NCBI GenBank assembly: GCA_003170415.1
Contig: PMZJ01000041.1
Coordinates: 94,283-158,282, forward strand
Direction: 5' to 3'
Source of the DNA: Phycisphaerales bacterium
GTDB taxonomy: Bacteria > Planctomycetota > Phycisphaerae > Sedimentisphaerales > Anaerobacaceae
DNA length: 64,000 nt
In this document: positions 1 through 64,000 of the stretch, piece after piece
Layout of the letters: each line of letters starts with the position of its first letter
Numbering within the stretch: position 1 is the first letter of the stretch
The notes under the pieces: generated by a model
Databases searched by the model: none
Told to the model about the DNA's origin: nothing
The model's input: only the letters and a program-made list of their open reading frames with translations
Program-made: the position numbers and the translations under genes

Positions 1-57
1 GCAGGAAAAAAATATTTCATAACTCCTTAAAACACACGTAATTTCACCCTATATATA

Positions 58-142
58 GAGGAACGTTGTTCCTCTGTAGAGTTAGCGGAGACCCGCAAAG
101 TAGCAAGCCCCAGGAGGGCAAGGCATCAGGAACAGAAGTTCC
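58..142. repeat. Two hairpins upstream of the HNH gene
   Basis: Positions 58-74 read GAGGAAC-GTT-GTTCCTC, a perfect 7-bp stem. Positions 129-142 read GGAAC-AGAA-GTTCC, which repeats the inner arm. Between them lies a G+C-rich stretch with a small GCGG/CCGC stem. This could be a structured 5' RNA or a decayed repeat. I could not match it to a known RNA family. Confidence 0.35.
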
Positions 143-200
143 ATTTCGGATTTTAATTAAACCAGAAAAACTCTGTGAACTCTGTGGCTAAAAAATTGCT

Positions 201-238
201 CTGCCTGCCCTGCGTAGCCGCCTCGGCGAAGAAGGGTG
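201..238 (+). repeat. Dispersed repeat, copy A
   Basis: A 38-nt stretch starting CTGCCTGCCCTGCGTAGCCG. Its reverse complement recurs at 35406-35443 with one mismatch. The flanking 'ctctgtggct' words belong to another short dispersed family seen elsewhere in the window. Confidence 0.8.
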
Positions 239-260
239 GCAAAAAAATGGAGGAATAAGT

Positions 261-869
261 ATGTCTGCACAACTAACAATAAAAATACCCGTTTGGCTCG
301 ACTTTCTTTTCACCTGTCCCCTTCTCGCCTATCGCCTTCTCCGTTATGGCTACACCTACCGCAGGATTTATTTGGACGAAGGTGAATGGACGTTAGTTGA
401 CGCCGACGTGTATTATCAGTTGGGCCATCTCAAATGGCACATCAAGGGAAACGGAAAAAAATATTATGTTGTCAGGGATGTCAAAACCGATCCCGGAAAG
501 ACAAAACTGTTGAGTTTGCACCGGGAAATAACTGATGCACCCAAAGGTCTTGTTGTTGACCATAGAAACGGGGATACGTTGGATAACCGCAGGGCCAATT
601 TGCGTTTGGCGACGCAATCGCAAAATATGCAAAACGTGCCAAAAAAGGAAAATACCTCGTCACGGTTCATGGGGGTTTATTTTATAAAGAGCGCTGGCAA
701 ATGGGGAGGCCAAATCAGGGTTAAGGGCAAGGATAAATGGTTGGGCAGTTTCAAAAACGAAATCGACGCCGCAAAAGCATACGATGAAACCGCAAAAAAA
801 TATCACGGGGAGTTTGCCCGATTGAATTTCCCAGAGCCACAGATTACGCAGATTCCACGGACTATTTAA
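261..869 (+). CDS. HNH endonuclease with AP2-like DNA-binding domain
   Basis: Predicted nuclease of 202 residues. The middle part (about 75-130) carries an HNH_3-type core: LHREI, then VVDHRNGDTLDNRRANLRLA, with the His-Asn pair of the beta-beta-alpha metal finger. The C-terminal part (about 133-190) has the AP2/ERF-like pattern SSRFMGVYF...KWGGQIRV...LGSF.NEIDAAKAYDE, which binds DNA in free-standing homing-type nucleases of phages and bacteria. The N-terminal ~70 residues are not recognised. The start is supported by GGAGGA at 249-254. The last residues (PQITQIPRTI) are encoded by a dispersed repeat resembling 'ccacagattacgcagattc', so the present C-terminus may be repeat-derived. No intron structure was recognised around it. 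The family call is firm, the biological role unknown. Confidence 0.85.
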   Translation: MSAQLTIKIPVWLDFLFTCPLLAYRLLRYGYTYRRIYLDEGEWTLVDADVYYQLGHLKWHIKGNGKKYYVVRDVKTDPGKTKLLSLHREITDAPKGLVVDHRNGDTLDNRRANLRLATQSQNMQNVPKKENTSSRFMGVYFIKSAGKWGGQIRVKGKDKWLGSFKNEIDAAKAYDETAKKYHGEFARLNFPEPQITQIPRTI

Positions 870-1072
870 CCGCGGTGAATATCTTAAATTGCGAAACGGC
901 CCGTAAAAAATGTACATTATTTTTTCGTTGCAATTAGTTAACGGGACGATATAGATAGTGTATATAGTGTGTAAAGCTAACCTCGTTTTGTGTTTTTGGT
1001 TTAATTGCGGCGTAAAGGCCGATTTTGTTATTTAAATTTAGATGAGGTGAAAAAATGTTAAAGGAGAACGCA

Positions 1073-1915
1073 ATGAAAACGGAAATTTGGATGGGAACAA
1101 AAAATAGAGCTATTGCTGTCGCGGTTTTCACCCTGATTCTTTTTGCCGGTTGCGATGACCCATTGACCAAGGTGGTTAAGGACAATGGTTATGCGCCACT
1201 TAGTAGAATATCAGACGGATACCATATAGGCGATATTTACAAAGGCAGCATTCAGCATTTAAGTCTCGAGGTAAACATAGAAAAGAATTGTCCTGAGATA
1301 TATTCGGCTATCCAAAAGCAGATTAGCGAAAGTAACGTTGTTCTTGCTAATGTTTCTGGCGAAGAAACGTACAATATAAGCGCTAATGCTTACGCTATTG
1401 GCGATATAGCCGGCCAGCTCAGCTTATATGGAGCGACCAAATTCAGTGTGGATGTTAATAATCCCCGCAGCTATGAGATATCTAACAGGGCTTTTCGTAA
1501 AATTATGTACCCTATGATTGAGCAGGGCGAAAACGACCCTAATTATTACGTCGGGATGTATGTCATAACTGATTTATTAAGGGTAGAAAGTATCGAATAC
1601 AAATTAATGGATGGATGGGGCCGTGAGGTTTCGGTTAAACCGAGTGAAAGCATCGCAGGTATTTTCGACGCTAATGTCGGCGGAAAATGGACAATGAGCA
1701 AAAACTATACACTGTCCACGAAATCGCCCTGCTACATAGGCTATAAACTGTGCAGAATTAACGGCATCGAAGGGTATGAGCCAATCTATAAAAGTCATAG
1801 CGAGAGCGTCGGTTTAAAGTTATCAGAGAGCGCTAAGGCGTCTTCCGTAATTATGAATTTAGAAGCGGTGCCTGTGGAGAAATTACGCGAGGCAAAAACC
1901 AAATTCGGAAATTAA
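1073..1915 (+). CDS. Predicted lipoprotein of unknown function
   Basis: 280 residues from the ATG at 1073, which has AAGGAG at 1061-1066 with a 6-nt spacer. An upstream in-frame ATG at 1055 has only a weak GAGGTG. The N-terminus has a basic start, a hydrophobic run (IAVAVFTLILFAG) and a lipobox-like LFAGC, followed by Asp-Asp, so lipid anchoring in the inner membrane is plausible. The remaining sequence is soluble and rich in Asn, Tyr and Ser, with no motif I recognise. It ends 33 bp from the convergent ftsY gene. Function unknown. Confidence 0.7.
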   Translation: MKTEIWMGTKNRAIAVAVFTLILFAGCDDPLTKVVKDNGYAPLSRISDGYHIGDIYKGSIQHLSLEVNIEKNCPEIYSAIQKQISESNVVLANVSGEETYNISANAYAIGDIAGQLSLYGATKFSVDVNNPRSYEISNRAFRKIMYPMIEQGENDPNYYVGMYVITDLLRVESIEYKLMDGWGREVSVKPSESIAGIFDANVGGKWTMSKNYTLSTKSPCYIGYKLCRINGIEGYEPIYKSHSESVGLKLSESAKASSVIMNLEAVPVEKLREAKTKFGN

Positions 1916-1947
1916 GGTATTTGGTACAGGGACTCTTTTTCTATATC

Positions 1948-2871
1948 TTACGCAAACAACGCTTCGGTGAAGGTGTCGGGGTCGAATTCGGCGATGTCTT
2001 CGGGTTTTTCGCCGAGACCGATGAATTTGACGGGGATGTTGAGCTGGTCTTTAATAGCGATGACGATTCCGCCACGCGCTGTGCCGTCGAGTTTGGCCAA
2101 GAAGATTCCCGAAATGTTGATTGCCTCGGTGAACATCTTGGCCTGCATGATTGCGTTTTGGCCCGTTGTGGCATCCAGCACTAACAGCACCTCAGTTGGG
2201 GCACCTTCAATTTTGCGGGCGACGACATCGCGTATTTTGGTGAGCTGTTTCATCAGGTCTTTTTGCGTATGAAGTCGGCCCGCGGTGTCGAGGATGAGGA
2301 AATCGACATTTCTTGCGGTGGCGGCTTCGCAGGCATCATAGGCGACGGCGGCGGGGTCGGAGCCCATCTGGTGCTTGACGATTTGAACGCCGATGCGGTC
2401 AGCCCATATTGAAAGCTGCTCAACAGCCGCTGCCCTGAAGGTATCGCAGGCGGCGACGATAACTTTTTTGTTGTCCCTGCTGAGGATATAGGCGAGCTTG
2501 GCGATGCTGGTGGTTTTGCCTGAGCCGTTGACGCCGGCGACCAAAATCACGGTCGGCCCTTTGGCTGCCAGGCGCACTTGTCTATCCTGATGAGGCCAGT
2601 AGCCCTTGATATGTTCTTTGAGAAACGGGACGATATCCTCAACCTTGCTGATTTTCCTGTCGCGGTAGGCGTTCCGCAAATCGGAGATGAGTTTGGCGGT
2701 GGTTTCGACGCCTATGTCGTCTTTTATGAGCGTTTCTTCGAGGTCGTTGAGCAGGTCATCATCGATGTTTCTGCCGATGGAAAGCACCGCAGACAGTGAC
2801 GAGCCGATTTTGTCGCGGGTTTTGCTCAGCCGGTCTTTGAAGTAGCCGATTGTTTTGGAAAATATGCCCAT
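1948..2871 (-). CDS. ftsY: Signal recognition particle receptor FtsY
   Basis: SRP receptor GTPase that docks SRP-ribosome complexes at the membrane. The helical N domain covers about residues 1-85. The G domain contains GVNGSGKTTSIAKLA (P-loop), DTFRAAAVEQL, DTAGRLHTQ, TKLDGTARGG, and the closing GLGEKPEDI...FDP signature of the SRP GTPase family. I place the start at the ATG at 2871 (MGIFSKTIGYFKD), giving 307 residues. The open frame extends to 2967, but that extension is basic and unlike FtsY. No acidic A domain is present, so this is the short form of the protein. It converges on the lipoprotein gene and diverges from dnaA, with a shared 300-bp intergenic region. Confidence 0.95.
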   Translation of the reverse strand: MGIFSKTIGYFKDRLSKTRDKIGSSLSAVLSIGRNIDDDLLNDLEETLIKDDIGVETTAKLISDLRNAYRDRKISKVEDIVPFLKEHIKGYWPHQDRQVRLAAKGPTVILVAGVNGSGKTTSIAKLAYILSRDNKKVIVAACDTFRAAAVEQLSIWADRIGVQIVKHQMGSDPAAVAYDACEAATARNVDFLILDTAGRLHTQKDLMKQLTKIRDVVARKIEGAPTEVLLVLDATTGQNAIMQAKMFTEAINISGIFLAKLDGTARGGIVIAIKDQLNIPVKFIGLGEKPEDIAEFDPDTFTEALFA

Positions 2872-2914
2872 AGTTAGCAGGTAAGTTTCGCAGAATCGGC
2901 TCGCAAATTCAAGG

Positions 2915-2948
2915 TTTATCCGCCGTCTGTGTGGTGGATTTATCCGCC
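2915..2948 (+). repeat. Twin TTTATCCGCC words upstream of dnaA
   Basis: TTTATCCGCC occurs at 2915-2924 and again at 2939-2948, 24 bp apart, roughly two helical turns. It resembles the DnaA box (TTATNCACA) only in its first half. These may be degenerate DnaA-binding or other regulator sites just upstream of the dnaA promoter. They are suggestive only. Confidence 0.3.
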
Positions 2949-2982
2949 GGACGATTTTTTGTCGCAAGTTGACTGATTTGGT

Positions 2983-3011
2983 TTGACAAAATTACCTTCG
3001 GCTGTTACACT
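2983..3011 (+). promoter_or_regulatory. Sigma70-type promoter of dnaA
   Basis: TTGACA at 2983-2988, a 17-bp spacer, then TACACT at 3006-3011. The predicted transcription start is near 3018, leaving a leader of about 155 nt. The leader contains a small inverted repeat AATAAC/GTTATT near 3080-3098 before the AAGGAG ribosome site at 3161-3166. Confidence 0.65.
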
Positions 3012-3172
3012 TTGTTCTGATTTACTCACGGATGGTCATCGTAACAACTGCAGAGGGTGATAAAAAGTTTTCGGCTGTTTCAATAACACGGATGTTATTT
3101 GTGACGGGTAACCTCTGTTTATAGTGGCATCGTTTTATTCGCCATTGGCGGATTTTTATAAAGGAGCGTGTC

Positions 3173-4492
3173 TTGGCCGGCGGTGAAGTAGAAAATATCT
3201 TCGCTGAAATATTAGACCGTGCAAGAACTCTGGACCCTGTCAACACCCGTAAGTGGTTTGATAACCTCCACGTTGTGCGTTTGACGGGCGGGTCGCTTGA
3301 GATTGGCTGCCCGGATGAGGCGTGTGCCCAGTTTTTGCAAAGCAAATGCAGGAGCGCGTTTACAAAGGCCGCACAGCAGATAACGGGTCATCTTGTCAGT
3401 GTGGAATTTTCCGCCAACGGCCAGGTCAGGCAGGAATACACCGAACAAGAACAAAAAGACAGGCCGACTCTTCACCCGGATTATACTTTCGAGAATTTTG
3501 TCGTCGGGTCCTGCAATCGGCTTGCGCACGCAAGTTGCATAGCGGTCAGCCAGTCGCCGGGGGATACTTATAATCCATTGTTCATCTATGGGAATTCAGG
3601 ATTGGGCAAAACGCACCTGCTTCAGGCGGTCTGCCACGAAGTGAAGCGAAAATCCCCGTCGGCGGTGATTCAGCTGTTAAGCTGCGAAGAATTTGTGAAT
3701 CGTTTTATCCAGGCAATCGAAAAGGGTGATTTGCCCGGCTTTCAGAGCCGGTTCCGAACCGTCGATACCCTTATTATCGACGACGTGCAGTTTTTGCGGG
3801 AACGCGAGCAGAGCCAGGAAGAATTTTTCCATACCTTCAACGCGCTGTACAGCAACGGCAAACAAATCATCCTCAGCGCCGACAGCCCGCCCGGCGAAAT
3901 ACCGTCTCTCGAAGAGCGGCTCATCAGCAGGTTTAACTGGGGCTTAGTTACGCGAATAGACCCGCCGAGTTACGAAACGCGAATCGCGATAGTGCAGAAA
4001 AAGGCGCATCTTCGCGGGCTTGACGTCAGCGAGGACGTGGCCGGCTACGTCGCACGCAAGGTGCACGCCAATATCAGGGAGCTTGAAGGGGCGTTGACGA
4101 CGATATACGCGGTGTCGATGACGACCGGCGAGAAAATCACCCTCGAGATGGCGCAGACCGCGCTGGACGGCCAGGTTGACCTCGGCACAAGGCACATAAG
4201 AATCAGCGATATCATCGATACCGTTTCCCGCCATTTTAACATTCGCTTAGCTGATTTGCAGAGCCAGAAGCGAAGCCAGAGTATCGCCGAGCCGAGACAG
4301 ATTTGTATGTACCTTGCCAGACAGCTCACAAAGCACAGCTTGGAGGAAATCGGCGGCCACCTTGGAGGGCGCGACCATACCACCGTTATGCACGCCTACG
4401 CCAAAATCGAGGAACTCCGCAAAAGCGACCCCAAAATGCACGCCACTCTGGAGCAATTGGCCGGCCAAATTACCCAAACCGCACGAGCATAA
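3173..4492 (+). CDS. dnaA: Chromosomal replication initiator DnaA
   Basis: AAA+ initiator of chromosome replication, 439 residues. Domain I covers about 1-80, followed by a short linker. The AAA+ domain has Walker A GNSGLGKTH (about 140-148), Walker B LIIDDVQFL and an arginine-finger segment ERLISRF. The C-terminal domain IV carries the DnaA signature LGGRDHTTVMHAY for DnaA-box binding. The start codon is TTG at 3173, chosen because AAGGAG lies 6 nt upstream and no ATG fits. The gene is not followed by dnaN, recF or gyrB, so the neighbourhood does not show the classical oriC layout. It is divergent from ftsY, and its own promoter is listed separately. Confidence 0.97.
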   Translation: MAGGEVENIFAEILDRARTLDPVNTRKWFDNLHVVRLTGGSLEIGCPDEACAQFLQSKCRSAFTKAAQQITGHLVSVEFSANGQVRQEYTEQEQKDRPTLHPDYTFENFVVGSCNRLAHASCIAVSQSPGDTYNPLFIYGNSGLGKTHLLQAVCHEVKRKSPSAVIQLLSCEEFVNRFIQAIEKGDLPGFQSRFRTVDTLIIDDVQFLREREQSQEEFFHTFNALYSNGKQIILSADSPPGEIPSLEERLISRFNWGLVTRIDPPSYETRIAIVQKKAHLRGLDVSEDVAGYVARKVHANIRELEGALTTIYAVSMTTGEKITLEMAQTALDGQVDLGTRHIRISDIIDTVSRHFNIRLADLQSQKRSQSIAEPRQICMYLARQLTKHSLEEIGGHLGGRDHTTVMHAYAKIEELRKSDPKMHATLEQLAGQITQTARA

Positions 4493-4529
4493 ATAAAACA
4501 GCGTACAGCGGGCAGCATATAGCGGACAG

Positions 4530-4614
4530 TTCAATTTTAGATTTCGGATTGCAGATTTCGGATTAACCAATTTGTGATTTATGATTTCTGATTTATGATT
4601 TTGGGATGCGGATT
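4530..4614. repeat. Degenerate 'gatttatgattt' repeat tract
   Basis: An A+T-rich tract of repeated words (agatttcggatt, gatttatgatttctgatt) ending in 'ttgggatgcggat'. The same words recur at 23263-23302, and similar tracts lie at 41799-41845 and 40143-40175. It is an intergenic repeat family, not a CRISPR. Confidence 0.6.
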
Positions 4615-4680
4615 CTTAAAAAACTTGCTTTTATTGCCAGTTTAATAATATACTGCCGCCTTAAGGGTCGAAGCATTGCT

Positions 4681-5598
4681 ATGGAAAAGAAAATAAAAAA
4701 CATTCGCATCATTATTAATCCCGCCGCAGGAATTGGAGAATCTATCTTACCTGTTATCAACGCGTCAATGAAAGAAGCCGGCATTAAGTGGGAAGCATCA
4801 ATTACCCACCAGGCGGGCGATGCGATCCAGTTTGCAAAGGCGGCCGTCAAGGAAGGAGTCGATGCTCTCGCTGTTTACGGCGGCGACGGCACAGTCATGG
4901 AAGCAATCAGCGGCCTGATTGGGTCAGAGATTCCTTTGGTTATTTTGCCGGGAGGGTCGGCGAATGTAATGGCCACCGAGCTTGGCATACCCAATGACCT
5001 TAAAGAGGCCTGTACGCTGCTGAGCGACGGCCCGATAGAGACGAAAACCATTGATGTGGGGCAGTTCGACAAGCGTTATTTTATTGCAAGAATAAGCATT
5101 GGTTTCGAGGCGGACGTCGTCAAGGGCGCGGAACGCGAGAGCAAAAATAAGATTGGCATCTTCGCGTATTTTCTTTCAGCGGTCGCGGCATTAAAGAAAA
5201 CGAAGAAAGCCGTTTACCATCTGGAAATCGACGGACAAGAGCACGAAGTTCAAGGTTTAGCATGTATTATTACTAATACAGGAAATCTCGGGTTTAGTAA
5301 AATTTCTTTCGATAAACATATAGACGTCAGCGATGGGCTCTTAGATGTTATTGTCGTGCGAAAAGCGAACCTCAGCATGTTTAAGCTTATGGTTGTCACC
5401 TTTATTAAACGGGAACGGCCAGACAATTTGGAATTAGTGGAGCACTGGCAAGGCAAAGATATCAGCGTTTCCTCAAGCCCCAAACAAGCGGCTCAATGCG
5501 ATGGCGAGGTATTAGAAAAAATTCCTCTTCATATCAAGGTCATTCCAGGGGCTATCAAGGTTTTGGTTCCTAAAAAAATGGGGAAAGTAATTAGATAA
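4681..5598 (+). CDS. Diacylglycerol/lipid kinase family protein (YegS/DagK-like)
   Basis: Soluble lipid kinase of the DAGK catalytic family, which phosphorylates diacylglycerol or related lipids with ATP. Visible motifs are IIINPAAG near the N-terminus, the nucleotide-binding YGGDGTVMEA (the family's GGDGT loop), and LPGGSANVMATELGIP. The C-terminal half has the beta-sandwich pattern ending in CDGEVLEKIPLHIKV. The start at 4681 (MEKKIKNIRII) gives 305 residues. An in-frame start at 4606 would add 25 residues, but it begins inside a dispersed repeat and has no good ribosome site. The substrate cannot be read from the sequence. Confidence 0.85.
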   Translation: MEKKIKNIRIIINPAAGIGESILPVINASMKEAGIKWEASITHQAGDAIQFAKAAVKEGVDALAVYGGDGTVMEAISGLIGSEIPLVILPGGSANVMATELGIPNDLKEACTLLSDGPIETKTIDVGQFDKRYFIARISIGFEADVVKGAERESKNKIGIFAYFLSAVAALKKTKKAVYHLEIDGQEHEVQGLACIITNTGNLGFSKISFDKHIDVSDGLLDVIVVRKANLSMFKLMVVTFIKRERPDNLELVEHWQGKDISVSSSPKQAAQCDGEVLEKIPLHIKVIPGAIKVLVPKKMGKVIR

Positions 5599-5921
5599 AC
5601 GTTTGATATATATACCGCGTTGGTCACCTTAAAAACCTTGACTCCCTTTGGCCTTCTTGGGCAGCGTCAATGACAACCTGGGCAGATTTTAAGTCACAAT
5701 TTTGGCGAAAACCGTTGCCTGAAGAACAAAAAGCCGTTTCTAAAGGGTAGTATTACATATAATCTCCTGTCGGTCTGGGGGAGAATAAACGGTTTGCAAA
5801 AAGGGGCGGAATTCGTTAAATTAACGCAAGTGCGCAAGAACGCAGGAGCACAAGTACACAAGCATTTACGACTTGTGCACTAATGACTTATAACTTGTGC
5901 TCTGTTGGCTAAAGGCCAACC
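5599..5921. other. Intergenic region upstream of tRNA-Leu
   Basis: About 320 bp without a credible gene. It contains a TATAAT word near 5756-5761 without a clear -35, low-complexity 'gcgcaagaacgcaggagcacaag' style words, and a GTTGGC-TAAA-GGCCAAC hairpin at 5904-5920 directly before the tRNA. A promoter for the tRNA is expected here but I cannot place it firmly. Confidence 0.4.
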
Positions 5922-6004
5922 GGCCGAGTGGCGGAATGGCAGACGCTGGGGACTTAAAATCCCCTGTCCTAACGGGCATATGGGTTCGACTCCCATCTCG
6001 GCCA
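5922..6004 (+). tRNA. tRNA-Leu (anticodon TAA)
   Basis: The acceptor stem GGCCGAG (5922-5928) pairs perfectly with CTCGGCC (5997-6003), with discriminator A at 6004. The anticodon stem GGGGA/TCCCC encloses CTTAAAA with anticodon TAA at 5955-5957. A class II variable arm follows, and the T arm is ATGGG-TTCGACT-CCCAT. CCA is not encoded. The anticodon and the long variable arm identify it as a leucine tRNA reading UUA. Confidence 0.95.
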
Positions 6005-6111
6005 ATTTATTTGCCACGAAGGCACGAAGACACAAAGAGAAAAAAGTTAAAAGTAAAAAAACTTAGTGCCTTTGGGGCTTAGTGGCGGAAAGATTTTGAG
6101 GTGATGTGGAA

Positions 6112-7440
6112 ATGGCGAAAAAGGTTTTTAAGTTAGCGGACGTGGCAGAGCCGAATTTGTACCGGGAAGTGTTCCCTTATACCGAATTTCCGATTACGAA
6201 GTTCGAGAAGCGCGGCGTGCCGTATGAATTGCCCGAGCAGATATGGATAACGGATACGACTTTCCGCGACGGCCAGCAGGCCCGGCCGCCATATACGCCT
6301 GAGCAGGTTTTGCGGATATACGACCTGCTGCACGAGATAGACGGCGATACGGGTCTGATTCGGCAGTGCGAGTTCTTTTTGTATTCGGACCGTGACCGCA
6401 AAGCGGTTGAGCTTTGCAAGGCCCGCGGCTACAAGTATCCGGAAGTCACCGGCTGGATTCGCGCGGTCGCGGATGATTTCAAGTTAGTCAAGCAGATGGG
6501 GCTTACGGAGACGGGGATTCTGACGAGCGTCAGCGATTACCACATATTCCTGAAGCTTCGCAAAACCCGCGCGCAAGCGATGGCTGCCTATTTGGATATA
6601 GTGAAGGCAGCGCTGGACCAGGGTGTTTTGCCGAGATGTCATTATGAGGATGTGACGCGGGCGGATTACGAGGGATTTATACTGCCGTTTTCCGCGGAGC
6701 TGATTAAGCTGGGTGAGCAGTATAAGAAGCCGATTAAGATTCGGCTTTGCGATACGCTTGGTTTTGGATTGCCGTGGGCGTGGTCGGCGCTACCGAGGAG
6801 TGTGCCTAAACTTGTCGCGGGACTTCGCAATATAGGTGTGCCGGGCGAGCAGTTGGAATGGCACGGACATAATGATTTGCATAAGGTAGAGGTGAACGCC
6901 GCGACGGCGTGGCTGTACGGTTGCTGTGCGGCAAACAGTTCGATATTCGGCGTCGGCGAGCGGACGGGCAACCCGCCTCTTGAAGCGATGATTATCGAGC
7001 ATGCGCAAATCAAGGGGATGATGAAAGGCGTTAACTACGCGGCGATAACCGAGCTTGCGGCTTACGCGGCGAAGGAGCTTGGCTTTGATATACCGAGCAA
7101 TTACCCACTTGTCGGGCGGGACTTCAACGTTACGCGGGCGGGCATTCACGCGGACGGCCTGCTGAAAAACGAGGAGATATATAACTGCTTCGATACCAAT
7201 AAGCTGCTGAATCGGCCCGTTGAGGTCGCGATTACGGACAAGACGGGCGCGGCGGGGATAAAGCACTGGATTGAGTCGCGGTTCCAAATGGAAATTATGA
7301 AGCATGACCCGCGAGTGATAAAGATAAGAGACCGGATAGCGGCGGAGTACGCTTCGGACAGGTCGTCTGCGATATCGGACGACGAGATGTTCAAGTGGAT
7401 AAAAGAGGCGTTCGGGGACGAGATGCCTCCTTTACGATAA
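6112..7440 (+). CDS. 2-isopropylmalate synthase-family enzyme, possibly Re-citrate synthase
   Basis: DRE-TIM metallolyase that condenses acetyl-CoA with a 2-oxoacid, 442 residues from the ATG at 6112 (GAGGTGA 7 nt upstream). Motifs are ITDTTFRDGQQA (catalytic Arg and metal Asp), the metal-binding EWHGHNDLHK, and GVGERTGNPPLE. The LeuA C-terminal regulatory domain is absent, and the long N-terminal arm (about 45 residues before the barrel) is unlike classical LeuA or homocitrate synthase. From memory, proteins with this layout include the Re-type citrate synthases of anaerobes, so citrate formation is a real alternative to leucine synthesis. No leuB/C/D genes are adjacent. The family is certain, the reaction is not. 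Confidence 0.8.
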   Translation: MAKKVFKLADVAEPNLYREVFPYTEFPITKFEKRGVPYELPEQIWITDTTFRDGQQARPPYTPEQVLRIYDLLHEIDGDTGLIRQCEFFLYSDRDRKAVELCKARGYKYPEVTGWIRAVADDFKLVKQMGLTETGILTSVSDYHIFLKLRKTRAQAMAAYLDIVKAALDQGVLPRCHYEDVTRADYEGFILPFSAELIKLGEQYKKPIKIRLCDTLGFGLPWAWSALPRSVPKLVAGLRNIGVPGEQLEWHGHNDLHKVEVNAATAWLYGCCAANSSIFGVGERTGNPPLEAMIIEHAQIKGMMKGVNYAAITELAAYAAKELGFDIPSNYPLVGRDFNVTRAGIHADGLLKNEEIYNCFDTNKLLNRPVEVAITDKTGAAGIKHWIESRFQMEIMKHDPRVIKIRDRIAAEYASDRSSAISDDEMFKWIKEAFGDEMPPLR

Positions 7441-7564
7441 GAAGAAACGGGTTGCGTTAAACGGTTGCGGTTACGCAGCTCGTATCGTCGAACGTCAGAC
7501 GTTAAACGTAACCGAAACGAGCAGCGCAACCGATAAACGAAACACGTAACCAGTAAGTGCCTTT

Positions 7565-8404
7565 GTGGCGAAAGAAACGGCGATAAAAGCGGTGATATTT
7601 GACCTGGGCGAGACGTTGCTGAATTTCGGCAGGCTGGATACGATGCAGGTCTTCAGGCAAAGCTCGCGGTTGACTTACAATTACCTGAAGAGCCACGGTC
7701 AGCCGGCAGGCGATTTTTGGTGGTATTTTATTCGGAACCAGGTTGCCATCCATGCGAGGATTTTGTGGGGCAATATAACGGGGAGGGATTTTGACGCGCT
7801 ATCACTGCTGAAGAAATATGGTTTGAAGCGTGGTTACAAGCTAAGCGAGGAGCAGTGGCGGGAGGTAGGGTGGCTGTGGTATGAGCCGTTGAGCGGGATA
7901 GCGAAGGTTGAGCCGGATATAAAAGAGACGCTTGCCAAACTGAAGGGTATGGGGCTTAAATTAGGTATATTGAGCAATACGTTTGTAAGCGCCGGGTCGT
8001 TAGACAGGCAGCTTGGGCAGCTTGGTCTGCTGGAGTTTTTTCCGTATCGGCTTTATTCTTACCAGTTTGATTATCGCAAGCCGGACAGGCGGATTTTTGA
8101 AGCGGCGATAGCGAAGATTAGCGAGCCGGCCCAGAACATACTTTTTGTTGGCGACAGGATTGACAATGATATCAGGCCTGCGTTGAAAGTGGGAATGCGG
8201 GCGGCCTTGAAGTCGGCTTATACGAATGTGGGCAAAGTAGTTCCGAATGGTGTCTGGAGAATAGAGCTAATCAGTGAATTGCCGATGATTATCGAAAAGG
8301 TTAACGCGGAGATAGTGACTCGTGGCCCGTGGCCCGTGACTCGTTTTTCGAGCGACGGGAGCCGAGACACGAGCGACAAGGTCAAAGAGGTGTTGAATGG
8401 GTAA
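7565..8404 (+). CDS. HAD-superfamily hydrolase with altered motif I
   Basis: Haloacid-dehalogenase fold protein, 279 residues with a GTG start. Motif I reads [12 protein letters not shown]: the nucleophile Asp is present, but the second Asp of DxDx(T/V), the general acid/base in phosphatases, is Gly. Motif II is LGILSNT, the motif III Lys lies in [10 protein letters not shown], and motif IV is FVGDRIDND. The missing Asp makes classical phosphatase activity uncertain, although the fold and cap are intact. The last ~30 residues are encoded by a repeat-rich stretch (8325-8385) and are probably unstructured. The frame overlaps thrC by 8 nt, so the two are probably cotranscribed. The substrate is unknown. 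Confidence 0.8.
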
Positions 8405-9740
8405 GCAGGTTGTTTTTCAAAGGTGTATAAATCCCGATTGTGCGGCGGAGTACGACGTAAGCGAAGTGATATTCAAGTGCCCGAAGTGCGGGGACCTTTT
8501 GGATGCGCAATACAACTGGGACAAGATTGATGTTCCGAAGAAGCTGAAGGATTTTGGGAAACGCTGGGCGAACAGGAATCTGCCGCTGGATTTGTCGGGG
8601 GTGTGGCGGTTCAGGGAGCTTCTTAATTTCTGCGATGATAAATACAAGGTAACAATCGCGGAGGGGCAGACGATAATGCAATCCAACGACGAGGTTGGCA
8701 AATTCGCGGGGATGAAGGCGGGGCGATTATTTTTGCAGTATGAGGGATTGAATCCTTCGGGGTCATTCAAGGATAACGGGATGACGGCGGCGTTCAGCCA
8801 CGCGAAAATGGTGGGGGCGAAATCTTGCGCGTGCGCATCGACGGGCAACACGTCGGCGTCGGTCGCTCTTTACGCGCACAGTTGCGGGATGAAATGCACG
8901 GTTTTTATCGGGTCGGGTCGCATCGCTTTCGGTAAATTATCACAGGCGATGGATTACGGTGCGCAGACGATACAAATAAATGGCGACTTCGATGACTGTA
9001 TGAAACAGGTGCAGGATGTTTGCATGAAACTCGGGTTATATTTGCTCAACTCGCTGAATCCTTTCCGGCTGGAAGGGCAAAAGACGATAATGCTGCGGAT
9101 TATCGAGGGGCTTGGGTGGGAAGTGCCTGACTGGATAGTTGTGCCGGGGGGCAACCTGGGCAACTCGAGCGCATTCGGCAAGGCATTTTACGAATTGAAA
9201 CAGTTGGGCTTGATTAAACGGATACCGCGATTAGCCATCATAAACGCGACGGGCGCGGATACGCTGGCGGATATGGTGAACAACAAGAAGTTGGTGTGGA
9301 ACAACGGGAATGTGAATAACAAGACAATCGCGGATTACTATGCGGATTTGACTGCGAGGAAGTTTTCGCCTCATACATGCGCGTCGGCGATAGAGATTTC
9401 GCGGCCCGTTAATTTGAAGAAATGCCTGCGTGCGATAGACGTTTGTAACGGTGTTGTGCGGGCGGTGAGCGACGAGGCGATTTGCGACGCCAAGGCGGTG
9501 ATAGGCAAATACGGTCTTGGCTGCGAGCCGGCGTCGGCGGCATCGGTTGCGGGATTGAAGCTGCTGCGAGACGAGGGCATTATAGGGACGGATGAGCGAG
9601 TAGCGTGTGTGCTTACGGGGCATGCGCTGAAGGACCCGAATGTTACGGTGAATTATCACAAGGAAAAGCAGGGGCCATTCAGTAACCCGCCGATAGAGGC
9701 GCCGAACGATTTTGACCAGATAATAAAGCTTATAAAATAA
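8397..9740 (+). CDS. thrC: Threonine synthase
   Basis: PLP enzyme converting O-phosphohomoserine to threonine, 447 residues. It starts with a zinc-ribbon-like segment (CINPDC...[10 protein letters not shown], two Cys pairs), as in the long bacterial and archaeal ThrC class. The PLP lysine is in [31 protein letters not shown] and the glycine-rich [15 protein letters not shown] phosphate-binding loop are typical of fold-type II enzymes. A good ribosome site (AGAGGTG) lies in the 3' end of the HAD gene, which it overlaps. No other threonine genes are adjacent. Confidence 0.93.
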
Positions 9741-9769
9741 TCAGTGTTTTGGTTGGCCATAAAAAGCAC

Positions 9770-9804
9770 AAAAAAAGTGTTTTCTCTCATCATATTCTCA
9801 TTTT
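9770..9804. repeat. Module-flanking inverted repeat, left copy
   Basis: An A-run, then a 24-nt core at 9781-9804 (starting TTTCTCTCATCATATTCTCA). It is identical to the reverse complement of the right copy near 13763-13786, and similarity continues weakly outwards. The two copies bracket the genes from 9963 to 13657. Confidence 0.8.
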
Positions 9805-9962
9805 CAACCAAGTATTATGGCGTTCAACTGTTCTGCGCCCAGAATTATCTTCCGGTTCGCAGATGTTCAAGTTAAGGAACGTTTTTTCGGCGGTAATCGA
9901 CCGATTGACCGCAATTATGTCTTTACTGCTGTTAATCGTATATTCTCTAAAAAGGTGTCGGC

Positions 9963-10736
9963 ATGAAGATAGATAGAAACTGTATGAAAGAACAAGCTTT
10001 AAGCAAAGTCCCCGAAGTAGCCCTGATCTTCTGGATCATCAAAGTCGCTGCCACTACATTGGGTGAAACCGGCGGCGACGCGGTGTCGATGTCGATGAAT
10101 CTTGGCTATCTGGTCGGCACTGCCATTTTTGCCATCATTTTTATTTTTGCAGTTGCCGCCCAGATTAAGGCCAAACAATTTCACCCGTTCCTGTATTGGA
10201 CAACGATTATTGCGACAACGACGGTTGGCACAACCCTGGCTGATTTCGCTGACCGCTCCCTGGGTATTGGCTATGCCGGCGGAGCAACACTGCTGTTCGT
10301 TCTGCTCATGGCATCCTTGGCCATCTGGTATTGGTCGCTCGGCTCGGTTTCAATAGATACCGTGAGTTCGCCAAGGGTAGAGATGTTCTATTGGGTCACG
10401 ATCATGTTTTCTCAAACGCTGGGTACTGCGCTTGGGGACTGGACAGCCGATACGGCCGGTCTCGGCTACGGAGGCGGAGCGATTGTCTTCAGTGCTCTCC
10501 TGGGATTGATAGTTGTGGCCCATTACTGGACAAAAATTTCAAGAACGCTGCTTTTCTGGGCGGCCTTCATCCTTACCCGGCCCCTTGGTGCCGTCGTAGG
10601 TGATCTTCTTGATAAGCCAATCAGTGCCGGCGGCCTGGCATTAAGTCGTTATTCAGCATCGGCTGTGCTTCTCGTAATCATCATTGTCTGCGTTTTGATT
10701 TTTGAACAGCGGCCGGCAAAACAATACGCATTGTGA
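9963..10736 (+). CDS. Four-repeat membrane protein (COG4705/DUF347-like)
   Basis: Integral membrane protein of 257 residues with about eight hydrophobic segments arranged as four related units. Each unit contains a version of T-LG-(E/T/A)-(T/A)-GD: KVAATTLGETGGDAVS, ATTTVGTTLADFAD, SQTLGTALGDWTAD, LTRPLGAVVGDLLD. This matches my recollection of the COG4705 family of uncharacterised membrane proteins. The paired acidic and small residues in each repeat suggest a transporter or channel, but no substrate is established. AAAGGTG precedes the start. The gene converges on and overlaps the 3' end of the histidine kinase gene by 56 bp. Context with a two-component system and an exported PepSY protein suggests an envelope or metal stress role (inference). 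Confidence 0.75.
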   Translation: MKIDRNCMKEQALSKVPEVALIFWIIKVAATTLGETGGDAVSMSMNLGYLVGTAIFAIIFIFAVAAQIKAKQFHPFLYWTTIIATTTVGTTLADFADRSLGIGYAGGATLLFVLLMASLAIWYWSLGSVSIDTVSSPRVEMFYWVTIMFSQTLGTALGDWTADTAGLGYGGGAIVFSALLGLIVVAHYWTKISRTLLFWAAFILTRPLGAVVGDLLDKPISAGGLALSRYSASAVLLVIIIVCVLIFEQRPAKQYAL

Positions 10737-12126
10737 ATATCCCGCTTGGCAGCACTTCTACAGAAGCCGAACCGCCTAATGCCGTGACAATTCGCTGAAC
10801 CAATGCCAGGCCAAGACCGCAATGGGTTCCCGTATCGGTGCGTGATGAATCGCCTCGCCAAAAGCAATCAAATACCTGTGAGGCCTCATCTTTTGTAAGG
10901 CGGCATCCCGTGTTCGATACGGCGATTTCTATTTTGTTGCCGGTTTGTTTGCCTTGAGTCCAAATTTGGTCACCTTCGTTGGTATATTCCACGGCGTTGT
11001 CCAAAAGATTTGATATCACCATCGAAAGGCCGTCGGGGTCAGAGCTGCAGGTCATTTCAGCGGTAATACGGTTCTCAAAAGTAACATTACGTTCGACCGT
11101 CCGGTGCGACAAGAGACGCCAGCAAGAATCGACTATCTCAGCGGGCCGAATCGTATCGCTGCGGAAGGTCGCCTGATTGGTGTCAATGCGAGAGAGAATC
11201 AGAAGATTGTTAATCATAGTTTGCATTCCCCTGGCTATTGTCAGACAATCGGAAAGAGCGGCTTGATATTCTTTCTGCTCGCGAACCCGTGTCAGGGTTA
11301 CTTCGATGGTGGAACTGATTCCCGCCAAAGGAGTCCGCAATTCATGCGCCACATCCGAAGTGAAGCGGCGTTCACGATTAAACGAGGCCTCCAGCCGTAT
11401 CAGCATATCATTGAGCCGGTCTTTGATGGGTTGAATTTCGGCAGGGAGGGATTCGGTTGTGATTTGAGAAGTGAGATTGTTTTCCTTTATGGCGGCAATT
11501 TCGCCGGCGAGCGTATTCAAAGGAGCCAGACCCCTTCGGACTATGAAACCTCCAGCGACAAAAGACAACGTAATAATGCTTGCCGAAGATACTAATAAAA
11601 GCCATCGCAGGAATTGCAGATTGTGCTGCATAATACCGGCGTCTCGAACGACTACTAATGTGACCTGCGGTATCTCAGCAGGCCTGTCATTTTTTCTTTC
11701 TTCGTTGTCTGATATTCCTGGGGTGAATTTGAATCCGACGGCACGTGCGGGCCGGTGGTGTTTCATAATTAGCGACCTGAAGACAGGCGTATCGGTAAAG
11801 CCATCGGGTCGCAAAAAATCTTCCGTGTCCATTGAGGGTGATTTTGCCACAACCGTTCCGTCTTGCTGCCATAGCTCATAGCAGGTCGGATGATGCGTTC
11901 TCTTAAACTCCGACATTTGGTCCGGTTCCAGCTCTAAGCTGATATTGCCTTTGTCCTGCTCCACGGATGCCTCTAACATTCTTGCTGTGGACAGCAGCGA
12001 CGCGTCGAATTGATTGATGAGCGAACGATGCACCACTCCATATATTACAAAGCTAAAGACAATCAACAGCATTGCCATACCAACAGATATGCCCATAAGC
12101 AATCTCGTCCGTATGGAGTTCGTCAT
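10681..12126 (-). CDS. Sensor histidine kinase
   Basis: Membrane sensor kinase of 481 residues. TM1 covers about 9-32, a periplasmic sensor region of ~135 residues follows, and TM2 is about 174-197 followed by a HAMP segment. The HisKA box FTSDVAHELRTPLAG has phospho-acceptor His261. The ATPase domain has the N box DNAVEYTNEG and the G box GLGLALVQ. The layout is that of the CusS/BaeS-type kinases often linked to metal or envelope stress (by architecture only). Its ATG overlaps the response regulator stop as ATGA (12123-12126), so the two are translated together. The 3' end overlaps the convergent membrane protein gene. Confidence 0.92.
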   Translation of the reverse strand: MTNSIRTRLLMGISVGMAMLLIVFSFVIYGVVHRSLINQFDASLLSTARMLEASVEQDKGNISLELEPDQMSEFKRTHHPTCYELWQQDGTVVAKSPSMDTEDFLRPDGFTDTPVFRSLIMKHHRPARAVGFKFTPGISDNEERKNDRPAEIPQVTLVVVRDAGIMQHNLQFLRWLLLVSSASIITLSFVAGGFIVRRGLAPLNTLAGEIAAIKENNLTSQITTESLPAEIQPIKDRLNDMLIRLEASFNRERRFTSDVAHELRTPLAGISSTIEVTLTRVREQKEYQAALSDCLTIARGMQTMINNLLILSRIDTNQATFRSDTIRPAEIVDSCWRLLSHRTVERNVTFENRITAEMTCSSDPDGLSMVISNLLDNAVEYTNEGDQIWTQGKQTGNKIEIAVSNTGCRLTKDEASQVFDCFWRGDSSRTDTGTHCGLGLALVQRIVTALGGSASVEVLPSGIFTMRIVLPAAVQKSKRRQ

Positions 12127-12797
12127 TGTTGTGCCCCTAAAATATAACCGCGACCTCGAACGGTATGAATCAGGACCGGTTTGTCTGGTCGTTCGATTTT
12201 GCCGCGTAGATACCCGATATAGACGTCAACCACGTTGCTGGAGGCAGAGGAGCCAAACTCATAAACGTGTTCCCATATGTCGGTGCGAGATATCGTCTGG
12301 CCGGTGTGCATCGCAAGGTATTCCAAGAGCGCGTATTCCCGCGGCGTAAGATGAATTTCTTCTTTGCCGCGCCAAACTCGCTGCGAGGTTAGTTCAATCC
12401 GAAGGTCGCCAACCTCAACGCAGGGGTTTTTCTTGGCATAACTGCGACGCACCAGCGCACGCAACCGGGCCAGCAATTCCTCGAACGCGAACGGCTTGAT
12501 TAAGTAATCGTCGGCGCCAAGGTTTAATCCCTTCACCTTGTCCTGCAGAGTGTCTTTGGCCGTCAGAATCAATACGTGGCTTTGACGACCTTCCGCTCTT
12601 AGCTTGCTGAGAATGCTAAGCCCATCGAGACCCGGCAGCATCAAATCCAGAATAATCACGTCATAATCATTGCTCGTCGCATACCACAGGCCTTCTCGCC
12701 CGTCCCCGGTAACGTCCACGGCGAAACCCGCTTCGCGCAGACCCTTTGTAAGGGATGTTTGCAAAGGTCGATAATCTTCTATTAACAATACACGCAT
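12123..12797 (-). CDS. OmpR-family response regulator
   Basis: Two-domain DNA-binding regulator, 224 residues. The receiver domain has the acidic pair E7-D8, phospho-acceptor Asp51 (VIILDLMLPGLDG), the Thr switch in LTAKD and Lys101 in KPF. The C-terminal winged helix contains LTPREYALLEYLAMHTGQ and VVDVYIGYLRGKIE, typical of OmpR/PhoB. It is the first gene of the regulator-kinase pair, with ATGA overlap to the kinase. The likely targets are itself, the PepSY gene and the membrane protein gene, since these lie together between inverted repeats (inference). Confidence 0.93.
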   Translation of the reverse strand: MRVLLIEDYRPLQTSLTKGLREAGFAVDVTGDGREGLWYATSNDYDVIILDLMLPGLDGLSILSKLRAEGRQSHVLILTAKDTLQDKVKGLNLGADDYLIKPFAFEELLARLRALVRRSYAKKNPCVEVGDLRIELTSQRVWRGKEEIHLTPREYALLEYLAMHTGQTISRTDIWEHVYEFGSSASSNVVDVYIGYLRGKIERPDKPVLIHTVRGRGYILGAQQ

Positions 12798-12808
12798 CTC
12801 AAACCGCC

Positions 12809-12845
12809 AAAAAAGCCGCTGAGGAGAAACGTTCTCCCCAGCGGC
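12809..12845 (-). terminator. Rho-independent terminator of the PepSY gene
   Basis: The stem GCCGCTG.GGAGAA at 12815-12828 pairs with TTCTCC.CAGCGGC at 12832-12845. On the minus strand the hairpin is followed by a T-run (12809-12814). It separates the PepSY gene from the response regulator operon, so the two are likely separate transcripts. Confidence 0.8.
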
Positions 12846-12892
12846 GTATATTCTAACCGCAAAAACTTGGTACGTCAGCAGCTTGGCTATCC

Positions 12893-13657
12893 TTAATCTT
12901 TCTCGTCCTCTGCCTGCTTGTCGATAATCTTTCCATCAGCAGCTACTTTAATCTCGAACTTCTTGCCGTCAACGATTATGTCGGCCCCATAAATGGTCTT
13001 GCCGTCCTTGCTCTCCTGCTCGATTTCCTTTACCGTTCCCTTGCCGGCCTCATTCATAATCGTCGCCTTGACCGCAGGCGGGACCTGGTCTATCGAAACT
13101 TTTTGCTCGTCCTTCTCTTCGTCATCCCCTTCTTTACCTCCGTTTTTGCCTTCGGCTTTCCGCCACGCTGATTTTTCAAGAACGGTTCCATTCGCCGCAA
13201 GCTTGATTTCGCAGGCGTTGCCGTCTTTGGTCAGCATAGCTTCGTATGCTGTTTCGGGCGCACTCAGTTTTATCGGCTTGATAACAGCATATGTGATTGA
13301 CTGCTCAATTTCTTTTATCTCTGCTCCTTCGGCCGCTTTAGATAATGCCTTGGCAACCACATCAGGAAGCTTTTCCTTGACCACTATGGTTTCCATCGAA
13401 AGGATAGTGCCGTCCGCCGCAATCGACGGCTCAGATTCCTGCCCATCCTGTTTTACAATAACCTCGAATACCTCAAACTCCTTTTCCTTGCTTGTATTTC
13501 CAATCACGGCCTGAGGATAAGCTTTTTGTATGGCATTCCTGACCGCATCGGGAAGCGTAACGCTCTTGCCCTCACCTTTGTCTGCATATGAAATCACACA
13601 AACCATTGATACCACAAGAGCTACCAGACCAATCCATTTCCAGATTCGCACGTTCAT
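12893..13657 (-). CDS. Exported protein with three PepSY-like repeats
   Basis: 254 residues from the ATG at 13657, with AGGAGA 7 nt upstream. An upstream in-frame start at 13693 lacks this site. A signal peptide or N-terminal anchor (WIGLVALVVSMVCVISYA) is followed by three copies of a ~75-residue unit. Each unit has a helix starting LP(D/P)AV..A(I/L), a strand with EV.VIK or EI.Q, and an end like (K/N)GT(I/V)L, as in PepSY/BLIP-like folds. Copies two and three are separated by a charged Lys/Glu linker. Such proteins sit beside two-component systems and bind metals or modulate signalling in several families. Here it is the upstream neighbour of the regulator pair, with its own terminator. The molecular target is unknown. 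Confidence 0.8.
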   Translation of the reverse strand: MNVRIWKWIGLVALVVSMVCVISYADKGEGKSVTLPDAVRNAIQKAYPQAVIGNTSKEKEFEVFEVIVKQDGQESEPSIAADGTILSMETIVVKEKLPDVVAKALSKAAEGAEIKEIEQSITYAVIKPIKLSAPETAYEAMLTKDGNACEIKLAANGTVLEKSAWRKAEGKNGGKEGDDEEKDEQKVSIDQVPPAVKATIMNEAGKGTVKEIEQESKDGKTIYGADIIVDGKKFEIKVAADGKIIDKQAEDEKD

Positions 13658-13761
13658 TTTAAATCTCCTAAAAAAGATTCTGCGGCCTGCCACCGTGGTC
13701 AGGCCGTCCCATGCGGGCCGAGCGGCTCACACGAGTATTTTCCAGACCAGAATACCGAGCG

Positions 13762-13797
13762 AAAAATGAGAATATGATGAGAGAAAGCGTTTTTTTG
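13762..13797. repeat. Module-flanking inverted repeat, right copy
   Basis: Positions 13763-13786 are the exact reverse complement of 9781-9804, followed here by a T-run at 13790-13796 matching the A-run of the left copy. It marks the right border of the membrane protein, kinase, regulator and PepSY segment. Confidence 0.8.
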
Positions 13798-13973
13798 AGA
13801 GTTTTCTGCACACTCCGATTTCAGTCGCAAGGTCATATAAAATGCCGATCTTATTGTGGTTTTGCGTTCGCTGTTTTCGGAAATATCTTGCGGGGAGTTT
13901 GTAAAACAACATAATAGCATACGATTTGATACCAGTCGAATTTTGCGGGCAACTACATTTGGGGCAGGAAAAA

Positions 13974-15641
13974 ATGGATTTGAGTAATAGCCGTGGCGTG
14001 GTGTTTGTGGTTTTGGGGGTTCTGGCTTTATCAGCAATAACAGCGTTTTGGAAGCTTTCGGCACAACCCCTAGAAGACCACGAGTGTTATGTTTCTGTGA
14101 CCGCCAAGGAGATGCTCAACGGCGGCAGTTGGATTATGCCGACGTTTAACGGGCAGCCACGTTTGCAAAAAACGCCCCTTTCGTACTGGCTTGTCGCGTC
14201 GGTTGCGAAGGTTACGGGGAAAATTGACGAGTTTACGGACCGATTGCCAAGCGCGGTCTTCGCGTTTTTGTCCGCTGGCGCGATTTTATATTTTGTCAAT
14301 CGCTGGCTGTCATTTCGTGCGGCTGTCATATCTGCGGGGGTATGGGTAACATCGCTTGGATATATTCGCTATTCACATAATGCCAGGCCTGAGATGGCGC
14401 TTACCCTGTTTATCTCGTTGTGCCTGATGAGTTTCTATTCCGCGGTAAACACACAGAGTCGCAGAAGGCAAATTATGTATATGCTTGTTTTCTGGGTCAG
14501 CTTTGGCCTGGGCAATCTTGCCAAGGGTCCTGTGCCGATTCCATTAGTTCTTATTCCCGTGTTTTTTTACCTTGCGATATTCAGGCAGTGGCGGCAGGTT
14601 CCAAAGCTGTTGCCAGTGGCGGGTATATTGATTTTTCTTGCAATAATGCTGCCCTGGCCTATTGCGGCGGCCCACAGGGTGAACTGGGATATGGCGGTAT
14701 GGAAACGGGAGTTCATTGACCGATTTCTCGGTGAATACGCGGCGGGAAATTATCCCGTGTATTTTTACCTTTTGATAATATTCAAGTACACAGCGCCATG
14801 GGTTGTTTTTTTGCCGATAGCAGTCATCGCTCCCTTTTATCGAATCTGGGGTAAAAAACAGCCGGTTATGCGGTTTCTGTGGTTGTGGTTTGTGGCTGAT
14901 TTTGTGTTTTTGACGCTGTCGGGGGGAAAACGTCAGCATTACATATTGCCTTTGATGCCTGCAATGGCGATTTTGACGGGCATACTGCTCGAAGATATGG
15001 TTTTTATCCGGGAAGCATTTAGCCCGAGCTTTGCAAAGAAGGTTTTGCTGGGGTATCTTGCGGCGGTCCCTGTTTTGGCGATTGTCATAACGGAGGTTAT
15101 GCTTTCGGCCGGTCGTGGGTTGCTGCCGCTGGCTGTTATCGGTGTAGTTGTGATAACAGTTCCGGCGATTATTGTCGCGATATTGTTTGCGAAGGAGCGA
15201 TATATCGCCGGTTGCGCAGCTATGTTTTTATGGGCGGCAGGAATAATGCTGGTTTGTGATGTCGAATACAGAAACCGTGTTAATCCTGAGGAGCCGACGA
15301 AACGGTTCGCACGGGAAGTGGCGGAAAAGGTGCCTGTTACGGACACGCTTGTCGCATACGGTTCGGTATTACCTGAGTTTGTTCATTATTTTGGACGAAC
15401 TGTGCCCGTAGTTACTACCCAGGCGGAGCTTGACCGGTTTTATGAGCAGGGTTTCTGGATTGTGGTTTTGGGTAAAAAAATCAACCAGTTGAAGGAAGAC
15501 AGTCATTTTGACCTTGTATATATGTCGAAGGACGCCGCACGAGACAAACGCAACATTGTTCCGGGGGGATTGTTTCATAGGTCAGCTTCTGCAGTCCAGG
15601 CGTCTAATATGAGAATTCGTTATTTTTTACCGGAGAGATAA
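13974..15641 (+). CDS. ArnT/PMT-type membrane glycosyltransferase
   Basis: Polytopic GT-C glycosyltransferase that moves a sugar from a polyprenyl-phosphate donor on the outer face of the inner membrane. 555 residues from the ATG at 13974 (an AGGA-like site upstream). A TTG at 13926 would add 16 residues. The first loop has LEDHECY and NGQPRLQKTPLSYWL, the acidic and Lys-Pro pattern of the ArnT/RgtA/PMT_2 families. About ten to twelve hydrophobic segments follow, with a soluble C-terminal part from about residue 450. It is followed 4 nt later by a paralogous gene. The nearby ArnC-like transferase could supply its lipid-linked donor (inference). The acceptor could be lipid A or a surface glycan. 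Confidence 0.85.
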   Translation: MDLSNSRGVVFVVLGVLALSAITAFWKLSAQPLEDHECYVSVTAKEMLNGGSWIMPTFNGQPRLQKTPLSYWLVASVAKVTGKIDEFTDRLPSAVFAFLSAGAILYFVNRWLSFRAAVISAGVWVTSLGYIRYSHNARPEMALTLFISLCLMSFYSAVNTQSRRRQIMYMLVFWVSFGLGNLAKGPVPIPLVLIPVFFYLAIFRQWRQVPKLLPVAGILIFLAIMLPWPIAAAHRVNWDMAVWKREFIDRFLGEYAAGNYPVYFYLLIIFKYTAPWVVFLPIAVIAPFYRIWGKKQPVMRFLWLWFVADFVFLTLSGGKRQHYILPLMPAMAILTGILLEDMVFIREAFSPSFAKKVLLGYLAAVPVLAIVITEVMLSAGRGLLPLAVIGVVVITVPAIIVAILFAKERYIAGCAAMFLWAAGIMLVCDVEYRNRVNPEEPTKRFAREVAEKVPVTDTLVAYGSVLPEFVHYFGRTVPVVTTQAELDRFYEQGFWIVVLGKKINQLKEDSHFDLVYMSKDAARDKRNIVPGGLFHRSASAVQASNMRIRYFLPER

Positions 15642-15645
15642 GTGG

Positions 15646-17229
15646 ATGGATTTTACTGGCAGTCGTGGTAAGGCGTTTTTGATTCTTCTTGCTGCCTGGG
15701 CGGCGATATATCTGCCGGGTCTGGGCAGACAGGGGCTCAGGGGCGAGGAGGGGCGGCGGGTCCTGCCGGCGGTCGAAATGCTGAAGACCGGCAACTGGGT
15801 GCTGCCTCGCATCGCAGACCAGGATTACTATAACAAGCCGCCCGGGATAAACTGGCTTGTGGCCGCCTCATTTGTGCTGACGGGGGAACAATCGGAACTG
15901 ACGGCGCGGCTGCCTTCGGTGATATTCGCCCTGATTTTTGTGACGTTATTAATCTGGATGCCGATTCCATGGGCGGACCTCGAAGCCCGTTTTATTGGGG
16001 CGATAATTTTTCTGACAAACTTAGCGATTATAGAGAAAGGCCGGCTGATTGAAATTGAGATGGTTTATATAGCTCTTACCGGCATAGCGATGATTTTATG
16101 GCTGAGCATCTGGTCAAGGAATGGTTCAAGCTGGCTGTTGTGGATTGTGCCGTCGATATTTCTGAGTTATGGGATGCTGGTTAAGGGGCCGTTTATTCTA
16201 CTGTTCTTTTATTGTGTTGCGGTTGCGGTCCTTTATTACTCGAAGAAATTGAAGAGCTTGTTTTCGATTTGGCATATTATCGGATTGGGGATTTCCGTAC
16301 TTCCTTTCTGTGTATGGCTTTTGCTTGCTTTTCAGCGGACGTCAGCGACTAAAATGTCAACTCAAATGACAGGCCAATTGCTGATTCGTATCATCGGCAA
16401 TATAGATTTGCTTTACTGGGGTGGTAATTTCGTAAGAGAGTTCACAACATTTTTGCCATGGCTTCTGTTTTTGCCGATGCTGTGGAGCAGAAGAGTGACA
16501 AGCCGGGTTGCTCCGCAATACGAGGCGATTTTTCGCGGCAGTCGGCTCGGGATAGTAATCGGCTTCTGTATAATTTCCCTGATGCCGAAAATGGAGGCGA
16601 GATACACAATGCCTCTTATTCCGCTGGTATCTGTTTTGCTGGGTTGGATGCTCTCGCTTCAAAAGGAAATTGTCTCGACGGACCGTCTCTGGAAGAACAT
16701 ACTGCTGGCGGGTTTTGTTGTGTCGTGCCTGACTGCAGTGGTGGGATTGATATTTGCGTCGGTTTCGGTGGGGACGATTATCTCGCTGGCGGCAGCGATT
16801 TGCGCGACGATATTTATTTTCCTGAAACGCGACGCGATTCAAGGCAAGCCGGGGCTTTCACTTGCTACAATGCTGCTGGTTATTATTTTATCGCTGCAGT
16901 ATTCTTCCGCAATTATCGATATTGCGGTGCCGATGGAAAACCGTGCTCCGATTGCGACGGACATCAACAGGATTGTGCCGGCGGGGGAGACAATAAATAT
17001 GTTTAGGCCCGGCAGTCTTATTTACCCCGCGATTTTCCGTCTCAGGGCGCCCATCGGGTACCTCCATGACGCCAATGACATCAACGGGCAGGTCCATTAT
17101 ATATTTATAAGACAGAAGTATTTGAAGACGCAAAGTATTCAGGACAAGATTGCGTCCCGTTCCCCACGGGTTCTTTATAAGACCGCCGATACGGTGCCTG
17201 ATGAATATCAGTTGCTACAATTGGAGTAA
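15646..17229 (+). CDS. ArnT/PMT-type membrane glycosyltransferase, second copy
   Basis: Second GT-C enzyme of 527 residues, separated from its neighbour by 4 nt and with GGAGAG upstream of the ATG. The first loop reads GLRGEEGRRVLPAVEML then YYNKPPGINWL, the same acidic plus Lys-Pro-Pro arrangement as ArnT. The rest is a series of hydrophobic segments with a short soluble tail. The acidic pair here is Glu-Glu rather than Asp-His-Glu, so donor or acceptor may differ from the first copy. The two form a two-gene unit facing the leftward envelope operon. Confidence 0.85.
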   Translation: MDFTGSRGKAFLILLAAWAAIYLPGLGRQGLRGEEGRRVLPAVEMLKTGNWVLPRIADQDYYNKPPGINWLVAASFVLTGEQSELTARLPSVIFALIFVTLLIWMPIPWADLEARFIGAIIFLTNLAIIEKGRLIEIEMVYIALTGIAMILWLSIWSRNGSSWLLWIVPSIFLSYGMLVKGPFILLFFYCVAVAVLYYSKKLKSLFSIWHIIGLGISVLPFCVWLLLAFQRTSATKMSTQMTGQLLIRIIGNIDLLYWGGNFVREFTTFLPWLLFLPMLWSRRVTSRVAPQYEAIFRGSRLGIVIGFCIISLMPKMEARYTMPLIPLVSVLLGWMLSLQKEIVSTDRLWKNILLAGFVVSCLTAVVGLIFASVSVGTIISLAAAICATIFIFLKRDAIQGKPGLSLATMLLVIILSLQYSSAIIDIAVPMENRAPIATDINRIVPAGETINMFRPGSLIYPAIFRLRAPIGYLHDANDINGQVHYIFIRQKYLKTQSIQDKIASRSPRVLYKTADTVPDEYQLLQLE

Positions 17230-17254
17230 TAATGACCTGTCGCGTCAGCGACGA

Positions 17255-17911
17255 TTAGTTATGAGATAATTTTGGCAGTGGAGAGGGCACTTCGTTTATA
17301 ACGCCTGCCTGTTTGAGCATTTCTGCAAGTAATGCCATATTACTATTGAGGTATGGCAGCAAGTCGGGATTATCTTTGGCGTTCCAGCCGTAATGTTTCA
17401 TTTCGCTTATGACAAAGGCAGGGTCTTTTTTCTGCACTAAAAGCCGGAACATTGCGATGACGCCGCCCGTTCTTTGCGTTCCTGCGGCGCAATGCACCAA
17501 GACGGGCAGGTTTTGTTTTTCCGCATTGGCTATTGCGGCGACTGCACTGGCGTAATAATTTACATCTCCGGTGCCTTTGCCGCTCATAGGAAACCTTAAT
17601 ACCTTGATGTTCAGTTCGGCGGCGGCTTTTTTCTCGGCCTGCTGGTCCTGGTTTTTCGGGTCATCGTTTGTAAGGTCAACAATGACGCGGATATTGTGGT
17701 CGGCAAGGACTTTTTTGACCAGTGATGCCGATAGCTGCCCGCTGCGATAGATGCTACCCTGCTCCACGACGCCGAATCTTTTCGGGATGACGTGGTATCT
17801 GATAATGCCGAACCATGCCCATATTGCCAATCCAGTCACGATTAGCAATCCAGCGACAATTACCCGTCTGCGTCCGGTTGTGGAATATACTTTTGAATCA
17901 TTAACATTCAT
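17255..17911 (-). CDS. Membrane-anchored dual-specificity/tyrosine phosphatase
   Basis: 218 residues. A single N-terminal membrane segment (about 17-35) is followed by a phosphatase domain that should face the periplasm. The P-loop is VHCAAGTQRTGG, matching HCx5R with Cys141 and Arg147. IVDLTNDD holds a candidate general acid loop. Similar short exported DSP-like enzymes dephosphorylate lipids or proteins. In an envelope operon with glycosyltransferases and a UbiA enzyme, a lipid-phosphate substrate is plausible (inference). It is the last gene of the leftward operon, 25 bp after the Cys-less homologue. Confidence 0.85.
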   Translation of the reverse strand: MNVNDSKVYSTTGRRRVIVAGLLIVTGLAIWAWFGIIRYHVIPKRFGVVEQGSIYRSGQLSASLVKKVLADHNIRVIVDLTNDDPKNQDQQAEKKAAAELNIKVLRFPMSGKGTGDVNYYASAVAAIANAEKQNLPVLVHCAAGTQRTGGVIAMFRLLVQKKDPAFVISEMKHYGWNAKDNPDLLPYLNSNMALLAEMLKQAGVINEVPSPLPKLSHN

Positions 17912-17936
17912 ATGGTAATTCTTTTAGTATTCCGGT

Positions 17937-18491
17937 TTATCTGAATAAACCTCGGATAAAGTTTATCTCCTGTTCAGTAAGCTGTCCGTGTTTAGTTTCT
18001 ACGGCGTCGGCAAGAAGTTGTTCGAGGGGCTGCTGTCGGTTTTTGGCGAGCCATACGGCGGCGAGCATAGCGACACGGCCTTTGCCGCTGCCATCGTGGA
18101 CGAGCACGGGCAGGTTTTCTTTGTTTGCCATTATGGCGAGAAATTGCTGCTGCATATTAGCGTCGGGGAAATGGGCAGGGTCATTCACATTTTTGTCCAA
18201 CGGCATATCGACATACTTGACACCGTTGCTGCGGACCCAGGTTATTTCTTCGTTGTACCAGTTTTGCTCGCGGTGTTCGGCGGGCGAGCGGAGATTGATG
18301 ATTGTGGCGATATGATATTTGTAGAGCAGGCGGTTATAGTCCATACCTTTTGGCTGAGCGCTGGTGTAAAGCAGGGAGGGCTGGACGACGCGGAAGTTTT
18401 TAATGCAGAAACTTTGGACGAGGATGACGGCCGCGGTGATTAGTATTGCGGCTGTTATCAGGAGCCGAAGCGGATTTTTTTTCTTTTTCAT
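17937..18491 (-). CDS. DSP-fold protein with catalytic Cys replaced by Asp
   Basis: 184 residues with an N-terminal basic and hydrophobic anchor (KKKKNPLRLLITAAILITAAV) and a DSP-like domain (LLYTSAQPKGMDY, IATIINLRSPAE). The P-loop reads VLVHDGSGKGRVAM: His, Gly, Gly and Arg are kept, but the nucleophile Cys is Asp133 (codon GAT at 18093-18095 on the minus strand). It is therefore probably not a cysteine phosphatase. It may be a substrate-binding pseudophosphatase, or use a different chemistry. It lies 2 bp after the glycosyltransferase stop and directly upstream of an intact HCx5R homologue, a duplicated and diverged pair. Confidence 0.82.
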   Translation of the reverse strand: MKKKKNPLRLLITAAILITAAVILVQSFCIKNFRVVQPSLLYTSAQPKGMDYNRLLYKYHIATIINLRSPAEHREQNWYNEEITWVRSNGVKYVDMPLDKNVNDPAHFPDANMQQQFLAIMANKENLPVLVHDGSGKGRVAMLAAVWLAKNRQQPLEQLLADAVETKHGQLTEQEINFIRGLFR

Positions 18492-18493
18492 TT

Positions 18494-19504
18494 TTATTGT
18501 CCCGCCGGTTTTTGTCTGCGATAAATTGTTCGGACGGAGTAGATTTTCTGGCCGGTGGATTCGTAATAGACCCTGCTAATCATTTCGCCGATGAGTCCCG
18601 TGGCGATGAAGACGGTGCCTACCATCAGAAGAACTGCGGCAAGGCCCGCCATGGGGCCGTGAGCGATAAGGACCGGAACATTATAATAGAGCTTGTCGAA
18701 GAGTATATAGCCGGCCATCAGGGCGCTCGCGAGGATGCAATAGAAGGCGGCCTTTCCGAAGAAGTGAAGTGGTTTTGTGAGGTAGCCAAGGAGGAAGCGA
18801 AGGGTAATTAAATCGAAGGCGACCCTGAAGGTTCTGCCCAGCCCATAGTTGCTTGAGCCGGAGGGTCTTACGATATTTGTAATGGGGATTTCGATAATCC
18901 TCATTCCTGATTGCGAGAGCAAGGCGGGGATGAATCTGTGCATTTCGCCGTAGAGGTGCAATTGCTCAATGACTTCCCTGCGGTACGCCTTGAAGGTTGT
19001 TCCGAAATCGTGGATGTCAACGCCGGAGATTTTAGAGGCGAGCCAGTTGGCGGCCCTTGAGGGTATTTTTCGCATAACGAGGTTATCGACGCGAGTTTTT
19101 CGCCAGCCGCTGACGACGTCGTAGCCCTCACCGAGTTTTTCGAGGAAAATCGGTATTTCTTCCGGCAGGTGCTGCAGGTCGCCATCCATTGAGATTATTA
19201 TTTGGCCCTTTGCGATATCGAAGCCGGCGGCGAGTGCGGGTGTCTGGCCGAAGTTGCGGCGCAGCTCGACGACGACGACTTTACTGTCGGCTGCGGCAAT
19301 TTCTCTGAGAATCCGGAGAGTGTCATCCGCGCTGCCGTCGTCGATGAAGATAAGCTCATAGCAGAGGCCCGTTGCGGTCATTGTTTTTGTCAGTCGCTGG
19401 TAAAGCTCGCTGACTACTTTCGATTCATTGTAGAGCGGCACGACGACGGAGCAATCGATAATCGGGTCCGTTGAGGATTGCGGTTGTTTTTCAAAGTTGG
19501 CCAT
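18494..19504 (-). CDS. ArnC/DPM1-like polyprenyl-phosphate glycosyltransferase
   Basis: Family 2 glycosyltransferase that loads a sugar onto undecaprenyl phosphate, 336 residues. The catalytic domain has CSVVVPLYNES, LIFIDDGSADDT, and the metal-binding SMDGDLQH followed by VSGWRKTR. Two C-terminal transmembrane segments (about 245-315), with the YESTGQKIYSV tail, are typical of ArnC/GtrB/DpmG. Its start overlaps the deacetylase gene by 14 bp. It fits as the donor-making partner of the two ArnT/PMT-type enzymes encoded opposite. Confidence 0.9.
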   Translation of the reverse strand: MANFEKQPQSSTDPIIDCSVVVPLYNESKVVSELYQRLTKTMTATGLCYELIFIDDGSADDTLRILREIAAADSKVVVVELRRNFGQTPALAAGFDIAKGQIIISMDGDLQHLPEEIPIFLEKLGEGYDVVSGWRKTRVDNLVMRKIPSRAANWLASKISGVDIHDFGTTFKAYRREVIEQLHLYGEMHRFIPALLSQSGMRIIEIPITNIVRPSGSSNYGLGRTFRVAFDLITLRFLLGYLTKPLHFFGKAAFYCILASALMAGYILFDKLYYNVPVLIAHGPMAGLAAVLLMVGTVFIATGLIGEMISRVYYESTGQKIYSVRTIYRRQKPAGQ

Positions 19505-20339
19505 AATGTATAAGTTTTATACCTGCGTCTTTGAAATATTGTTTTGTTTTTTCGCTGCAAAGGGCCTCAATCTCGACTTCCCGCTGTTTGACGAGGCGAG
19601 TTCGAGTCGCGTCGAGGTCGTAGGCATATCCCGGATGCGTCATTAGCTCTGCTGTCGAGGCGGTATTATACAGGGAAACGGCCCGCATAAAAACGGTATT
19701 TATTTTTCCGACGTGGTTGACGCCTAAGAGCGCATCGGTTTTGAAGAACAAGGGATTTTGCCAGTGGTTAATTTTCGCCATTGTTCGCACGAGCGACGCG
19801 CGTTTTCTGCTTTCGCGGTCGGTTACAGGCCAGGGCAATTGGCTTACCTGCTTTGGCTCAAAGGTATATCGGATTGCTGATATACCAAAACGTTTGGCTA
19901 ATCGGCAGACAATCGGAAATATGGCTGGGAAACTATGAATGTGCTTGTGCGAATCGAGGTGCGTGGGCTTTATGCTTTTATCGATGAGCCATTGAATCTG
20001 GGAGGCGAGTTCGGTTTCGATGGCGGTTCTGACTTTGCCGGTTATGAGGGACGCGAGTGCGAGCTTGTCTGGCGATAAAGCGAAATGTCCCTGTGAGTCG
20101 AGGATTAATTTTACGGTGTTATCCTGGCAGAGGGGTTTTCCGGCGGTGAGGTTGAGATGGACGCCGACGCCGAGTGTGGGCAGATTTTTGGCTAAATCGA
20201 CGGCTTGCTCGGCGGCGGGCATATTGGCCATAAGGGTCGTGCTTGTCAGGACACCTTTAGTGTATGCCTCGACAATTCCTTTATTGACGCTTTCGCATAA
20301 TCCGAAGTCATCGGCGTTTATTATTAGTCGTTGTTCCAT
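19491..20339 (-). CDS. ChbG/HpnK-family carbohydrate deacetylase (YdjC-like)
   Basis: Metal-dependent deacetylase fold, 282 residues from the ATG at 20339. A TTG at 20348 is the longest frame. The N-terminal INADDFGLC gives the conserved metal Asp, and LGVGVHLNLTAG and THLDSHKHIHSFP provide the metal His residues of the family. Members remove acetyl groups from chitobiose or from hopanoid or glycolipid sugars. Placed between a UbiA prenyltransferase and an ArnC-like transferase, a role on a lipid-linked or surface sugar is likelier than chitin use (inference). The 3' end overlaps the transferase start. Confidence 0.88.
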   Translation of the reverse strand: MEQRLIINADDFGLCESVNKGIVEAYTKGVLTSTTLMANMPAAEQAVDLAKNLPTLGVGVHLNLTAGKPLCQDNTVKLILDSQGHFALSPDKLALASLITGKVRTAIETELASQIQWLIDKSIKPTHLDSHKHIHSFPAIFPIVCRLAKRFGISAIRYTFEPKQVSQLPWPVTDRESRKRASLVRTMAKINHWQNPLFFKTDALLGVNHVGKINTVFMRAVSLYNTASTAELMTHPGYAYDLDATRTRLVKQREVEIEALCSEKTKQYFKDAGIKLIHYGQL

Positions 20340-20372
20340 TGCCGGCAAGTTTAAGGCGGCTTCGTATCGTCG

Positions 20373-21332
20373 TCAACTCATTTGGCTAAGTATGAATTTG
20401 CCTATGATAAAGCCGGCGGCGAGGGCGAGACAGCCGATGAGGTGGAGGATAATAGTAATTGCGCTTGCGCGGTGCTGGGTGGGGCCGGGGGTGGAGAGGT
20501 CTTGCACGTTTGAGAAATTTATCGCGGCGACAGCGGCGGGCAGGCCAAAGAGTAAATATAGTATCAATGACCATGTCATAATCCGGCTGACAAATACGCC
20601 CGCGACCATAATCACGAAGGTACCTACCACGGCGATTCGATAAATCCAGACGCCGGCGGGGACACCGAGGCGGACTACGATGGTCTTTTTGTTTACAGCG
20701 GAGTCGGCTGGCAGGTCGGGGAATTCGTTTACAAAAATTATGAGGAAAATCAAGACGCCGACGACGCAGGCGGCGGGCAGGGGAATAATATCGATAGCTC
20801 CGGTTTGGAGATAGTAAGAGCCATAGACGGGGAGAATGCCGAAGAGGAAGGCGATGGCGATTTCGCCTACGCCTCGATAACCGAGTTTGAAGGGCGGCGC
20901 GGTGTAGAAGAACCCGCCGAGCAGGCCTATGAGACCAAGGATTAAAATGAACCAGCTACGAGTCAGATACAGGATGACAAGGCCGAGCGATGTGCCGAGA
21001 GCGAGGCAAAAAAGTGATGCGGCCAGTGTTGTCTGGGGCGAGAGAATATTTTGCTGGATGAATTGTCTGCCGCCTGAGAAGGGGGTGACGTTTTTATTGG
21101 CCCAGTCGTTGCCTGAGATGTGGTCGAAGTAGTCGTTGGCGATGTTGGCTCCTGAGTGCAGGGCCATTGTCGCGAAAAGGGCAAGCAGAAAAAGAGGCCA
21201 GTTGAACGTTCCGGCGATTGCGAAACCGAGGGCTGAGCCGACAAGGACAGGGGCTGCGCTTGCGGTGAGGAACTTCGGCCTTGCGGCGAGAAAGAGCGTA
21301 ATTAGTTTTGGTTGCCTGTACTCAGGTTTCAT
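20373..21332 (-). CDS. UbiA-family prenyltransferase (MenA-like)
   Basis: Membrane prenyltransferase that joins an isoprenoid chain to an aromatic acceptor, 319 residues from the ATG at 21332 with AAAGGA upstream. The longer frame to 21485 lies inside miaA and is a shadow. The first Asp-rich motif is NIANDYFDHISGND, followed by NVTPFSGGRQFIQ as in 1,4-dihydroxy-2-naphthoate prenyltransferases. A later Asp-rich segment is NEFPDLPADS. Eight to nine hydrophobic segments follow the family pattern. It overlaps the miaA 3' end by 11 bp. A menaquinone role is the first guess, but no other men genes are visible. Confidence 0.85.
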   Translation of the reverse strand: MKPEYRQPKLITLFLAARPKFLTASAAPVLVGSALGFAIAGTFNWPLFLLALFATMALHSGANIANDYFDHISGNDWANKNVTPFSGGRQFIQQNILSPQTTLAASLFCLALGTSLGLVILYLTRSWFILILGLIGLLGGFFYTAPPFKLGYRGVGEIAIAFLFGILPVYGSYYLQTGAIDIIPLPAACVVGVLIFLIIFVNEFPDLPADSAVNKKTIVVRLGVPAGVWIYRIAVVGTFVIMVAGVFVSRIMTWSLILYLLFGLPAAVAAINFSNVQDLSTPGPTQHRASAITIILHLIGCLALAAGFIIGKFILSQMS

Positions 21333-22251
21333 TGTTAAGAATCCTTTGTGTGCGAGCGAGGGCCTGGTCGGGGGTTTCGTCGGGGGCGAGGTCGAGTGAG
21401 TGGACGTTTTTGAAGGTTTTGAACCAGGTCCGCTGTGCCTTGGCGAGTTTTCGGGTGTTTTTCTTGATAAGTTCGGTTGCGTCATCGAGAGTTATTTGGC
21501 CTGAGAGGTGGTTGATTATTTCGGCGTAGCCGATTGCTGAGCGTGCCTGTTTGCTGAGGGGTTTTGGTTCTGCAAGCAGTTGTTTGACCTCATCGACTAA
21601 GCCGGCGTCAATCATCTTTTTGACTCTTGCGTTGATGCGTTTGCTTTCTTCGGTTTTTTCCCTTCGTAAGCCGATGATTGTCCAGTCCTGCGAAGCGTTT
21701 GCGTCCCACTGTTGCTGAAAAGCGGATATAGGTTTGCCGGTGAGTTTATAGACCTCAAGGGCGCGGATGATGCGTCTTGGATCGTTGGCGCTGATTTTGG
21801 CGGCAGTGGCGGGGTCGATTGTTTTAAGTTGCTCGTAAAGTTTATCGAGGCCTTCGGCTTGTGCCTGTGCTTTGAGTTCATCGCGGATTCGCTCATCAGC
21901 GCCGGGGCCTTCGAAGAGGCCATAGAGAAGGGATTTGATATAAAGCGCTGTGCCGCCGACGGCGACGATTGGTTTGTTGCGTTTTTTTATATCGGCGATG
22001 GATTCTATAGCCAGTTCGAGGAATCGGGCGACGCTGAATGAGTCGCTGGGTTCGACGACGTCGATTAGGTGATAAGGAATCTGGTCGCGGTTTTCTTTGG
22101 GGGGTTTGGCGGTGCCGATATCCATTCGGCGATAGACCTTCATCGAGTCGATGCTGATAATCTCGGCGCCAAGAGATTTTGCCAGGGCGAAGGCGAGTTT
22201 GCCTTTGCCTGAAGCGGTGACGCCAAGAATAAGAATCATTTTGGGGTTCAT
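21322..22251 (-). CDS. miaA: tRNA dimethylallyltransferase MiaA
   Basis: Adds a dimethylallyl group to A37 of tRNAs reading UNN codons, 309 residues. Motifs are the P-loop region ILGVTASGKGKLA, IISIDSMKVYRRMDIGTAKP, HLIDVVEPSDSFSVARF, VGGTALYIKSLLYG and a tRNA-binding segment with SAIGYAEI. The P-loop position that is usually Thr or Ser after Lys16 is Gly17, which is unusual because that hydroxyl helps bind Mg-nucleotide. The protein is otherwise intact. It is the first gene of a leftward operon and is divergent from the polyprenyl synthase gene 80 bp away, so both ends of isoprenoid use are encoded side by side. Confidence 0.94.
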   Translation of the reverse strand: MNPKMILILGVTASGKGKLAFALAKSLGAEIISIDSMKVYRRMDIGTAKPPKENRDQIPYHLIDVVEPSDSFSVARFLELAIESIADIKKRNKPIVAVGGTALYIKSLLYGLFEGPGADERIRDELKAQAQAEGLDKLYEQLKTIDPATAAKISANDPRRIIRALEVYKLTGKPISAFQQQWDANASQDWTIIGLRREKTEESKRINARVKKMIDAGLVDEVKQLLAEPKPLSKQARSAIGYAEIINHLSGQITLDDATELIKKNTRKLAKAQRTWFKTFKNVHSLDLAPDETPDQALARTQRILNNET

Positions 22252-22331
22252 AATTTTTTATCGAAGCCCCGCGGGGCGAGTGTATAATACGGTTTTTAAG
22301 ATTGTAACGCAACTTTTCCGGGGCCCGTGTT

Positions 22332-23261
22332 ATGAAGTCAGATAGTAAAGCGAGAAGAGGATTTGAGGGGGATTTAGAGCGCAAGGTCAGATTGGTCAAT
22401 AAGACACTTGAGCGGATTTTGTCACGGAGGGATTTAATCAGCAAAGAGCTTAGAGGGCCGGTTTGTTATGCTCTAACGGGGCCGGGCAAGCGTATTCGGT
22501 CTGCGATAGTGCTGTGGTGCTGCGAAATGATGAGCGGGAGGGTTAATCGCGACGCGGAGATAGCTGCGGCGGCGATAGAAATGGTGCATACGTATTCGCT
22601 GATACACGACGATTTGCCGGCGATGGATGACGATGATTACCGGCGAGGTCGGCTGACCTGTCACAAGAAGTTCGATGAGGCGACGGCGATACTGGCAGGT
22701 GATGCGCTGCTGACGCTGGCGTTTGAGGTGCTGGCGAAGGAGATAAAATCGCCGGCGATGGCGGCGCGACTGATTGGTGAGCTTGCGGAGGCGGCGGGGC
22801 CTGCTGGAATGGTGGCAGGACAAATGGCTGACCTTGATTTTGAAAATAAAAACGTTGACGAAAAGATGCTGCGATACATTCACACCAACAAGACGGCGAA
22901 GATGTTTAGCTGTGCTGCTGTTATGGGTGGGATATGTGGTTCGACGTCGCTCACTACAAGTGGGGGGGCCAACGAGAAACAATTGAAGCGGCTGCGTGAA
23001 TACGGATTAAAGATAGGACTTGGGTTTCAGATAGCAGACGACATACTCGATGTGTGCGGGACAAGTAAGCAATTGGGCAAGACCAGCGGCAAGGATGCCA
23101 GGCAGGGGAAGCAAACATATCCAGCGGTGGTGGGGCTGGAGAAGTCGAGAGAGTTGGCCTGGAAACTTGCTGATGAGGCGGTTGCGGCATTAGGGCCATT
23201 CGGCGAAAAGGCCGACGCGCTTCGCCGGCTTGCGGAATCGCTTTTGAACAGGACAAAATAG
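22332..23261 (+). CDS. ispA: Polyprenyl diphosphate synthase (farnesyl/geranylgeranyl type)
   Basis: Trans-isoprenyl diphosphate synthase, 309 residues, that extends allylic diphosphates with IPP. The first Asp-rich motif is YSLIHDDLPAMDDDDYRRG (short DDxxD plus extra Asp, as in bacterial FPP synthases). The second is FQIADDILD, with GPGKRIRSAIVLW binding IPP and DGALL-like GDALLTLAFEVL following. Chain length cannot be fixed from sequence alone, but FPP or GGPP is expected. It is divergent from miaA. dxs lies about 4 kb downstream but is separated by pilin genes. Confidence 0.9.
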   Translation: MKSDSKARRGFEGDLERKVRLVNKTLERILSRRDLISKELRGPVCYALTGPGKRIRSAIVLWCCEMMSGRVNRDAEIAAAAIEMVHTYSLIHDDLPAMDDDDYRRGRLTCHKKFDEATAILAGDALLTLAFEVLAKEIKSPAMAARLIGELAEAAGPAGMVAGQMADLDFENKNVDEKMLRYIHTNKTAKMFSCAAVMGGICGSTSLTTSGGANEKQLKRLREYGLKIGLGFQIADDILDVCGTSKQLGKTSGKDARQGKQTYPAVVGLEKSRELAWKLADEAVAALGPFGEKADALRRLAESLLNRTK

Positions 23262-23788
23262 ATTTATGATTTATGATTGCTGATTTGTGATTTGGGATGC
23301 GGATGGTGTCAGATATTCATCAGTAATCATTTTGTTAAGCTAAAAAACAGATTCCTCGGCTACGCTTCACTCCGCTCGGAATGACGTTGATGGTTCTTTT
23401 CTGCAAAGCAAATTCAAATCTAAAAATGACTGACGCCTGATGGTAACAGCGTTTTTAATACTGATAACGAGGTCAGGGGGTAAGGTTTTCCCGCAGTTTG
23501 GGGTGAGGGATTTCGACTAATAAAAAATTAAAAGAGTTGTCGATGAGACAATCAGAATCTATCCGGCTACGGCTCGGCGTCACTGTTGCTTGTGTGTCCA
23601 AAGCAACGCCTTCGCCGAGACGAGTGGGGATTTGACTATGGAATTGATGATGTCTCCTATAGGGCTGATGACGCTGATTATTTACTTCCCGCCGGCCGCC
23701 GTTAGGTGTCCCTTACGGGAGGCGGGTTTGGTTGGGGGGAAGGCGATTTTTGAATATACGAGAGATTCACAGGTTTTGGGGGACTTTT
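23262..23788. other. Intergenic repeat-rich region
   Basis: About 530 bp without a convincing gene. It holds the 'gatttatgatttatgattgctg' tract ending in 'ttgggatgcggat' (shared with 4600), the dispersed word 'cctcggctacgcttcactccgctcggaatga' type at 23350-23385, and 'cgccgttaggtgtcccttacgggaggcgg' at 23695-23725. An 83-codon open frame over 23590-23841 is interrupted in sense by these repeats and looks spurious. Confidence 0.5.
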
Positions 23789-23845
23789 ATGGAGCGAGTC
23801 ATTTATCTTACAGGATACGTCCTCCGCCGCGTCCTCCTTAAGTAG
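23789..23845 (+). CDS. Possible 18-residue peptide ORF
   Basis: ATG at 23789 encodes MERVIYLTGYVLRRVLLK, a short basic and hydrophobic peptide. GGGGGA lies 7 nt upstream, and a strong terminator hairpin starts 40 nt after its stop. No homology can be claimed. It is listed because the ribosome site and terminator make a transcribed unit here plausible. Confidence 0.2.
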   Translation: MERVIYLTGYVLRRVLLK

Positions 23846-23884
23846 ATGAAACTCTTAAGTTAGAACTGTTTTTGCGAACCAACG

Positions 23885-23920
23885 GGCCATCCTTCGGTTT
23901 TACTCAGGATGGCCTTTTTA
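23885..23920 (+). terminator. Rho-independent terminator
   Basis: GGCCATCC (23885-23892) pairs with GGATGGCC (23907-23914), followed by TTTTTA. It would end rightward transcripts from the polyprenyl synthase gene or from the small upstream unit, just before the convergent pilin operon. Confidence 0.8.
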
Positions 23921-23968
23921 TTGATTATTTAAAGCGGCATGTATCCGCAAATCATCAATTATCAATCA

Positions 23969-25816
23969 TCAATTGTTGGGGCTGTGGTCATGCCAGCCGG
24001 CCGGGGCGGGGATGTATTTACCGCTGAACCAGATATCGGCCGGCAATATGCCAGACATCAGGCGGGTATCGATGTAATACTGTTTAACATAACCATCATT
24101 ATTAAGGTGTCCGACGACGCCTCTAATGACCTCAGTGATACTGCCGTGAACGATGAGATAATCTTGTGGGCTGCTGTAAACCCTTCTGCCGCCTGATGGG
24201 TAGACGACGTTTTCAGCTCCCCAGCCGCCGCCGCCGACTGTAATAGCGGCCTCAACAACGGTTGGGTCGGGGAGATATCGATTACCAGATTTGAGAATTC
24301 CGATCGGCCGATAAATGTATCCGGTTGGGGGTGTAGGTGTAGCAGGTGCTAGGCCCGGGTCAACGACCTTTATGACGCCCTGTGCGATAAGGCCGAGGAC
24401 GTTGGGATTGGAATTGGGGTTATCCGCTTTCGGCATGCCGTTGACATCGCGTTGCAGGCCACCATTATCATCAACTTTTATCGAGTCGGCTATCCATATA
24501 TTTCCGGTAGCGACGACGGTGATTTTGCCTTTGACGACCTGATCGGGGTTTCCGCCGGGATTAACGTCGCCTCCGATGATGACGTTACCGTTGACATAGA
24601 TTTGACCGCCGGGGTCGCTTGTATAGCCGCCGATGGTCTGTGTAACATAAGTAGCCGTGATGGGAACAATAGTACAGGGGTCGGTGGTTTTTTTGAAGTG
24701 ATAGGCATAGATACTGTATTGATGGAAACTTATTGGGTTGCTGCCTGAGACGATATTGTAATCCGAAGGTCCTGCGCTATGTAATTGTACTGTGCAGTTT
24801 GGGTCAATGCGGACCTTGCCGATGCCGCCCTGAACGAAGAATTCGAGCTGGACGGCCGAGCATTTTGGAGAAGAGAGGGAGCCGCCGTTGGGCGCGATGG
24901 CAGTAGGTGTAAATTGGTAAGCGGTGGCGGTGCTGTCGCGGAAACGATTAACCTTGCTTTGGACTGCTGCTTCGTCGGTGATTCTGATGCCCGGCTGGTC
25001 GAAATCTATACCGTTTTTAAAGAGTGGCATAACAGAGGCGTAGGTGCCGATTTGGTGCCCGGAGGAGTCAATAATTTTTTTGTCGTTGCCGCTAGATCCT
25101 GTTGCAGATATTTTTCTGGATTCGCCCATTTCTACTTTACGCAGGAATGTCGGGCTGCCGTTTGAAGTGTCTATGAAAATATCGGCGACGTCCGGGTTGT
25201 CGTTGGCCTGGTTTATATGCAGAGGCATATCGATTATTTCGCCGTTGCCGAAATATACCGGGTCAGTGGAGGATGGTCCAGAAGGGATCCTGCATGTGCC
25301 CATAGCCCAGCCGCTTGTTTCCTGAACTATGTCCACGTCAACGATTCTGGTAAACGATGGCCTGCCGCATATACCAGTCGAGGTTACTCTGAATACGGGT
25401 CTTGCTCCGATGAAGCCGTGGAAGCCGATTATGTAGCTGCAACTGCCTGTTGCGAAATTGATGGTGCCCTGGCCGCCTCCGGCCTGAAGGTCGCCGAGGA
25501 GGTCGGTTCGCTGGCTCATCCAGAAGATGGCTTGTTCGTAGCCGGCTTCGGCGGCGAGCATAGCTTCGGTCTGGGATTTTGTCTGGACGGCCTGGATTCG
25601 GGAGCCGTAGCTTGTCATTGCAGTTCCTATAATGAGCGCCATCAGTATCACGATGCCGAAGAGGACCAAGAGCAGGACGAATCCATTTTTCGTATTGCGT
25701 ATTTCGTCCGCCGAAGGCGAGGCCTCGCCAAATGGCGGGTATGGCGTATTGCGTGCCGTTGTCGCAGGACGCAGGCCGTCTGACGCAGAACCACAAGTAT
25801 CAAGTTTAGTATTCAT
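23969..25816 (-). CDS. PilX-like pseudopilin-associated protein with in-frame repeat insertion
   Basis: 615 residues. After an unusual N-terminus there is a pilin-like hydrophobic helix (NGFVLLLVLFGIVILMALIIGTAM), then a heptad-like stretch (QTKSQTEAMLAAEAGYEQAIFWM) typical of PilX/PilX-N proteins of type IV pili and type II secretion. The rest is a large Ser/Gly/Pro-rich domain with parallel-beta-like repeats. The ~40 residues between MNTK and the helix are encoded by dispersed repeat DNA (25690-25800) and duplicate the NTK triplet, so they look like an insertion. GGAG lies 8 nt before the ATG. It is the last gene of a leftward three-gene pilin operon. Confidence 0.75.
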   Translation of the reverse strand: MNTKLDTCGSASDGLRPATTARNTPYPPFGEASPSADEIRNTKNGFVLLLVLFGIVILMALIIGTAMTSYGSRIQAVQTKSQTEAMLAAEAGYEQAIFWMSQRTDLLGDLQAGGGQGTINFATGSCSYIIGFHGFIGARPVFRVTSTGICGRPSFTRIVDVDIVQETSGWAMGTCRIPSGPSSTDPVYFGNGEIIDMPLHINQANDNPDVADIFIDTSNGSPTFLRKVEMGESRKISATGSSGNDKKIIDSSGHQIGTYASVMPLFKNGIDFDQPGIRITDEAAVQSKVNRFRDSTATAYQFTPTAIAPNGGSLSSPKCSAVQLEFFVQGGIGKVRIDPNCTVQLHSAGPSDYNIVSGSNPISFHQYSIYAYHFKKTTDPCTIVPITATYVTQTIGGYTSDPGGQIYVNGNVIIGGDVNPGGNPDQVVKGKITVVATGNIWIADSIKVDDNGGLQRDVNGMPKADNPNSNPNVLGLIAQGVIKVVDPGLAPATPTPPTGYIYRPIGILKSGNRYLPDPTVVEAAITVGGGGWGAENVVYPSGGRRVYSSPQDYLIVHGSITEVIRGVVGHLNNDGYVKQYYIDTRLMSGILPADIWFSGKYIPAPAGWHDHSPNN

Positions 25817-25835
25817 ATTATAGCTCCATTAGGGA

Positions 25836-26504
25836 CTATTGAGGCCAAACGTTTCGGATATAAGTGGCCGCAATAACAGTTTTGGGTCCTTTGTCGTTGG
25901 GGTCCTTAATAATCAGTTTCATCCGGACGCAGCCCCAGCCGCCGCCGGCCGGAGTTTTTTTTGTGTGGGTGAATGCGACGCTGACGACGTTTTTGGCCAG
26001 GATGGTGGGGTTTGGGCAGGCTACTCTGTTGTGTGCGGCGTTGATGGCGCCACCGGTTGGGCCGCCGGTCGATGTGCCGATGTCGAGTTTGAGTTGGCCG
26101 TTATCGAGATAGAAGAGCGCGTATCTGTCGGGGAAGCTTGTTGGAGTGAGCATACCGGCGGTGAGGTCGGTGCTCCAATATCGGAATTCGACGGCCTGTC
26201 CGGTCAGGATTTCATCCGGATCGAGCAGATTGACTGGCGGCGCGGCGGTGAAGGTGCTGCCGGCAACCTGGTACACATAGTAACCATTTTGGTTGGAGGA
26301 ATCTTTGTTGGATTTACGGCCTATTGTGCCGAAGGAAATCGTTGTAGCTATAGAGTCGAGCTGGGAAGGAGCGTTAGCGGTTTTGTATGTCTGGTTCCAG
26401 CTTTGATATCCGCTTTGGATCAGCATGGCAACAGGGAGCATAACAATACAGCCGAGGGCTATTGCCACCATTAGTTCAATCAGTGTAAATCCGTTTCTTT
26501 TCAT
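25836..26504 (-). CDS. Pseudopilin, PulJ/GspJ- or PilW-like
   Basis: 222 residues beginning MKRNGFTLIELMVAIALGC, a class III prepilin leader: short basic leader, cleavage after Gly, Phe+1, Glu+5 and a long hydrophobic helix. The remainder is a soluble domain with a hydrophobic SYQSWNQ region and C-terminal VRMKLIIKDPNDKGP. Such minor pseudopilins cap type II secretion pseudopili or type IV pili. It sits between a PilV-like gene and a PilX-like gene, the usual minor-pilin order, 20 bp from its downstream neighbour. Confidence 0.88.
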   Translation of the reverse strand: MKRNGFTLIELMVAIALGCIVMLPVAMLIQSGYQSWNQTYKTANAPSQLDSIATTISFGTIGRKSNKDSSNQNGYYVYQVAGSTFTAAPPVNLLDPDEILTGQAVEFRYWSTDLTAGMLTPTSFPDRYALFYLDNGQLKLDIGTSTGGPTGGAINAAHNRVACPNPTILAKNVVSVAFTHTKKTPAGGGWGCVRMKLIIKDPNDKGPKTVIAATYIRNVWPQ

Positions 26505-26531
26505 AATTTTGCCCCGATGAATCGGGATTGG

Positions 26532-27020
26532 TTACGAGTCACGTCTGACAAAAGTGGTAAAGGTCAGGGTGGGGTCGGAACTGCTGACGGCGCCATTGCC
26601 ATAATCTTTTCGCCAGCTTACAGTGACGCTGAGTTGCTGGAGCGTTACGCCCGCAACCGGGTCGGGATTATTGGCTATAGGGACCAGTTGCTGGGCCATT
26701 TGAATATAAAATGTTTGGTTGTCAAGGGGAGGTATTGTTACATAGTTATTTGTAGTTACAAGCGTAAAACCCAGGTTCAGGGAATTGGGGTCGTAGTCGG
26801 GGTCGCCGCCTGTGCTTTTCCAGTCCTCAAGGAGCAGTTGGCCGAGGCGAGTTGCGGTAGCCTGGGCTTCTGAAGAGCGGCTGTTCTTTACGCAGTAATA
26901 CTGGAAAGACAGGGTGCCCAGGGCGACTATGATGATAATCGCGACCGATACCATTACTTCCACGATGGTGAACCCGTCGCGCTGCGATTTTTTGCGAGAT
27001 GTATATGTCAGAGTATTCAT
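26532..27020 (-). CDS. Pseudopilin, PilV/GspI-like
   Basis: 162 residues from the ATG at 27020. The longer frame to 27068 adds 16 residues without a pilin leader. The leader RDGFTIVEVMVSVAIIIIVALG has the prepilin site (Gly then Phe-Thr-x-x-Glu) and hydrophobic helix. The next segment SSEAQATATRLGQLLLEDW is amphipathic, as in PilV/GspI. It is the first gene of the minor-pilin operon, with the other two following at short spacing. No ATPase, platform or peptidase genes are in the window, so the rest of the machine must be encoded elsewhere. Confidence 0.85.
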   Translation of the reverse strand: MNTLTYTSRKKSQRDGFTIVEVMVSVAIIIIVALGTLSFQYYCVKNSRSSEAQATATRLGQLLLEDWKSTGGDPDYDPNSLNLGFTLVTTNNYVTIPPLDNQTFYIQMAQQLVPIANNPDPVAGVTLQQLSVTVSWRKDYGNGAVSSSDPTLTFTTFVRRDS

Positions 27021-27068
27021 TATTTGGCCTAAAAAATAAGGAGTTGCCGGCTGAGAAAGAGTCCACAA

Positions 27069-27549
27069 CCGTGCATCCTCTAACCTAAAGTATTGTAGAT
27101 ATTTGTGTTATATCCAAAGGGGTCGTACGGCGTTTCGCTGGATAAATCGGCGTTTTTGGTGTATGTGTTAACTCTGGGGGTAAATGGCAAATAGGCGGCG
27201 GGCATAGTCCTATAAATCGGGGCATATGGGCAATTTGGGAGGTTTAGGTGTATAGGCAGAGGTTTAGTGAATAAATTTGAGTATGGCAAGCCCGCCGAGC
27301 ACAAGGCGGATATCATTGGGCAGGCCCTTCGACGGTTCGACGATGCTCACCGCAGGCAAGTATTCAGGGTCAGGCAATGGTTTAGTTGAAGTATGGGGTT
27401 CGGGGGTGTATAATCAGATAGCAGGTTCTCGTCTCGGCCCCCGCCGTTTTGCTTGCCCCTGGTGCTTCTTGTGAAGCAAATTGAGGGGCTTCGCAAAAGC
27501 GAAGCAGCGGGGGAGCCATAGCCGGAAAGGTTTAGACAGGGTGCAGAAT
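27069..27549. other. Intergenic region with repeat words
   Basis: About 480 bp between the divergent pilin operon and dxs. It contains 'gcccttcgacggttcgacgatgctcaccgcagg' type words at 27325-27358, a variant of the repeat found inside dxs and the OYE gene. Promoters for both directions are expected here but I could not place one with confidence. Open frames here are short and unlike proteins. Confidence 0.4.
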
Positions 27550-29625
27550 TTGAGTTCAGAAGAACAGCATCAGGAATCAGGCGTTAGGAGACAGGTAGAG
27601 ACGATACGTCCAGCCAGCGCAGGTCCTTCGGCGGAGCTTAAGGCGGTCACCGGGGTAGATGTCGACCCTTCGACAGAGCTCAGGGCAGGTTGGCAGGGTT
27701 ATCCGCTGCTTGCGGGGATAAATGGGGTTGGGGATTTGAAGGGGCTTTCGGTAGCCCAGTTGAAGCAATTAGCGGATGAGATACGCCAATTCATAATCGA
27801 GACAGTGGGCAGGACCGGGGGGCATCTGGCGAGCAGCTTAGGGGTGGTTGAGATAACGCTTGCGCTGCATTATGTGTTCGATTTTGAAAAGGACAAATTA
27901 GTTTGGGACGTCGGGCATCAGTGCTATGCGCATAAGATAGTTACGGGGAGGAAAGAGGAGTTCAGGAATCTTCGTCATGCCGGCGGGGTTAGCGGATTTC
28001 CAAATCCCGAGGAAAGCCCTTATGACCAGTTTGCGGTGGGACACGCCGGTACGTCGATAGGCACGGCCATCGGACTTGCGCTTGGCGAAGCCCTTCGACA
28101 AGCTCAGGGCGAAGCAAAACAGGCAGGACAGAATAAGATTGTAGCGCTTGTCGGGGACGGCAGCATCGTCAACGGGGCGAGTTTCGAGTCGCTGAACAAT
28201 CTGGGCTTAGTCAAGCGACAGATGCTGATTGTGCTTAACGACAATTCGATGGCAATAGACGCGACGCAGGGTGCGGTGGCAAAGTATTTTTCGAAGATTC
28301 GATTGAGCCAGACATACGAGGATTTGCGGAGGACGACAAGCGATATACTGGAACATACGCCGGTGATTGGCAAGACGGTGGAGGAGGCGATAGAGAGAAT
28401 CAAGAAAAGCATTCGTATGGTGCTTCCGGCGAGCCAGTTGTTTGAAAGTTTGAATGTGCCATATTTCGGGCCGGTGGATGGACATGATATAGGGGCTTTG
28501 GTGCAGTTATTCAGGGCGATGAAGCAGGTTAACCACCCGGTGATTCTGCATTGTCATACCAAAAAGGGGATGGGTTTTACGCCCGCGGACAGCCAGCCGA
28601 GCAAGTATCATTCGACGGGACCATTCAAGATGAACGGCGACGTGGTGGAGCCGGCGACGGAGAAGCAGGGGCGAAGTTTCACGGATGCTTTCGGTGACGA
28701 GCTGGTGAGATTGGCTGAGAAGGACAAAAAGGTCGTAGCGATAAGCAGCGCTATGTGTGAGGGGACGGGGCTTAAGAAGTTCCGCGAACGATTCCCTGAC
28801 CGATTCTACGACGTGGGTATAGCTGAAAGCGCGGCGGTGGAGATAGCGGCGGGTCTTGCGAAGAGCGGAATGCGGCCTGTGGTTTGTATATATTCGACGT
28901 TTTTGCAAAGGAGTTTCGACCAGATATTTCAGGAGGTTTCATTGCAGAACCTGCCTGTGGTATTTTGTATTGACAGGGCGGGAATGGTTGGGGCGGATGG
29001 GCCGACGCATCATGGTCTTATGGATATCGGATATTTGCGTATGATGCCGAATCTTGCACTTATATCGCCTGCGGATGCGGTAGAGGTAGGAGGCGCTTTG
29101 GGGTTCGCGTTGAGCGCGGACAGGGCGGTGTGCGTTAGGTATCCGAAGGAAATAATCGCCAGCCAACAGATCGCAGAATCAAGCAGCGAACCGTTCGTGC
29201 TGGGTAAAAGCGTGGTCGCCAGAAGAAGCGACAAGTCGGTTGCAGTGATAATCAGTTATGGGAGTATTCTTGTGGAGGCGATAGCTGCCGCGAGGGCGCT
29301 GGCTGAGGAAGGCATAGAGGTTGACGTGATAAACGCGAGGTTTGCGGCGCCGATTGACAGCAGGATAGTTGAGCTTCTGGGGTCTGGTAAGCCGGTGATT
29401 ACGGTTGAGGACCACGGGGTAGCGTGCGGATTTGGTTCGGCGGTGATGGAGGCGGCGGGTCAGCACAGCGGTGGATTTGTGCCCCAGAGAGATGGGGGGG
29501 CGGTGCGGATGCTGGGGGTGCCGAAGCGGTTTGTCAGGCACAATTCGCGTAACAACCAGCTTATGGAGGTGGGGATAAATGCCGATAAAATAGCGGAGAC
29601 GGTGTGTCAAATGTTAAATCGGTAG
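27550..29625 (+). CDS. dxs: 1-deoxy-D-xylulose-5-phosphate synthase with repeat-derived insertions
   Basis: Thiamine-diphosphate enzyme that makes DXP from pyruvate and glyceraldehyde 3-phosphate, the first step of the MEP isoprenoid route. Motifs are VALVGDGSIVNGASFE (ThDP), NDNSMAIDATQGAV, HTKKGMGF, CEGTGLKKF (catalytic Glu) and DRAGMVGADGPTHHG. Homologues normally begin near YPLLAGINGVGDLK, so the ~50 residues before it are extra. They are encoded partly by the repeat CCCTTCGACAGAGCTCAGGG. A second copy at 28091-28110 inserts LRQAQGE into the pyrimidine-binding domain. The start is uncertain: TTG 27550 follows AGGGTG, with alternatives at 27541 and 27481. The remaining fold appears complete, so I expect an active enzyme. 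Confidence 0.93.
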   Translation: MSSEEQHQESGVRRQVETIRPASAGPSAELKAVTGVDVDPSTELRAGWQGYPLLAGINGVGDLKGLSVAQLKQLADEIRQFIIETVGRTGGHLASSLGVVEITLALHYVFDFEKDKLVWDVGHQCYAHKIVTGRKEEFRNLRHAGGVSGFPNPEESPYDQFAVGHAGTSIGTAIGLALGEALRQAQGEAKQAGQNKIVALVGDGSIVNGASFESLNNLGLVKRQMLIVLNDNSMAIDATQGAVAKYFSKIRLSQTYEDLRRTTSDILEHTPVIGKTVEEAIERIKKSIRMVLPASQLFESLNVPYFGPVDGHDIGALVQLFRAMKQVNHPVILHCHTKKGMGFTPADSQPSKYHSTGPFKMNGDVVEPATEKQGRSFTDAFGDELVRLAEKDKKVVAISSAMCEGTGLKKFRERFPDRFYDVGIAESAAVEIAAGLAKSGMRPVVCIYSTFLQRSFDQIFQEVSLQNLPVVFCIDRAGMVGADGPTHHGLMDIGYLRMMPNLALISPADAVEVGGALGFALSADRAVCVRYPKEIIASQQIAESSSEPFVLGKSVVARRSDKSVAVIISYGSILVEAIAAARALAEEGIEVDVINARFAAPIDSRIVELLGSGKPVITVEDHGVACGFGSAVMEAAGQHSGGFVPQRDGGAVRMLGVPKRFVRHNSRNNQLMEVGINADKIAETVCQMLNR
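27666..27689 (+). repeat. CTTCGACA-family repeat inside dxs, N-terminal copy
   Basis: The sequence starts CCCTTCGACAGAGCTCAGGG, with outer arms CCCT/AGGG. It is read in frame as DPSTELRAG. Further copies are at 28091-28110 and 56787-56810, with a variant at 27325-27345. Confidence 0.8.
28091..28110 (+). repeat. CTTCGACA-family repeat inside dxs, internal copy
   Basis: CCCTTCGACAAGCTCAGGGC is flanked on both sides by GAAG. It is read in frame as ALRQAQGE within the dxs coding region. A known type of widespread palindromic word in bacterial genomes. Confidence 0.85.
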
Positions 29626-29666
29626 GCCGACAGGGCGGTTGAAGTTAGAACTGAGAATGCTAAATA

Positions 29667-30548
29667 ATGGTAAGGGCAAGTCGAAAGAGAATGTTGAGGT
29701 TGGCGATTTTCGGGGACCGCAGGAAGGGACACGTCGCGGAGGCGATATCGGAATTTGCGGATTTTATAAGGCATAAAGCCAAGACGGTGGTCAATTGCGG
29801 GATAGATGAGTGCACGCCGGAAAGTTTTCGTGAGGCGGATTACGCGGTGGTCTTCGGGGGAGATGGAAGCATTATAGCGGCGGCCAGGCAGTTGTGTCGA
29901 AGTCCCCATAGAATCGGGATTCCGGTTATAGGGGTCAATCTCGGCAAGCTTGGGTATCTGGCGGAGTTCAGCGTCGAGGAGCTGAAGGAATTTTTCCCGC
30001 AGTTGATGAGAGGTAAGGCGAGGATAGAGAAACGTATGATGCTGCTTTGCCTGGTGATTAAGAAAGGCAAGGAGCATTTTTGTTCGATGGCGGTCAATGA
30101 TGTGTTCATTACTTCCGGCCCACCATTCAGGATGATAGACCTGCAGATGTTCGTGGATGGGCAGCATTTAGGGGAGTGTGTGAGCGACGGGCTGGTGGTA
30201 TCGACGCCCACGGGTTCGACGGCGTATAGTTTGTCCGCGGGCGGCCCGATTCTGTCGCAGAAGATGGAGGGAATTGTGATTACGCCGATTTGCCCGCACA
30301 GCTTGAGTTTCAGACCTATTGTTATAAAAGCGGACAGCGTTGTTGAGCTTCGCGGTGAGCGTTTCAATGAAGGGACGACGGTTTCGATAGACGGACAGGT
30401 ATCGCTGGAACTGGATATTGACGATGTGGTGGAGATAAGGCGGGAGAAGCATGATTTTCTGATTGTGAATAATCCGCTTCGCAGCGAGTGGGACACGCTA
30501 TCGGCCAAGCTGGGGTGGGCTGAGAAGCCGAAATATCAGGGTATTTAG
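29667..30548 (+). CDS. nadK: NAD kinase
   Basis: ATP-dependent NAD kinase making NADP, 293 residues. The nucleotide motif is VVFGGDGSIIAAAR (GGDGS), followed by GVNLGKLGYLAEF, and the NAD-binding conserved stretch VSTPTGSTAYSLSAGGPI. The C-terminal beta-sandwich ends with STVSIDGQ-like TTVSIDGQVSLEL. The first ATG at 29667 is used. An in-frame ATG at 29691 (MLRLAIFGD) would fit the family equally well. It follows dxs by 41 bp in the same direction, so the two may be cotranscribed, which would link NADPH supply to isoprenoid synthesis. Confidence 0.93.
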   Translation: MVRASRKRMLRLAIFGDRRKGHVAEAISEFADFIRHKAKTVVNCGIDECTPESFREADYAVVFGGDGSIIAAARQLCRSPHRIGIPVIGVNLGKLGYLAEFSVEELKEFFPQLMRGKARIEKRMMLLCLVIKKGKEHFCSMAVNDVFITSGPPFRMIDLQMFVDGQHLGECVSDGLVVSTPTGSTAYSLSAGGPILSQKMEGIVITPICPHSLSFRPIVIKADSVVELRGERFNEGTTVSIDGQVSLELDIDDVVEIRREKHDFLIVNNPLRSEWDTLSAKLGWAEKPKYQGI

Positions 30549-30596
30549 CGGGAATTTAAAAGCGAACAGACCGGTTTATTTGCGGTAGTTAATGTT

Positions 30597-32057
30597 ATGG
30601 GAAGACGAAACATAATTTGCGTGTCGGCGTTAATTGTAGCGGTTTTCTGCGGGGTTGGATTATGCCTGGAAAATCCGTCGGTTGGCAACCCGGTTGGGTC
30701 TGGGACGGTTCCGCCGACGGCTTATAAGTCGGGGCTGATACCGAGCGCAAATCCAATCAATACGAGCGGGAATCTGGTTATTACGGGCAACGTTGCCAAC
30801 GGGATGCAATTCAGGGGCGTCGTGCCATACGACAGCCCCACGAGTTTTTACGCACCGGCAAGCTCACTTCAGCATACATCGGGCGGCCTGGACTCATTTC
30901 TGAGTAACTCTGCTGGTTCACAGGATTTCGGGCAGCACAGCAGCGGTCTGACGCCTTATTATTCGCCGACGTGGACGGTGACGACGACGCAGCCGGGCAC
31001 GAGTGGTGTGGTTACGACCGGCGGTTCGGGGAGTAATTCATTTGCAGGCACAAATTTACCGAGCGCTCAGATGGGATATTACCAGAGCGGGTATAATCCT
31101 CAAATCGGCAGGCGGCCATTGTCGATGAGCCAGCAGGATTTGGAGAAACTTGTGGAGGCGGATGTAGGGAAATATCCTCTTGGAGGCGAGCCGGGTTCGC
31201 AGTCACAGGAACAGTTCTGGCGTGGGATGGGAGTTAATATTCAGCGAAAAGATGAAACAGCCGAGGGGACTGAAAAACCTGAGTTGGCGACGGGCAGCAA
31301 GTCAAGTTTGGAGACGTTGCTGGGTGTGAATACTCAAGGATTACAGAGGTTGGAGGACAAGCAACGGGTTGATAAAGAAGAATTGACTGGTCAGCCAGGC
31401 GGAAAACCGAAGCCGGAGCAAGGGACCGATATATATGAGCAGATGAAGTTGCGGTTGGGCAAGACCATTGAATTGCCCCAGAGCGTACCTACGACAAAAC
31501 AGGCGGAGGCGAACGAATCGACAGTTTCGAGGCCGGGCGTTACGCAGGAGGAATTTGCGAAGGCGTATAAGAGTTTTGCCGCTCACAATGACGACAAGTT
31601 TAATCAACATATAAGGGCGGCAGAGGGCTATATGAAGCAGGGAAGGTTCTACCGTGCCGCTGACGCTTATACGCTTGCTTCGATTTATAAGCCGAATGAC
31701 CCGCTGGGTTACGCGGGCAAGAGCGTGGCGTTGTTTGGGTCAGGTGAGTATCTGAGCAGTGCGTTATTTTTGGCCAGGGCGCTGGAGATTTTCCCGGAAT
31801 ACGCGAAGGTCAAAATTGACCTTGTGGGAATGATAGGCGACAAGGACACGGTCGAGAACAGGATACTCGAAGCCCGTGATTGGATGGACAAGAGCGATTC
31901 TGGGGAGCTGGAATTTCTGCTCAGTTACATTTATTACCAGATGGACCGGATGGAATTTGCGAGGCAGTCAATAGAGGCGGCGGTGAAGAAGATGCCGAAT
32001 TCGCCGGTAGTCGCGGCGATGAAAAAGGCGATAGACGAGCGCCTTGCAAAACCTTAA
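30597..32057 (+). CDS. Exported TPR-containing protein, function unknown
   Basis: 486 residues. An N-terminal signal sequence (IICVSALIVAVFCGVGLC) is followed by a ~130-residue low-complexity region rich in Gly, Ser, Thr, Pro and Tyr. Then come charged linkers and, from about residue 310, TPR-like helical repeats (FNQHIRAAEGYMKQGRFYRAADAYTLA, YAGKSVALFGSGEYLSSALFLARAL). The Cys in FCGVGLC could be a lipobox variant, but the +1 context is weak. TPR domains mediate protein contacts, so this may be a periplasmic scaffold. It follows nadK in the same direction by 48 bp. No specific function can be assigned. Confidence 0.7.
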   Translation: MGRRNIICVSALIVAVFCGVGLCLENPSVGNPVGSGTVPPTAYKSGLIPSANPINTSGNLVITGNVANGMQFRGVVPYDSPTSFYAPASSLQHTSGGLDSFLSNSAGSQDFGQHSSGLTPYYSPTWTVTTTQPGTSGVVTTGGSGSNSFAGTNLPSAQMGYYQSGYNPQIGRRPLSMSQQDLEKLVEADVGKYPLGGEPGSQSQEQFWRGMGVNIQRKDETAEGTEKPELATGSKSSLETLLGVNTQGLQRLEDKQRVDKEELTGQPGGKPKPEQGTDIYEQMKLRLGKTIELPQSVPTTKQAEANESTVSRPGVTQEEFAKAYKSFAAHNDDKFNQHIRAAEGYMKQGRFYRAADAYTLASIYKPNDPLGYAGKSVALFGSGEYLSSALFLARALEIFPEYAKVKIDLVGMIGDKDTVENRILEARDWMDKSDSGELEFLLSYIYYQMDRMEFARQSIEAAVKKMPNSPVVAAMKKAIDERLAKP

Positions 32058-32170
32058 CGCATATCGTATATCGTATTGCCGAAGCGGGCTCTCCGCTTTG
32101 CTTCGTGTCATATATTGAACCACGAGCGACCCCGCGTCGTTTTCAACTATGCAGGGCAGGCGAAATACGG

Positions 32171-34213
32171 ATGACTAACGACGAAATACAAAGCACTGCT
32201 TTGAATATAGATGATTTTTTTTCGCCTGGAGGGGTGGTTGGGAAATCATTTGACGGATACGAGCGGCGTCAGCAGCAAGTCGAGATGGCCAAGGCGGTGC
32301 AAAAGGCGCTGTCGATAAAACGACATTTAGTCGTGGAGGCGGGGACGGGGGTCGGCAAGAGTTTGGCGTATCTTGCGCCTGCGGTAGAAAAAGCAATTCT
32401 TGGGGCAAACCGAGTTGTTATCAGCACATTCACAATCGCTTTGCAGGAGCAGTTAATCAATAAGGATATTCCCTGTTTGAACCGGTGCCTGCCGTGGAGT
32501 TTCAAGGCGACGCTGGCGAAGGGCAAATCGAATTATCTTTGCAAGCGTCGGCTGGAGTTTGCGATTCGAAGACAGATGGGTTTGTTCGACCAGTTCGGCG
32601 ATGCGCTTGCGGAGATAAATAACTGGGCGACGAGGACGGCGGACGGGTCGCTGAGCGATTTGCCTTTTATACCGGAAGCAAGAGTTTGGGATACGGTGAA
32701 GGCAGAGCACGGCAATTGCAAAGGCAGAAAGTGCGGGTACTGGACGAGCTGCTTTTGCCAGCGTGCGAAGCGGGAACTTGAGAACGCGAATGTTATTGTT
32801 ACAAATCACGCGTTATTATTCAGCGACCTTGCGCTGCGGGAGGAAGAGTTTTCGATACTGCCTGATTACAAGTGGGTGATTATCGATGAGGCGCACAACA
32901 TTGAGCGGGTGTCGGAGGAACATTTTGGAATTGAAATAAGCAGCGGGTCGGTGAGGTTTATGTTAGACGGGCTTTATAATCCGCGAACGCATAAGGGACT
33001 GCTGGTTTATACGGAAGCGGGGAAATTGACGGACCTGGTTGTCAAGGCGTCAGAGGCGGCGAAGGAGTTTTTCAAAGACGTTCGGCAGTGGAATGAGCGG
33101 CACAGGTCACAGTCAAATGGACGATGCTACAAGAATTTTGTCGAGGACAATTTGTCTGCGCATATTAAGGAGCTGCGAGCGGGGTTGTCTGGTTTGGCAA
33201 AGCAGGCAAAGGATGAGGATGAGAGATTTGAATTGACACGATACGTCGATAAGTGCGCGGGGCTATTGCAGGATTTGGAGGCGTTTTTGCCTCAGACGAA
33301 ACAGGATTATGTTTATTGGGTTGAGGTGAGCTCACCCCGTGAGATAGGCGAAGCAGCCATCTCACGGGGTAAAAACAAGCGTGAGGCGGTTTATTTGAAA
33401 AGTGCGCCGTTAAACGTCGGGGCGGATGTGAAGAGGAGTTTGTTCGACAAGTTCGAGTCGGTAATAATGACGAGTGCGACACTGAGCAGCGGCGGAGAAA
33501 AGGGAAAAGGCGGGTTTGAATTTTTCGCGGGCAGGGTCGGTTTGGGGGATTATGATGCGGTGAAGCTGGGGTCGCCATTTGATTATCAAAAGCAGGTTAC
33601 TATTTACGTCGAGAGTGAGTTGCCTGAGCCGAATGACGAGAAGTTTGTCGAGTCGGCGTGCGAGGCGATAAAGAAATATATCCTGAAAACACAGGGGCGG
33701 GCGTTTGTGCTTTTCACAAGTTATAAGATGCTTGGAAATTTCGCGGAGCAATTGGCGGAGTGGTTTAAAGATAATAATATAGAATTGCTTCAGCAAGGGG
33801 TGGGATTAGACAGGACGTCATTGTTGAAGCGGTTCAAGATGGATGGGCGGTTTGTGTTGTTCGGTACGGATAGTTTCTGGCAGGGGGTGGATGTGGCGGG
33901 GGAGGCGCTGTCGAACGTGATAATCGTTCGGCTGCCTTTCGCGGTGCCTGATACGCCTTTGCTGGCGGGGCGATTGGATAAAATCAAAGAAGAGGGCGGC
34001 AATCCGTTTGCGGAGTACCAGTTGCCTTTGGCGATAATCAAGTTTAAGCAGGGCTTTGGCCGGCTGATTCGGACAAAAACCGATACTGGCATCGTTGTCA
34101 TTCTGGATTCCCGTATATTGAGCAAATCCTACGGCAGGAATTTTTTGGCGGCGATACCGAAATGCAAAATCGAGATAGTTACCCACAGCGGAAGACGGAT
34201 AACAGAGGACTGA
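32171..34213 (+). CDS. dinG: DinG-family ATP-dependent helicase
   Basis: XPD/DinG-type superfamily 2 helicase with an iron-sulfur cluster, 680 residues from the ATG at 32171. The open frame extends to 31880 inside the TPR gene, but only the later start fits. Motifs are EAGTGVGKSLAYLAP (Walker A), VIIDEAHNIERVSE (DEAH), a Cys-rich FeS segment CKGRKCGYWTSCFC, ITSATLSSGG-like MTSATLSSGG, and FGTDSFWQGVDVAG with QGFGRLIRT near the C-terminus. An in-frame palindromic insertion (33334-33370) adds about 13 residues in the middle of the protein, probably in a surface loop. It is likely involved in repair of structured or damaged DNA. Confidence 0.93.
   Translation: MTNDEIQSTALNIDDFFSPGGVVGKSFDGYERRQQQVEMAKAVQKALSIKRHLVVEAGTGVGKSLAYLAPAVEKAILGANRVVISTFTIALQEQLINKDIPCLNRCLPWSFKATLAKGKSNYLCKRRLEFAIRRQMGLFDQFGDALAEINNWATRTADGSLSDLPFIPEARVWDTVKAEHGNCKGRKCGYWTSCFCQRAKRELENANVIVTNHALLFSDLALREEEFSILPDYKWVIIDEAHNIERVSEEHFGIEISSGSVRFMLDGLYNPRTHKGLLVYTEAGKLTDLVVKASEAAKEFFKDVRQWNERHRSQSNGRCYKNFVEDNLSAHIKELRAGLSGLAKQAKDEDERFELTRYVDKCAGLLQDLEAFLPQTKQDYVYWVEVSSPREIGEAAISRGKNKREAVYLKSAPLNVGADVKRSLFDKFESVIMTSATLSSGGEKGKGGFEFFAGRVGLGDYDAVKLGSPFDYQKQVTIYVESELPEPNDEKFVESACEAIKKYILKTQGRAFVLFTSYKMLGNFAEQLAEWFKDNNIELLQQGVGLDRTSLLKRFKMDGRFVLFGTDSFWQGVDVAGEALSNVIIVRLPFAVPDTPLLAGRLDKIKEEGGNPFAEYQLPLAIIKFKQGFGRLIRTKTDTGIVVILDSRILSKSYGRNFLAAIPKCKIEIVTHSGRRITED
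33334..33370 (+). repeat. Palindromic element inside dinG
   Basis: ACCCCGTGAGAT (33334-33345) and ATCTCACGGGGT (33359-33370) form a perfect 12-bp stem around a 13-nt loop. It is read in frame as PREIGEAAISRG, which does not look like DinG sequence. Confidence 0.85.
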
Positions 34214-34290
34214 GGACAGCGTGCAGCGGGCAGGTTTTCAATGCAAAAATCAAAAAGCAAAACGCAAAAATACATATCAAAATGAAAAAA

Positions 34291-34332
34291 GGCCGTGAGG
34301 AATGGTATAGGCCAAATCTCACGGCCTAATTT
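34291..34332. terminator. Bidirectional terminator
   Basis: GGCCGTGAG (34291-34299) pairs with CTCACGGCC (34318-34326). A T-rich tail (TAATTTTTAAT) follows on the plus strand, and the upstream A-run gives a T-run on the minus strand. It separates dinG from the convergent PEP-CTERM gene. Confidence 0.85.
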
Positions 34333-34364
34333 TTAATGCTGTGTTGGAAACTAAGCTTTTCGTT

Positions 34365-34399
34365 TTTCCGGCTTCGCTTACAGCTATGCCGTGACAAGT
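34365..34399 (+). repeat. Direct repeat left of a PEP-CTERM gene
   Basis: A 35-nt word starting TTTCCGGCTTCGCTTA and ending AGCTATGCCGTGACAAGT. It recurs in the same orientation at 35275-35310 with a one-nucleotide length difference, bracketing the gene at 34459-35154. Confidence 0.85.
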
Positions 34400-34458
34400 C
34401 CATTTTCGTCTCGATACCCTACATCGCTGCTTTGTCGAGAGTGGTGCGTAATGTCTTT

Positions 34459-35154
34459 TTATTTCCTCTTTCGCAGAAGCAGGCCGCCGAGGGTGAGAAG
34501 GAATAACGTGGCGGGTTCGGGAGTGATAACCACGGTACCTGGGGCCGCTTCCACAAGGAGACTAATTCTCGCCCCAGCCGGGTCCCACGGACTCGGCGAA
34601 CTCGAGTTGTACCACCAGTAAGGAATGTTACAGGTAAAACCAATCAGTTGAATTTGACTGGCATCTGTTGTTGTGACCGAAGTCGCACTTGTTGAATATG
34701 AGCCGTTAGCAGCGATAACCTGTGGTTGATACGCATATGCGTATTGAGATTCATTGATTAAAGCACCGACTACAAGCGGTCCTACCTCACCTGGTGACGA
34801 GATCCCAGTGGCAGAAACCAATGTAATTTTCAGAGCAAAAGCGTCGAACGTACTTATGTCGCGATTAGCGAGGGTACCGTTGCCTCCATCTATAGAAGAT
34901 GTCCAATACAGACAGGGAATTTTGCCTTGACTGTTACGAGGGTCAGAATACGTAAAATCGAATTTAACACCAGATCCTGCCACATCTGTAATATTTACCG
35001 CGATGGGAGATTGGCCGTAATAAACGGGATAATCGTAATCCAAGCTCATTAAGGCGCTGTCTGAGAGGGTGAATGTTGTCCCGCATGCAGCAAAAGGGTA
35101 TAGAGCCAAAAGAGACAAATTAATTATACTAAAAATAACCCGATTCGTTTTCAT
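34459..35154 (-). CDS. PEP-CTERM exported protein
   Basis: 231 residues. A signal peptide (about 1-25) is followed by a beta-rich, Ser/Thr/Tyr-rich domain with few charged residues. The C-terminus is the tripartite PEP-CTERM signal: ITPEPATLFLLTLGG, a hydrophobic helix, then LLLRKRK. Such proteins are processed by an exosortase and released or attached at the cell surface, usually together with exopolysaccharide. GAGGAG lies 7 nt before the ATG. No exosortase is in the window. It stands alone between two direct repeats, downstream of a terminator, which suggests a movable or recently gained gene. Confidence 0.85.
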   Translation of the reverse strand: MKTNRVIFSIINLSLLALYPFAACGTTFTLSDSALMSLDYDYPVYYGQSPIAVNITDVAGSGVKFDFTYSDPRNSQGKIPCLYWTSSIDGGNGTLANRDISTFDAFALKITLVSATGISSPGEVGPLVVGALINESQYAYAYQPQVIAANGSYSTSATSVTTTDASQIQLIGFTCNIPYWWYNSSSPSPWDPAGARISLLVEAAPGTVVITPEPATLFLLTLGGLLLRKRK

Positions 35155-35274
35155 CTTTATCTCCTCTTCAAAAAATTTATAAAAGTTTTAGCGCACTGTG
35201 GGCACACGGATGTTTATGTAAGCGGATTACTTCCGATAGATGTGCTGTTTCTCTCATACCCTTCTCTCTTCTTC

Positions 35275-35310
35275 TTTCCGGCTTCGCTTAAAAGCTATGC
35301 CGTGACAAGT
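35275..35310 (+). repeat. Direct repeat right of a PEP-CTERM gene
   Basis: Second copy of the word at 34365-34399 in direct orientation. Recombination between the copies would remove the PEP-CTERM gene with about 910 bp. Confidence 0.85.
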
Positions 35311-35405
35311 AGCCGATTTGGCCCCCCAGCCATTCGACATTGATTGATACTACCGGATGGATATTAGGAATGTCAAGAAAAAAGTGGATTTTTAACCACA
35401 GATTA

Positions 35406-35443
35406 CACCCTTCTTCGCCGAAGCGGCTACGCAGGGCAGGCAG
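35406..35443 (-). repeat. Dispersed repeat, copy B
   Basis: Reverse complement of 201-238 with one mismatch in 38 nt. A 'ttaaccacagatta' word precedes it, related to the repeat around 60453-60613. Confidence 0.8.
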
Positions 35444-35722
35444 ATTACATTGAGAATTATTTTAAAAAAGCGATATTTAACATGGGCATTTGCTCACCGC
35501 AGGCAGGATTTTATGCATAAAAACAGGGGGGGGATGGGGACATTAAAAAACGATGCAAATCTAGTATAAACAAGCGGTTATAAATAATCGCCTGTCAGAG
35601 AAGGGGGGCTTTTTGCGTGGTTTTTCGGTCATTTTTGGGGCTGTTTTTTGAGCGTTTTTCAGATATGATTATTGTCTTAAGTGTTTGCCGTGCAACGGGT
35701 TAAATTCTGGACTCAAACAGTC

Positions 35723-35757
35723 GTATAAAACGTTTGTATCATACAAACGTTTCATAC
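35723..35757. promoter_or_regulatory. Large palindrome, candidate operator
   Basis: AAACGTTTGTAT (35728-35739), one central C, then ATACAAACGTTT (35741-35752) form a perfect 12-bp inverted repeat. Outer GTAT/ATAC words extend it to 17-nt arms with one mismatch. Each arm contains the smaller palindrome AAACGTTT. The size and symmetry are those of a dimeric or tetrameric repressor site, placed about 270 bp before the portal gene. Confidence 0.6.
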
Positions 35758-36030
35758 AGTTGTTCGCCGAAAGCGCGCAAGTGTTTTTTGACCAATCCCG
35801 GAATTTTTAAATATTTTTTTATTCCTTGTCCTGCAAGGACTTAAGTGCATTTTGGCCCATCTCTAAAATCGAAATTTTCGTCAAAAGCGCGCAAGTTCGC
35901 GCCAATTACAGAGGGACGCGAGAAGTTCCGAAGACGGATGACGGAATACAGAGGACAGAAGACGGACAAAAGGGAGAAGTTAGAAGGCAGAAGTAAGAAG
36001 TAAAAGGGCAAAAGTTAAAGGGGAAGCGAA

Positions 36031-37563
36031 ATGGGATTTGATTTGAAGATATTTGGGGACGAGACTTTGGTTGAGTCGCTGGATGTGGAATATCTGGAAT
36101 GGTTGGTGGAGGAGCGGGCGGCGGAAGTACAGACGCATTTCGGGAAGATGTGGGAGTATTACACTAACCCGATAATGGATTTGCATCGGACGGGTACTCA
36201 TACAATCGGGCATAAGGCGGGTGAAAACGGCAAGTGCTATGTTCAGGCGCAGGAGTATGGATTGCCCGCAAGGATAACGGGGTTGGTGCGGTGCGCTGAG
36301 GCGGGGATGTTCGGTGGGAGGCCCGTCGGGGACATACGTCGCAAGGAGGTGGTGATTGAGAACGATATAGCATGGCGGGTAAACGCCGCGGTGGATTTTT
36401 TGTTTGGTAAACCAATAAGCGTGGTATCCCGGTCGCCTGATGGCGTGAAGCGAGCAGAAATCGAAGGGATAATAAAGGCGGTTTTTTCGGCCAACGGCGG
36501 GATCGGGTTTTTGCAGGATATGGCGGTGCTCGGGGGCGTCTATGGTTTCGTCGATTGTATGGTCAGGCCTGGCCGGGAAATCTACGAGCGCATTTCGGAC
36601 TCTCCTTCAAACCTCAGTTACGAGGTTGTGCTTGGATTAGCACGCGCAATCGGATTGGAGCTGATAGAGGCGCCCCGGGCACTGCCTGTTCTTGATGAGA
36701 ACGATTATCGAAAAGTGGTTTACTACGTTCAGCATTTTCAGCAGGCGAGGAATCAACTGGCTGGCGGCGGAGTATTGCAGCGGTTGTTTGGGCGAGAGGG
36801 GGACAGGCGGAAAGTGGTGAGCGTGACGGAGATAACATCGGCGGAGGCGTGGCAGAGGTATGAGGACGAGGAGCTTGTGGCGGAAGGCCGGTTGCCCTGG
36901 GGATTTTTGCCGGTGGTGCATATCCAGAATCTTGCGCAGCCATTTTACTACGAGGGGCAAAGCGACGTTGAGCCATTGATGCCGATACAGGACGAGCTGA
37001 ACACGCGATTGAGTGACAGGGCGAGCAGGATAACGATGCAGTCGTTCAAGATGTACCTGGGCAAGGGGATAGAGGGCTTCGCGGAGAAGCCAGTGTCGCC
37101 GGGGGTGATGTGGCATACGGATAACCCAGACGCGGCGATAGAGGAGTTCGGCGGCGATGAGGACCATCCGAGCGAGAGTGCGCACATAGAAGAGATTCGC
37201 GAGGCGATGGACAAAATCAGCGGGATGACGCCTTTGGTGGCGGGTGTGATTCGTACCAAACTGGGGAATCTGACGAGCGCGGTTGCGCTTAGGTTGACGA
37301 TGATGGGTATGCTGTCGAAAACGGAGCGCAAGAGATTTACGTACGGCGAGGGTTTGAAGAATATAGCGGGGATGGTTCTTGAGATTTTGGACAGGGCGAA
37401 CATCTACAAGACAAACGAGCGGGACAGAGACGTCGAGATAATTTTCCCTGACCCGCTGCCTGAGAATGAAATGGAGAAACTCGAGGAGGCCAAAGCGAAG
37501 AAGGAACTTGGCGTGCCGGTTGAGAGGGTGCTGAAAGAACTGGGTTACGAAACGGTTGTGTAG
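36031..37563 (+). CDS. Phage portal protein (SPP1 gp6-like)
   Basis: 510 residues. Portal proteins form the dodecameric vertex through which DNA enters the head. The pattern here fits the SPP1-type family: an N-terminal arm, a wing with LPARITGLVRCAEAGMFGGRPV and VDFLFGKPISV, the central PVVHIQNLAQPFYYEGQSDVEPLMPIQDELNTRLSD, then a long helix with KLGNLTSAVALRLTMMGMLSKTE and a C-terminal crown. AAGGGG lies before the ATG. It is the first gene of the collinear structural cassette. No terminase gene precedes it, which is unusual because the large terminase normally lies directly upstream. Confidence 0.82.
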   Translation: MGFDLKIFGDETLVESLDVEYLEWLVEERAAEVQTHFGKMWEYYTNPIMDLHRTGTHTIGHKAGENGKCYVQAQEYGLPARITGLVRCAEAGMFGGRPVGDIRRKEVVIENDIAWRVNAAVDFLFGKPISVVSRSPDGVKRAEIEGIIKAVFSANGGIGFLQDMAVLGGVYGFVDCMVRPGREIYERISDSPSNLSYEVVLGLARAIGLELIEAPRALPVLDENDYRKVVYYVQHFQQARNQLAGGGVLQRLFGREGDRRKVVSVTEITSAEAWQRYEDEELVAEGRLPWGFLPVVHIQNLAQPFYYEGQSDVEPLMPIQDELNTRLSDRASRITMQSFKMYLGKGIEGFAEKPVSPGVMWHTDNPDAAIEEFGGDEDHPSESAHIEEIREAMDKISGMTPLVAGVIRTKLGNLTSAVALRLTMMGMLSKTERKRFTYGEGLKNIAGMVLEILDRANIYKTNERDRDVEIIFPDPLPENEMEKLEEAKAKKELGVPVERVLKELGYETVV

Positions 37564-37649
37564 TTATTAAAAAGGCAGAAGCGAGAAGTTAAAAGGCAGA
37601 AGACGGACGAAGAAAAGTTTTGAGTTTTTAGTTAAGGAGAAAAGCAAAG

Positions 37650-38177
37650 ATGGACGCGATAGAGTCGCAAGAGAGTTTGTCAGAAGACAAAGTGGAACAG
37701 CAAGACCTGAACAATGCAAGGTTGGTTCCAATCGGTGAGTCGATACGGCATCGCAAGCGGGCACAGAGTGCCGAGAAGCGGGTTGAGGAGCTTGCGGGCG
37801 AATTGTCGGAGTCGCGTGCCGAGGCGACACAGCTTGCTGATGAGTTGAAGGGAGTGCAGAAGGACCAGGAGTTGACGAAGCGATTAGCCGCGGCCGGCGC
37901 GAGGGATTTGGAGGCGGCGGTGTTGATAGCCAAGTCGCGGTTAGGCCAAGGAGACAAAACAGACATTAGCAGCATTGTGGAGCAGTTGAAGAAGGAAAAG
38001 CAGTATTTGTTTAGCGAGGCAGTAGCCGGTGGGGCGAGCCCCGCCCTACGAACTTCGTCAGTCAAAGAGCAGAGAAGTGGAGCCGGAGCGATTGAGCGGG
38101 CGGCCAAGAGGGCCGCGGGAACGGGAAGCAGGAGTGATTTGCAGGAGTATATGAGAAGACGTAGGAGTGTTGTTTAA
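37650..38177 (+). CDS. Phage scaffold-like coiled-coil protein
   Basis: 175 residues, highly charged and mostly helical: KRAQSAEKRVEELAGELSESRAEATQLADELKG and a second helix to about residue 125. The C-terminal tail is basic (LQEYMRRRRSVV). Length, position between portal and major capsid genes, and composition fit a capsid scaffolding protein, which guides shell assembly and then leaves. The segment AVAGGASPALRTSS is encoded by a repeat (38022-38050) and probably is an insertion. The upstream 86 bp contains 'aaaggcagaagcgagaag' repeat words like those before the portal gene. Confidence 0.65.
   Translation: MDAIESQESLSEDKVEQQDLNNARLVPIGESIRHRKRAQSAEKRVEELAGELSESRAEATQLADELKGVQKDQELTKRLAAAGARDLEAAVLIAKSRLGQGDKTDISSIVEQLKKEKQYLFSEAVAGGASPALRTSSVKEQRSGAGAIERAAKRAAGTGSRSDLQEYMRRRRSVV
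38022..38050 (+). repeat. GGGGCGAGCCCC repeat inside the scaffold gene
   Basis: GGGGC-GA-GCCCC (38031-38042) sits in a longer word ending CGCCCTACG, whose complement is a common dispersed type (CGTAGGGCGGGGCTCGCCCC). It is read in frame as GGASPALR. Confidence 0.75.
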
Positions 38178-38267
38178 CTGTTGTTGAAATGAAATGTTCA
38201 TAGTTCGTTGTTCGTAGTTCATTGTAATGAACACGGGACACCGGGCAATTAGGAAGGAGACAAACAC

Positions 38268-39422
38268 ATGGCATTTACGGGAAAAGCGACATATTCGGCT
38301 GGGGCGACTTTGCCGGAGTTGACGGAAGATGTGGCGGATTTAGTCGGGATAGTATCGCCTTATGAGACACCATTGCTGGACGCATTAGGCGACCCATTGA
38401 GGGAGGCGACGAGCACGCATCATGAGTGGCTTGAGGATGAACTGCTGCCAAACAAGGACGCGGTGAACGACAGCACGTTTACCGACCCGGACGTGGATAC
38501 GCAGTTTGTGGTGGACAACGGCAGCAGGTTCAGGGCAGGCGACCAGATACAGATTGAGGGCAGCAGGGAGCTGATGTTAGTGAGTGGAGTGAGCACCAAC
38601 ACGCTGACGGTTATTCGCGGTTACGCGGGGACGATGGCGGAGAACCTTGCGGACAACCAGGCAATCAACATTCTGGGTAACGCAGCTTTGGAGGGCGATG
38701 ATAAGCCGGGCGTGAGGTTTACGAATCGCAGGCGGTGCGGGAACTACACACAGATATTTACAGCGACGGTTGAGGTTTCGGGGACGGATGTGGCGGCACG
38801 TCAGTTGGGTCTGGCGGATGAGATGGACTATCAAAAGCAGGAACGGCTGCGTGAGCTAATCAGAGATATGGAAAACACGGTTATCAACGGGGGTCAGCCG
38901 GCGAGCAGTCCGCAGGGCGGTGATATGGTCAGGCGGACGATGAAGGGGGTTGTGCAGCATCTTGCGACAAATGTGTTTCGCACAGGCGATAGTGGATTTC
39001 CGTCGGGAGCGGACCTTGATGAAGCGAAGATTAACTATGTGCTGAGAAAAATATGGGCCGGCAGCAACGGGAATATCGACCTGATAGTTGTGGGCGGTTT
39101 TCAGAAGCGGAAGATAAATAGTTTTGTGTCGGCGAGCAGAAGTTACGCGGCAGGGGACACGAAGTTTACCGACTTAGTGAACGTGTACGAGAGCGATTTC
39201 GGCGTTTGCCGGATAGTAACGACACGGTGGCTACCGCAGGACACGGTTCTGCTTTTGGATTCGTCGCGGATAGCGGTATTGCCTTTGGCGGGGCGTAGTT
39301 TTCACTTCAAGCCATTGGCGAGCGCAGGTGATTATGAGTGCGGCGAACTGATAGGCGAGTACACGATGGAACTGAAGAACGAGGCGGCACACGGGATTAT
39401 TCGAGGACTTAGCGTTAGTTAG
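38268..39422 (+). CDS. Major capsid protein (SU10/DUF5309-like)
   Basis: 384 residues. The sequence shows an N-terminal arm (GATLPELTEDVADLVGIVSPYETPLLDALG), a beta-rich E-loop-like segment with an inserted small domain (FVVDNGSRFRAGDQIQIEGSRE...TLTVIRGYAGT), the long helix AARQLGLADEMDYQKQERLRELIRDMENTVING, and a C-terminal A-domain with NIDLIVVGGFQKRKIN and DFGVCRIVTTRWLPQDTVLLLD. These are hallmarks of the SU10-type HK97-fold capsid family, by memory of that family. AAGGAG lies upstream. Together with the portal this is the best evidence for a virion-like particle. Confidence 0.85.
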   Translation: MAFTGKATYSAGATLPELTEDVADLVGIVSPYETPLLDALGDPLREATSTHHEWLEDELLPNKDAVNDSTFTDPDVDTQFVVDNGSRFRAGDQIQIEGSRELMLVSGVSTNTLTVIRGYAGTMAENLADNQAINILGNAALEGDDKPGVRFTNRRRCGNYTQIFTATVEVSGTDVAARQLGLADEMDYQKQERLRELIRDMENTVINGGQPASSPQGGDMVRRTMKGVVQHLATNVFRTGDSGFPSGADLDEAKINYVLRKIWAGSNGNIDLIVVGGFQKRKINSFVSASRSYAAGDTKFTDLVNVYESDFGVCRIVTTRWLPQDTVLLLDSSRIAVLPLAGRSFHFKPLASAGDYECGELIGEYTMELKNEAAHGIIRGLSVS

Positions 39423-39437
39423 TATTTGGCGGATATC

Positions 39438-39465
39438 GGGTAGTCCCGACAAATTGGGACTACCC
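39438..39465 (+). repeat. Strong hairpin after the capsid gene
   Basis: GGGTAGTCCC (39438-39447) pairs perfectly with GGGACTACCC (39456-39465) around an 8-nt loop. No T-run follows, so it is more likely a transcript-stabilising hairpin or a dispersed repeat than a terminator. Confidence 0.75.
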
Positions 39466-39490
39466 GGATCCGGCTTGAAGGGAGTGAAAT

Positions 39491-40147
39491 ATGGTCAGGT
39501 TATGCAATGATATTGATATTTTGAAGTATGAGCCGGCGTTGTTCGGGGAGTTTCATCCGGCGAATCAGGTTATGGCGGCGGGGACGGGAGGCAAGCTTGC
39601 GGGGACGACGTTCGAGGCGAGCGGTGCGGATTTTGTGTCAGCGGGGATTGAGGCGGGCGATTGTGTTTACCTGCGGTCGGCGGACGGGATTCTTGATGGG
39701 GCATACGAGATTGTGGCGGTGGATTCAGCGACGCAGTTGTGCGTATCGGTTTTGCGAGGAGATTCGGAGTCGGTTCCGATAGCTCCGCCATCTGGTAGTG
39801 GCATCACGTATCGGATAAGCACATTCAGGCCTCAGGTGGCGGAGGTGAGCTTGCGGCTGATGGAGTATTTGTGGATTCGGCCTGGGCAGGTAATAGGTGA
39901 TGTTTCGGTGGATGAGATTCTCGATTCGGATGAGGTTCGTCAGTTGTGCGCGATGGGGGTTACGGCGGCGGCATACAGAACGTTGGCAAGCGGGGCGGAT
40001 GGAGAGAATTTAAAGGTCAAATCGCAGGAATATGAGCAGATGTTCGGGAAAGGAATGGAGCGATGCAGGGTGGCAATAGACAAAGACGGTGACGGAGTCG
40101 CGGATTCGCTACGTTACGGCGGGTGCGGACGGCTGATACGAGATTGA
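39491..40147 (+). CDS. Putative head-tail connector protein
   Basis: 218 residues with no clear motif. The N-terminal part (about 1-110) looks like a small beta domain (AGDCVYLRSADGILDGAYEIVAVDSATQLCVSVLRG), also seen inserted in capsid or connector proteins. The C-terminal part is helical (VAEVSLRLMEYLWIRPG, VRQLCAMGVTAAAYRTLASG) as in head completion adaptors. Position directly after the capsid gene supports a connector role (inference from order). A near-consensus AAGGGAG ribosome site precedes the ATG. Confidence 0.5.
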   Translation: MVRLCNDIDILKYEPALFGEFHPANQVMAAGTGGKLAGTTFEASGADFVSAGIEAGDCVYLRSADGILDGAYEIVAVDSATQLCVSVLRGDSESVPIAPPSGSGITYRISTFRPQVAEVSLRLMEYLWIRPGQVIGDVSVDEILDSDEVRQLCAMGVTAAAYRTLASGADGENLKVKSQEYEQMFGKGMERCRVAIDKDGDGVADSLRYGGCGRLIRD

Positions 40148-40185
40148 TAACTGATTATTGATAATTGATTATTTTGGGCTTTCGT

Positions 40186-40554
40186 ATGGTTAATTTGGAT
40201 GGGATTAATTTGTTCGGCGAGGGGGAGTCGCAAATCGAGGTTGGCAGTTTTAGTCGAGAGAGCATTGAGAGGTCGGCGGCGGGGCTGGATGGTGTGGTGA
40301 GTATCAATTTGGGTGGACGCGGGCGGAAGATTCAGCAAAAGGGTGAGATTCGGGCGAGAAGCAAGGCGGACCTGGACAGCAAAGTTGGAGCGATATCGGC
40401 GTTTATAGATGGGGACACGCATACGCTGGTTGATTCGCAGGGGGAGACGTTTGAGAATCTGCGGGTGGATTCTGTGAACGTTAAAAACGAACGGGGAAGC
40501 GGGGCGGGTGTGGTTGCGGATTACGAAGTGGTTTATGCGCAGTTGATGGTGTGA
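40186..40554 (+). CDS. Putative small phage structural protein
   Basis: 122 residues from the ATG at 40186. The longer frame starts with TTG at 40165 inside an A+T-rich repeat. The sequence is beta-rich (GVVSINLGGRGRKIQQKGEIRARS, FENLRVDSVNVKNERG, DYEVVYAQL) and resembles small tail or neck proteins, but no family can be named. Its stop overlaps the next start as TGATG, so translation is coupled. Confidence 0.45.
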   Translation: MVNLDGINLFGEGESQIEVGSFSRESIERSAAGLDGVVSINLGGRGRKIQQKGEIRARSKADLDSKVGAISAFIDGDTHTLVDSQGETFENLRVDSVNVKNERGSGAGVVADYEVVYAQLMV

Positions 40555-41336
40555 TGATGGGACTTATTAGCAGCGGGATAAATGGCGTGAGGGTTTTTGA
40601 TTTGCCGACGGGCGTCTGGGAAGACGGGGTTGCAGTCGAGGCGCCAAGAGTTTGCTTAGTTAAGTGGCGGTCAGAGTGGAAGGACAAGTTCTATCAGGTT
40701 TATGTAAACGGATATTTCGCCGGTGTGACGGTTGACTGCGGGCAGAGGGAAATGGTGGTGCAGACGCCGAGTTGTTATGAGCGGGCGGCTAGAGTGGAGG
40801 TGTTTGCGGTTGAGGCGAGTGAGGCGGATGTTGATTTTAGTGATGGGCTGGAGCGAGGCGATGGGGACGGCGGGAGGGTGAGATTGAGTTTGCTGCGGAG
40901 TCAGCGTTTACCGGCGGGAGCGATGTTCGAGGTTTATTTTGACAATGGGACGGGGGTGGTTGACTACGAGCATCCGATAGGCGGAGGACAAGTTTGGGGA
41001 TGTTGGCAGGACAAGGCGGGGTTTGGATTGGCCAGGTTTGGGGAAGGCGATTTTGGTTATGAGTGGGCAGGCGGAGTCGGGTTTGGTATAGGCGGTTTTG
41101 GGCTGGATGAGTTTGGAGTTGACGCGGATGTTATCAAATGGGTAAGCCCGGCTCTGGGCGCGGGAGCATATCGGTTTGGGGTGAAGGTTATTGACGAGAG
41201 GGGCAATGAGAGTGTGGCGAGCGAGACGGGAGAGGTAGTTGTGATACCGGCGGCGAGGCCAGCAAGAGGATTGGACGTGCTGTCGTTTGAGGAAACGACG
41301 AATGCACTTGCACTTGAGGTTGAAGACGAAAAGTAA
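40554..41336 (+). CDS. Phage structural protein with Ig/Fn3-like domain
   Basis: 260 residues starting at the ATG that overlaps the previous stop. Another ATG follows directly. The N-terminus reads SSGINGVRVFDLPTGVW, then VYVNGYFAGVTVDCGQREMVVQ. A Gly/Phe-rich stretch (FGLARFGEGDFGYEWAGGVGFG) precedes a C-terminal Fn3-like segment (GAYRFGVKVIDERGNESVASETGEVVV). Such sandwich domains are common in tail tube and baseplate proteins. A related GNE(S/C) motif recurs in the gene at 43080, so the two may share an ancestor. Role inferred from context only. Confidence 0.45.
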   Translation: MMGLISSGINGVRVFDLPTGVWEDGVAVEAPRVCLVKWRSEWKDKFYQVYVNGYFAGVTVDCGQREMVVQTPSCYERAARVEVFAVEASEADVDFSDGLERGDGDGGRVRLSLLRSQRLPAGAMFEVYFDNGTGVVDYEHPIGGGQVWGCWQDKAGFGLARFGEGDFGYEWAGGVGFGIGGFGLDEFGVDADVIKWVSPALGAGAYRFGVKVIDERGNESVASETGEVVVIPAARPARGLDVLSFEETTNALALEVEDEK

Positions 41337-41348
41337 AGGAGCGGAATT

Positions 41349-41789
41349 ATGGCAGAGGTTTATCCGAGTGACAATGAGTTGTTGAATTTGCTGACGGATG
41401 ACGAAACCGGAGTGGAATACATAGCGACAGGGCAGGCGCCTTATTATTTGCAGTTTCGCAGGATGTTGTATCGGCTGTTGCAGGCGACGAGGCGGGCGAA
41501 TGATTTGCGGGTGTATGACGAGAGCGGGCTGGATATAGGTGTGAAGCCGGGGAAGTTCCAGGCGGGGACGCAGGAGGTGAATTACGCCGGTTCGTCGGGC
41601 AATGCTTTGGCGGATGACAAGGCGAATATCTACGTTTACCTGACGAACGCAGGGGTTCTGATAACGAACGAATACGGCGGTTTTCCTGATATGGCGACCA
41701 CGCCACACGTTCGATTGGCAAAAGCAACGACTTCGGGCGGGGATATAACGGCGATTGAGGATTGCAGGGTTTTGATGAGAGCTGGGTGA
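41349..41789 (+). CDS. Conserved-looking cassette protein, unknown
   Basis: 146 residues. The N-terminal half is helical (YYLQFRRMLYRLLQATRRANDLRV), the C-terminal half beta-rich (NIYVYLTNAGVLITNEYGGFPD...VRLAKATTSGGDITAIEDCRV). The C-terminal half looks like a phage fibre- or baseplate-type beta module. AAAGGAG precedes the start 12 bp after the previous gene. No family recognised. Confidence 0.45.
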   Translation: MAEVYPSDNELLNLLTDDETGVEYIATGQAPYYLQFRRMLYRLLQATRRANDLRVYDESGLDIGVKPGKFQAGTQEVNYAGSSGNALADDKANIYVYLTNAGVLITNEYGGFPDMATTPHVRLAKATTSGGDITAIEDCRVLMRAG

Positions 41790-41889
41790 CGAACAGAATC
41801 TCAGATTTAAGATTTGAGATTAAAGATTTCGGATTTCGGATTCCGCCACAGGCGGACAAGTTTAGCTTGCAGATTTAGAGGGATGAGAA

Positions 41890-43080
41890 ATGATTTACGT
41901 AAATGATTCGAGCAGGGTGTGGCATGTCGCGAAGGTTGGCAACGACGGCAACAGCGGGCACGCGGGACAATATCCGGTAAATCTGGCGAATGACGCCAAA
42001 TTGACGATAAGCGCGGCGGTAGCGGCGGCAAGTTCGGGTGATACGATTATTATCTGGCCCGGGACATACAGCGAACTTGTGGACGCGTCCGCCAAAGCGC
42101 TGAATATCATCGGGACACACAGGCAGTTGTGCAAGATTACGTATCCGAGCGGATACACGACGACACTGAAAATAGGCAGCCATTCCTCTTTGAAAAACAT
42201 CACCGTTGAGGCGGTAAATCCGAACAAGGTGGTAGAGGCGGCGAGCGGGGCGATAAATCTTTTGTTCGAGCGGTGCGATATCAACGGGGCATACGATGGC
42301 ATTTATCTGTCCGGGGTTTCTTTTGTTACTATCCGGGATTGTCGTCTTAAAGGAACTTACGACAGCAGCAACTTTTACGCAGCGACGCAATTTTTGTGTG
42401 AGCGGACTGTTTTTGAAACAGACGGGACTTACTCCGGTTCGGGAGATTACCGCGGGGTTCACGTTGGCCCCGGCGTATTTGTGTTCAGGGATTGCATCTT
42501 TATCGCGGCACAGCCAACGAGAACAGGTTCGCTTGGCGGTTTGGATTTGAACAGCGGGACAAGCACAAACTATACGCTGGTTACCTGTGAAAACTGCGTT
42601 ATGAGGGCCGACGGAGGCGCGACGAATGGGTATGTGTTCGGGGTTCGGGTGCAAAATTACGGCAGGTTGGTGTTGAAAAACTGCACGTTATTCACGCGGG
42701 CGACAACAGGGACGGCGACGGACATACGACAGACAGGTTCAGGGCAGGTAATCGTTAGTGCCTGTGCTTATAACCCGTCAACAGTTACCGGGACCATTAC
42801 CAACCAGGACTCGAACTGGGCGGCGGCGATGGCTGCGGCGTTATTCACAAACGGTGCGGCGAACAAGCTGAAAATAGACGCTGCGGGAAGGGTTGACGCG
42901 GGGAGCATAGAGGGGATTAACGCTGAATCGTTGCAGAAGGCGGCGAAGATGCTGCTGAACAAAGCAGTGCAGGACAAGCTGACGGGAGCGATTCGGTATT
43001 ACGACGATGACGGGCAGACGGTGATACTGACACATACGCCTGACGAGGGCGCGTCGAGTTTAACGAGGGCGGTGAGCTGA
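41890..43080 (+). CDS. Right-handed beta-helix protein, tail-spike-like
   Basis: 396 residues. After an N-terminal module starting VWHVAKVGNDGNSGHAG and DTIIIWPGTYSE (the usual cap of parallel beta-helix proteins), repeated strands follow: INLLFERCDINGAYDGIYL, FVTIRDCRLKGTYD, FVFRDCIFIAAQ, LVTCENCVMRADGG, LVLKNCTLFTRA. The C-terminal ~80 residues are helical (AESLQKAAKMLLNKAVQDKL) and resemble oligomerisation tails. In a virion cassette this fits a tail fibre or spike that binds or cuts surface glycans. It shares one nucleotide with the next gene. No catalytic residues could be identified. Confidence 0.65.
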   Translation: MIYVNDSSRVWHVAKVGNDGNSGHAGQYPVNLANDAKLTISAAVAAASSGDTIIIWPGTYSELVDASAKALNIIGTHRQLCKITYPSGYTTTLKIGSHSSLKNITVEAVNPNKVVEAASGAINLLFERCDINGAYDGIYLSGVSFVTIRDCRLKGTYDSSNFYAATQFLCERTVFETDGTYSGSGDYRGVHVGPGVFVFRDCIFIAAQPTRTGSLGGLDLNSGTSTNYTLVTCENCVMRADGGATNGYVFGVRVQNYGRLVLKNCTLFTRATTGTATDIRQTGSGQVIVSACAYNPSTVTGTITNQDSNWAAAMAAALFTNGAANKLKIDAAGRVDAGSIEGINAESLQKAAKMLLNKAVQDKLTGAIRYYDDDGQTVILTHTPDEGASSLTRAVS

Positions 43081-43769
43081 TGAGGCCTGCGTGGATGAGA
43101 GAAGCGTTGTTCGGGGGGCAGACGGCGAATGGTTTTAAGCTGGGGACAGTGACGACACAGGGCTGGTTCTGGATGAGGGTCGGCGGGTGTCGGATAGCAT
43201 ATCGCGGCGGGAGTATGGAGGGGGTTGATTTTGAGAATGTATTGACCATAGTGGAGCCGGATGCGGATGAGATAAGTTTGCCGAGTTACTTATCGCACGA
43301 GGCGGGCGAGGTTTATTTTTACGTTGTGCGGTGCGCGAACGGTTGCGGGGATATCGAGCAGACATTGCGGGCGGCGGTGAAGGTCGCGATTGATAACGAC
43401 GGCAGGCCGGGCAAGACGCGGCCGAATGAAATTGTCGGGCTAAGAGCGGAACAGGGACAGGATGGGAAGGTTGAGATTGTCTGGACATACAATCCAATGG
43501 AGCAGGGGAGCAGGCCTGCGGAGATGAGGATTTACGGGGACAATGGCACGGGCGGGATTGACTATCAAAATCCGGTTGCGGTAGTGAAATATAAAGGGCG
43601 GAGGTTTTACAGGCACAAGATTGAGATGGCGGAAAATGGGCGATATCGGTTTGCGGTGAGGGCGGCAGACGCGAATGGTAATGAGTGCGGGTCGAAACAA
43701 GAGGTTACGGTTGAGATTCGCGAGACGAATTTGGAAGCGATTCAAATAATTGGCGTCAGCGTAGATTGA
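43080..43769 (+). CDS. Putative tail protein with Fn3-like domain
   Basis: 229 residues. The start ATG shares one base with the previous stop (TGATG-type overlap). The N-terminal half reads LFGGQTANGFKLGTVTTQGWFWMRVGG. A Fn3-like domain follows (KVEIVWTYNPMEQGSRPAEMRIYGDNG...GRYRFAVRAADANGNECGSKQEVTVEI), similar in its last part to the protein at 40554. Likely a structural component of the tail tip (by context). Confidence 0.45.
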   Translation: MRPAWMREALFGGQTANGFKLGTVTTQGWFWMRVGGCRIAYRGGSMEGVDFENVLTIVEPDADEISLPSYLSHEAGEVYFYVVRCANGCGDIEQTLRAAVKVAIDNDGRPGKTRPNEIVGLRAEQGQDGKVEIVWTYNPMEQGSRPAEMRIYGDNGTGGIDYQNPVAVVKYKGRRFYRHKIEMAENGRYRFAVRAADANGNECGSKQEVTVEIRETNLEAIQIIGVSVD

Positions 43770-43807
43770 GATTGCTTCCTCGCAATGACAAATGAGGAAT
43801 AATAAAT

Positions 43808-44899
43808 ATGACGAACAGGGTGGATTTGTATCAGCCGGAGAGAAAAGTGACGGCGTTGCCAGCGGATGGGGCGTATGTGTTTGTAGAGGGAAGATTATGC
43901 CCGGAGCTGGAGGTTGTGGAGATAGTCAGAGGCGGGACGGGCGAGTTTAGTACAGCAAGGATGAGAAATAACTCAGATGGCGAGATTGAGATTGGCTCCT
44001 CGACTCTGCTCGTGACAGGAAAGCCCGTAGTAATCAAATGGTTTTATAACAATCTTTATCCGGCGGGCGGCGAGGAGGGGATAGTGATATTCGCCGGAGA
44101 GGTAGAGATTATTGAGACGGCGACTGGGCCGGATGGCGAGAGTACTCAAATCGCGGCGAGAGATTTCAGCTTGGCGCTTGAGAGGATAAATGTATCGGGA
44201 AAATGGGAACGAGGAGTTGACGGTCAGGTTGCATTTGCAGCGACAGCGAAGACGGTTTTTAACGAGAATGGTTTGCCAAACGCGACGGCTGAAATAGTAG
44301 AGCGTAACGGCAGCAGGATACGGGTGTTTGCGGCGGAGGGTGTTGAATCATGGTTGTGGGATTTTGCAGATATTATTGGATATTTGCTTTGTGAGTATTT
44401 GCCGGCGGGACAGTTGAGTATCCCGGAGGCGAGCAGGATAAGGGCGTTGACGGCGGGGGAGGCGATTGAGGACCTCAATGTTACGGGGAGGAGCTTCCTG
44501 GAGGCGATAAGCCAATGCTGCGAACAAGCGGGTGTTGGGTTTAAGTTTGTGCCGCGGTTGGGCGAGACGGGGCCGGAACAGGCGATTGTGTTTTATCGAA
44601 CGGGAATAGGCAGAACAGTTGAGCTGAATCTGCAAAAGCAAAGGGAGCGTTTGAGTATATCGAAGACGAATGTCTGGAAAGTCAATGCGTCGAGGAACGC
44701 TCAGGGCGATACGTTTGAAGTGCAGACGCCTTATTTGGCGATTGGCTTTGAGGTTGGGGACATCGCCAAAGCGAACCCGGACAGCAGGGATGTGTTATCG
44801 ACGAGGAACAACATAAACCCGGCGATAATTGAGCGGGTGAGGATGGATTTTCGTCAACAAACGACGCAATTAAAAATTGTCACAAGCAGGACATATTGA
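43808..44899 (+). CDS. Putative tail hub / baseplate protein
   Basis: 363 residues. A beta-rich N-terminal domain (about 20-125; ELEVVEIVRGGTGEFSTARM, FAGEVEIIETATGPDG) is followed by a helical-beta section with WDFADIIGYLLCEYLPAG, TGRSFLEAISQCCEQAGVGFKF. The pattern resembles gpD/gp27-type hub proteins, in which a DUF-type domain precedes an insertion domain, but similarity is by impression only. It is the last of the uninterrupted rightward structural genes. Confidence 0.45.
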   Translation: MTNRVDLYQPERKVTALPADGAYVFVEGRLCPELEVVEIVRGGTGEFSTARMRNNSDGEIEIGSSTLLVTGKPVVIKWFYNNLYPAGGEEGIVIFAGEVEIIETATGPDGESTQIAARDFSLALERINVSGKWERGVDGQVAFAATAKTVFNENGLPNATAEIVERNGSRIRVFAAEGVESWLWDFADIIGYLLCEYLPAGQLSIPEASRIRALTAGEAIEDLNVTGRSFLEAISQCCEQAGVGFKFVPRLGETGPEQAIVFYRTGIGRTVELNLQKQRERLSISKTNVWKVNASRNAQGDTFEVQTPYLAIGFEVGDIAKANPDSRDVLSTRNNINPAIIERVRMDFRQQTTQLKIVTSRTY

Positions 44900-45001
44900 T
44901 TGCGGGTTTGGGATTGCGAAATGGGTCCCCTGTTTCAAGTCAGGTAAACAGCACTCGGGGATGACGCTTCGCGTCAATTGCGGATTGAAGAGGAGCGGGA
45001 A

Positions 45002-45256
45002 ATGACAAAACAAAATGAGAAATGGACGTTGAACAGGACGGTAAATCTTTCGGTGTTAGTGCAGTTGGCGTTTTTAGGCAGTTTGATTCTTGGGAGCTGG
45101 GTCAATTTGCAAAGACAACTCGATTTACTTCAGCGGGACGTAACAAGCTTATTAGAAAGCCACAAACGCTCCGCCGATAAGGTTGAAGCCCTTCAGGAAA
45201 AAGTAATTTCGCACGAGTTCAGATTGAAACAGCTTGAGAAGGAATCGCAGGAGTAA
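45002..45256 (+). CDS. Small membrane protein with coiled coil, XhlA/holin-like
   Basis: 84 residues from the ATG at 45002 with AGGAG 6 nt upstream. One hydrophobic segment (VNLSVLVQLAFLGSLILGSWV) is followed by a coiled coil (LLQRDVTSLLESHKRSADKVEALQEKVISHEFRLKQLEK). Phage proteins of the XhlA/DUF-type that assist holins share this one-helix plus coiled-coil form. The position after the tail genes fits a lysis function, but no endolysin was seen nearby. Confidence 0.55.
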   Translation: MTKQNEKWTLNRTVNLSVLVQLAFLGSLILGSWVNLQRQLDLLQRDVTSLLESHKRSADKVEALQEKVISHEFRLKQLEKESQE

Positions 45257-45403
45257 TGCGCAGGTTTGCGATCTCTAATGATTACCGTGGTTAGTAAATA
45301 AAAATATAAGAATAAATACTATTATTGGCGAAATCAGCGGCGAGATTGTTATACAAAAAAAGAGGATATGCCTATGAATTTTCGTAAGCCGGTTTACTTT
45401 AAG

Positions 45404-45622
45404 CTACCCAATTATGGATGCGACAAGATCGACAACTAACCCGGGAAGCCAACCCAATAAGACCAGGGAGACAGGACTCATCCCTGTTTGGTCGGGGAGT
45501 GAGCGTCTTCCTAAAAAAACTCCTGACAAAACGAGCAAGATTATTGTGAATAACAAGTAAGCTATGGAACAAACAAAAAACATAAGCCAGTATGCGAGTG
45601 GGTTATAGCGTTTGTCATCCAT
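45404..45622 (-). CDS. Small two-helix membrane protein
   Basis: 72 residues on the minus strand: WLMFFVCSIAYLLFTIILLVLSGVF, a polar turn (GRRSLPDQTG), then VSLVLLGWLPGLVVDLVASI. GGGAG precedes the ATG with a 7-nt gap, which supports a real gene. It is transcribed against the capsid cassette and next to the radical SAM gene. Function unknown. Its shape would allow a holin, toxin or small accessory protein. Confidence 0.55.
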   Translation of the reverse strand: MDDKRYNPLAYWLMFFVCSIAYLLFTIILLVLSGVFLGRRSLPDQTGMSPVSLVLLGWLPGLVVDLVASIIG

Positions 45623-45700
45623 TCAAAACTCTCCCGATTAAAGGCTATTTGTGAGGTGAGGATAATGAGGCATGGTATGAAAGTCAAATTCAAATTTGGT

Positions 45701-46798
45701 TTAGCCGAGGCAGTTGCAGGTAGGGTTTAGACGGCGGTCTTTGAGAGTATTTAAGACGTGAGGGGTTTCCCGGCACAAGCTGACAGGGACAGTTTTATTG
45801 AAGCTGCGAATGGTACCGATGATATGGGAATAGAATTCGATACGTTTATCTTCGGGGTAACGCAATTTCCCATCAGAAGCGAGGTCGGTCAGGTTTTGCT
45901 TTTGAAGCGATTCTTCGGTTTCGGCGGGATACGCCTGAATGGCAAGGCGAGAATGGCCGGGGACGAGGCGGAGCATTCCGATGGTGATGTTTTCGGGTTC
46001 AGTGGAAGTAAGCATTTTTTGAATCATATCGGCGTAGGCGGTTTGCCAATTCGGATGCAGGATGCCAGGGTCGATACGGAAACGGATGCGATAGCCATGT
46101 TGCTGACAGAGTCGGGCGGCGTTGATTCGCTCGTCGAGGTCGGCGGTATCAAGTTCGTATTGCGTGATTGCTTCGCGGCTGTTGATGCTCCAGGAAACTA
46201 CTGTTTGGTTATTGGGTTTGATGGAAAGCAGATTGCCGATATTTGCGCTTTTGGTGAGTAGCATAAGGAAGGCGTTGGGCAGGCGAGAGAAGAAATCCAC
46301 AAGCATCGGCGTGAGGTTTGTAACATGGTCGAGAGCGAGAGAATCGAGCATCTCGCCCATATTGAAGCTTATTTTGTGCAGCCGGTCATCGGCGAGCTTG
46401 GTGATTTGACGGAGCATTGTGTTGTAATTGACGTTGATTTTTATGAAGGGGTGATATTGGCGATAGACGAACGCGAGATAGCAGTATGTGCAGCGATACG
46501 GACAGCCGTTGGAGATGGGAATGAGTTTGTAATACGGACGGCAGCAGATATGAGAGCCGAGGTTGCCATCGAAACCATTGATGAACGAGGATGTCTGGCC
46601 AATCATCAGGGTTCGCTTGCTTTCAATGATTGCTTGGCCGGGAGTAGCGGTGTCGGAGAGGTATCGCTGACGGTTTATGATTTTGGTTTGTGCGGAGGGA
46701 AAAAGCTTAACGATTCGCTGTGCCTCGGGGTCGTCAGCGATTTTTTCCCAAAGTAGTATCGTATCTGGTTTGAATTTTACGGCGGTATCCATAAACAT
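45701..46798 (-). CDS. Spore photoproduct lyase-like radical SAM protein
   Basis: 365 residues. The radical SAM motif is NGCPYRCTYCYLAF, with Cys99, Cys103 and Cys106 in the CxxxCxxC spacing shared with spore photoproduct lyases. FMMLLTKSANI-like LMLLTKSANIGNLL, VVSWSINSREAI and RIRFRIDPGILHPNWQTAYADMIQKML also match the SPL family as I remember it. The segment that in Bacillus SPL holds the H-atom-donor Cys appears here as NMGEMLDSLALDHVT without Cys. Repair of thymine dimers is therefore uncertain. It runs against the capsid cassette. No ribosome site is obvious at either ATG (46798 or 46792). Confidence 0.8.
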   Translation of the reverse strand: MFMDTAVKFKPDTILLWEKIADDPEAQRIVKLFPSAQTKIINRQRYLSDTATPGQAIIESKRTLMIGQTSSFINGFDGNLGSHICCRPYYKLIPISNGCPYRCTYCYLAFVYRQYHPFIKINVNYNTMLRQITKLADDRLHKISFNMGEMLDSLALDHVTNLTPMLVDFFSRLPNAFLMLLTKSANIGNLLSIKPNNQTVVSWSINSREAITQYELDTADLDERINAARLCQQHGYRIRFRIDPGILHPNWQTAYADMIQKMLTSTEPENITIGMLRLVPGHSRLAIQAYPAETEESLQKQNLTDLASDGKLRYPEDKRIEFYSHIIGTIRSFNKTVPVSLCRETPHVLNTLKDRRLNPTCNCLG

Positions 46799-46830
46799 TA
46801 TTATTTTAACGGAAAGCGGAGGAAAGGAAA

Positions 46831-47409
46831 ATGAGAAAAACGATTGTTACATTAACAGCGGTTTTAATTATGGGCGGATGCGGGCAGATACGGTTTGGGC
46901 CGAGCGAGGCGCAGAAGCAAAACGCGTGGGTGCATAATCGCACGGCGGCGATAGCATCGCAAACGGCACAGGCCGAACAATCATCGGAGAAGTTACAGGA
47001 ATTGACGAGGTTGTCGGAGACGCAGAGCCAGGCGTTTGTGGCTTATTGCGGATTGCCGGAGGAACTGCCGAAAGCCAATACGGCTGAAGATGTGTTGAGC
47101 GAATCAAATAAGCAGCTTGCGGCGACGGCGATTGCGCAATCAAAGCAAAGACCAGATGTGTGGGATATTGCGGATTCGACACTGGAATTGGGGATAGCGA
47201 TAGCGGGTCTGTTCGGCGGGGCAGGGGCGGTAAGGTTCGCGAGCTTTTTGCAGGACGCAAAAGCGAAATCAAACGCGTTGAAGGAAGTCGTTTTGGGTAA
47301 TGAGATTTTCAAGAAGACGAACCCTGACGCTGCGGAGGCATTCAAGGACTCGCAGAAAAATCAGTCGCCATTGACGAAGCAAATTGTTACGGAAGTTAAG
47401 AGTTCGTAG
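46831..47409 (+). CDS. Predicted lipoprotein in the capsid cassette
   Basis: 192 residues. The leader KTIVTLTAVLIMGGC has a lipobox-like IMGGC. Then comes a long helical region rich in Gln, Ala and Glu (TAAIASQTAQAEQSSEKLQELTRLSETQ) and a glycine-rich hydrophobic stretch LGIAIAGLFGGAGAVRFA. Phage lipoproteins of this size can be spanins that fuse the membranes at lysis, which would pair with the holin-like protein at 45002 (inference). GGAGGAAAGG lies upstream. It resumes rightward direction after the reverse-strand pair. Confidence 0.6.
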   Translation: MRKTIVTLTAVLIMGGCGQIRFGPSEAQKQNAWVHNRTAAIASQTAQAEQSSEKLQELTRLSETQSQAFVAYCGLPEELPKANTAEDVLSESNKQLAATAIAQSKQRPDVWDIADSTLELGIAIAGLFGGAGAVRFASFLQDAKAKSNALKEVVLGNEIFKKTNPDAAEAFKDSQKNQSPLTKQIVTEVKSS

Positions 47410-47465
47410 TTCATAGCAACGAGCAATGGACAAAAGACAATGAACATAAAATAGGCAGGGATGGT

Positions 47466-47651
47466 ATGAGAACGAACGAGTCGTTTTATTATGAGCCGGA
47501 TAAGCTGGCGGAGGGGTTAATTGGCGAGTTTGATATCGACGAGGGTTTTGATATTGGCGGCATCGGCTCGGGTGGTGTAATGATAGCAGGTTCACGGACG
47601 TCGGTTAGGGAGTGTAAGTTGTCGGGGTCTGGGTTTCGGTGTTTATCGTGA
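47466..47651 (+). CDS. Short ORF at the end of the capsid cassette
   Basis: 61 residues beginning MRTNESFYYEPDKLAEGLIGEFDIDEG, then Gly-rich. A GGCAGGGA word lies upstream. It overlaps the 3' end of the convergent exported-protein gene by 47 bp. It may be the truncated start of a larger phage gene, since the sequence has no natural ending motif. Low confidence as a real product. Confidence 0.3.
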   Translation: MRTNESFYYEPDKLAEGLIGEFDIDEGFDIGGIGSGGVMIAGSRTSVRECKLSGSGFRCLS

Positions 47652-48051
47652 ACGTTACGCTGTCATCATAATCATTGTAGTCGGGGTTGATTCCGAATTC
47701 GAAGTTCGCCTTGTCTGTGCCGGGTATTGTTTCGGCGAAGTTGTTGCACATGTCCAGAAGTCCCAGCGAGCCGAAATCAAAAACCAGGTTGAGGTTTTGT
47801 GGTTTGCCGCTGATTGGATCCGACCAATCGCCGCTACTTTTGTTGGTCCAGCCCCAGATGTTGGCAAATATCAGCACCTTGGCTGTTGTTATTTTATTCG
47901 GCGTGCGAGCGGAATTTATTCCTGTGGTGTAGTATTTCGCGTGAAGCAGTTCCGACAAATCGTTTGGCGTCGAGCGGAACGGTACCAATCCGGCGTTTGC
48001 GGATGTGACTGCGACCAGGCCAATCACAATCGTGAAAAGTAAAGCTCTCAT
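47605..48051 (-). CDS. Exported protein of unknown function
   Basis: 148 residues from the ATG at 48051 with AAAGAGAG upstream. The longer frame to 48141 lacks a leader. A clear signal peptide (MRALLFTIVIGLVAVTSANA, cleavage after Ala20) is followed by a polar domain with NKITTAKVLIFANIWGW and NLVFDFGSLGLLD. The C-terminus ends in Thr-rich TETQTPTTYTP, without a PEP-CTERM tail. The gene might be truncated by the boundary with the cassette. No family recognised. Confidence 0.55.
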   Translation of the reverse strand: MRALLFTIVIGLVAVTSANAGLVPFRSTPNDLSELLHAKYYTTGINSARTPNKITTAKVLIFANIWGWTNKSSGDWSDPISGKPQNLNLVFDFGSLGLLDMCNNFAETIPGTDKANFEFGINPDYNDYDDSVTFTINTETQTPTTYTP

Positions 48052-48222
48052 ATCTCTCTTTCCGTTCTCCCGTTTACTCAGTGTTGATTTTTGCCGGCCA
48101 TTTATACATCTGTATTTTATCAGATCGCGACGATGAAACAAATTGGGGATTCCCTTATTTATGAAGTCGTAAATGCTTGCATCAAATGAAAAGGTTGTTG
48201 GCCGGCGGCAAAAGCACGGGCT

Positions 48223-48354
48223 TTATAAGTGTTCTGACTGAAGGTGTCGATGTATATTTGCAGAAGCCCTGTGATTCGCAGGTCGTGCGAGACCATACTC
48301 ACCAAGGTCTTTTTTGTTGTCATCAACCACCAGGATGCGAATTTTCAGCGTCAT
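48223..48354 (-). pseudogene. Remnant of a response regulator receiver
   Basis: An ATG at 48354 on the minus strand opens MTLKIRILVVDDNKKDLG, the standard start of a receiver domain (beta1 plus the acidic pair). The frame leaves the receiver pattern directly after an AAAAAA run and stops after 43 codons. Another frame downstream of the A-run continues as LVSMVSHDLRITGLL. A frameshifted and truncated fragment is the simplest reading. A short chance match is possible. Confidence 0.35.
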
Positions 48355-48365
48355 ATTACCCTCCC

Positions 48366-48386
48366 CGCCATCCCTTAGGGATGGCG
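48366..48386. repeat. CGCCATCCC hairpin repeat
   Basis: CGCCATCCC-TTA-GGGATGGCG, a perfect 9-bp stem, followed by AGGTCTCGCC. The reverse complement of 25713-25740 inside the PilX-like gene has the same CCCGCCAT...TGGCGAGG.CTCGCC order, so both belong to one family. Confidence 0.75.
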
Positions 48387-48625
48387 AGGTCTCGCCGTTG
48401 GTTATTCCGACGGCGGACTTGAAATCGTTATTCCATTTTCAACACCGGTGGATTCTAAATCATAAATCATCAATTAGCAATTATCGAGATTTTGTGATGG
48501 AAGCGTAACTTTGATTGTAACTGCTTGTTAATGATATGGTTATGCGTTTTGTGGCTAAAATGGCGCTAAAGGCCGTTAAAATATGCTATAATGAAAATCA
48601 ACATAGTTTTTTGTGGGGTGTTGTG

Positions 48626-50119
48626 ATGAAACCGAATAAAGGTCTTTGCGTTATCTTCGGTTGGCTGATGGCGGGCCTTATGGCCGCGTCATTGGCCGAA
48701 GGCGGACAAACATTTATCAGCAACGCCGGCTTTGAAGTCAATACCTGGGGCACTGGCTTTGCCGATGAATGGTGGTCTTGGCCTCCAGACACCGTTGTTT
48801 ATCACAATCCCGAGCCGAACAAGGCGCATACAGGCAAGGAGTTTATCAGTATGACAGCAGGCCCCGATGGATGGGCGAACGCTGGGCCGACATCGTTCAT
48901 ACATGTCGCACGCGACACAAATTATGTAATCGCCGGATTCATTGCGGACACCAACGGTGGGCAAAGCGGACAAAACCTGTCCGGCACCGCGGTACTCAGA
49001 GTTGACTGGTATGCAAATCCCGGCGACTCATACGATTTGCGACTCGGCTCCGACTCCGTTTCTCCGGCTGTGCCGAAGGACGGCAATTATTATTACTACT
49101 CAGGCCAGATCCGTAACCACTATGACGCCAATTACGCCCAGATTATACTTGCGGCTAATCAAGTTGGTGGCCAGAGCCCTGTTTTTAGCTTCGATGATAT
49201 TACGTTCGCACTGGCGAACCCGCCGGCCAAACCGGATTTTAACGGCGACAGGACGGTCAACTTCATCGATTTCGCGCTGCTGGCCCAGGGATACAAAAAG
49301 GCCATTACTGCATACGATATGGATGGCGACGGCACTTTCGGCATTTCTGACCTTGCAATATTTACGCACGACTGGTTAAGGACAATCCCCGATATTCCCG
49401 GCTACCAGTTTGTCTGGTCCGATGAGTTCGACGGCGCCGAGCTCGACCGCACAAACTGGACCTACGACGTAGGCGATAGTTGGCCTAATGGCGAACTCGA
49501 GTCCTATACGGACAGGCCTGATAATTCGGTCGTCCAGAACGGTTGCCTTGTCATAATCGCAAAGCAGGAACAATATAACTCCAACAACTACACCTCGGCA
49601 CGTCTTCGCTCTCAGACCAAAGCCGACTTCCTCTACGGAAGAATGGCCGCTCGAATCAAACTGCCCGTGGGTCAGGGTATTTGGCCAGCGTTCTGGATGA
49701 TGCCCACCTGCTCAGTTTATGGCGGATGGCCCAGCAGCGGAGAAATTGACATTCTGGAAACAATTAACGCGGGTGACCGTGTCTATGGCACTATGCATTT
49801 TACTAATACACAGGGCCAGCACGCGTCATCCGGCGGTTCATACTACGCAAACGGCCTTTGTTTCGCGAACGATTTCCATGAGTACGCCATCGAATGGGAC
49901 CCCAACGAAATCCGATGGTATGTAGATGATGTTGAGTACTATTCCGAGACCAAATGGAGCAGCGGCACCAATCCGTATCCCGCTCCGTTCGACCAGCAAT
50001 TCTACTTCATCCTCAACGTCGCAATTGGAGGCGGCTGGGCAGGCCCGCCGGACCAAACAACCGTTTTCCCGCAGCAAATGCTTGTTGACTGGGTACGCGT
50101 TTATCAAAAGAACCCCTGA
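48626..50119 (+). CDS. Secreted GH16 endo-beta-1,3-glucanase-like enzyme with dockerin-like segment
   Basis: 497 residues from the ATG at 48626 (MKPNKGLCVIFGWL). The longer frame to 48536 has no leader. A signal peptide is followed by a carbohydrate-binding-like beta domain (about 28-198) and a dockerin-type Ca-binding pair (DFNGDRTVNFIDFALLAQGY and DMDGDGTFGISDLAIFTHDW, about 204-250). The GH16 domain (about 258-497) has the catalytic GEIDILE with Glu373, Asp375 and Glu378, plus WPAFWMMP and HEYAIEWDP. It likely hydrolyses laminarin or a similar beta-glucan. In Planctomycetota such dockerin-like segments are common and need not mean a cellulosome. It is a single gene with a weak GGGGTG ribosome site. 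Confidence 0.92.
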   Translation: MKPNKGLCVIFGWLMAGLMAASLAEGGQTFISNAGFEVNTWGTGFADEWWSWPPDTVVYHNPEPNKAHTGKEFISMTAGPDGWANAGPTSFIHVARDTNYVIAGFIADTNGGQSGQNLSGTAVLRVDWYANPGDSYDLRLGSDSVSPAVPKDGNYYYYSGQIRNHYDANYAQIILAANQVGGQSPVFSFDDITFALANPPAKPDFNGDRTVNFIDFALLAQGYKKAITAYDMDGDGTFGISDLAIFTHDWLRTIPDIPGYQFVWSDEFDGAELDRTNWTYDVGDSWPNGELESYTDRPDNSVVQNGCLVIIAKQEQYNSNNYTSARLRSQTKADFLYGRMAARIKLPVGQGIWPAFWMMPTCSVYGGWPSSGEIDILETINAGDRVYGTMHFTNTQGQHASSGGSYYANGLCFANDFHEYAIEWDPNEIRWYVDDVEYYSETKWSSGTNPYPAPFDQQFYFILNVAIGGGWAGPPDQTTVFPQQMLVDWVRVYQKNP

Positions 50120-50149
50120 AAACGCACTACGCACGACGCAGCAACTTAT

Positions 50150-50581
50150 TCAATGGCAGTTACCGCAGGAGTTGTTGCTGTCACACTGCTTCTTCGACTT
50201 GGCGGGCGAACCCGATTTCAGCCAGGTCATCGCTTCTTTCTTGTCGGAGAAGAGTAGGAGTTGAAGAGACACGAGAAACGCCACGTCCCTGAAAAATTTG
50301 ACCGCGTCGCTTATCGGCGAGACAGGGTCAAATACCATGGCTACCTTGTCCCGCGAAGTAACTCCAATTTGTTTGAGCATCCCGGGCATGTCATCAATCT
50401 GCAATATGGTAAGGCCGTGCACCAGTTTCCGATGGTCAACAATAAACCTGTGCGAGCCGTATTTTTGAGCCAGCGAGAATGCATCTTCGCACATTTTTTT
50501 ATTTTGGTCCCAGTTGGCCGGGCCTGCGGTCTTCATACATACGATATTGTCTTTTTCCAGGTGCTTAATCGTCCATTTCAT
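50150..50581 (-). CDS. STAS/SpoIIAA-like protein with Cys-rich tail
   Basis: 143 residues from the ATG at 50581 (MKWTIKHLEKDNIVCMKTAG). Longer frames begin at 50593 and 50641. The alternation of strands and helices, with FIVDHRKLVHGLTILQIDDMPGML and VAMVFDPVSPISDAVKFFRDVAF, resembles the SpoIIAA-like STAS family. The C-terminus ends ..QCDSNNSCGNCH, four Cys-type residues including a CxxCH motif at the very end. There is no signal peptide, so haem attachment is unlikely and metal binding is possible. It converges on the GH16 gene. Function unknown. Confidence 0.6.
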   Translation of the reverse strand: MKWTIKHLEKDNIVCMKTAGPANWDQNKKMCEDAFSLAQKYGSHRFIVDHRKLVHGLTILQIDDMPGMLKQIGVTSRDKVAMVFDPVSPISDAVKFFRDVAFLVSLQLLLFSDKKEAMTWLKSGSPAKSKKQCDSNNSCGNCH

Positions 50582-50674
50582 TGCCTGAGCCCCCATAACT
50601 ATTTCGCATCTGTAATATAAATTACTTTCCGCAATTGTCAATAGACGAATTTGGCGTGTCCTTTATCGCCTCTT

Positions 50675-50817
50675 GTGGAAAAATGCGGACAGCCGGCGGA
50701 TTACTCCGGCTCCTGTTTTTGCATCAGCTCGACTATCTCAGATTTGACGGGCATCGCGTCCACCGACCCGAATTTGGTGCAGGCCAGCGTGCCTGCCGCC
50801 GATGCGAAACTAACCGG
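50675..50817 (-). pseudogene. 3'-end fragment of a PfkB-family kinase gene
   Basis: This segment aligns with 53921-54059, the 3' end of the intact PfkB kinase gene, with roughly 85% identity by eye and the same TAA stop position (50701-50703). On the minus strand it would encode FASAAGTLACTKFGSVDAMP and the tail ending ELMQKQEPE. Upstream sequence diverges just beyond the alignment. The two copies enclose three PEP-CTERM genes. Confidence 0.85.
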
Positions 50818-51151
50818 CTATTTACTGATTGAAAAAGCGTTGAAATTAAATAAGGATTCTACCGCGTTTTTGAGCTAAAAACAGGCGTTCGTCCGAGAAA
50901 AGTAAACTTACTGTTCAAATTTTCATCTTGACATTCAGAATGGAGGTGGTTATCATATGGGGTGCTGATAGGTCTGTTCTATGGGCTTACAAGCGCGAAG
51001 AAGGGCTAAGAGCAAGAGAGAGTGATGAGAAGAAGGAAAGAAAGAGTCGGTTTTAGTATTTATAGTCAGAATGAGTATCCCTTTTATCTCTCGTAACATC
51101 GTCCCTAACATCTTGAAATTTATATTGTTTATTTTCCTGGAGGAGAAGAGT
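50818..51151. other. Leader region of the first PEP-CTERM gene
   Basis: About 330 bp. It holds the word GAGAGTGATGAGAAGAAGGA (51018-51037), which recurs in altered form at 51873-51892 before the next PEP-CTERM gene, and ends in GGAGGAGA before the ATG at 51152. No gene of its own. Promoters could not be placed firmly. Confidence 0.4.
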
Positions 51152-51820
51152 ATGAGAAAATTAGCAACAATTTGTGCAGTGGTAATTCTTGTTATGGCGA
51201 TGTCCGCTGGCGCGACAACCGTCAATTACGCAGTGTCCGGCTGGGGGGCAACGCAGTATCCCGGTCCTGTCACTCCGCCTGCGGGGGCCCCGCATAGTGT
51301 GGATGGTTGGGGCTATCCTGGTGATACGGTGGCACTCACAGGCAACTCAGGCAGCTTTGATCTTGTGGATGGCGCCTCATACACCCTAAAGATCAACACC
51401 TTGCAATGGGGCGTGGATTACACCTATAACGGCACTGCAACAGCTTGGGACTATCCAGATAACTGGCCCGATCTTACATTCGCAATTGACGCTACTCAGA
51501 GTATAACCATAGGTGCGGCGACGGGGAACATCAGCCAAGCTGGTACTTTGATATCCACTTGGAACGATGACTACCTCTCGTTTTCTGCCGGACCAATAGC
51601 TTCTCTCTACGTCCAGGGCTATCGAGTTGACATCACACCGCTCGCTCTTCCAGTTGCAAATGTTGATAACTTTAATGGTTACATAGATCCCTCCGAAGGG
51701 GGTTTTCCCCAGACTTCCCGAGACGTGATGGCGAGATTCGACGTCTCTGTTGTCCCCGAGCCGGCGACTATGGTTCTGCTTGGTCTCGGTGCGTTGGGTC
51801 TGCTGAAAAGACGCAGTTGA
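51152..51820 (+). CDS. PEP-CTERM exported protein
   Basis: 222 residues from the ATG at 51152 (GGAGGAG upstream). The frame extends to 51071 without a better start. Signal peptide MRKLATICAVVILVMAMSAGA, then a beta-rich domain with few charges (YTLKINTLQWGVDYTYNG, TLISTWNDDYLSFSAGP). The C-terminus has VVPEPATMVLLGLGALG plus LLKRRS, the exosortase sorting signal. First of three adjacent PEP-CTERM genes that share leaders and tails but not middle domains. Confidence 0.85.
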   Translation: MRKLATICAVVILVMAMSAGATTVNYAVSGWGATQYPGPVTPPAGAPHSVDGWGYPGDTVALTGNSGSFDLVDGASYTLKINTLQWGVDYTYNGTATAWDYPDNWPDLTFAIDATQSITIGAATGNISQAGTLISTWNDDYLSFSAGPIASLYVQGYRVDITPLALPVANVDNFNGYIDPSEGGFPQTSRDVMARFDVSVVPEPATMVLLGLGALGLLKRRS

Positions 51821-51899
51821 ATTAGAAAAAAAACCGCGAAGTTGTGTAATTTGCGAGAGTAAAAAAGAGGTTGAGAGTGATGAAAAGGAAGGAAAGAGA

Positions 51900-52916
51900 A
51901 TGAAAAAGTTGGTAACAATTTGTGCAGTACTAATGATTGCCTTGGCCGGTACGGCTCAGGCTCTTACCACAACCGATTGGACGGAGTATGCCTCGGATCC
52001 GGTCTATGCCCCCGGCAAGGCGTACTATCCGACTATCCTTAAAGAGGGAAATACCTACACGATGTGGTCTGATAGCGCTACCGGGGTTCAGAAGGCGACC
52101 TCCACGAATGGTGTCAATTGGACGACCGTCGGAAGCGTCACCGGGTTGCAAACCCCGGCGCACACGCTGGTGGAAAAAATAGGCAGCAGTTATCAGATGT
52201 GGTATTTCACAGGTTTGGGTTACAGCATCAACGACATCCGTACCGCTACCAGTACCGATGGTCTGACCTGGACCGGCGATAAGGCCATTACGCAGGTGGG
52301 AACGTCTGTCATCTACAACGATAACCAGAATTCAACCTGGAACCGTGGGTCCTACGGTCCCTCGGACGTGATATACAATCCCTCCGGCAGCGCAACCATT
52401 GTTAACCCGGTGGATGCGGCCAGCGTTTGGGCCAACAAGTTCGTGATGTATTACGATGGCACCTCCGGAGGAAAGGAATCGCTTGGATTGGCGGTTTCCA
52501 ACGACGGGGTCAACTGGGAGGGTTATAACGGAGGTATTTCACCGGTGTTCCAAGGAGCTGGTTCCGGATGGGACACAGACTATGCGACTCGAGCCACCAT
52601 CATCAAGGAAAACGACAACGCTTATGACATGTGGTACAGCGGGGGGACAGGAAAGATGTCGGACGGAATCGGGTACGCTTTTTCGACCGATGGGATTAAC
52701 TGGACTCGGGATGATTCGAACCCCATTTTCGACAAGAGCGACGGCGCCGCCTGGCGAAATGACCGGACTTACACTCCGATGGTCATCGGTGACGAGATGT
52801 GGTTCACTTGCAAGGACTTGGCAACGGGGAGCTATACAATCGGCTATGCCGTTCCCGAGCCGGCGACGATGTGTCTGCTTGGCCTTGGTACTTTTGCCCT
52901 GAGGCGAAAGAAGTAA
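51900..52916 (+). CDS. PEP-CTERM protein with beta-propeller-like glycosidase-type domain
   Basis: 338 residues. Signal peptide MKKLVTICAVLMIALAGTAQA. The middle shows repeats of the form YTMWSDSATGVQKATSTNGVNW, YQMWYFTG...IRTATSTDGLTW, FVMYYDG...LGLAVSNDGVNWE, YDMWYSGGTG...GYAFSTDGINW. These are the blades of a five-bladed propeller as in GH43/GH32/GH62-like and sialidase-like proteins. The catalytic acids could not be located. PEP-CTERM tail: VPEPATMCLLGLGTFALRRKK. AAGGAAGGAAAGAGA precedes the ATG. Probably a surface glycan-binding or hydrolysing protein. Confidence 0.82.
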   Translation: MKKLVTICAVLMIALAGTAQALTTTDWTEYASDPVYAPGKAYYPTILKEGNTYTMWSDSATGVQKATSTNGVNWTTVGSVTGLQTPAHTLVEKIGSSYQMWYFTGLGYSINDIRTATSTDGLTWTGDKAITQVGTSVIYNDNQNSTWNRGSYGPSDVIYNPSGSATIVNPVDAASVWANKFVMYYDGTSGGKESLGLAVSNDGVNWEGYNGGISPVFQGAGSGWDTDYATRATIIKENDNAYDMWYSGGTGKMSDGIGYAFSTDGINWTRDDSNPIFDKSDGAAWRNDRTYTPMVIGDEMWFTCKDLATGSYTIGYAVPEPATMCLLGLGTFALRRKK

Positions 52917-52940
52917 AAAAGTAGTGGAGAGAAAAACTCG

Positions 52941-52972
52941 GACATACAAGAAGAGAAGTATGTCGGATTATT
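52941..52972 (+). terminator. Weak terminator after the second PEP-CTERM gene
   Basis: GACATAC (52941-52947) pairs with GTATGTC (52958-52964), followed by GGATTATTTTT. The stem is short, so termination may be partial. Confidence 0.4.
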
Positions 52973-53057
52973 TTTCTCCTTGGACAAATCGTATGGGGCC
53001 GCTTTATGACCTAAGGTGGTCCCGTTATTTAATAACTTTAGAAAGAAGGAGAATAGG

Positions 53058-53789
53058 ATGAAAAAAATAATTACAACTTGTGCAGTATTTGGAATGATTT
53101 TGGCAGTCAGTGGTGTGGCACGGGCAACGACTGTAACTTGGAAAGGTCTCACGTGGACAATGTATGGCGCAAACACCACGGCCGTTGTGAACGGGAATGG
53201 CGGGTTGGACATCACCGTCCTTGGCGGTCAAAGTGGCGATCCAGTGCCTGACAACTGGGTATTGCAGAGCCTTCTGCCGGCCAACTTGACTCAGGCAAAC
53301 GCACCTTGGATTGAGTTCAAGATACAGGATACATATACCGGGAATGCAAGTGTCGGTGCGCCGCGCGGCTTTGTGGACACAGACATAAGCAGTTGGACAA
53401 CAGAGTCCATGTGGCAAGGGGGCGTTTTGGCCGGATATTCCACGTACTATCTTAACCACAACGTCTGGAAGGATACCGGCGGATGGGTGGCAAACGATTG
53501 GTACCAAGGCCCTGCGCGCACAGCCGGGGAGCACACTATCATGTTCGGGATGCACACAGACGGGACGGTCGATATGTGGTTTGACGGTGTGCTGGGACAA
53601 ACTATTGCCGCGAGTCCTGACTGCACCTTCTTTAAGCGGATGTACCTGGGGGTAGACGCCCCTTCAGGCACAACGTTTACGGGAACCTACAACGACCTCC
53701 AGTGGGGTACAGGCTACGTTCCAGAACCTGCAACGCTTTGTCTGCTTGGTCTTGGTGCGTTGGGTCTGTTGAGGAAACGCAGAGCGTAA
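53058..53789 (+). CDS. PEP-CTERM protein with concanavalin-like domain
   Basis: 243 residues from the ATG at 53058 with GGAG 9 nt upstream. The open frame to 53016 is longer. Signal peptide MKKIITTCAVFGMILAVSGVARA. The middle has lectin/laminin-G-like beta sandwich features (WIEFKIQDTYTGNASVGAPRG, HTIMFGMHTDGTVDMWFDGVL, KRMYLGVDAPSG). C-terminus YVPEPATLCLLGLGALGLLRKRRA. Third of the tandem PEP-CTERM genes, followed by a strong terminator. The domain may bind surface polysaccharide. Confidence 0.82.
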   Translation: MKKIITTCAVFGMILAVSGVARATTVTWKGLTWTMYGANTTAVVNGNGGLDITVLGGQSGDPVPDNWVLQSLLPANLTQANAPWIEFKIQDTYTGNASVGAPRGFVDTDISSWTTESMWQGGVLAGYSTYYLNHNVWKDTGGWVANDWYQGPARTAGEHTIMFGMHTDGTVDMWFDGVLGQTIAASPDCTFFKRMYLGVDAPSGTTFTGTYNDLQWGTGYVPEPATLCLLGLGALGLLRKRRA

Positions 53790-53824
53790 AAAGTTCGAAA
53801 AGACAATCTGTTTTATAAAACAGA

Positions 53825-53853
53825 GGGCTGTGTTTAAACAACACAGCCCTTTT
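53825..53853 (+). terminator. Rho-independent terminator of the PEP-CTERM group
   Basis: GGGCTGTGTT (53825-53834) and AACACAGCCC (53840-53849) form a 10-bp stem with a 5-nt loop, followed by TTTTC. It lies 36 bp after the last PEP-CTERM gene. Confidence 0.9.
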
Positions 53854-53947
53854 CTATTCAGGATTTTAGCTGATATTAAGCCCATTTTGTAATTTTGGTA
53901 AGGCGGCATCTTTGATTTTTGCGGGGAAAACGCGGACAGTCGCCGGA

Positions 53948-54910
53948 TTACTCCGGCTCCTGCTTTTGCATCAGTTCGATTATCTCGGATTTAACTGGCA
54001 TTGCGTCCACCGAGCCGAATTTGGTGCAGGCAAGCGCGCCCGCCGCCGATGCGAATCTGACGGCCTTCCGCAAATCGTCGCCTACCGCCAGCGACGCCGC
54101 CAGTGCGCCGGCAAAGGCGTCTCCCGTGCCCGTGTGGTCAACCAGCTCGATTGGATAGGCCGGGATATGGTCGGCGTTGTCCCTGTCAACAACCATACAG
54201 CCGCGTCTGCCCATTGTTATCACCGCGGCAGCCGCGCCTCGGGCGACAAGGTCCGAGCCGACCATTTTTGCCGTGCGTATATTCGCGCTGGAATGCTCGC
54301 TAATCAGCGATGCCTCGTAAAGGTTCGGTATCATCACATCGACCGAGAAGTATTCCGCGGGCAGCGACGTTTCGACTCCCGGGCTTGAAGGTCCCAGCAC
54401 GCCCGCCGGGTCAAGGATGACTTTTTTGCCGTGCAGCTTGGCGATTGAGATTGCCTTGACCACCGCCTCTTTGGGCAGCCGTGCGTGAATCAGGCATACG
54501 TCCGCTTCGGCTATCGCACGCTCCGCCAGTTCGATATCCTGTGGCACAAGCGCGCTGTTTGCCCCATCGTATCGAACGCAGGTGTTTTCGCCTTTGGTAT
54601 CCACCAGCGTCAGGATAACGCCGGTGCTTTTTGCCTGCGCGGTGAAGACGTATTTAGTGTTTACGTCGTATTGTTCTAATATGGCTTTTATCGTCGCGCC
54701 CAGCGGGCAATTGCTGATTTTGCTGACTAAATGCACCTCGCAGCCGCACAGTGCCGCTTCGATGGCCTGATTGACTCCCGGCCCCGTCGCCGTCAGCGAT
54801 AGCGCCGTGCCTGTCGTCGTCCGGCCTGCCGTCGGCGTCTCTGCGCATTTTATCGCGAGGTCGACGTATGCGCTGCCGACAACGACTACAGTAGGATTCC
54901 TTTCCGACAT
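53948..54910 (-). CDS. PfkB-family carbohydrate kinase (ribokinase-like)
   Basis: 320 residues from the ATG at 54910. The ATG at 54916 lies too close to GAGGA, while 54910 has a 6-7 nt gap. Motifs are VVVVGSAYVDLAIKC near the N-terminus, GPGVNQAIEAALCG, and the PfkB signature DHTGTGDAFAGALAASLAVG with catalytic Asp. The family phosphorylates sugars or nucleosides. The substrate cannot be read here, although ribokinase-like or fructose-type substrates are likeliest. Its 3' end is duplicated as a fragment at 50675-50817 on the far side of the PEP-CTERM genes. It converges on them and is divergent from the uronate operon. Confidence 0.9.
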   Translation of the reverse strand: MSERNPTVVVVGSAYVDLAIKCAETPTAGRTTTGTALSLTATGPGVNQAIEAALCGCEVHLVSKISNCPLGATIKAILEQYDVNTKYVFTAQAKSTGVILTLVDTKGENTCVRYDGANSALVPQDIELAERAIAEADVCLIHARLPKEAVVKAISIAKLHGKKVILDPAGVLGPSSPGVETSLPAEYFSVDVMIPNLYEASLISEHSSANIRTAKMVGSDLVARGAAAAVITMGRRGCMVVDRDNADHIPAYPIELVDHTGTGDAFAGALAASLAVGDDLRKAVRFASAAGALACTKFGSVDAMPVKSEIIELMQKQEPE

Positions 54911-55008
54911 AGCCATTCCTCAAAATATACCTTACAATGCGTGAGTATATTCTTCCCGCCCTCGTTTGCAACCATTTTTATTAATGTCGGCGAAATACGG
55001 AAATTGAC

Positions 55009-55066
55009 TGGGCCCGGAAGGGTTCGAACCTTCGACCAATGGATTATGAGTCCGATCCTCTGGTTG
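55009..55066 (-). pseudogene. 5'-truncated tRNA-Met-like remnant (CAT)
   Basis: Read on the minus strand: AACCAGAGGATCGGACTCATA..., an anticodon loop with CAT, then GGTCG-AAGGTTCGAACCCTT and the 3' acceptor arm CCGGGCCCA. The T arm AAGG(G)TTCGAACCCTT is intact. The matching 5' acceptor strand (GGGCCCG) and D arm are not found in the next 100 nt, so about 18-20 nt of the 5' side are missing. It resembles the 3' end of a tRNA-Met left at an integration site. CCA is not encoded. Confidence 0.75.
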
Positions 55067-55427
55067 TAAGTGCAGTTGTGAAAATATGTTACAACGCAAT
55101 TTTAGGCCAAAAATAAGGATTACAAGCGAGTGACAAGTGAATATCAAGTCGTTTATATGTCAGCATCCACTGCCGATTGACTAACTATTTTTGGTAACGC
55201 GTTGAATTAAAAACGGTAATATGGATACTCAAACCTTTACCAGCATAGATATCATCACGAAAAAGTAAGACCGCTTTTTTCATTCGTATCTGCACAATGA
55301 CGGCTCCGAAGTATCATCGCATTATTTGGCGTCAATTTGTACGCCTCGTAATTGACACTAATTGCGTAGATTATGTGCGAACTTTTTGAGATAATCACCC
55401 TTTTACTATGTCTGTAGAGATTTCGCG
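55067..55427. other. Intergenic region before the uronate operon
   Basis: About 360 bp, A+T-rich, with no gene and no strong repeat. TTGACA occurs at 55352-55357 but no good -10 follows at the right distance. The operon promoter is expected here. Regulator sites could not be identified. Confidence 0.4.
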
Positions 55428-56819
55428 ATGTTTGATTTTAATTTAGTGACAATTGAAGACCTGAAAAAGCTTTCGGCGTCGTTGTCAATCAAGATACCGA
55501 TGCAGGAGGGCGTTTCGATTCTGGGCCAAGCCCTTCAAATCGGACCGCTTACAGCGCCGAATCGCCTGGCCGTTAACCCTATGGAAGGCGCAGATGGGGA
55601 CAGCCAGGGCAGGCCCGGTGAATTGACTTTGAGAAGATATAAACGTTTTGCCGCGGGAGGCAGCGGTATTTTATGGGTTGAAGCAATTGCTGTAGTCCCC
55701 CAAGGCCGGGCAAATCCCCGGCAGTTATGGCTTCACGACAAAAGCAAGGATGCCTTCGCAAATATGGTTGCGGAGGCGCGAAAGGCCGCACAAGCATCGA
55801 TGGGCAGCCAACACCACCCAATTATTGTTGCGCAATTGACACATTCGGGCCGATATTCGAGACCGGAGGGGGTTGCGAGTCCGATTATTCCGCAGCGGGA
55901 TTCATATCGCGACGCGATGATTCCACAACAGTCGCCGATAAAGAATACTAAACAAGCGATTCCGGATAATTGGCCGATAGTAACCGACGGCTATCTCGAC
56001 GGGCTGGTTGAGGCATACGTCCAGGCCGCGAAGCTGGCGTTTGAGGTTGGTTTTGATGCGGTTGATATCAAGGCGTGTCATGGGTATTTAATCAGTGAAT
56101 TGCTGGCGTGTTACAACCGGCAGGGCAGATATGGAGGGTCATTTGAAAATCGCACACGCCTCTTGTTGGCTATCATTGACGCGATTAAACAAAAGCTTGG
56201 AAAAGACAAAACCGTTGTAACGCGTTTGAATATTTATGACGCGATACCTTATCCTTACGGCTGGGCGGTGGATAAAAACGATTACACAAAACCCAACCTG
56301 GCCGAACCCAAAAAGTTGTTTGCTTTGCTTACCGAGCGTAATGTCCCGATGATAAATGTTACGATTGCCAACCCGTATTATAATCCTCATTATGGCCGAC
56401 CGTATGACAGGCCGATCGTTGGCGGCTATGAGTCGCCGGAGCATCCCCTCCGGGGCGTCGAAAGAATGATTCGACTGACCGGCGAAATGCAGAGGGTGTT
56501 TCCGCAAATGGTTTTAGTGGGGCCGGGGTACAGTTGGCTGCGGCATTTGTTGCCGTATGTGGGGGCGGGTGTTTTGAAAAATGGTATGGCCGGCATAATC
56601 GGCGCTGGTAGAATGGCTCTGGCGTATCCGGATTTTGCCAAAGATATACTTATCAAGGGCAAGCTTGACCCCAATAAGGTTTGTATTACCTGCAGCGCCT
56701 GCTCGCAGATTATGCGTGACGGCGGCACAATAGGTTGCGTCGCGCGGGACAATAAAATATATGGCCCGATTTACAAACAGGGCAGGCTCTTCGACAAAGC
56801 TCAGGGCAGGACAAAGTGA
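55428..56819 (+). CDS. Old-Yellow-Enzyme-type NADH:flavin oxidoreductase
   Basis: 463 residues. FMN-dependent TIM barrel: LTAPNRLAVNPMEGADGD, VAQLTHSGRYSRP (HSGR substrate loop), FDAVDIKACHGYLISELLACYNRQGRYGGSFENRTRL (the HGYL...GGSFENRxR signature). The C-terminus has a Cys cluster (CITCSACSQIM...IGC), suggesting a 4Fe-4S site as in the 2,4-dienoyl-CoA/trimethylamine-type branch, but the usual extra flavin/NADPH domain is absent. Family members reduce activated C=C bonds. In this operon an unsaturated or keto-deoxy uronate derivative is a possible substrate (inference). The last residues RLFDKAQGRTK are encoded by a dispersed repeat. First gene of the operon. Confidence 0.88.
   Translation: MFDFNLVTIEDLKKLSASLSIKIPMQEGVSILGQALQIGPLTAPNRLAVNPMEGADGDSQGRPGELTLRRYKRFAAGGSGILWVEAIAVVPQGRANPRQLWLHDKSKDAFANMVAEARKAAQASMGSQHHPIIVAQLTHSGRYSRPEGVASPIIPQRDSYRDAMIPQQSPIKNTKQAIPDNWPIVTDGYLDGLVEAYVQAAKLAFEVGFDAVDIKACHGYLISELLACYNRQGRYGGSFENRTRLLLAIIDAIKQKLGKDKTVVTRLNIYDAIPYPYGWAVDKNDYTKPNLAEPKKLFALLTERNVPMINVTIANPYYNPHYGRPYDRPIVGGYESPEHPLRGVERMIRLTGEMQRVFPQMVLVGPGYSWLRHLLPYVGAGVLKNGMAGIIGAGRMALAYPDFAKDILIKGKLDPNKVCITCSACSQIMRDGGTIGCVARDNKIYGPIYKQGRLFDKAQGRTK
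56787..56810 (+). repeat. CTTCGACA-family repeat at the OYE gene end
   Basis: CTCTTCGACAAAGCTCAGGG plus CAGG, a third copy of the family found twice inside dxs. It supplies the last codons of the oxidoreductase up to the stop at 56817-56819. Confidence 0.8.
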
Positions 56820-56825
56820 GGACGT

Positions 56826-57644
56826 ATGAGCGCAAAAGAATCACTCAAGGATAAACGACAATTTGCAATCGTCACCGGAGCAAGTCGGGGCATCGGCAGG
56901 GCCATCGCAATCGAGCTTGCGGGACTCGGGTTTGATATCGTTCTCAATCATTACGATTTTACAGCGGATGGCAAACCTGATGAAAAGGCGGCGCAGAAGA
57001 CATCGTCGGATATTGCGGCCAAAGGCGTTCGTTGTCTTGTAATTCGTGCTGATGTCAGCCGTGACGCCGACCGCGCAGCACTCGTAAAAGCGGTTAAAAA
57101 CAAATTCGGCAGATGCGATATGCTTGTGAATAACGCGGGCGTTGCGCCTCTGAAACGAATTGACCTGCTCGAAGCAACCGAAGCGAGTTTCGACAGGGTG
57201 CTGAGCATCAATCTCAAAGGGCCGTATTTCCTCACCCAAATGTTGGCAAAATGGATGATTGAGCAGAAAAAACAGTACCCGGACAGAAGCTTCCGCATTG
57301 TGAATACCGGCTCGATGTCGTCCTACACAAGTTCGCCGGCCCGCGGGGAATATTGTATAAGCAAGGCAGGGGTCAGTATGATGACTATGCTCTACGCTGA
57401 CCGCTTAGCGGAATTCGGAATCGGCGTATTTGAAATTCGCCCCGGCATTATTGAAACCGATATGACAAGTGTCGTTAAGGAAAAATACGATAAACTTATC
57501 GCCGAAGGAATAACGCCGATTAAACGCTGGGGACAGCCCGAAGATGTCGCAAAAGCTGTCAGTGCAATTGCCGAAGGCAAACTCGATTTCTCGACGGGGC
57601 AGGTTATCAATGTCGATGGCGGATTCCATTTGAGAAGATTGTAA
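56826..57644 (+). CDS. Short-chain dehydrogenase/reductase (SDR)
   Basis: 272 residues. Rossmann fold with VTGASRGIGRA (cofactor loop), LVNNAGVAP, SSYTSSPARGEYCISKAG (catalytic Ser-Tyr-x-x-x-Lys) and a C-terminal INVDGGFHL. An insertion after the second strand (NHYDFTADGKPDEKAAQKT) is longer than in FabG-type enzymes. A GAGG site precedes the ATG 6 bp after the oxidoreductase stop. In a uronate operon a sugar-acid or keto-deoxy-sugar oxidoreductase (KduD-like) is more likely than fatty-acid synthesis (inference). Confidence 0.88.
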   Translation: MSAKESLKDKRQFAIVTGASRGIGRAIAIELAGLGFDIVLNHYDFTADGKPDEKAAQKTSSDIAAKGVRCLVIRADVSRDADRAALVKAVKNKFGRCDMLVNNAGVAPLKRIDLLEATEASFDRVLSINLKGPYFLTQMLAKWMIEQKKQYPDRSFRIVNTGSMSSYTSSPARGEYCISKAGVSMMTMLYADRLAEFGIGVFEIRPGIIETDMTSVVKEKYDKLIAEGITPIKRWGQPEDVAKAVSAIAEGKLDFSTGQVINVDGGFHLRRL

Positions 57645-57655
57645 GGGATTAAAAA

Positions 57656-58441
57656 ATGGACATCAAAACAACAGTGCAGGTTTTACTCAAGGATGGCTTT
57701 ATTCTCGTTTTCAATGAGGACCGGCTCGATATCGTTAAAACAGCCGGAGCGCTGCTTGAGGCGGGCATCGGCAATATGGAAGTAACCTGCCGAATTAAAA
57801 AGCCGCTGGAAAAACTCAGTCGGCTGCGCAAAGAATTACCTGAATTTGTCGCCGGCGCCGCGAGTTTGATTGATGAACCTGAAATGCTTAAAACCTTCAA
57901 TCTGGCCCATACGGATAACCCGCTGCCGACGATTGATGAGGTCGTTAACGCAGGGGCACATTACATTGTCTCAGCGGTCAATTTCAGAAAAGCAACTTAC
58001 GAAAAGTATGCAGGACAACTGGCGATTATTCCCGGCTGCGGCAGCGCAACGGAAATAGTAACACAGTTTTCGCTTGGAGCGAATTTCTGCAAGGTTTTCC
58101 CCGCGAAAGAGCTTGGTGGGCCGGCCTTTATCAAGGCGGTTGACCCCGCTATCCACAAGTTAATCAGCTTAGTGCCGACCGGCGGCACAAATGCCCAGAA
58201 TATTCCTGACTACATCGACGCGGGCGTTTTGGTGCTCGGCGGCTCTTTCAGCGCGATTGAAAAACCTTTGTTTGCGGAGATTGTCTCAAAGCAGGATTAT
58301 AAACTTCTTGCCTGCGAATTGAAAAAGACCAAAGAGCTTATCGACAGCAAGCGCAGCCAGAAATGGCCTAAGCTCGACTTCGTAAAGGCCTCGATAGAGG
58401 AAATCAGCCAGATAACGGGCAGGAATTTCAATATCAGATAA
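57656..58441 (+). CDS. KDPG/KHG aldolase-family protein
   Basis: 261 residues. Class I aldolase that splits 2-keto-3-deoxy-6-phosphogluconate-type substrates. Glu42 in NMEVTCRIKKP matches the catalytic Glu of IEVTLRT. The Schiff-base Lys146 is in FCKVFPAKELGGPAFIKA (family: KFFPA). SLVPTGGTNAQNIPDYIDAGVLVLGG gives the phosphate-binding loop. The ~50-residue C-terminal extension is longer than in typical Eda proteins. Together with the KDG-kinase-like gene downstream it forms the classical end of uronate catabolism. Substrate specificity for the phosphorylated or unphosphorylated form is not certain. Confidence 0.88.
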   Translation: MDIKTTVQVLLKDGFILVFNEDRLDIVKTAGALLEAGIGNMEVTCRIKKPLEKLSRLRKELPEFVAGAASLIDEPEMLKTFNLAHTDNPLPTIDEVVNAGAHYIVSAVNFRKATYEKYAGQLAIIPGCGSATEIVTQFSLGANFCKVFPAKELGGPAFIKAVDPAIHKLISLVPTGGTNAQNIPDYIDAGVLVLGGSFSAIEKPLFAEIVSKQDYKLLACELKKTKELIDSKRSQKWPKLDFVKASIEEISQITGRNFNIR

Positions 58442-58444
58442 ATT

Positions 58445-60457
58445 ATGGAATCGATAAAGATAGGAAAACAGAAAATCACTGTTCATAGATATAACACCGT
58501 TATCGTCGGCGCCGGTGCAGCCGGGATGAACGCCGCTGTTCACCTTTATGAATTCTTCACACAAAAAGGAATCAAGGACGCTCAAAACCGTATTGCGGTA
58601 GTAACCGCCGGCGTTTCTCTCGGCGCATCGCGAATGAGCGGCTCAGACAAGCAAACCTATTATAAAATGGGCACAAGTCCTGACGTCCCTGACTCAGCCG
58701 AGGCATTTGCCAAAAGCATTACCGCTGCGGGCTGCTGTCACGGCGACCTGGCCCTTGCCGAGGCGATTGGGTCGCTTCGGGAATTTTATCATCTCGTCCA
58801 GGCAGGCGTGCCGTTTCCCCACGATTCAACAGGCAGCTTTCTCGGCTATAAGACCGACAATGACTCGTATGAGCGAGCCACGTCTGCCGGACCAAAGACA
58901 AGCAAGCTAATGTGCGAATGTCTGCAAAGGCAGGTCGTGCGTTACGGTATCAGGATTTACGACCAGCAGGAAATCTCGCAGCTATTAACAACCGGAGAAG
59001 ATGATAAAAAGCGTATCATAGGCGTCGTTACAATTGATAAGAAAACGCTGAATACCAAAAATTACGGCATCAATGTTTTCCAGTGCGAAAATCTTATTCT
59101 CGCTGCCGGCGGGCCGGGTGAATTATACAAGACGAGTGTCTATCCCAAAAATCAAACGGGCATTCACGGCGTTGCTTTTAAGGCAGGTCTTGCCGCTGAG
59201 AATCTTACCGAATCACAGTTCGGCCTTGCCAGCACAAAATTCCGCTGGAATGTATCCGGCTCATATATGCAGGTCATTCCACGTATCTTCAGCACCGATG
59301 CGAGCGGTAGCGATGAGAGGGAATTCCTGACGGATTATTTCCCGTCGATGAGCAAAATGGCCACGAATATTTTTCTAAAGGGTTATCAGTGGCCTTTTGA
59401 CCCGCAGAGAATTGAAAACTGCCAATCCTCACTTATCGACATACTCGTGTTTAATGAGACGCAAAAAGGCAGGCGCGTCTTTATGGACTTCAGGAAAAAT
59501 CCGGTTGGCAATTCCAAAATGAAGCCCTTTGCCATCGAAGACCTTGAAGAAGAAGGGCTTACCTATCTGAAGAAAACCGGCGCTCTACAGAAAACACCCA
59601 TTGAACGCCTTGCCTGTATGAATCAGCCGGCGATTGATATTTACAAAGAACACGGCATCGACCTCTGGAAAGAACCCTTGGAGATAGCCGTCTGTGCTCA
59701 ACATAATAATGGCGGATTTGCCGTCAATCACTGGTGGGAATCGAATATCCCGCGGGCGTTTGTCGTCGGCGAAATGGCGGGAACCCACGGCATAAAACGG
59801 CCGGGCGGTTCAGCCCTGAATTCAGGACAGGTCGGCTCGCTCCGCGCGGCTGAGTTCATCGCAAACGTCTATGGTGCTGGTTTACCTTTAAAAAATTCAG
59901 CCACAAAAGAGATTAAGCCGCAGGTTAGTGAGCTGATTGAGAGGTTCACCGGCTTTGGACAATCAAAGGGTCTTAAAGCAAAAGACGTCCTCGCCGAGAT
60001 TCAGCATCGTATGACCGCCTCTGCAGGCCATATTCGCGAGATTAATGATGCCCGTAATGCGATGACCAATGCTATCGCTCTGGTGTACCGTATAAAGGAG
60101 AAAGGTATCGCAATAAGAAGCACAAAGGACATTCCCGTGGCTGTCAGAGCTGAGCATCTTGCACTGGCGAGCGTGGCGTATTTAAAAGCAATTGTATCGC
60201 TGCTTGAACAGGGCAGCGGTTCGCGTGGGTCGCATCTTGTGCTCTCGCCGGATGGCGTTCATATTGTCGGCACCAAGCTAAAATACAAACAGGAAAACGA
60301 GGATTTGCGTAATTCAATTTTGCGAATTGAATACGACCCCAAACAGCCGGACTTGTTCCGCTGCGAAAGTATCACGCCGAGACCCATCCCAGCCGAACGC
60401 AAAGCGTTCGAGTCCGCCTGGAAAGATTACAGATTAGGGAAAATATATAATCTTTAA
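58445..60457 (+). CDS. Fumarate-reductase/succinate-dehydrogenase-like flavoprotein
   Basis: 670 residues. The FAD-binding dinucleotide motif is NTVIVGAGAAGMNAAVHL. Later, NLILAAGGPGELYKTSVYP and QHNNGGFAVNHWWESNIPRAFVVGEMAGTHGIKRPGGSALNSGQVGSLRAAEFI match the SdhA/FrdA/L-aspartate oxidase fold. The C-terminal helical domain is present. No iron-sulfur or membrane-anchor partner is adjacent, so it is not a respiratory complex II. In this operon it more likely acts on a sugar-derived acid (inference). It starts 3 bp after the aldolase stop. The stop codon TAA at 60455-60457 lies within the repeat element that follows. Confidence 0.85.
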   Translation: MESIKIGKQKITVHRYNTVIVGAGAAGMNAAVHLYEFFTQKGIKDAQNRIAVVTAGVSLGASRMSGSDKQTYYKMGTSPDVPDSAEAFAKSITAAGCCHGDLALAEAIGSLREFYHLVQAGVPFPHDSTGSFLGYKTDNDSYERATSAGPKTSKLMCECLQRQVVRYGIRIYDQQEISQLLTTGEDDKKRIIGVVTIDKKTLNTKNYGINVFQCENLILAAGGPGELYKTSVYPKNQTGIHGVAFKAGLAAENLTESQFGLASTKFRWNVSGSYMQVIPRIFSTDASGSDEREFLTDYFPSMSKMATNIFLKGYQWPFDPQRIENCQSSLIDILVFNETQKGRRVFMDFRKNPVGNSKMKPFAIEDLEEEGLTYLKKTGALQKTPIERLACMNQPAIDIYKEHGIDLWKEPLEIAVCAQHNNGGFAVNHWWESNIPRAFVVGEMAGTHGIKRPGGSALNSGQVGSLRAAEFIANVYGAGLPLKNSATKEIKPQVSELIERFTGFGQSKGLKAKDVLAEIQHRMTASAGHIREINDARNAMTNAIALVYRIKEKGIAIRSTKDIPVAVRAEHLALASVAYLKAIVSLLEQGSGSRGSHLVLSPDGVHIVGTKLKYKQENEDLRNSILRIEYDPKQPDLFRCESITPRPIPAERKAFESAWKDYRLGKIYNL

Positions 60458-60613
60458 CCACAAAGTTTGCCCGCCGTTTGTCTGGCGGGGCACAAATCCA
60501 CGAATTCCCGTTTACGACTTGCGAGGACAGAAAGGTACATAATGCTCATATAATTCATCCTTACGCGGAAATGACAAAGGAATTTGTGGAAATCCGTGAA
60601 ATCTGTGGTTAAA
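60453..60613. repeat. 160-bp element with inverted termini
   Basis: TTTAACCACA at 60453-60462 and its reverse complement TGTGGTTAAA at 60604-60613 bound about 140 bp of non-coding DNA. Internal words 'gtggaaatccgtgaaatct' resemble the 'aactctgtgaactctgtggcta' family at 170-190. It may be a miniature inverted-repeat element or a chance pair inside repeat DNA. Confidence 0.55.
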
Positions 60614-60671
60614 ATAAGTCGCTCAGGTACAAAGTTGAATGATGGTATTATAAAGCGGAAAGGAAAGGATA

Positions 60672-61754
60672 ATGAAGTATGGGTTGAATATTGCGGAAAA
60701 TGGTGAGCTGGATTTGGTATCGCTGGGTGCGGTGGTGCACCGGCTGGACCCGGGCATTGTACCGTTCAAAAAAGCGACAAATTTTGAAGTGCATGTCAGC
60801 GGCGGCGAATTTAATGTTGCCGCAAACCTGTCGGATTGCTTCGGCCTATCCACCGGCATAGCGACCGCTATGGCGGATTATCCGATAGGCGATTTAATCA
60901 GTCAGCGGGTTCGTGCGATGGGCGTCAGGCCTTTTTATAAGCATTTCAAACATGACGGCGTTCAGGGGCCCAATATGGCCACCGTTTACAGCGACCGCGG
61001 CTGCGGCGTGCGCGCCCCCGTGGTATTCTACAATCGCTGCAACGAGGCGGCGGCACAATTGAAGCCCGGTGATTTCAACTGGAAGTCGATTTTCGCGGGC
61101 GGGGTACGATGGTTCCACAGCGGCGGTATTTTTGCGGCACTTTCGCCGACAACGGCCGAAGTGATTATCGAAGGTATGCAGGCAGCCAAGAAAGCCGGCG
61201 CCATCGTATCGTTCGACCTCAACTATCGGGCCAAACTCTGGAATATCTCCGGCGGCCACGAGCGGGCGGTTGCGGTTTTAGACCGGATTGTGAAAAACGT
61301 CGATGTGCTTGTCGGAAATGAAGAGGATTTGCAACTGGGCTTAGGGATACCGGGGCCGGAAGTGGCCGCAAAGTCAAAGCTGGATTCGAGCGTTTTCATC
61401 GGAATGATCGACAAAGTTATCAAAAAGCACCCCCAGATTAAAATCGTGGCGACGACGCTGCGTGAAGTGCATTCGACCAACCACCACAGCTGGAGTGCGG
61501 TGGCATGGGTCGACGGCACACCATATATGGCGCCGACGTGCGAACTTGATGTAGTTGACCGCGTTGGCGGCGGAGACGGCTATGCGGCCGGTTTCTTCTA
61601 CGGACTTCTCACAGGCCAATCACCGCAGGATGCGGTGAAATTAGGATGGGCGCACGGCGCACTTTTGACAACCACGCCGGGCGATACCACAATGGTTACG
61701 GCAGAGCAGGTAAAGGCATTTGCCGGCGGCGGCTCGGCGAGAATACAAAGGTAA
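60672..61754 (+). CDS. kdgK: PfkB-family kinase, 2-keto-3-deoxygluconate kinase-like
   Basis: 360 residues. LVSLGAVVHRLDPG, then VSGGEFNVAANLSDCFGLSTGI (substrate loop), VSFDLNYRAKLW as in KDG kinases, NEEDLQLGLG, and the catalytic DRVGGGDGYAAGFFYGLLTG with Asp of the GxGD anion hole. AAAGGA is present before the ATG. In the operon with a KDPG-type aldolase and polygalacturonases it would phosphorylate 2-keto-3-deoxygluconate made from galacturonate. Other keto-deoxy acids are possible substrates. Confidence 0.85.
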   Translation: MKYGLNIAENGELDLVSLGAVVHRLDPGIVPFKKATNFEVHVSGGEFNVAANLSDCFGLSTGIATAMADYPIGDLISQRVRAMGVRPFYKHFKHDGVQGPNMATVYSDRGCGVRAPVVFYNRCNEAAAQLKPGDFNWKSIFAGGVRWFHSGGIFAALSPTTAEVIIEGMQAAKKAGAIVSFDLNYRAKLWNISGGHERAVAVLDRIVKNVDVLVGNEEDLQLGLGIPGPEVAAKSKLDSSVFIGMIDKVIKKHPQIKIVATTLREVHSTNHHSWSAVAWVDGTPYMAPTCELDVVDRVGGGDGYAAGFFYGLLTGQSPQDAVKLGWAHGALLTTTPGDTTMVTAEQVKAFAGGGSARIQR

Positions 61755-61763
61755 TCGAATAAA

Positions 61764-63098
61764 ATGTCACCACAAAAAAATTTAAGTATCCGTGATTTCG
61801 GAGCCGTTGGTGATTGTCTCGCCGATAATACCATGGCGTTTCATAACGCTATCGAGCAAGCCGGCAAAAATAACGGTGACAAGATAATCGTTCCTGCGGG
61901 CACATATCTGACCGGGCCGATTCATTTGAGAAGCAATATAGACCTCCATCTCGATGCAGGCGCGAGTATTGTCTTCAATGATAATTTCGAGGATTGGCCG
62001 GCGATTAAGTCGAGGTGGGAAGGTGTGGAATGCTACGGTTACTCACCCTGCATTTATGGCGAGAAACTAAGTAATGTTTCAATCACGGGGGCCGGAACAA
62101 TCGACGGCAGGGGACAAGCATGGTGGAAAGAATTTAAACGACGCAAGACAAAGGGACAAACCCAGCCGGAATCTGCCCGCGACAAGGAATTCGCAAAACT
62201 TAATAAGGATACGGATTTGTCCGATTGCGGTGGGGGAGGCATTAGCTCATTTTTTTTCAGGCCGCAGCTTATCCAGTTTAATAATTGCTCAAATGTGCTG
62301 CTTGACGGTTTTACAACACGCAACTCTCCTTTCTGGAATACACATCTTGTTTATTGTTCGAATGTCATAGTGAAAAATACAACCTTTCAAAATCCTCAGG
62401 ATGGCATCAACGGCGACGGTCTTGCTATTGATTCCTGTAACGGCGTAAAGGTTTTTGACTGTACTTTTGATGTAAACGATGACTGCCTTTGTTTTAAATC
62501 GGGCATAGGCAAAGACGGCATGCGCGTAAACAAGCCCTGCCAAAACATTGTCGTAAAGAACTGCAAAATGCTGCGAGGCCACGGCAGCGTTGTTATGGGT
62601 TCCGAAACGGCAGGCAGCATTCGAAATATCGAAATATCCGGTTGTAGTTTTATCGGCAATGACCGCGGGCTGAGAATAAAATCGCGGCGGGGAAGGGCCG
62701 GCACCGTAGAAAATATCACACTTAATAACATCACTATGAATGGCGTCGGCTGTCCGATAGTTATTAATTTATATTACGAATGCGGCGCACGGCCTGAAGA
62801 AATCGCTGCGTTTTCCGACCGCAGTCCAAGACCGATTACAGAAACCACTCCGTGCATTAGAAACATAAAAATAACAAATGTTACGGCCGACAATGCCCAG
62901 ACCGCGGCGGCATTTTTGTTAGGCCTGCCTGAACGGCCTATCGAAAATCTTCTCTTTGAGAATGTCAAAATTACGATGGCTAAAGACGGCAAACCCGCAC
63001 GCCCGGCTATGGCCTTCGGCATTAAAGAAATGCAGGGCCAGGGAATCATTGCCGAGTTCATCAAAGATTTTATCCAAAGGAATGTGAGCATAAAATGA
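61764..63098 (+). CDS. GH28 polygalacturonase-family enzyme
   Basis: 444 residues without an obvious signal peptide, so it may act in the cytoplasm. The N-terminal cap reads LSIRDFGAVGDCLADNTMAFHNAIEQ. GH28 motifs follow: NPQDGINGDGLAIDSC (Asp in the NTD-like position), DVNDDCLCFKSG (paired catalytic Asp), RGHGSVVMGSE (GHG) and RGLRIKSRRG (RIK). The parallel beta-helix pattern is clear. It hydrolyses galacturonan or a related pectin glycan, probably as an exo-enzyme on oligosaccharides given its predicted location (inference). It overlaps the next gene as ATGA. Confidence 0.92.
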   Translation: MSPQKNLSIRDFGAVGDCLADNTMAFHNAIEQAGKNNGDKIIVPAGTYLTGPIHLRSNIDLHLDAGASIVFNDNFEDWPAIKSRWEGVECYGYSPCIYGEKLSNVSITGAGTIDGRGQAWWKEFKRRKTKGQTQPESARDKEFAKLNKDTDLSDCGGGGISSFFFRPQLIQFNNCSNVLLDGFTTRNSPFWNTHLVYCSNVIVKNTTFQNPQDGINGDGLAIDSCNGVKVFDCTFDVNDDCLCFKSGIGKDGMRVNKPCQNIVVKNCKMLRGHGSVVMGSETAGSIRNIEISGCSFIGNDRGLRIKSRRGRAGTVENITLNNITMNGVGCPIVINLYYECGARPEEIAAFSDRSPRPITETTPCIRNIKITNVTADNAQTAAAFLLGLPERPIENLLFENVKITMAKDGKPARPAMAFGIKEMQGQGIIAEFIKDFIQRNVSIK

Positions 63099-64000
63099 GA
63101 ATAAACAAATATATTTTGGCAGCCGTCTGTGTCATTCTGTTGGGCGGATGTGTTAGCCAGACAAATTCCGGCTGGGGAGAGATCGATAAGATTTTAAGCA
63201 GGGTTAAAGCTCCTCAGTTTCCGGCCAGGGATTTTAATATCACCGATTATGGTGCGGTGGGGGATGGGGAAACCAATTGTGCCCAGGCAATCAACAAAGC
63301 GATATCTGCCGCTAATAAAGCCGGCGGGGGACGCGTTGTAGTTCCACCCGGCATATTCCTAACCGGCGCGATATATTTGAAAAGTAACGTGAACTTATAC
63401 GTGTCACGGGACGCGGTTGTTAAATTTTCAACTGACCCCAATCAATATCTTCCGGCGGTATTCACGCGGTGGGAAGGCGTCGAGTGTATGAATTACTCGC
63501 CGTTAATCTATGCTTATAGGGAGAAAAATATAGCCGTAACGGGCAAGGGAACCTTAGACGGGCAGGGTAGTGAAGGTAATTGGTGGAAATGGCGGAGAGG
63601 TCTCCAGAGCAAGGACCGGCAGGAATTGTTTGCGCAGGGACAAGAAGGCGTGCCGGTCGAGAAGAGACAATACGGCGGCGGATACCTCAGACCTACTATG
63701 ATTGAGCCATACAAATGTGAGAACGTCCTGATAGAAGGCGTAACAATCATAAACGGCCCATTCTGGCATATTCATCCTGTGCTGTCACAAAATGTTATTG
63801 TCAGGAACGTCCGGGTGGACGGTATGGGACCGAACAATGACGGGTGCGACCCCGAATCGTGCAAGGACGTGCTCATCGAGGGTTGTTTCTTCAGCACGGG
63901 AGATGACTGTATCGCGGTAAAGTCGGGCAGAAATAACGACGCCAAACGCGTAAATGTGCCGAGCGAGAATATTATTATCCGCAATTGCATTATGAAAGCC
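63095..64000 (+). CDS. GH28 polygalacturonase-family lipoprotein, partial at window edge
   Basis: 302 codons visible, with the 3' end outside the window. The leader RINKYILAAVCVILLGGC has a lipobox (LLGGC), so this copy is likely anchored to a membrane. It starts at 63095 and overlaps the upstream GH28 stop by 4 nt (ATGA). The domain begins FNITDYGAVGDGETNCAQAINKAI and continues with TGKGTLDGQGSEGNWW, MIEPYKCENVLIEGVTI, MGPNNDGCDPESCKDVLIEG (NxDGxDPxSC) and STGDDCIAVKSG (catalytic Asp pair). The GHG and RIK motifs would lie beyond the window. It is the surface or periplasmic partner of the upstream enzyme. Confidence 0.92.
   Translation, partial: MRINKYILAAVCVILLGGCVSQTNSGWGEIDKILSRVKAPQFPARDFNITDYGAVGDGETNCAQAINKAISAANKAGGGRVVVPPGIFLTGAIYLKSNVNLYVSRDAVVKFSTDPNQYLPAVFTRWEGVECMNYSPLIYAYREKNIAVTGKGTLDGQGSEGNWWKWRRGLQSKDRQELFAQGQEGVPVEKRQYGGGYLRPTMIEPYKCENVLIEGVTIINGPFWHIHPVLSQNVIVRNVRVDGMGPNNDGCDPESCKDVLIEGCFFSTGDDCIAVKSGRNNDAKRVNVPSENIIIRNCIMKA

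Follow-up and report, generated by a model that had tools for sequence, protein, structure and literature searches.

Two DSP-fold proteins at one locus

What does a membrane-anchored DSP-fold protein do beside envelope genes once the catalytic Cys of its P-loop has been replaced? The question is raised by a locus in the window, that is, the whole 64,000-nucleotide stretch of DNA analysed here, which belongs to a planctomycete genome of 2.67 Mb in 43 contigs with 95% completeness (G000). Both of the adjacent frames proposed by the first-pass annotation are indeed open on the minus strand: the active-type DSP (17255-17911, 218 residues) carries the intact P-loop HCAAGTQR (17471-17494), and the pseudo-DSP (17937-18491, 184 residues) carries the degenerate P-loop HDGSGKGR from H132 to R139 (18075-18098), with Asp133, the changed residue also named there, in place of the Cys and Val140 in place of the Ser/Thr that follows the Arg. 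The description of the latter as Cys-less holds for the catalytic Cys, the only one absent, but not for the protein as a whole, which keeps a Cys at residue 29. The DSP fold assigned to both was borne out, since both proteins exceeded the Pfam cut-offs for DSP/PTP families and yielded AlphaFold models (mean pLDDT of 90.1 for the pseudo-DSP and 87.6 for the active-type DSP) with Foldseek matches to solved members. For the pseudo-DSP the best solved matches were PFA-DSP1 and the cytosolic Siw14 (E 1e-7), and Siw14/PFA-DSP proteins were also among its best PDB sequence matches. For the active-type DSP the best solved match was TpbA, the periplasmic DUSP of Pseudomonas aeruginosa (Foldseek E 5e-8). 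Siw14, the closest solved fold to the pseudo-DSP, is itself an active inositol-pyrophosphatase according to the title of 6byf. Both window proteins have a single N-terminal hydrophobic segment preceded by a basic N-terminus, which in the pseudo-DSP is a predicted transmembrane helix at residues 7-28 (18408-18473, minus strand), and by the positive-inside rule their DSP-fold domains are thus predicted to be periplasmic.

In transcription order on the minus strand, the locus begins with two genes that we take, from their sequences, to be MiaA and UbiA, followed by a YdjC/HpnK-type deacetylase with a proposed NaxD-like role (19491-20348), a GT2 of the ArnC/polyprenyl-phosphate glycosyltransferase type (18494-19504), the pseudo-DSP and the active-type DSP. 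There is an overlap of 14 bases between the YdjC and GT2 frames, 2 bases separate the GT2 stop codon from the pseudo-DSP start, and 25 bases lie between the two DSP genes. Convergent with the DSP pair, two ArnT-like genes are encoded on the plus strand, namely an ArnT-like (PMT_2) transferase (13926-15641) and a second, strongly diverged one (15646-17229), which gave a weak ArnT match (E 2e-11) and no meaningful Pfam match. Further genes on the minus strand encode a PepSY-like exported protein (12893-13693; matches below cut-off), which lies between ArnT and a two-component system, and, by profile matches, the OmpR-type response regulator of that system (heavy-metal/PmrA-like, 12123-12797), a possible regulator of the locus, and its partner sensor histidine kinase (10681-12126). 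This set (10681-13693) resembles one near active-DSP, ArnT and PAP2 genes in another locus (L128, 1046-9655), the response regulators being 67% and the kinases 44% identical. Since similar two-component/PepSY sets stand beside ArnT here and near active-DSP/ArnT/PAP2 genes there, the regulator may control the sugar-lipid pathway discussed below.

Partners of the pseudo-DSP and the pathway they suggest

We then searched 148 related genomes, a sample of related MAGs that are not independent, for the genes of this locus. Orthologues of the pseudo-DSP (E<=1e-40, with the next match at 1e-12) were detected in 34 of them, so the gene is not a chance reading frame. GT2 orthologues (>=67% identity, all others <=54%) occurred in exactly the same 34 genomes, and the ArnT-like transferase (E<=1e-50) in 35, comprising these 34 and G110. 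A hypergeometric value calculated for the match between the pseudo-DSP and GT2 sets takes no account of how closely the genomes are related and is not to be read as a probability. In 34/34 cases the pseudo-DSP and GT2 matches lay on the same strand, 1-124 bases apart. The gene order YdjC-GT2-pseudoDSP recurred in a survey of 34 loci (G444 and 33 orthologue-bearing genomes, the window's genome not among them), all of which had GT2 and the pseudo-DSP together. YdjC was beside GT2 in 32, the two misses being contig ends and the copies in G007 and G120 being partial. An ArnT gene was close by in 25/34; where it was not, the contig ended next to the pseudo-DSP (G027, G062) or was short (G128, G120), or at least 13 kb was covered and ArnT was present elsewhere in the genome (G089, G095, G107, G111, G117). 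In each of the five genera with both states (g1, g23, g35, g46, g76; G067 of g23 is 54% complete), the presence and absence of the cassette genes changed together, and the fourth genome of the window's genus (G002, 96% complete) is without the cassette. The stable partner of the pseudo-DSP is the ArnC-like GT2. As a minor observation, the GT2 match contains one TAA stop in G017, G045 and G062.

The enzymes of the cassette were assigned by profile and structure matches. The GT2 scored 193 bits against the ArnC model (E 6e-57), below the 529-bit NCBIfam equivalog cut-off, and its best PDB match was ArnC (E 4e-51). The YdjC domain is clear, with a Pfam score of 207.7 against a cut-off of 29.7, and the protein reached 183.5 with the HpnK model, under the cut-off of 232.6. 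The transferase scored 124.5 against 567 for ArnT (PRK13279), short of a full-length equivalog match, so that we call it ArnT-like and not ArnT, and its closest solved relative is ArnT (E 2e-17). Because all three fall below the NCBIfam equivalog cut-offs, the substrate names rest on analogy. The analogy is with the FlmF2-NaxD-FlmK and ArnC-ArnD-ArnT systems, which comprise the same enzyme types (polyprenyl-P GT2, deacetylase and ArnT-type transferase); we know of no DSP-fold partner in either system. FlmK transfers galactosamine from C55-P-GalN to the lipid A 1-phosphate (PMC6581854), NaxD, which is induced by PmrA, deacetylates N-acetylgalactosamine (PMC9431647), and flmF2 and flmK encode LPS glycosyltransferases (PMC4688374).

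Since it always stands beside enzymes that put sugars on lipids, the pseudo-DSP looks like a working, non-enzymatic part of a pathway and not like a broken copy of its active neighbour. On balance, we favour the reading that it is a non-catalytic periplasmic component of a pathway leading from an aminosugar-phospho-polyprenol to the modification of lipid A/LPS. With the fold, the loss of Cys and Ser/Thr, the purifying selection, the co-occurrence and the adjacency computed for the pseudo-DSP, we infer its topology, the pathway chemistry, the ligand and the role as follows. The pseudo-DSP would be tethered by one N-terminal helix, with the DSP-fold domain in the periplasm. The GT2 would put an acetamido sugar onto polyprenyl phosphate, and the YdjC enzyme would deacetylate the lipid-linked acetamido sugar. 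Once the resulting lipid-linked aminosugar was at the periplasmic face, its sugar would be moved onto lipid A/LPS by the ArnT-like enzyme. In this scheme the pseudo-DSP would serve as a binding or presenting subunit that recognises the lipid-linked sugar, a lipid A phosphate or the transferase itself, through the pocket that has lost its nucleophile and a family-specific conserved surface.

The same enzymes and the same pseudo-DSP partner might decorate a target other than lipid A, such as an O-polysaccharide, a glycoprotein or another lipid, a reading that we regard as rather doubtful. It would suit the diversity of PMT_2/ArnT-like enzymes and the missed equivalog cut-offs for ArnC, ArnT and HpnK; moreover, LpxC is found in 137/148 genomes against 34 with the cassette, so that the cassette does not simply accompany LPS. 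However, LptF/LptG genes for LPS-export permeases lie within a few kb of YdjC-GT2-pseudoDSP at 7/34 loci, all in one family (L104-L108, L111, L113), a Kdo/WaaP kinase gene is inserted between YdjC and GT2 at one of the 34, and the best structural matches are ArnC and ArnT. The occurrence of LpxC in G000 itself and in most of the related genomes also supports a link to LPS. By analogy, the enzymes fit aminosugar decoration of lipid A, and an outer-membrane lipid is probably what is decorated.

The active-type DSP as a separate family

The first-pass annotation had regarded the two DSPs as a tandem enzyme and pseudoenzyme pair. Part of this stands, as the second protein proves to be a pseudoenzyme that is conserved, shows no degradation and neighbours envelope genes, but the pair is not a conserved unit: the tandem occurs only in G000, G001 and G003, all from the window's genus, or 3/35 genomes when the window is counted with the 34 surveyed loci, and we rejected it as a functional unit on this ground. 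Indeed, the companion of the pseudo-DSP is GT2, and that of the active DSP is ArnT. The active DSPs form a separate family (E<=1e-40), present in 18/148 genomes, of which 10 also have the pseudo-DSP and 8 do not. All 22 family members examined retain the Cys, and one of them (L162, 3000-3743, QCGAGTHR) reads QCX5R instead of HCX5R, with Gln for the His ahead of the kept Cys. In seven loci (L100, L103, L116, L120, L122, L126, L128), the next gene downstream of the active DSP on the same strand is ArnT-like, and a PAP2 gene follows in L125 and L128. On the reading favoured here, the active DSP makes up a module of its own that is linked to ArnT, and it probably removes phosphate from a lipid or a sugar in the periplasm. 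TpbA, its closest solved structure, is described in PMC4409338 as acting in biofilm signalling, whereas the active-type DSP instead neighbours ArnT-like, PMT or PAP2 genes. In L122, the active-type DSP is immediately followed by a gene (2345-4495) for a PMT_2 transferase that bears LAB_N, the lipid A biosynthesis N-terminal domain, at its C-terminus.

These distributions bear on a further possibility, put forward by the first-pass annotation, that the pseudo-DSP regulates the active DSP by binding or competing, as MK-STYX does with PTPMT1. The proposal would explain the tandem arrangement in the window's genus, and it has a precedent in the binding of PTPMT1 by MK-STYX (PMC8622459). However, it fits only the 10 genomes with both families, the active family also being found in the 8 that are without the pseudo-DSP, and the tandem itself is confined to those three genomes; we thus consider it improbable. 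STYX and MK-STYX also differ from the pseudo-DSP in being eukaryotic proteins of MAPK and stress pathways, whereas the pseudo-DSP is bacterial, membrane-tethered and encoded in a glycosyltransferase operon; to our knowledge, neither has a membrane anchor of this kind. Other Cys-bearing DSPs share loci with histidine kinase genes in L128, L129, L130, L131 and L133, with a response regulator as well in four of the five, and a Cys-bearing DSP adjoins a Kdo/WaaP-type kinase gene in L132 and L133.

P-loop, selection and reach of the pseudo-DSP family

To return to the pseudo-DSP as a non-catalytic pathway component, its P-loop was compared across 35 orthologues, namely those of 33 of the 34 orthologue-bearing genomes together with L005 (5' truncated, counted for the P-loop and left out for topology) and L161 (from G444). 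G027 was excluded from the counts as a contig end cuts its pseudo-DSP before the P-loop, and the orthologue alignment did not include L001-L004 or L006, of which L002, L003 and L004 are taken as copies of G001:C66, G003:C37 and G114:C28. The comparison set was 24 chosen Cys-bearing DSPs, with two more HC proteins (L175, L176) left aside. Asp133, whose fixation the first-pass annotation had wished to see checked, turned out to vary: the position is occupied by Gly in 19/35, by Asp in 14 and by Cys in 2, encoded by GGC/GGA, GAC/GAT and TGC, respectively, in 34 of the 35, and Asp133 as a fixed substitute for the nucleophile was therefore rejected. His132 and Arg139 were retained in 35/35. In contrast, the Ser/Thr after the Arg, present in 24/24 of the Cys-bearing relatives, was found in none of the orthologues (Val 32, Glu 2, Ala 1), and the P-loop Gly136, likewise kept in 24/24 relatives, is Asp in 7/35. 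None of the 35 carries the full active-DSP signature HCX5R(S/T), and residue 110 of the conserved FPD varies. It is accordingly very unlikely that the pseudo-DSP has remained an enzyme, be it a phosphatase or a transferase, with Asp133 or some other residue as its nucleophile; the invariant His132 and Arg139 speak for such an enzyme, but Gly at position 133 in more than half of the family, the complete loss of the Ser/Thr and the variable residue 110 argue against it.

The first-pass annotation had counted a Cys in orthologues of the second gene against its own reading, and such a Cys does occur, in 2/35; one of them (L014) nevertheless looks like a regain, and both are without Ser/Thr after the Arg, which weakens the case for these members as active enzymes. 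In a tree of 59 sequences, built with the P-loop columns removed, the 35 pseudo-DSPs fell on one side of a branch with support 100/100, and Cys versus non-Cys required 3 changes on this tree, the best reading of which is a loss of the Cys on the stem followed by two regains. L014 nests next to L012 and L011, both with Gly, so its Cys is most simply regarded as a regain by one base change. The Cys of L115, nearer the base, is less clear and could be ancestral under other rootings.

That the pseudo-DSP is a decaying duplicate retained by chance next to GT2 is the least credible reading, as the freedom of the P-loop to vary, with position 133 changing state at least 10 times, is outweighed by open frames in all members, dN/dS well below 1 (on which decay was rejected), the invariant columns and the genome sets shared exactly with GT2. 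Degradation of the gene in relatives, which the annotation would have held against its reading, is not seen: we observed no internal stops or pseudogenes among the pseudo-DSP orthologues of the 34 genomes, 21 columns are invariant across 34 sequences (orthologue alignment A1), and dN/dS was 0.08-0.34 in 17 of 18 estimates (nine close pairs by two methods) and 0.50 in the remaining one (L029/L030, YN00). The pseudo-DSP is thus non-degraded and under purifying selection. With a DSP fold, the Cys gone in 33/35, the Arg kept in 35/35 and low dN/dS, the family formally resembles STYX, in which the Cys of HCX5R is likewise replaced, there by Gly (PMC8622459), as in 19/35 of the family members. According to the same source, STYX (C120G) binds ERK, so a dead DSP pocket can bind without hydrolysis.

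Outside the P-loop, D51, Y52, R54 and Y57 are invariant and H60, H73 and E95 near-invariant in the pseudo-DSPs. As none of these residues is conserved in the Cys-bearing relatives, their conservation suggests a new interface. Within the P-loop, some members are acidic (HGSGDDER), a feature that speaks against one phosphate pocket being conserved throughout the family. We speculate that a cationic aminosugar would be a better fit than a phosphate for the alternating carboxylates; Asp133 (14 members) and Asp136 (7 members) never co-occur, but 12 Gly and 2 Cys members have neither, so the idea stays speculative. A fuller version, which we offer as tentative, would make the family an order-wide bacterial periplasmic pseudophosphatase that a polyprenyl-phosphate aminosugar pathway has taken over as an obligate subunit. 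The former phosphate pocket of the protein, now Cys-less and often with a carboxylate (Asp133, or Asp136 in members of the HGSGDDER type), together with the new conserved surface of D51, Y52, R54, Y57, H73 and E95, would hold the cationic aminosugar-phospho-lipid and hand it to the ArnT-like transferase.

Pseudophosphatases and ArnC/NaxD/ArnT-like pathways are both known kinds, the former mostly from eukaryotic signalling; what seems new is a conserved bacterial pseudo-DSP beside an ArnC-type GT2. We found no report of a bacterial pseudophosphatase like it in the literature searched, outside which most subscription papers lie. With such a protein, the pathways for attaching aminosugars to outer-membrane lipids would gain a member that is not an enzyme, and its cassette would offer an initial way into the study of how planctomycetes decorate lipid A. 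Furthermore, the occurrence of Asp, Gly and Cys at one position provides a natural series for probing the use of a dead phosphatase pocket.

The reach of the family was surveyed at two levels. Among 397 evenly drawn genomes of the class, all matches above 260 bits were within the order and the rest scored at most 85 bits. Across 392 genomes of the phylum, a survey that re-drew few of the 34 genomes and so tests reach outside the order only, no pseudo-DSP orthologue was detected besides the window's own, and the five other matches were all HC. On these two surveys, the pseudo-DSP family is, as far as sampled, confined to this order. The further claim that the lineage has no described periplasmic DSP signalling was not established, and Cys-bearing DSPs are common in this class; indeed, the non-orthologous matches to the pseudo-DSP profile A1 had a Cys in every P-loop read.

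Follow-up and report, generated by a model that had tools for sequence, protein, structure and literature searches.

How three PEP-CTERM genes came to lie between an intact PfkB-family kinase gene and a detached copy of that gene's 3' end is the question raised by this locus of a Phycisphaerales bacterium. We analyzed it within a stretch of 64,000 nt (the window, to which all coordinates without a prefix refer) and compared it with related genomes. The preliminary description had attributed the arrangement to a duplication or insertion that created or delivered the PEP-CTERM genes and left a duplicated kinase end as a target scar.

The repeated kinase end and the empty site in relatives

The two kinase ends, 50677-50819 and 53924-54066, form an ungapped repeat of 143 nt in the same orientation, with 87% identity. 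BLASTN aligns 138 nt of the pair at 87.7% with E = 2e-44, which excludes chance. The left copy (50677-50819, minus strand) comprises the last ~36-38 codons of the kinase, its stop codon and 24 nt past the stop. Since only five of the first nine nucleotides of this fragment match, the breakpoint is placed near 50808-50817. The kinase end occurs only twice in the genome assembly (G000; 2.67 Mb, 43 contigs), with no further copy elsewhere in it. The repeat reported in the preliminary description is thus real, and so is its other observation, that only PEP-CTERM genes lie between the copies: we found three, and no other convincing gene.

The right copy belongs to an intact, ribokinase-like kinase gene of the PfkB family (53948-54916, minus strand; 53924-54916 with the 24 nt of 3' flank common to the fragment). 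The protein contains a full-length PfkB domain (PF00294, residues 9-307, E = 4e-52), and its match to the ribokinase model TIGR02152 is below that model's cut-off. The records closest to the window are Phycisphaerales metagenome-assembled genomes (MAGs); in the congener G001, the kinase protein is 95% identical to that of the window, and the feature as a whole is at 91%.

In G001 the 3' end of the kinase runs straight into the sequence that flanks the fragment in the window. By BLAST, 50639-50814 corresponds to L033:1434-1261 at 90%, through the stop codon and ~60 nt of non-coding DNA, after which SpoIIAA-like genes follow. In G003, too, the kinase is followed by SpoIIAA-like genes, and no PEP-CTERM gene separates them. 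The window has a SpoIIAA-like (STAS-type) gene at 50150-50641 (minus strand), with 40-47% identity in tblastn to the neighbours of the kinase in both relatives (L033, L034), of which it appears to be the native downstream counterpart; its match to PF11964 (E = 0.007) is below the cut-off. The 3' flank of the fragment (50639-50676, minus strand) is identical at 31 of 37 positions to the region right after the G001 kinase, while the flank of the intact kinase is identical at only 10 of 38 over the same stretch. In other words, the intact kinase has only the first 24 nt of the flank that follows the G001 kinase; over the subsequent 38 nt its identity is 26%, compared with 84% for the fragment.

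From these alignments, the fragment appears to stand at its native position, next to its own flank. Because G001 and G003 have the kinase without PEP-CTERM genes, the segment 50820-53923 is best read as a derived insertion in this genome. The unbroken kinase locus that the preliminary description proposed to look for therefore exists in G001, and G003 likewise lacks the array. Of its two-part explanation, the insertion is upheld by these empty sites; the duplicated target scar fares differently, as the divergence of the copies indicates.

Divergence of the two kinase ends

The 15 coding differences between fragment and intact gene fall 3, 0 and 12 at codon positions 1, 2 and 3 (P = 3e-4 versus a uniform distribution). 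When the changes were polarised with G001, G003 and G002, six were assigned to the intact copy, all at third positions, and nine to the fragment (three first, six third position); four of these nine are in its first 9 nt and may be outside the true breakpoint. The copies have no derived change in common against G001: in both columns where the pair differs from G001, it is G001 that has changed. The synonymous distance (dS) is 0.59 between fragment and intact gene, 0.26 between fragment and G001, and 0.30 between intact gene and G001, the last computed on the whole gene. Because of the third-position bias, of a dS of 0.59 that is no smaller than the distance of 0.30 between the two genomes, and of the absence of any uniting derived site, we interpret the fragment as the probable tail of a separately diverged kinase allele, and not as a copy of the present kinase.

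These data bear directly on the model of the preliminary description, a duplication within the lineage, in which a 3.1-kb segment inserted at the kinase end, 143 nt of target were duplicated and the left copy decayed as a non-coding scar. The geometry fits this model, with direct repeats flanking an insert and an unbroken empty site in G001. Topology alone is also compatible with it: the maximum likelihood tree of the kinase ends is nearly a trichotomy, and pairing the fragment with the intact gene gives AU p = 0.17-0.26, on an overlap of only 108-117 coding nt. Against it, most differences are at third codon positions, the copies have no stem change in common, and the fragment carries fewer changes than a neutral copy should have at the age implied by the synonymous divergence of the intact gene (P = 0.001-0.02). 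A simple Poisson likelihood comparison, which is rough and based on ~110 nt, favours separate alleles: their likelihood exceeds that of a neutral in-lineage copy 10-fold when all sites are used and 80-fold when the edge is trimmed. We thus consider an in-lineage duplication unlikely: the copies differ as two functional alleles do, with a synonymous distance at least as large as that between species.

Constrained divergence would also be accounted for if the fragment were the truncated remnant of an old tandem paralogue of the kinase, with the array inserted between the paralogues. Against this, a single close kinase is present in all congeners, and in the other family members where one was found, and the fragment is flanked by the sequence that follows the single-copy kinase of G001. 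An old paralogue is, in our view, unlikely. The preliminary description had stated that its model would fall if the fragment came from an independent, separately diverged paralogue; the separate divergence is largely borne out, except that the data point to an allele of this locus more than to a paralogue.

The two alleles are about equally far from G001. Distance to G001 was discarded as a means of telling the native from the foreign allele, since dS varies from 0.14 to 0.65 among other genes compared between the two genomes. Along the intact kinase, third-position difference from G001 rises from 4.6% in the first 261 nt to 24% in the rest (permutation p = 0.0035), whereas divergence from G003 is flat along the gene. 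This patchiness may reflect recombination inside the gene, but the signal is only suggestive because two of three control genes were uneven as well (p = 0.01 and 0.04).

Gene content and edges of the insert

The three genes of the array are all on the plus strand. The first (51152-51820) encodes 222 aa, with no congener orthologue beyond the tail; the second (51900-52916) encodes 338 aa with weak similarity to propellers of the glycosidase/phosphorylase type (NF052550, E = 9e-5, far below cut-off); the third (53058-53789) encodes 243 aa and is convergent with the kinase. All three proteins score over the cut-off of PF07589 (E = 4e-7, 5e-6 and 2.5e-7, respectively) and have the C-terminal PEP motif, hydrophobic stretch and basic end of exosortase substrates. 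PEP-CTERM matches number 34 in the genome, which also has two exosortase genes (PF09721; G000:C6, E = 2e-58, and G000:C26, E = 7e-58). Across 24 relatives, no orthologues of the three array genes were found beyond the sorting tail of ~25-40 residues.

At its two outer ends (51014-51175 and 53731-53857), the array matches the ends of one PEP-CTERM gene elsewhere at 75-79%, with different middles. That gene is at a vertically inherited locus (G000:C32:20798-20019 and G001:C74:12909-13687). The right-hand match includes a 3' UTR with a terminator hairpin (AGGGCTGTG...CACAGCCCTTTT; 53787-53857, plus strand), common to the gene at both copies of that locus (82-83% over 72 nt). A recent origin of the array by copying of this genome's C32 gene was rejected, because the window copy is as distant from C32 (75%) as from the G001 orthologue of that gene (77%). 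A tandem set of four genes on another contig (G000:C41, L127:2829-5491) has VPxPGA-type C-terminal tails 81-87% alike in DNA and unrelated middles, a second case of conserved ends with variable centres.

Between the array and the kinase ends lie a left spacer (50820-51013), on the side of the presumed illegitimate junction, and a right spacer (53858-53923); neither has a relative in 161 genomes of the order or in the loci compared. No mobility gene and no terminal inverted repeat was found in the insert, which, together with repeats diverged as coding alleles, does not match a transposon or integrase insertion with target duplication and again counts against the in-lineage model.

The preliminary description had also suggested looking for kinase-end repeats at other PEP-CTERM arrays; there are none in this genome, and no comparable duplicated ends of neighbour genes surround the other PEP-CTERM loci examined in it. 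The only repeats at those loci were short unassigned ones and those that occur within, or are common to, PEP-CTERM, dockerin or other repeat proteins. In G021, from another genus, the orthologous kinase also has a convergent PEP-CTERM gene on one side and a different PEP-CTERM gene on the other (L038:9664-11559). As a related event this convergent gene was dismissed as coincidence, only the sorting tail being alike.

A conserved leader upstream of PEP-CTERM genes

The array is preceded by a conserved non-coding leader of ~110 nt (51012-51118, plus strand), a candidate structured RNA. The same leader precedes PEP-CTERM genes in G000:C32, in G001:C74 and in G076, where two loci have it and a third has part of it. 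It also precedes PEP-CTERM genes in other families of the order (G035:C6, family f2, and G116:C18, family f7). Though non-coding, it is 77-89% identical in the best-matching stretches, across three families of the order. Copies are at L101:10194-10301 (minus strand), L102:9407-9514, L135:3803-3911, L137:3709-3816, L138:3968-4074 (minus) and L139:3016-3123 (minus). In this genome it was seen at 2 of the 34 PEP-CTERM genes, counted on the subset of the 34 loci that was fetched.

The predicted fold has 33 pairs, with 94.8% of cells paired and five double changes, and pairing falls to 44-54% when the partners are slid; the fold was derived from the same alignment on which it was scored, which favours it. 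Single-sequence z-scores range from +0.4 (the window) to -3.5, and Rfam gave no meaningful match. We propose the leader as a candidate regulatory RNA or operator-bearing leader, which would offer a handle on the regulation of exosortase substrates in this group. A wider reading, which we regard as improbable, is that the array is a transferable unit bounded by the structured leader and the conserved terminator. On this view, PEP-CTERM genes with the leader would spread among lineages and families of the order, settle next to ordinary genes through recombination in the ends of those genes, and be expressed from the same leader in every new location.

Surrounding region

Upstream of the kinase is the 3' half of a tRNA-Met gene (55006-55061, minus strand), a probable integration-site remnant; G003 has an intact tRNA here (L034:14643-14714). 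A second tRNA-Met 3' half is ~35 kb away on the same contig (G000:C16:184079-184151), and the start of the G001 contig (L033:146-313) is an element end 96% identical to one at 184 kb of C16. The arrangement suggests a hotspot at which elements that use tRNA-Met integrate. A prophage-like block at 36031-44899, with long ORFs that by eye resemble phage structural proteins, is missing from the syntenic region of G001 and G003. A secreted GH16 glycosidase carrying a type I dockerin domain (48536-50119) adjoins the locus.

Proposed origin

On balance we think it likely that DNA of a related lineage, comprising a kinase 3' part and the array, recombined at the kinase, was joined illegitimately at its other end and displaced the resident 3' end. 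The ancestral locus would have had the kinase followed by SpoIIAA-like genes, as G001 and G003 do. The incoming DNA would have brought that lineage's kinase 3' part, followed by the PEP-CTERM array. Homology would have aligned one end of this DNA with the resident kinase, and its other end would have been joined without homology within the final codons of that gene. The product would be a complete kinase with the incoming 3' part, a new array, and the resident tail moved 3.2 kb away together with its native flank. At the borders, the kinase and the 3' flank align to the unbroken G001 locus, and the empty-site genomes contain no relative of the sequence right of 50820. No donor genome with the kinase and this array was found in the 161 genomes of the order. 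The repeat, the empty site, the separate divergence of the kinase ends and the lack of the array in congeners are shown directly, whereas the choice of the native allele, a single event and recombination as its mechanism are inferred.

The same geometry could arise if the assembly had joined two strains, with the left of the junction from one and the right from the other. The window behaves as a MAG contig (43 contigs, 95% complete) and its close records are MAGs; moreover, the fragment diverges as another strain or species would and is in its native position relative to the left flank. Nevertheless, the window has no run of Ns, no repeat was seen that the array side has in common with the right edge of the fragment and that could bridge a false join near 50820, and contamination is 1.4%. 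Assemblers rarely merge alleles 13% apart. We consider a strain chimera unlikely.

The most likely cause, displacement of an allele by recombination, is a type of event already described, here at a new location. It would provide a route for surface-protein genes into a planctomycete genome, through recombination anchored in a neighbouring conserved gene, with the old gene end left behind as a datable footprint. Such displaced ends could be searched for as a sign of genes acquired without a mobile element.

Comparison with known systems

Homology-facilitated illegitimate recombination is known experimentally from conjugation in E. coli (PMC3240628), and has also been described in naturally competent species. 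As in its products, one end here appears anchored by homology and the other joined without it, with non-homologous genes gained beside the anchor; unlike those products, the event is deduced here from one assembled genome alone. By analogy, a whole kinase, new genes and an old tail in the same orientation would be the geometry expected from one-sided homologous integration. The same logic has been proposed for the arrays of the Vibrio type VI secretion system (T6SS) and for Rhs loci, where incoming effector modules displace old 3' ends (PMC5361080). Our locus resembles these effector-immunity arrays and Rhs loci in having a conserved gene part followed by new DNA, with the older 3' end shifted downstream in the same orientation. 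In contrast to them, it carries neither toxin nor immunity genes; a housekeeping-type kinase serves as the anchor, PEP-CTERM genes make up the cargo, and there is one displacement and no series. With respect to the PEP-CTERM/exosortase sorting system (PMC1569441), the three proteins with the C-terminal motif and the two exosortase genes of the genome conform to it; the sorting signal is ordinary, and the interest lies in the arrival of the genes and in their common leader.
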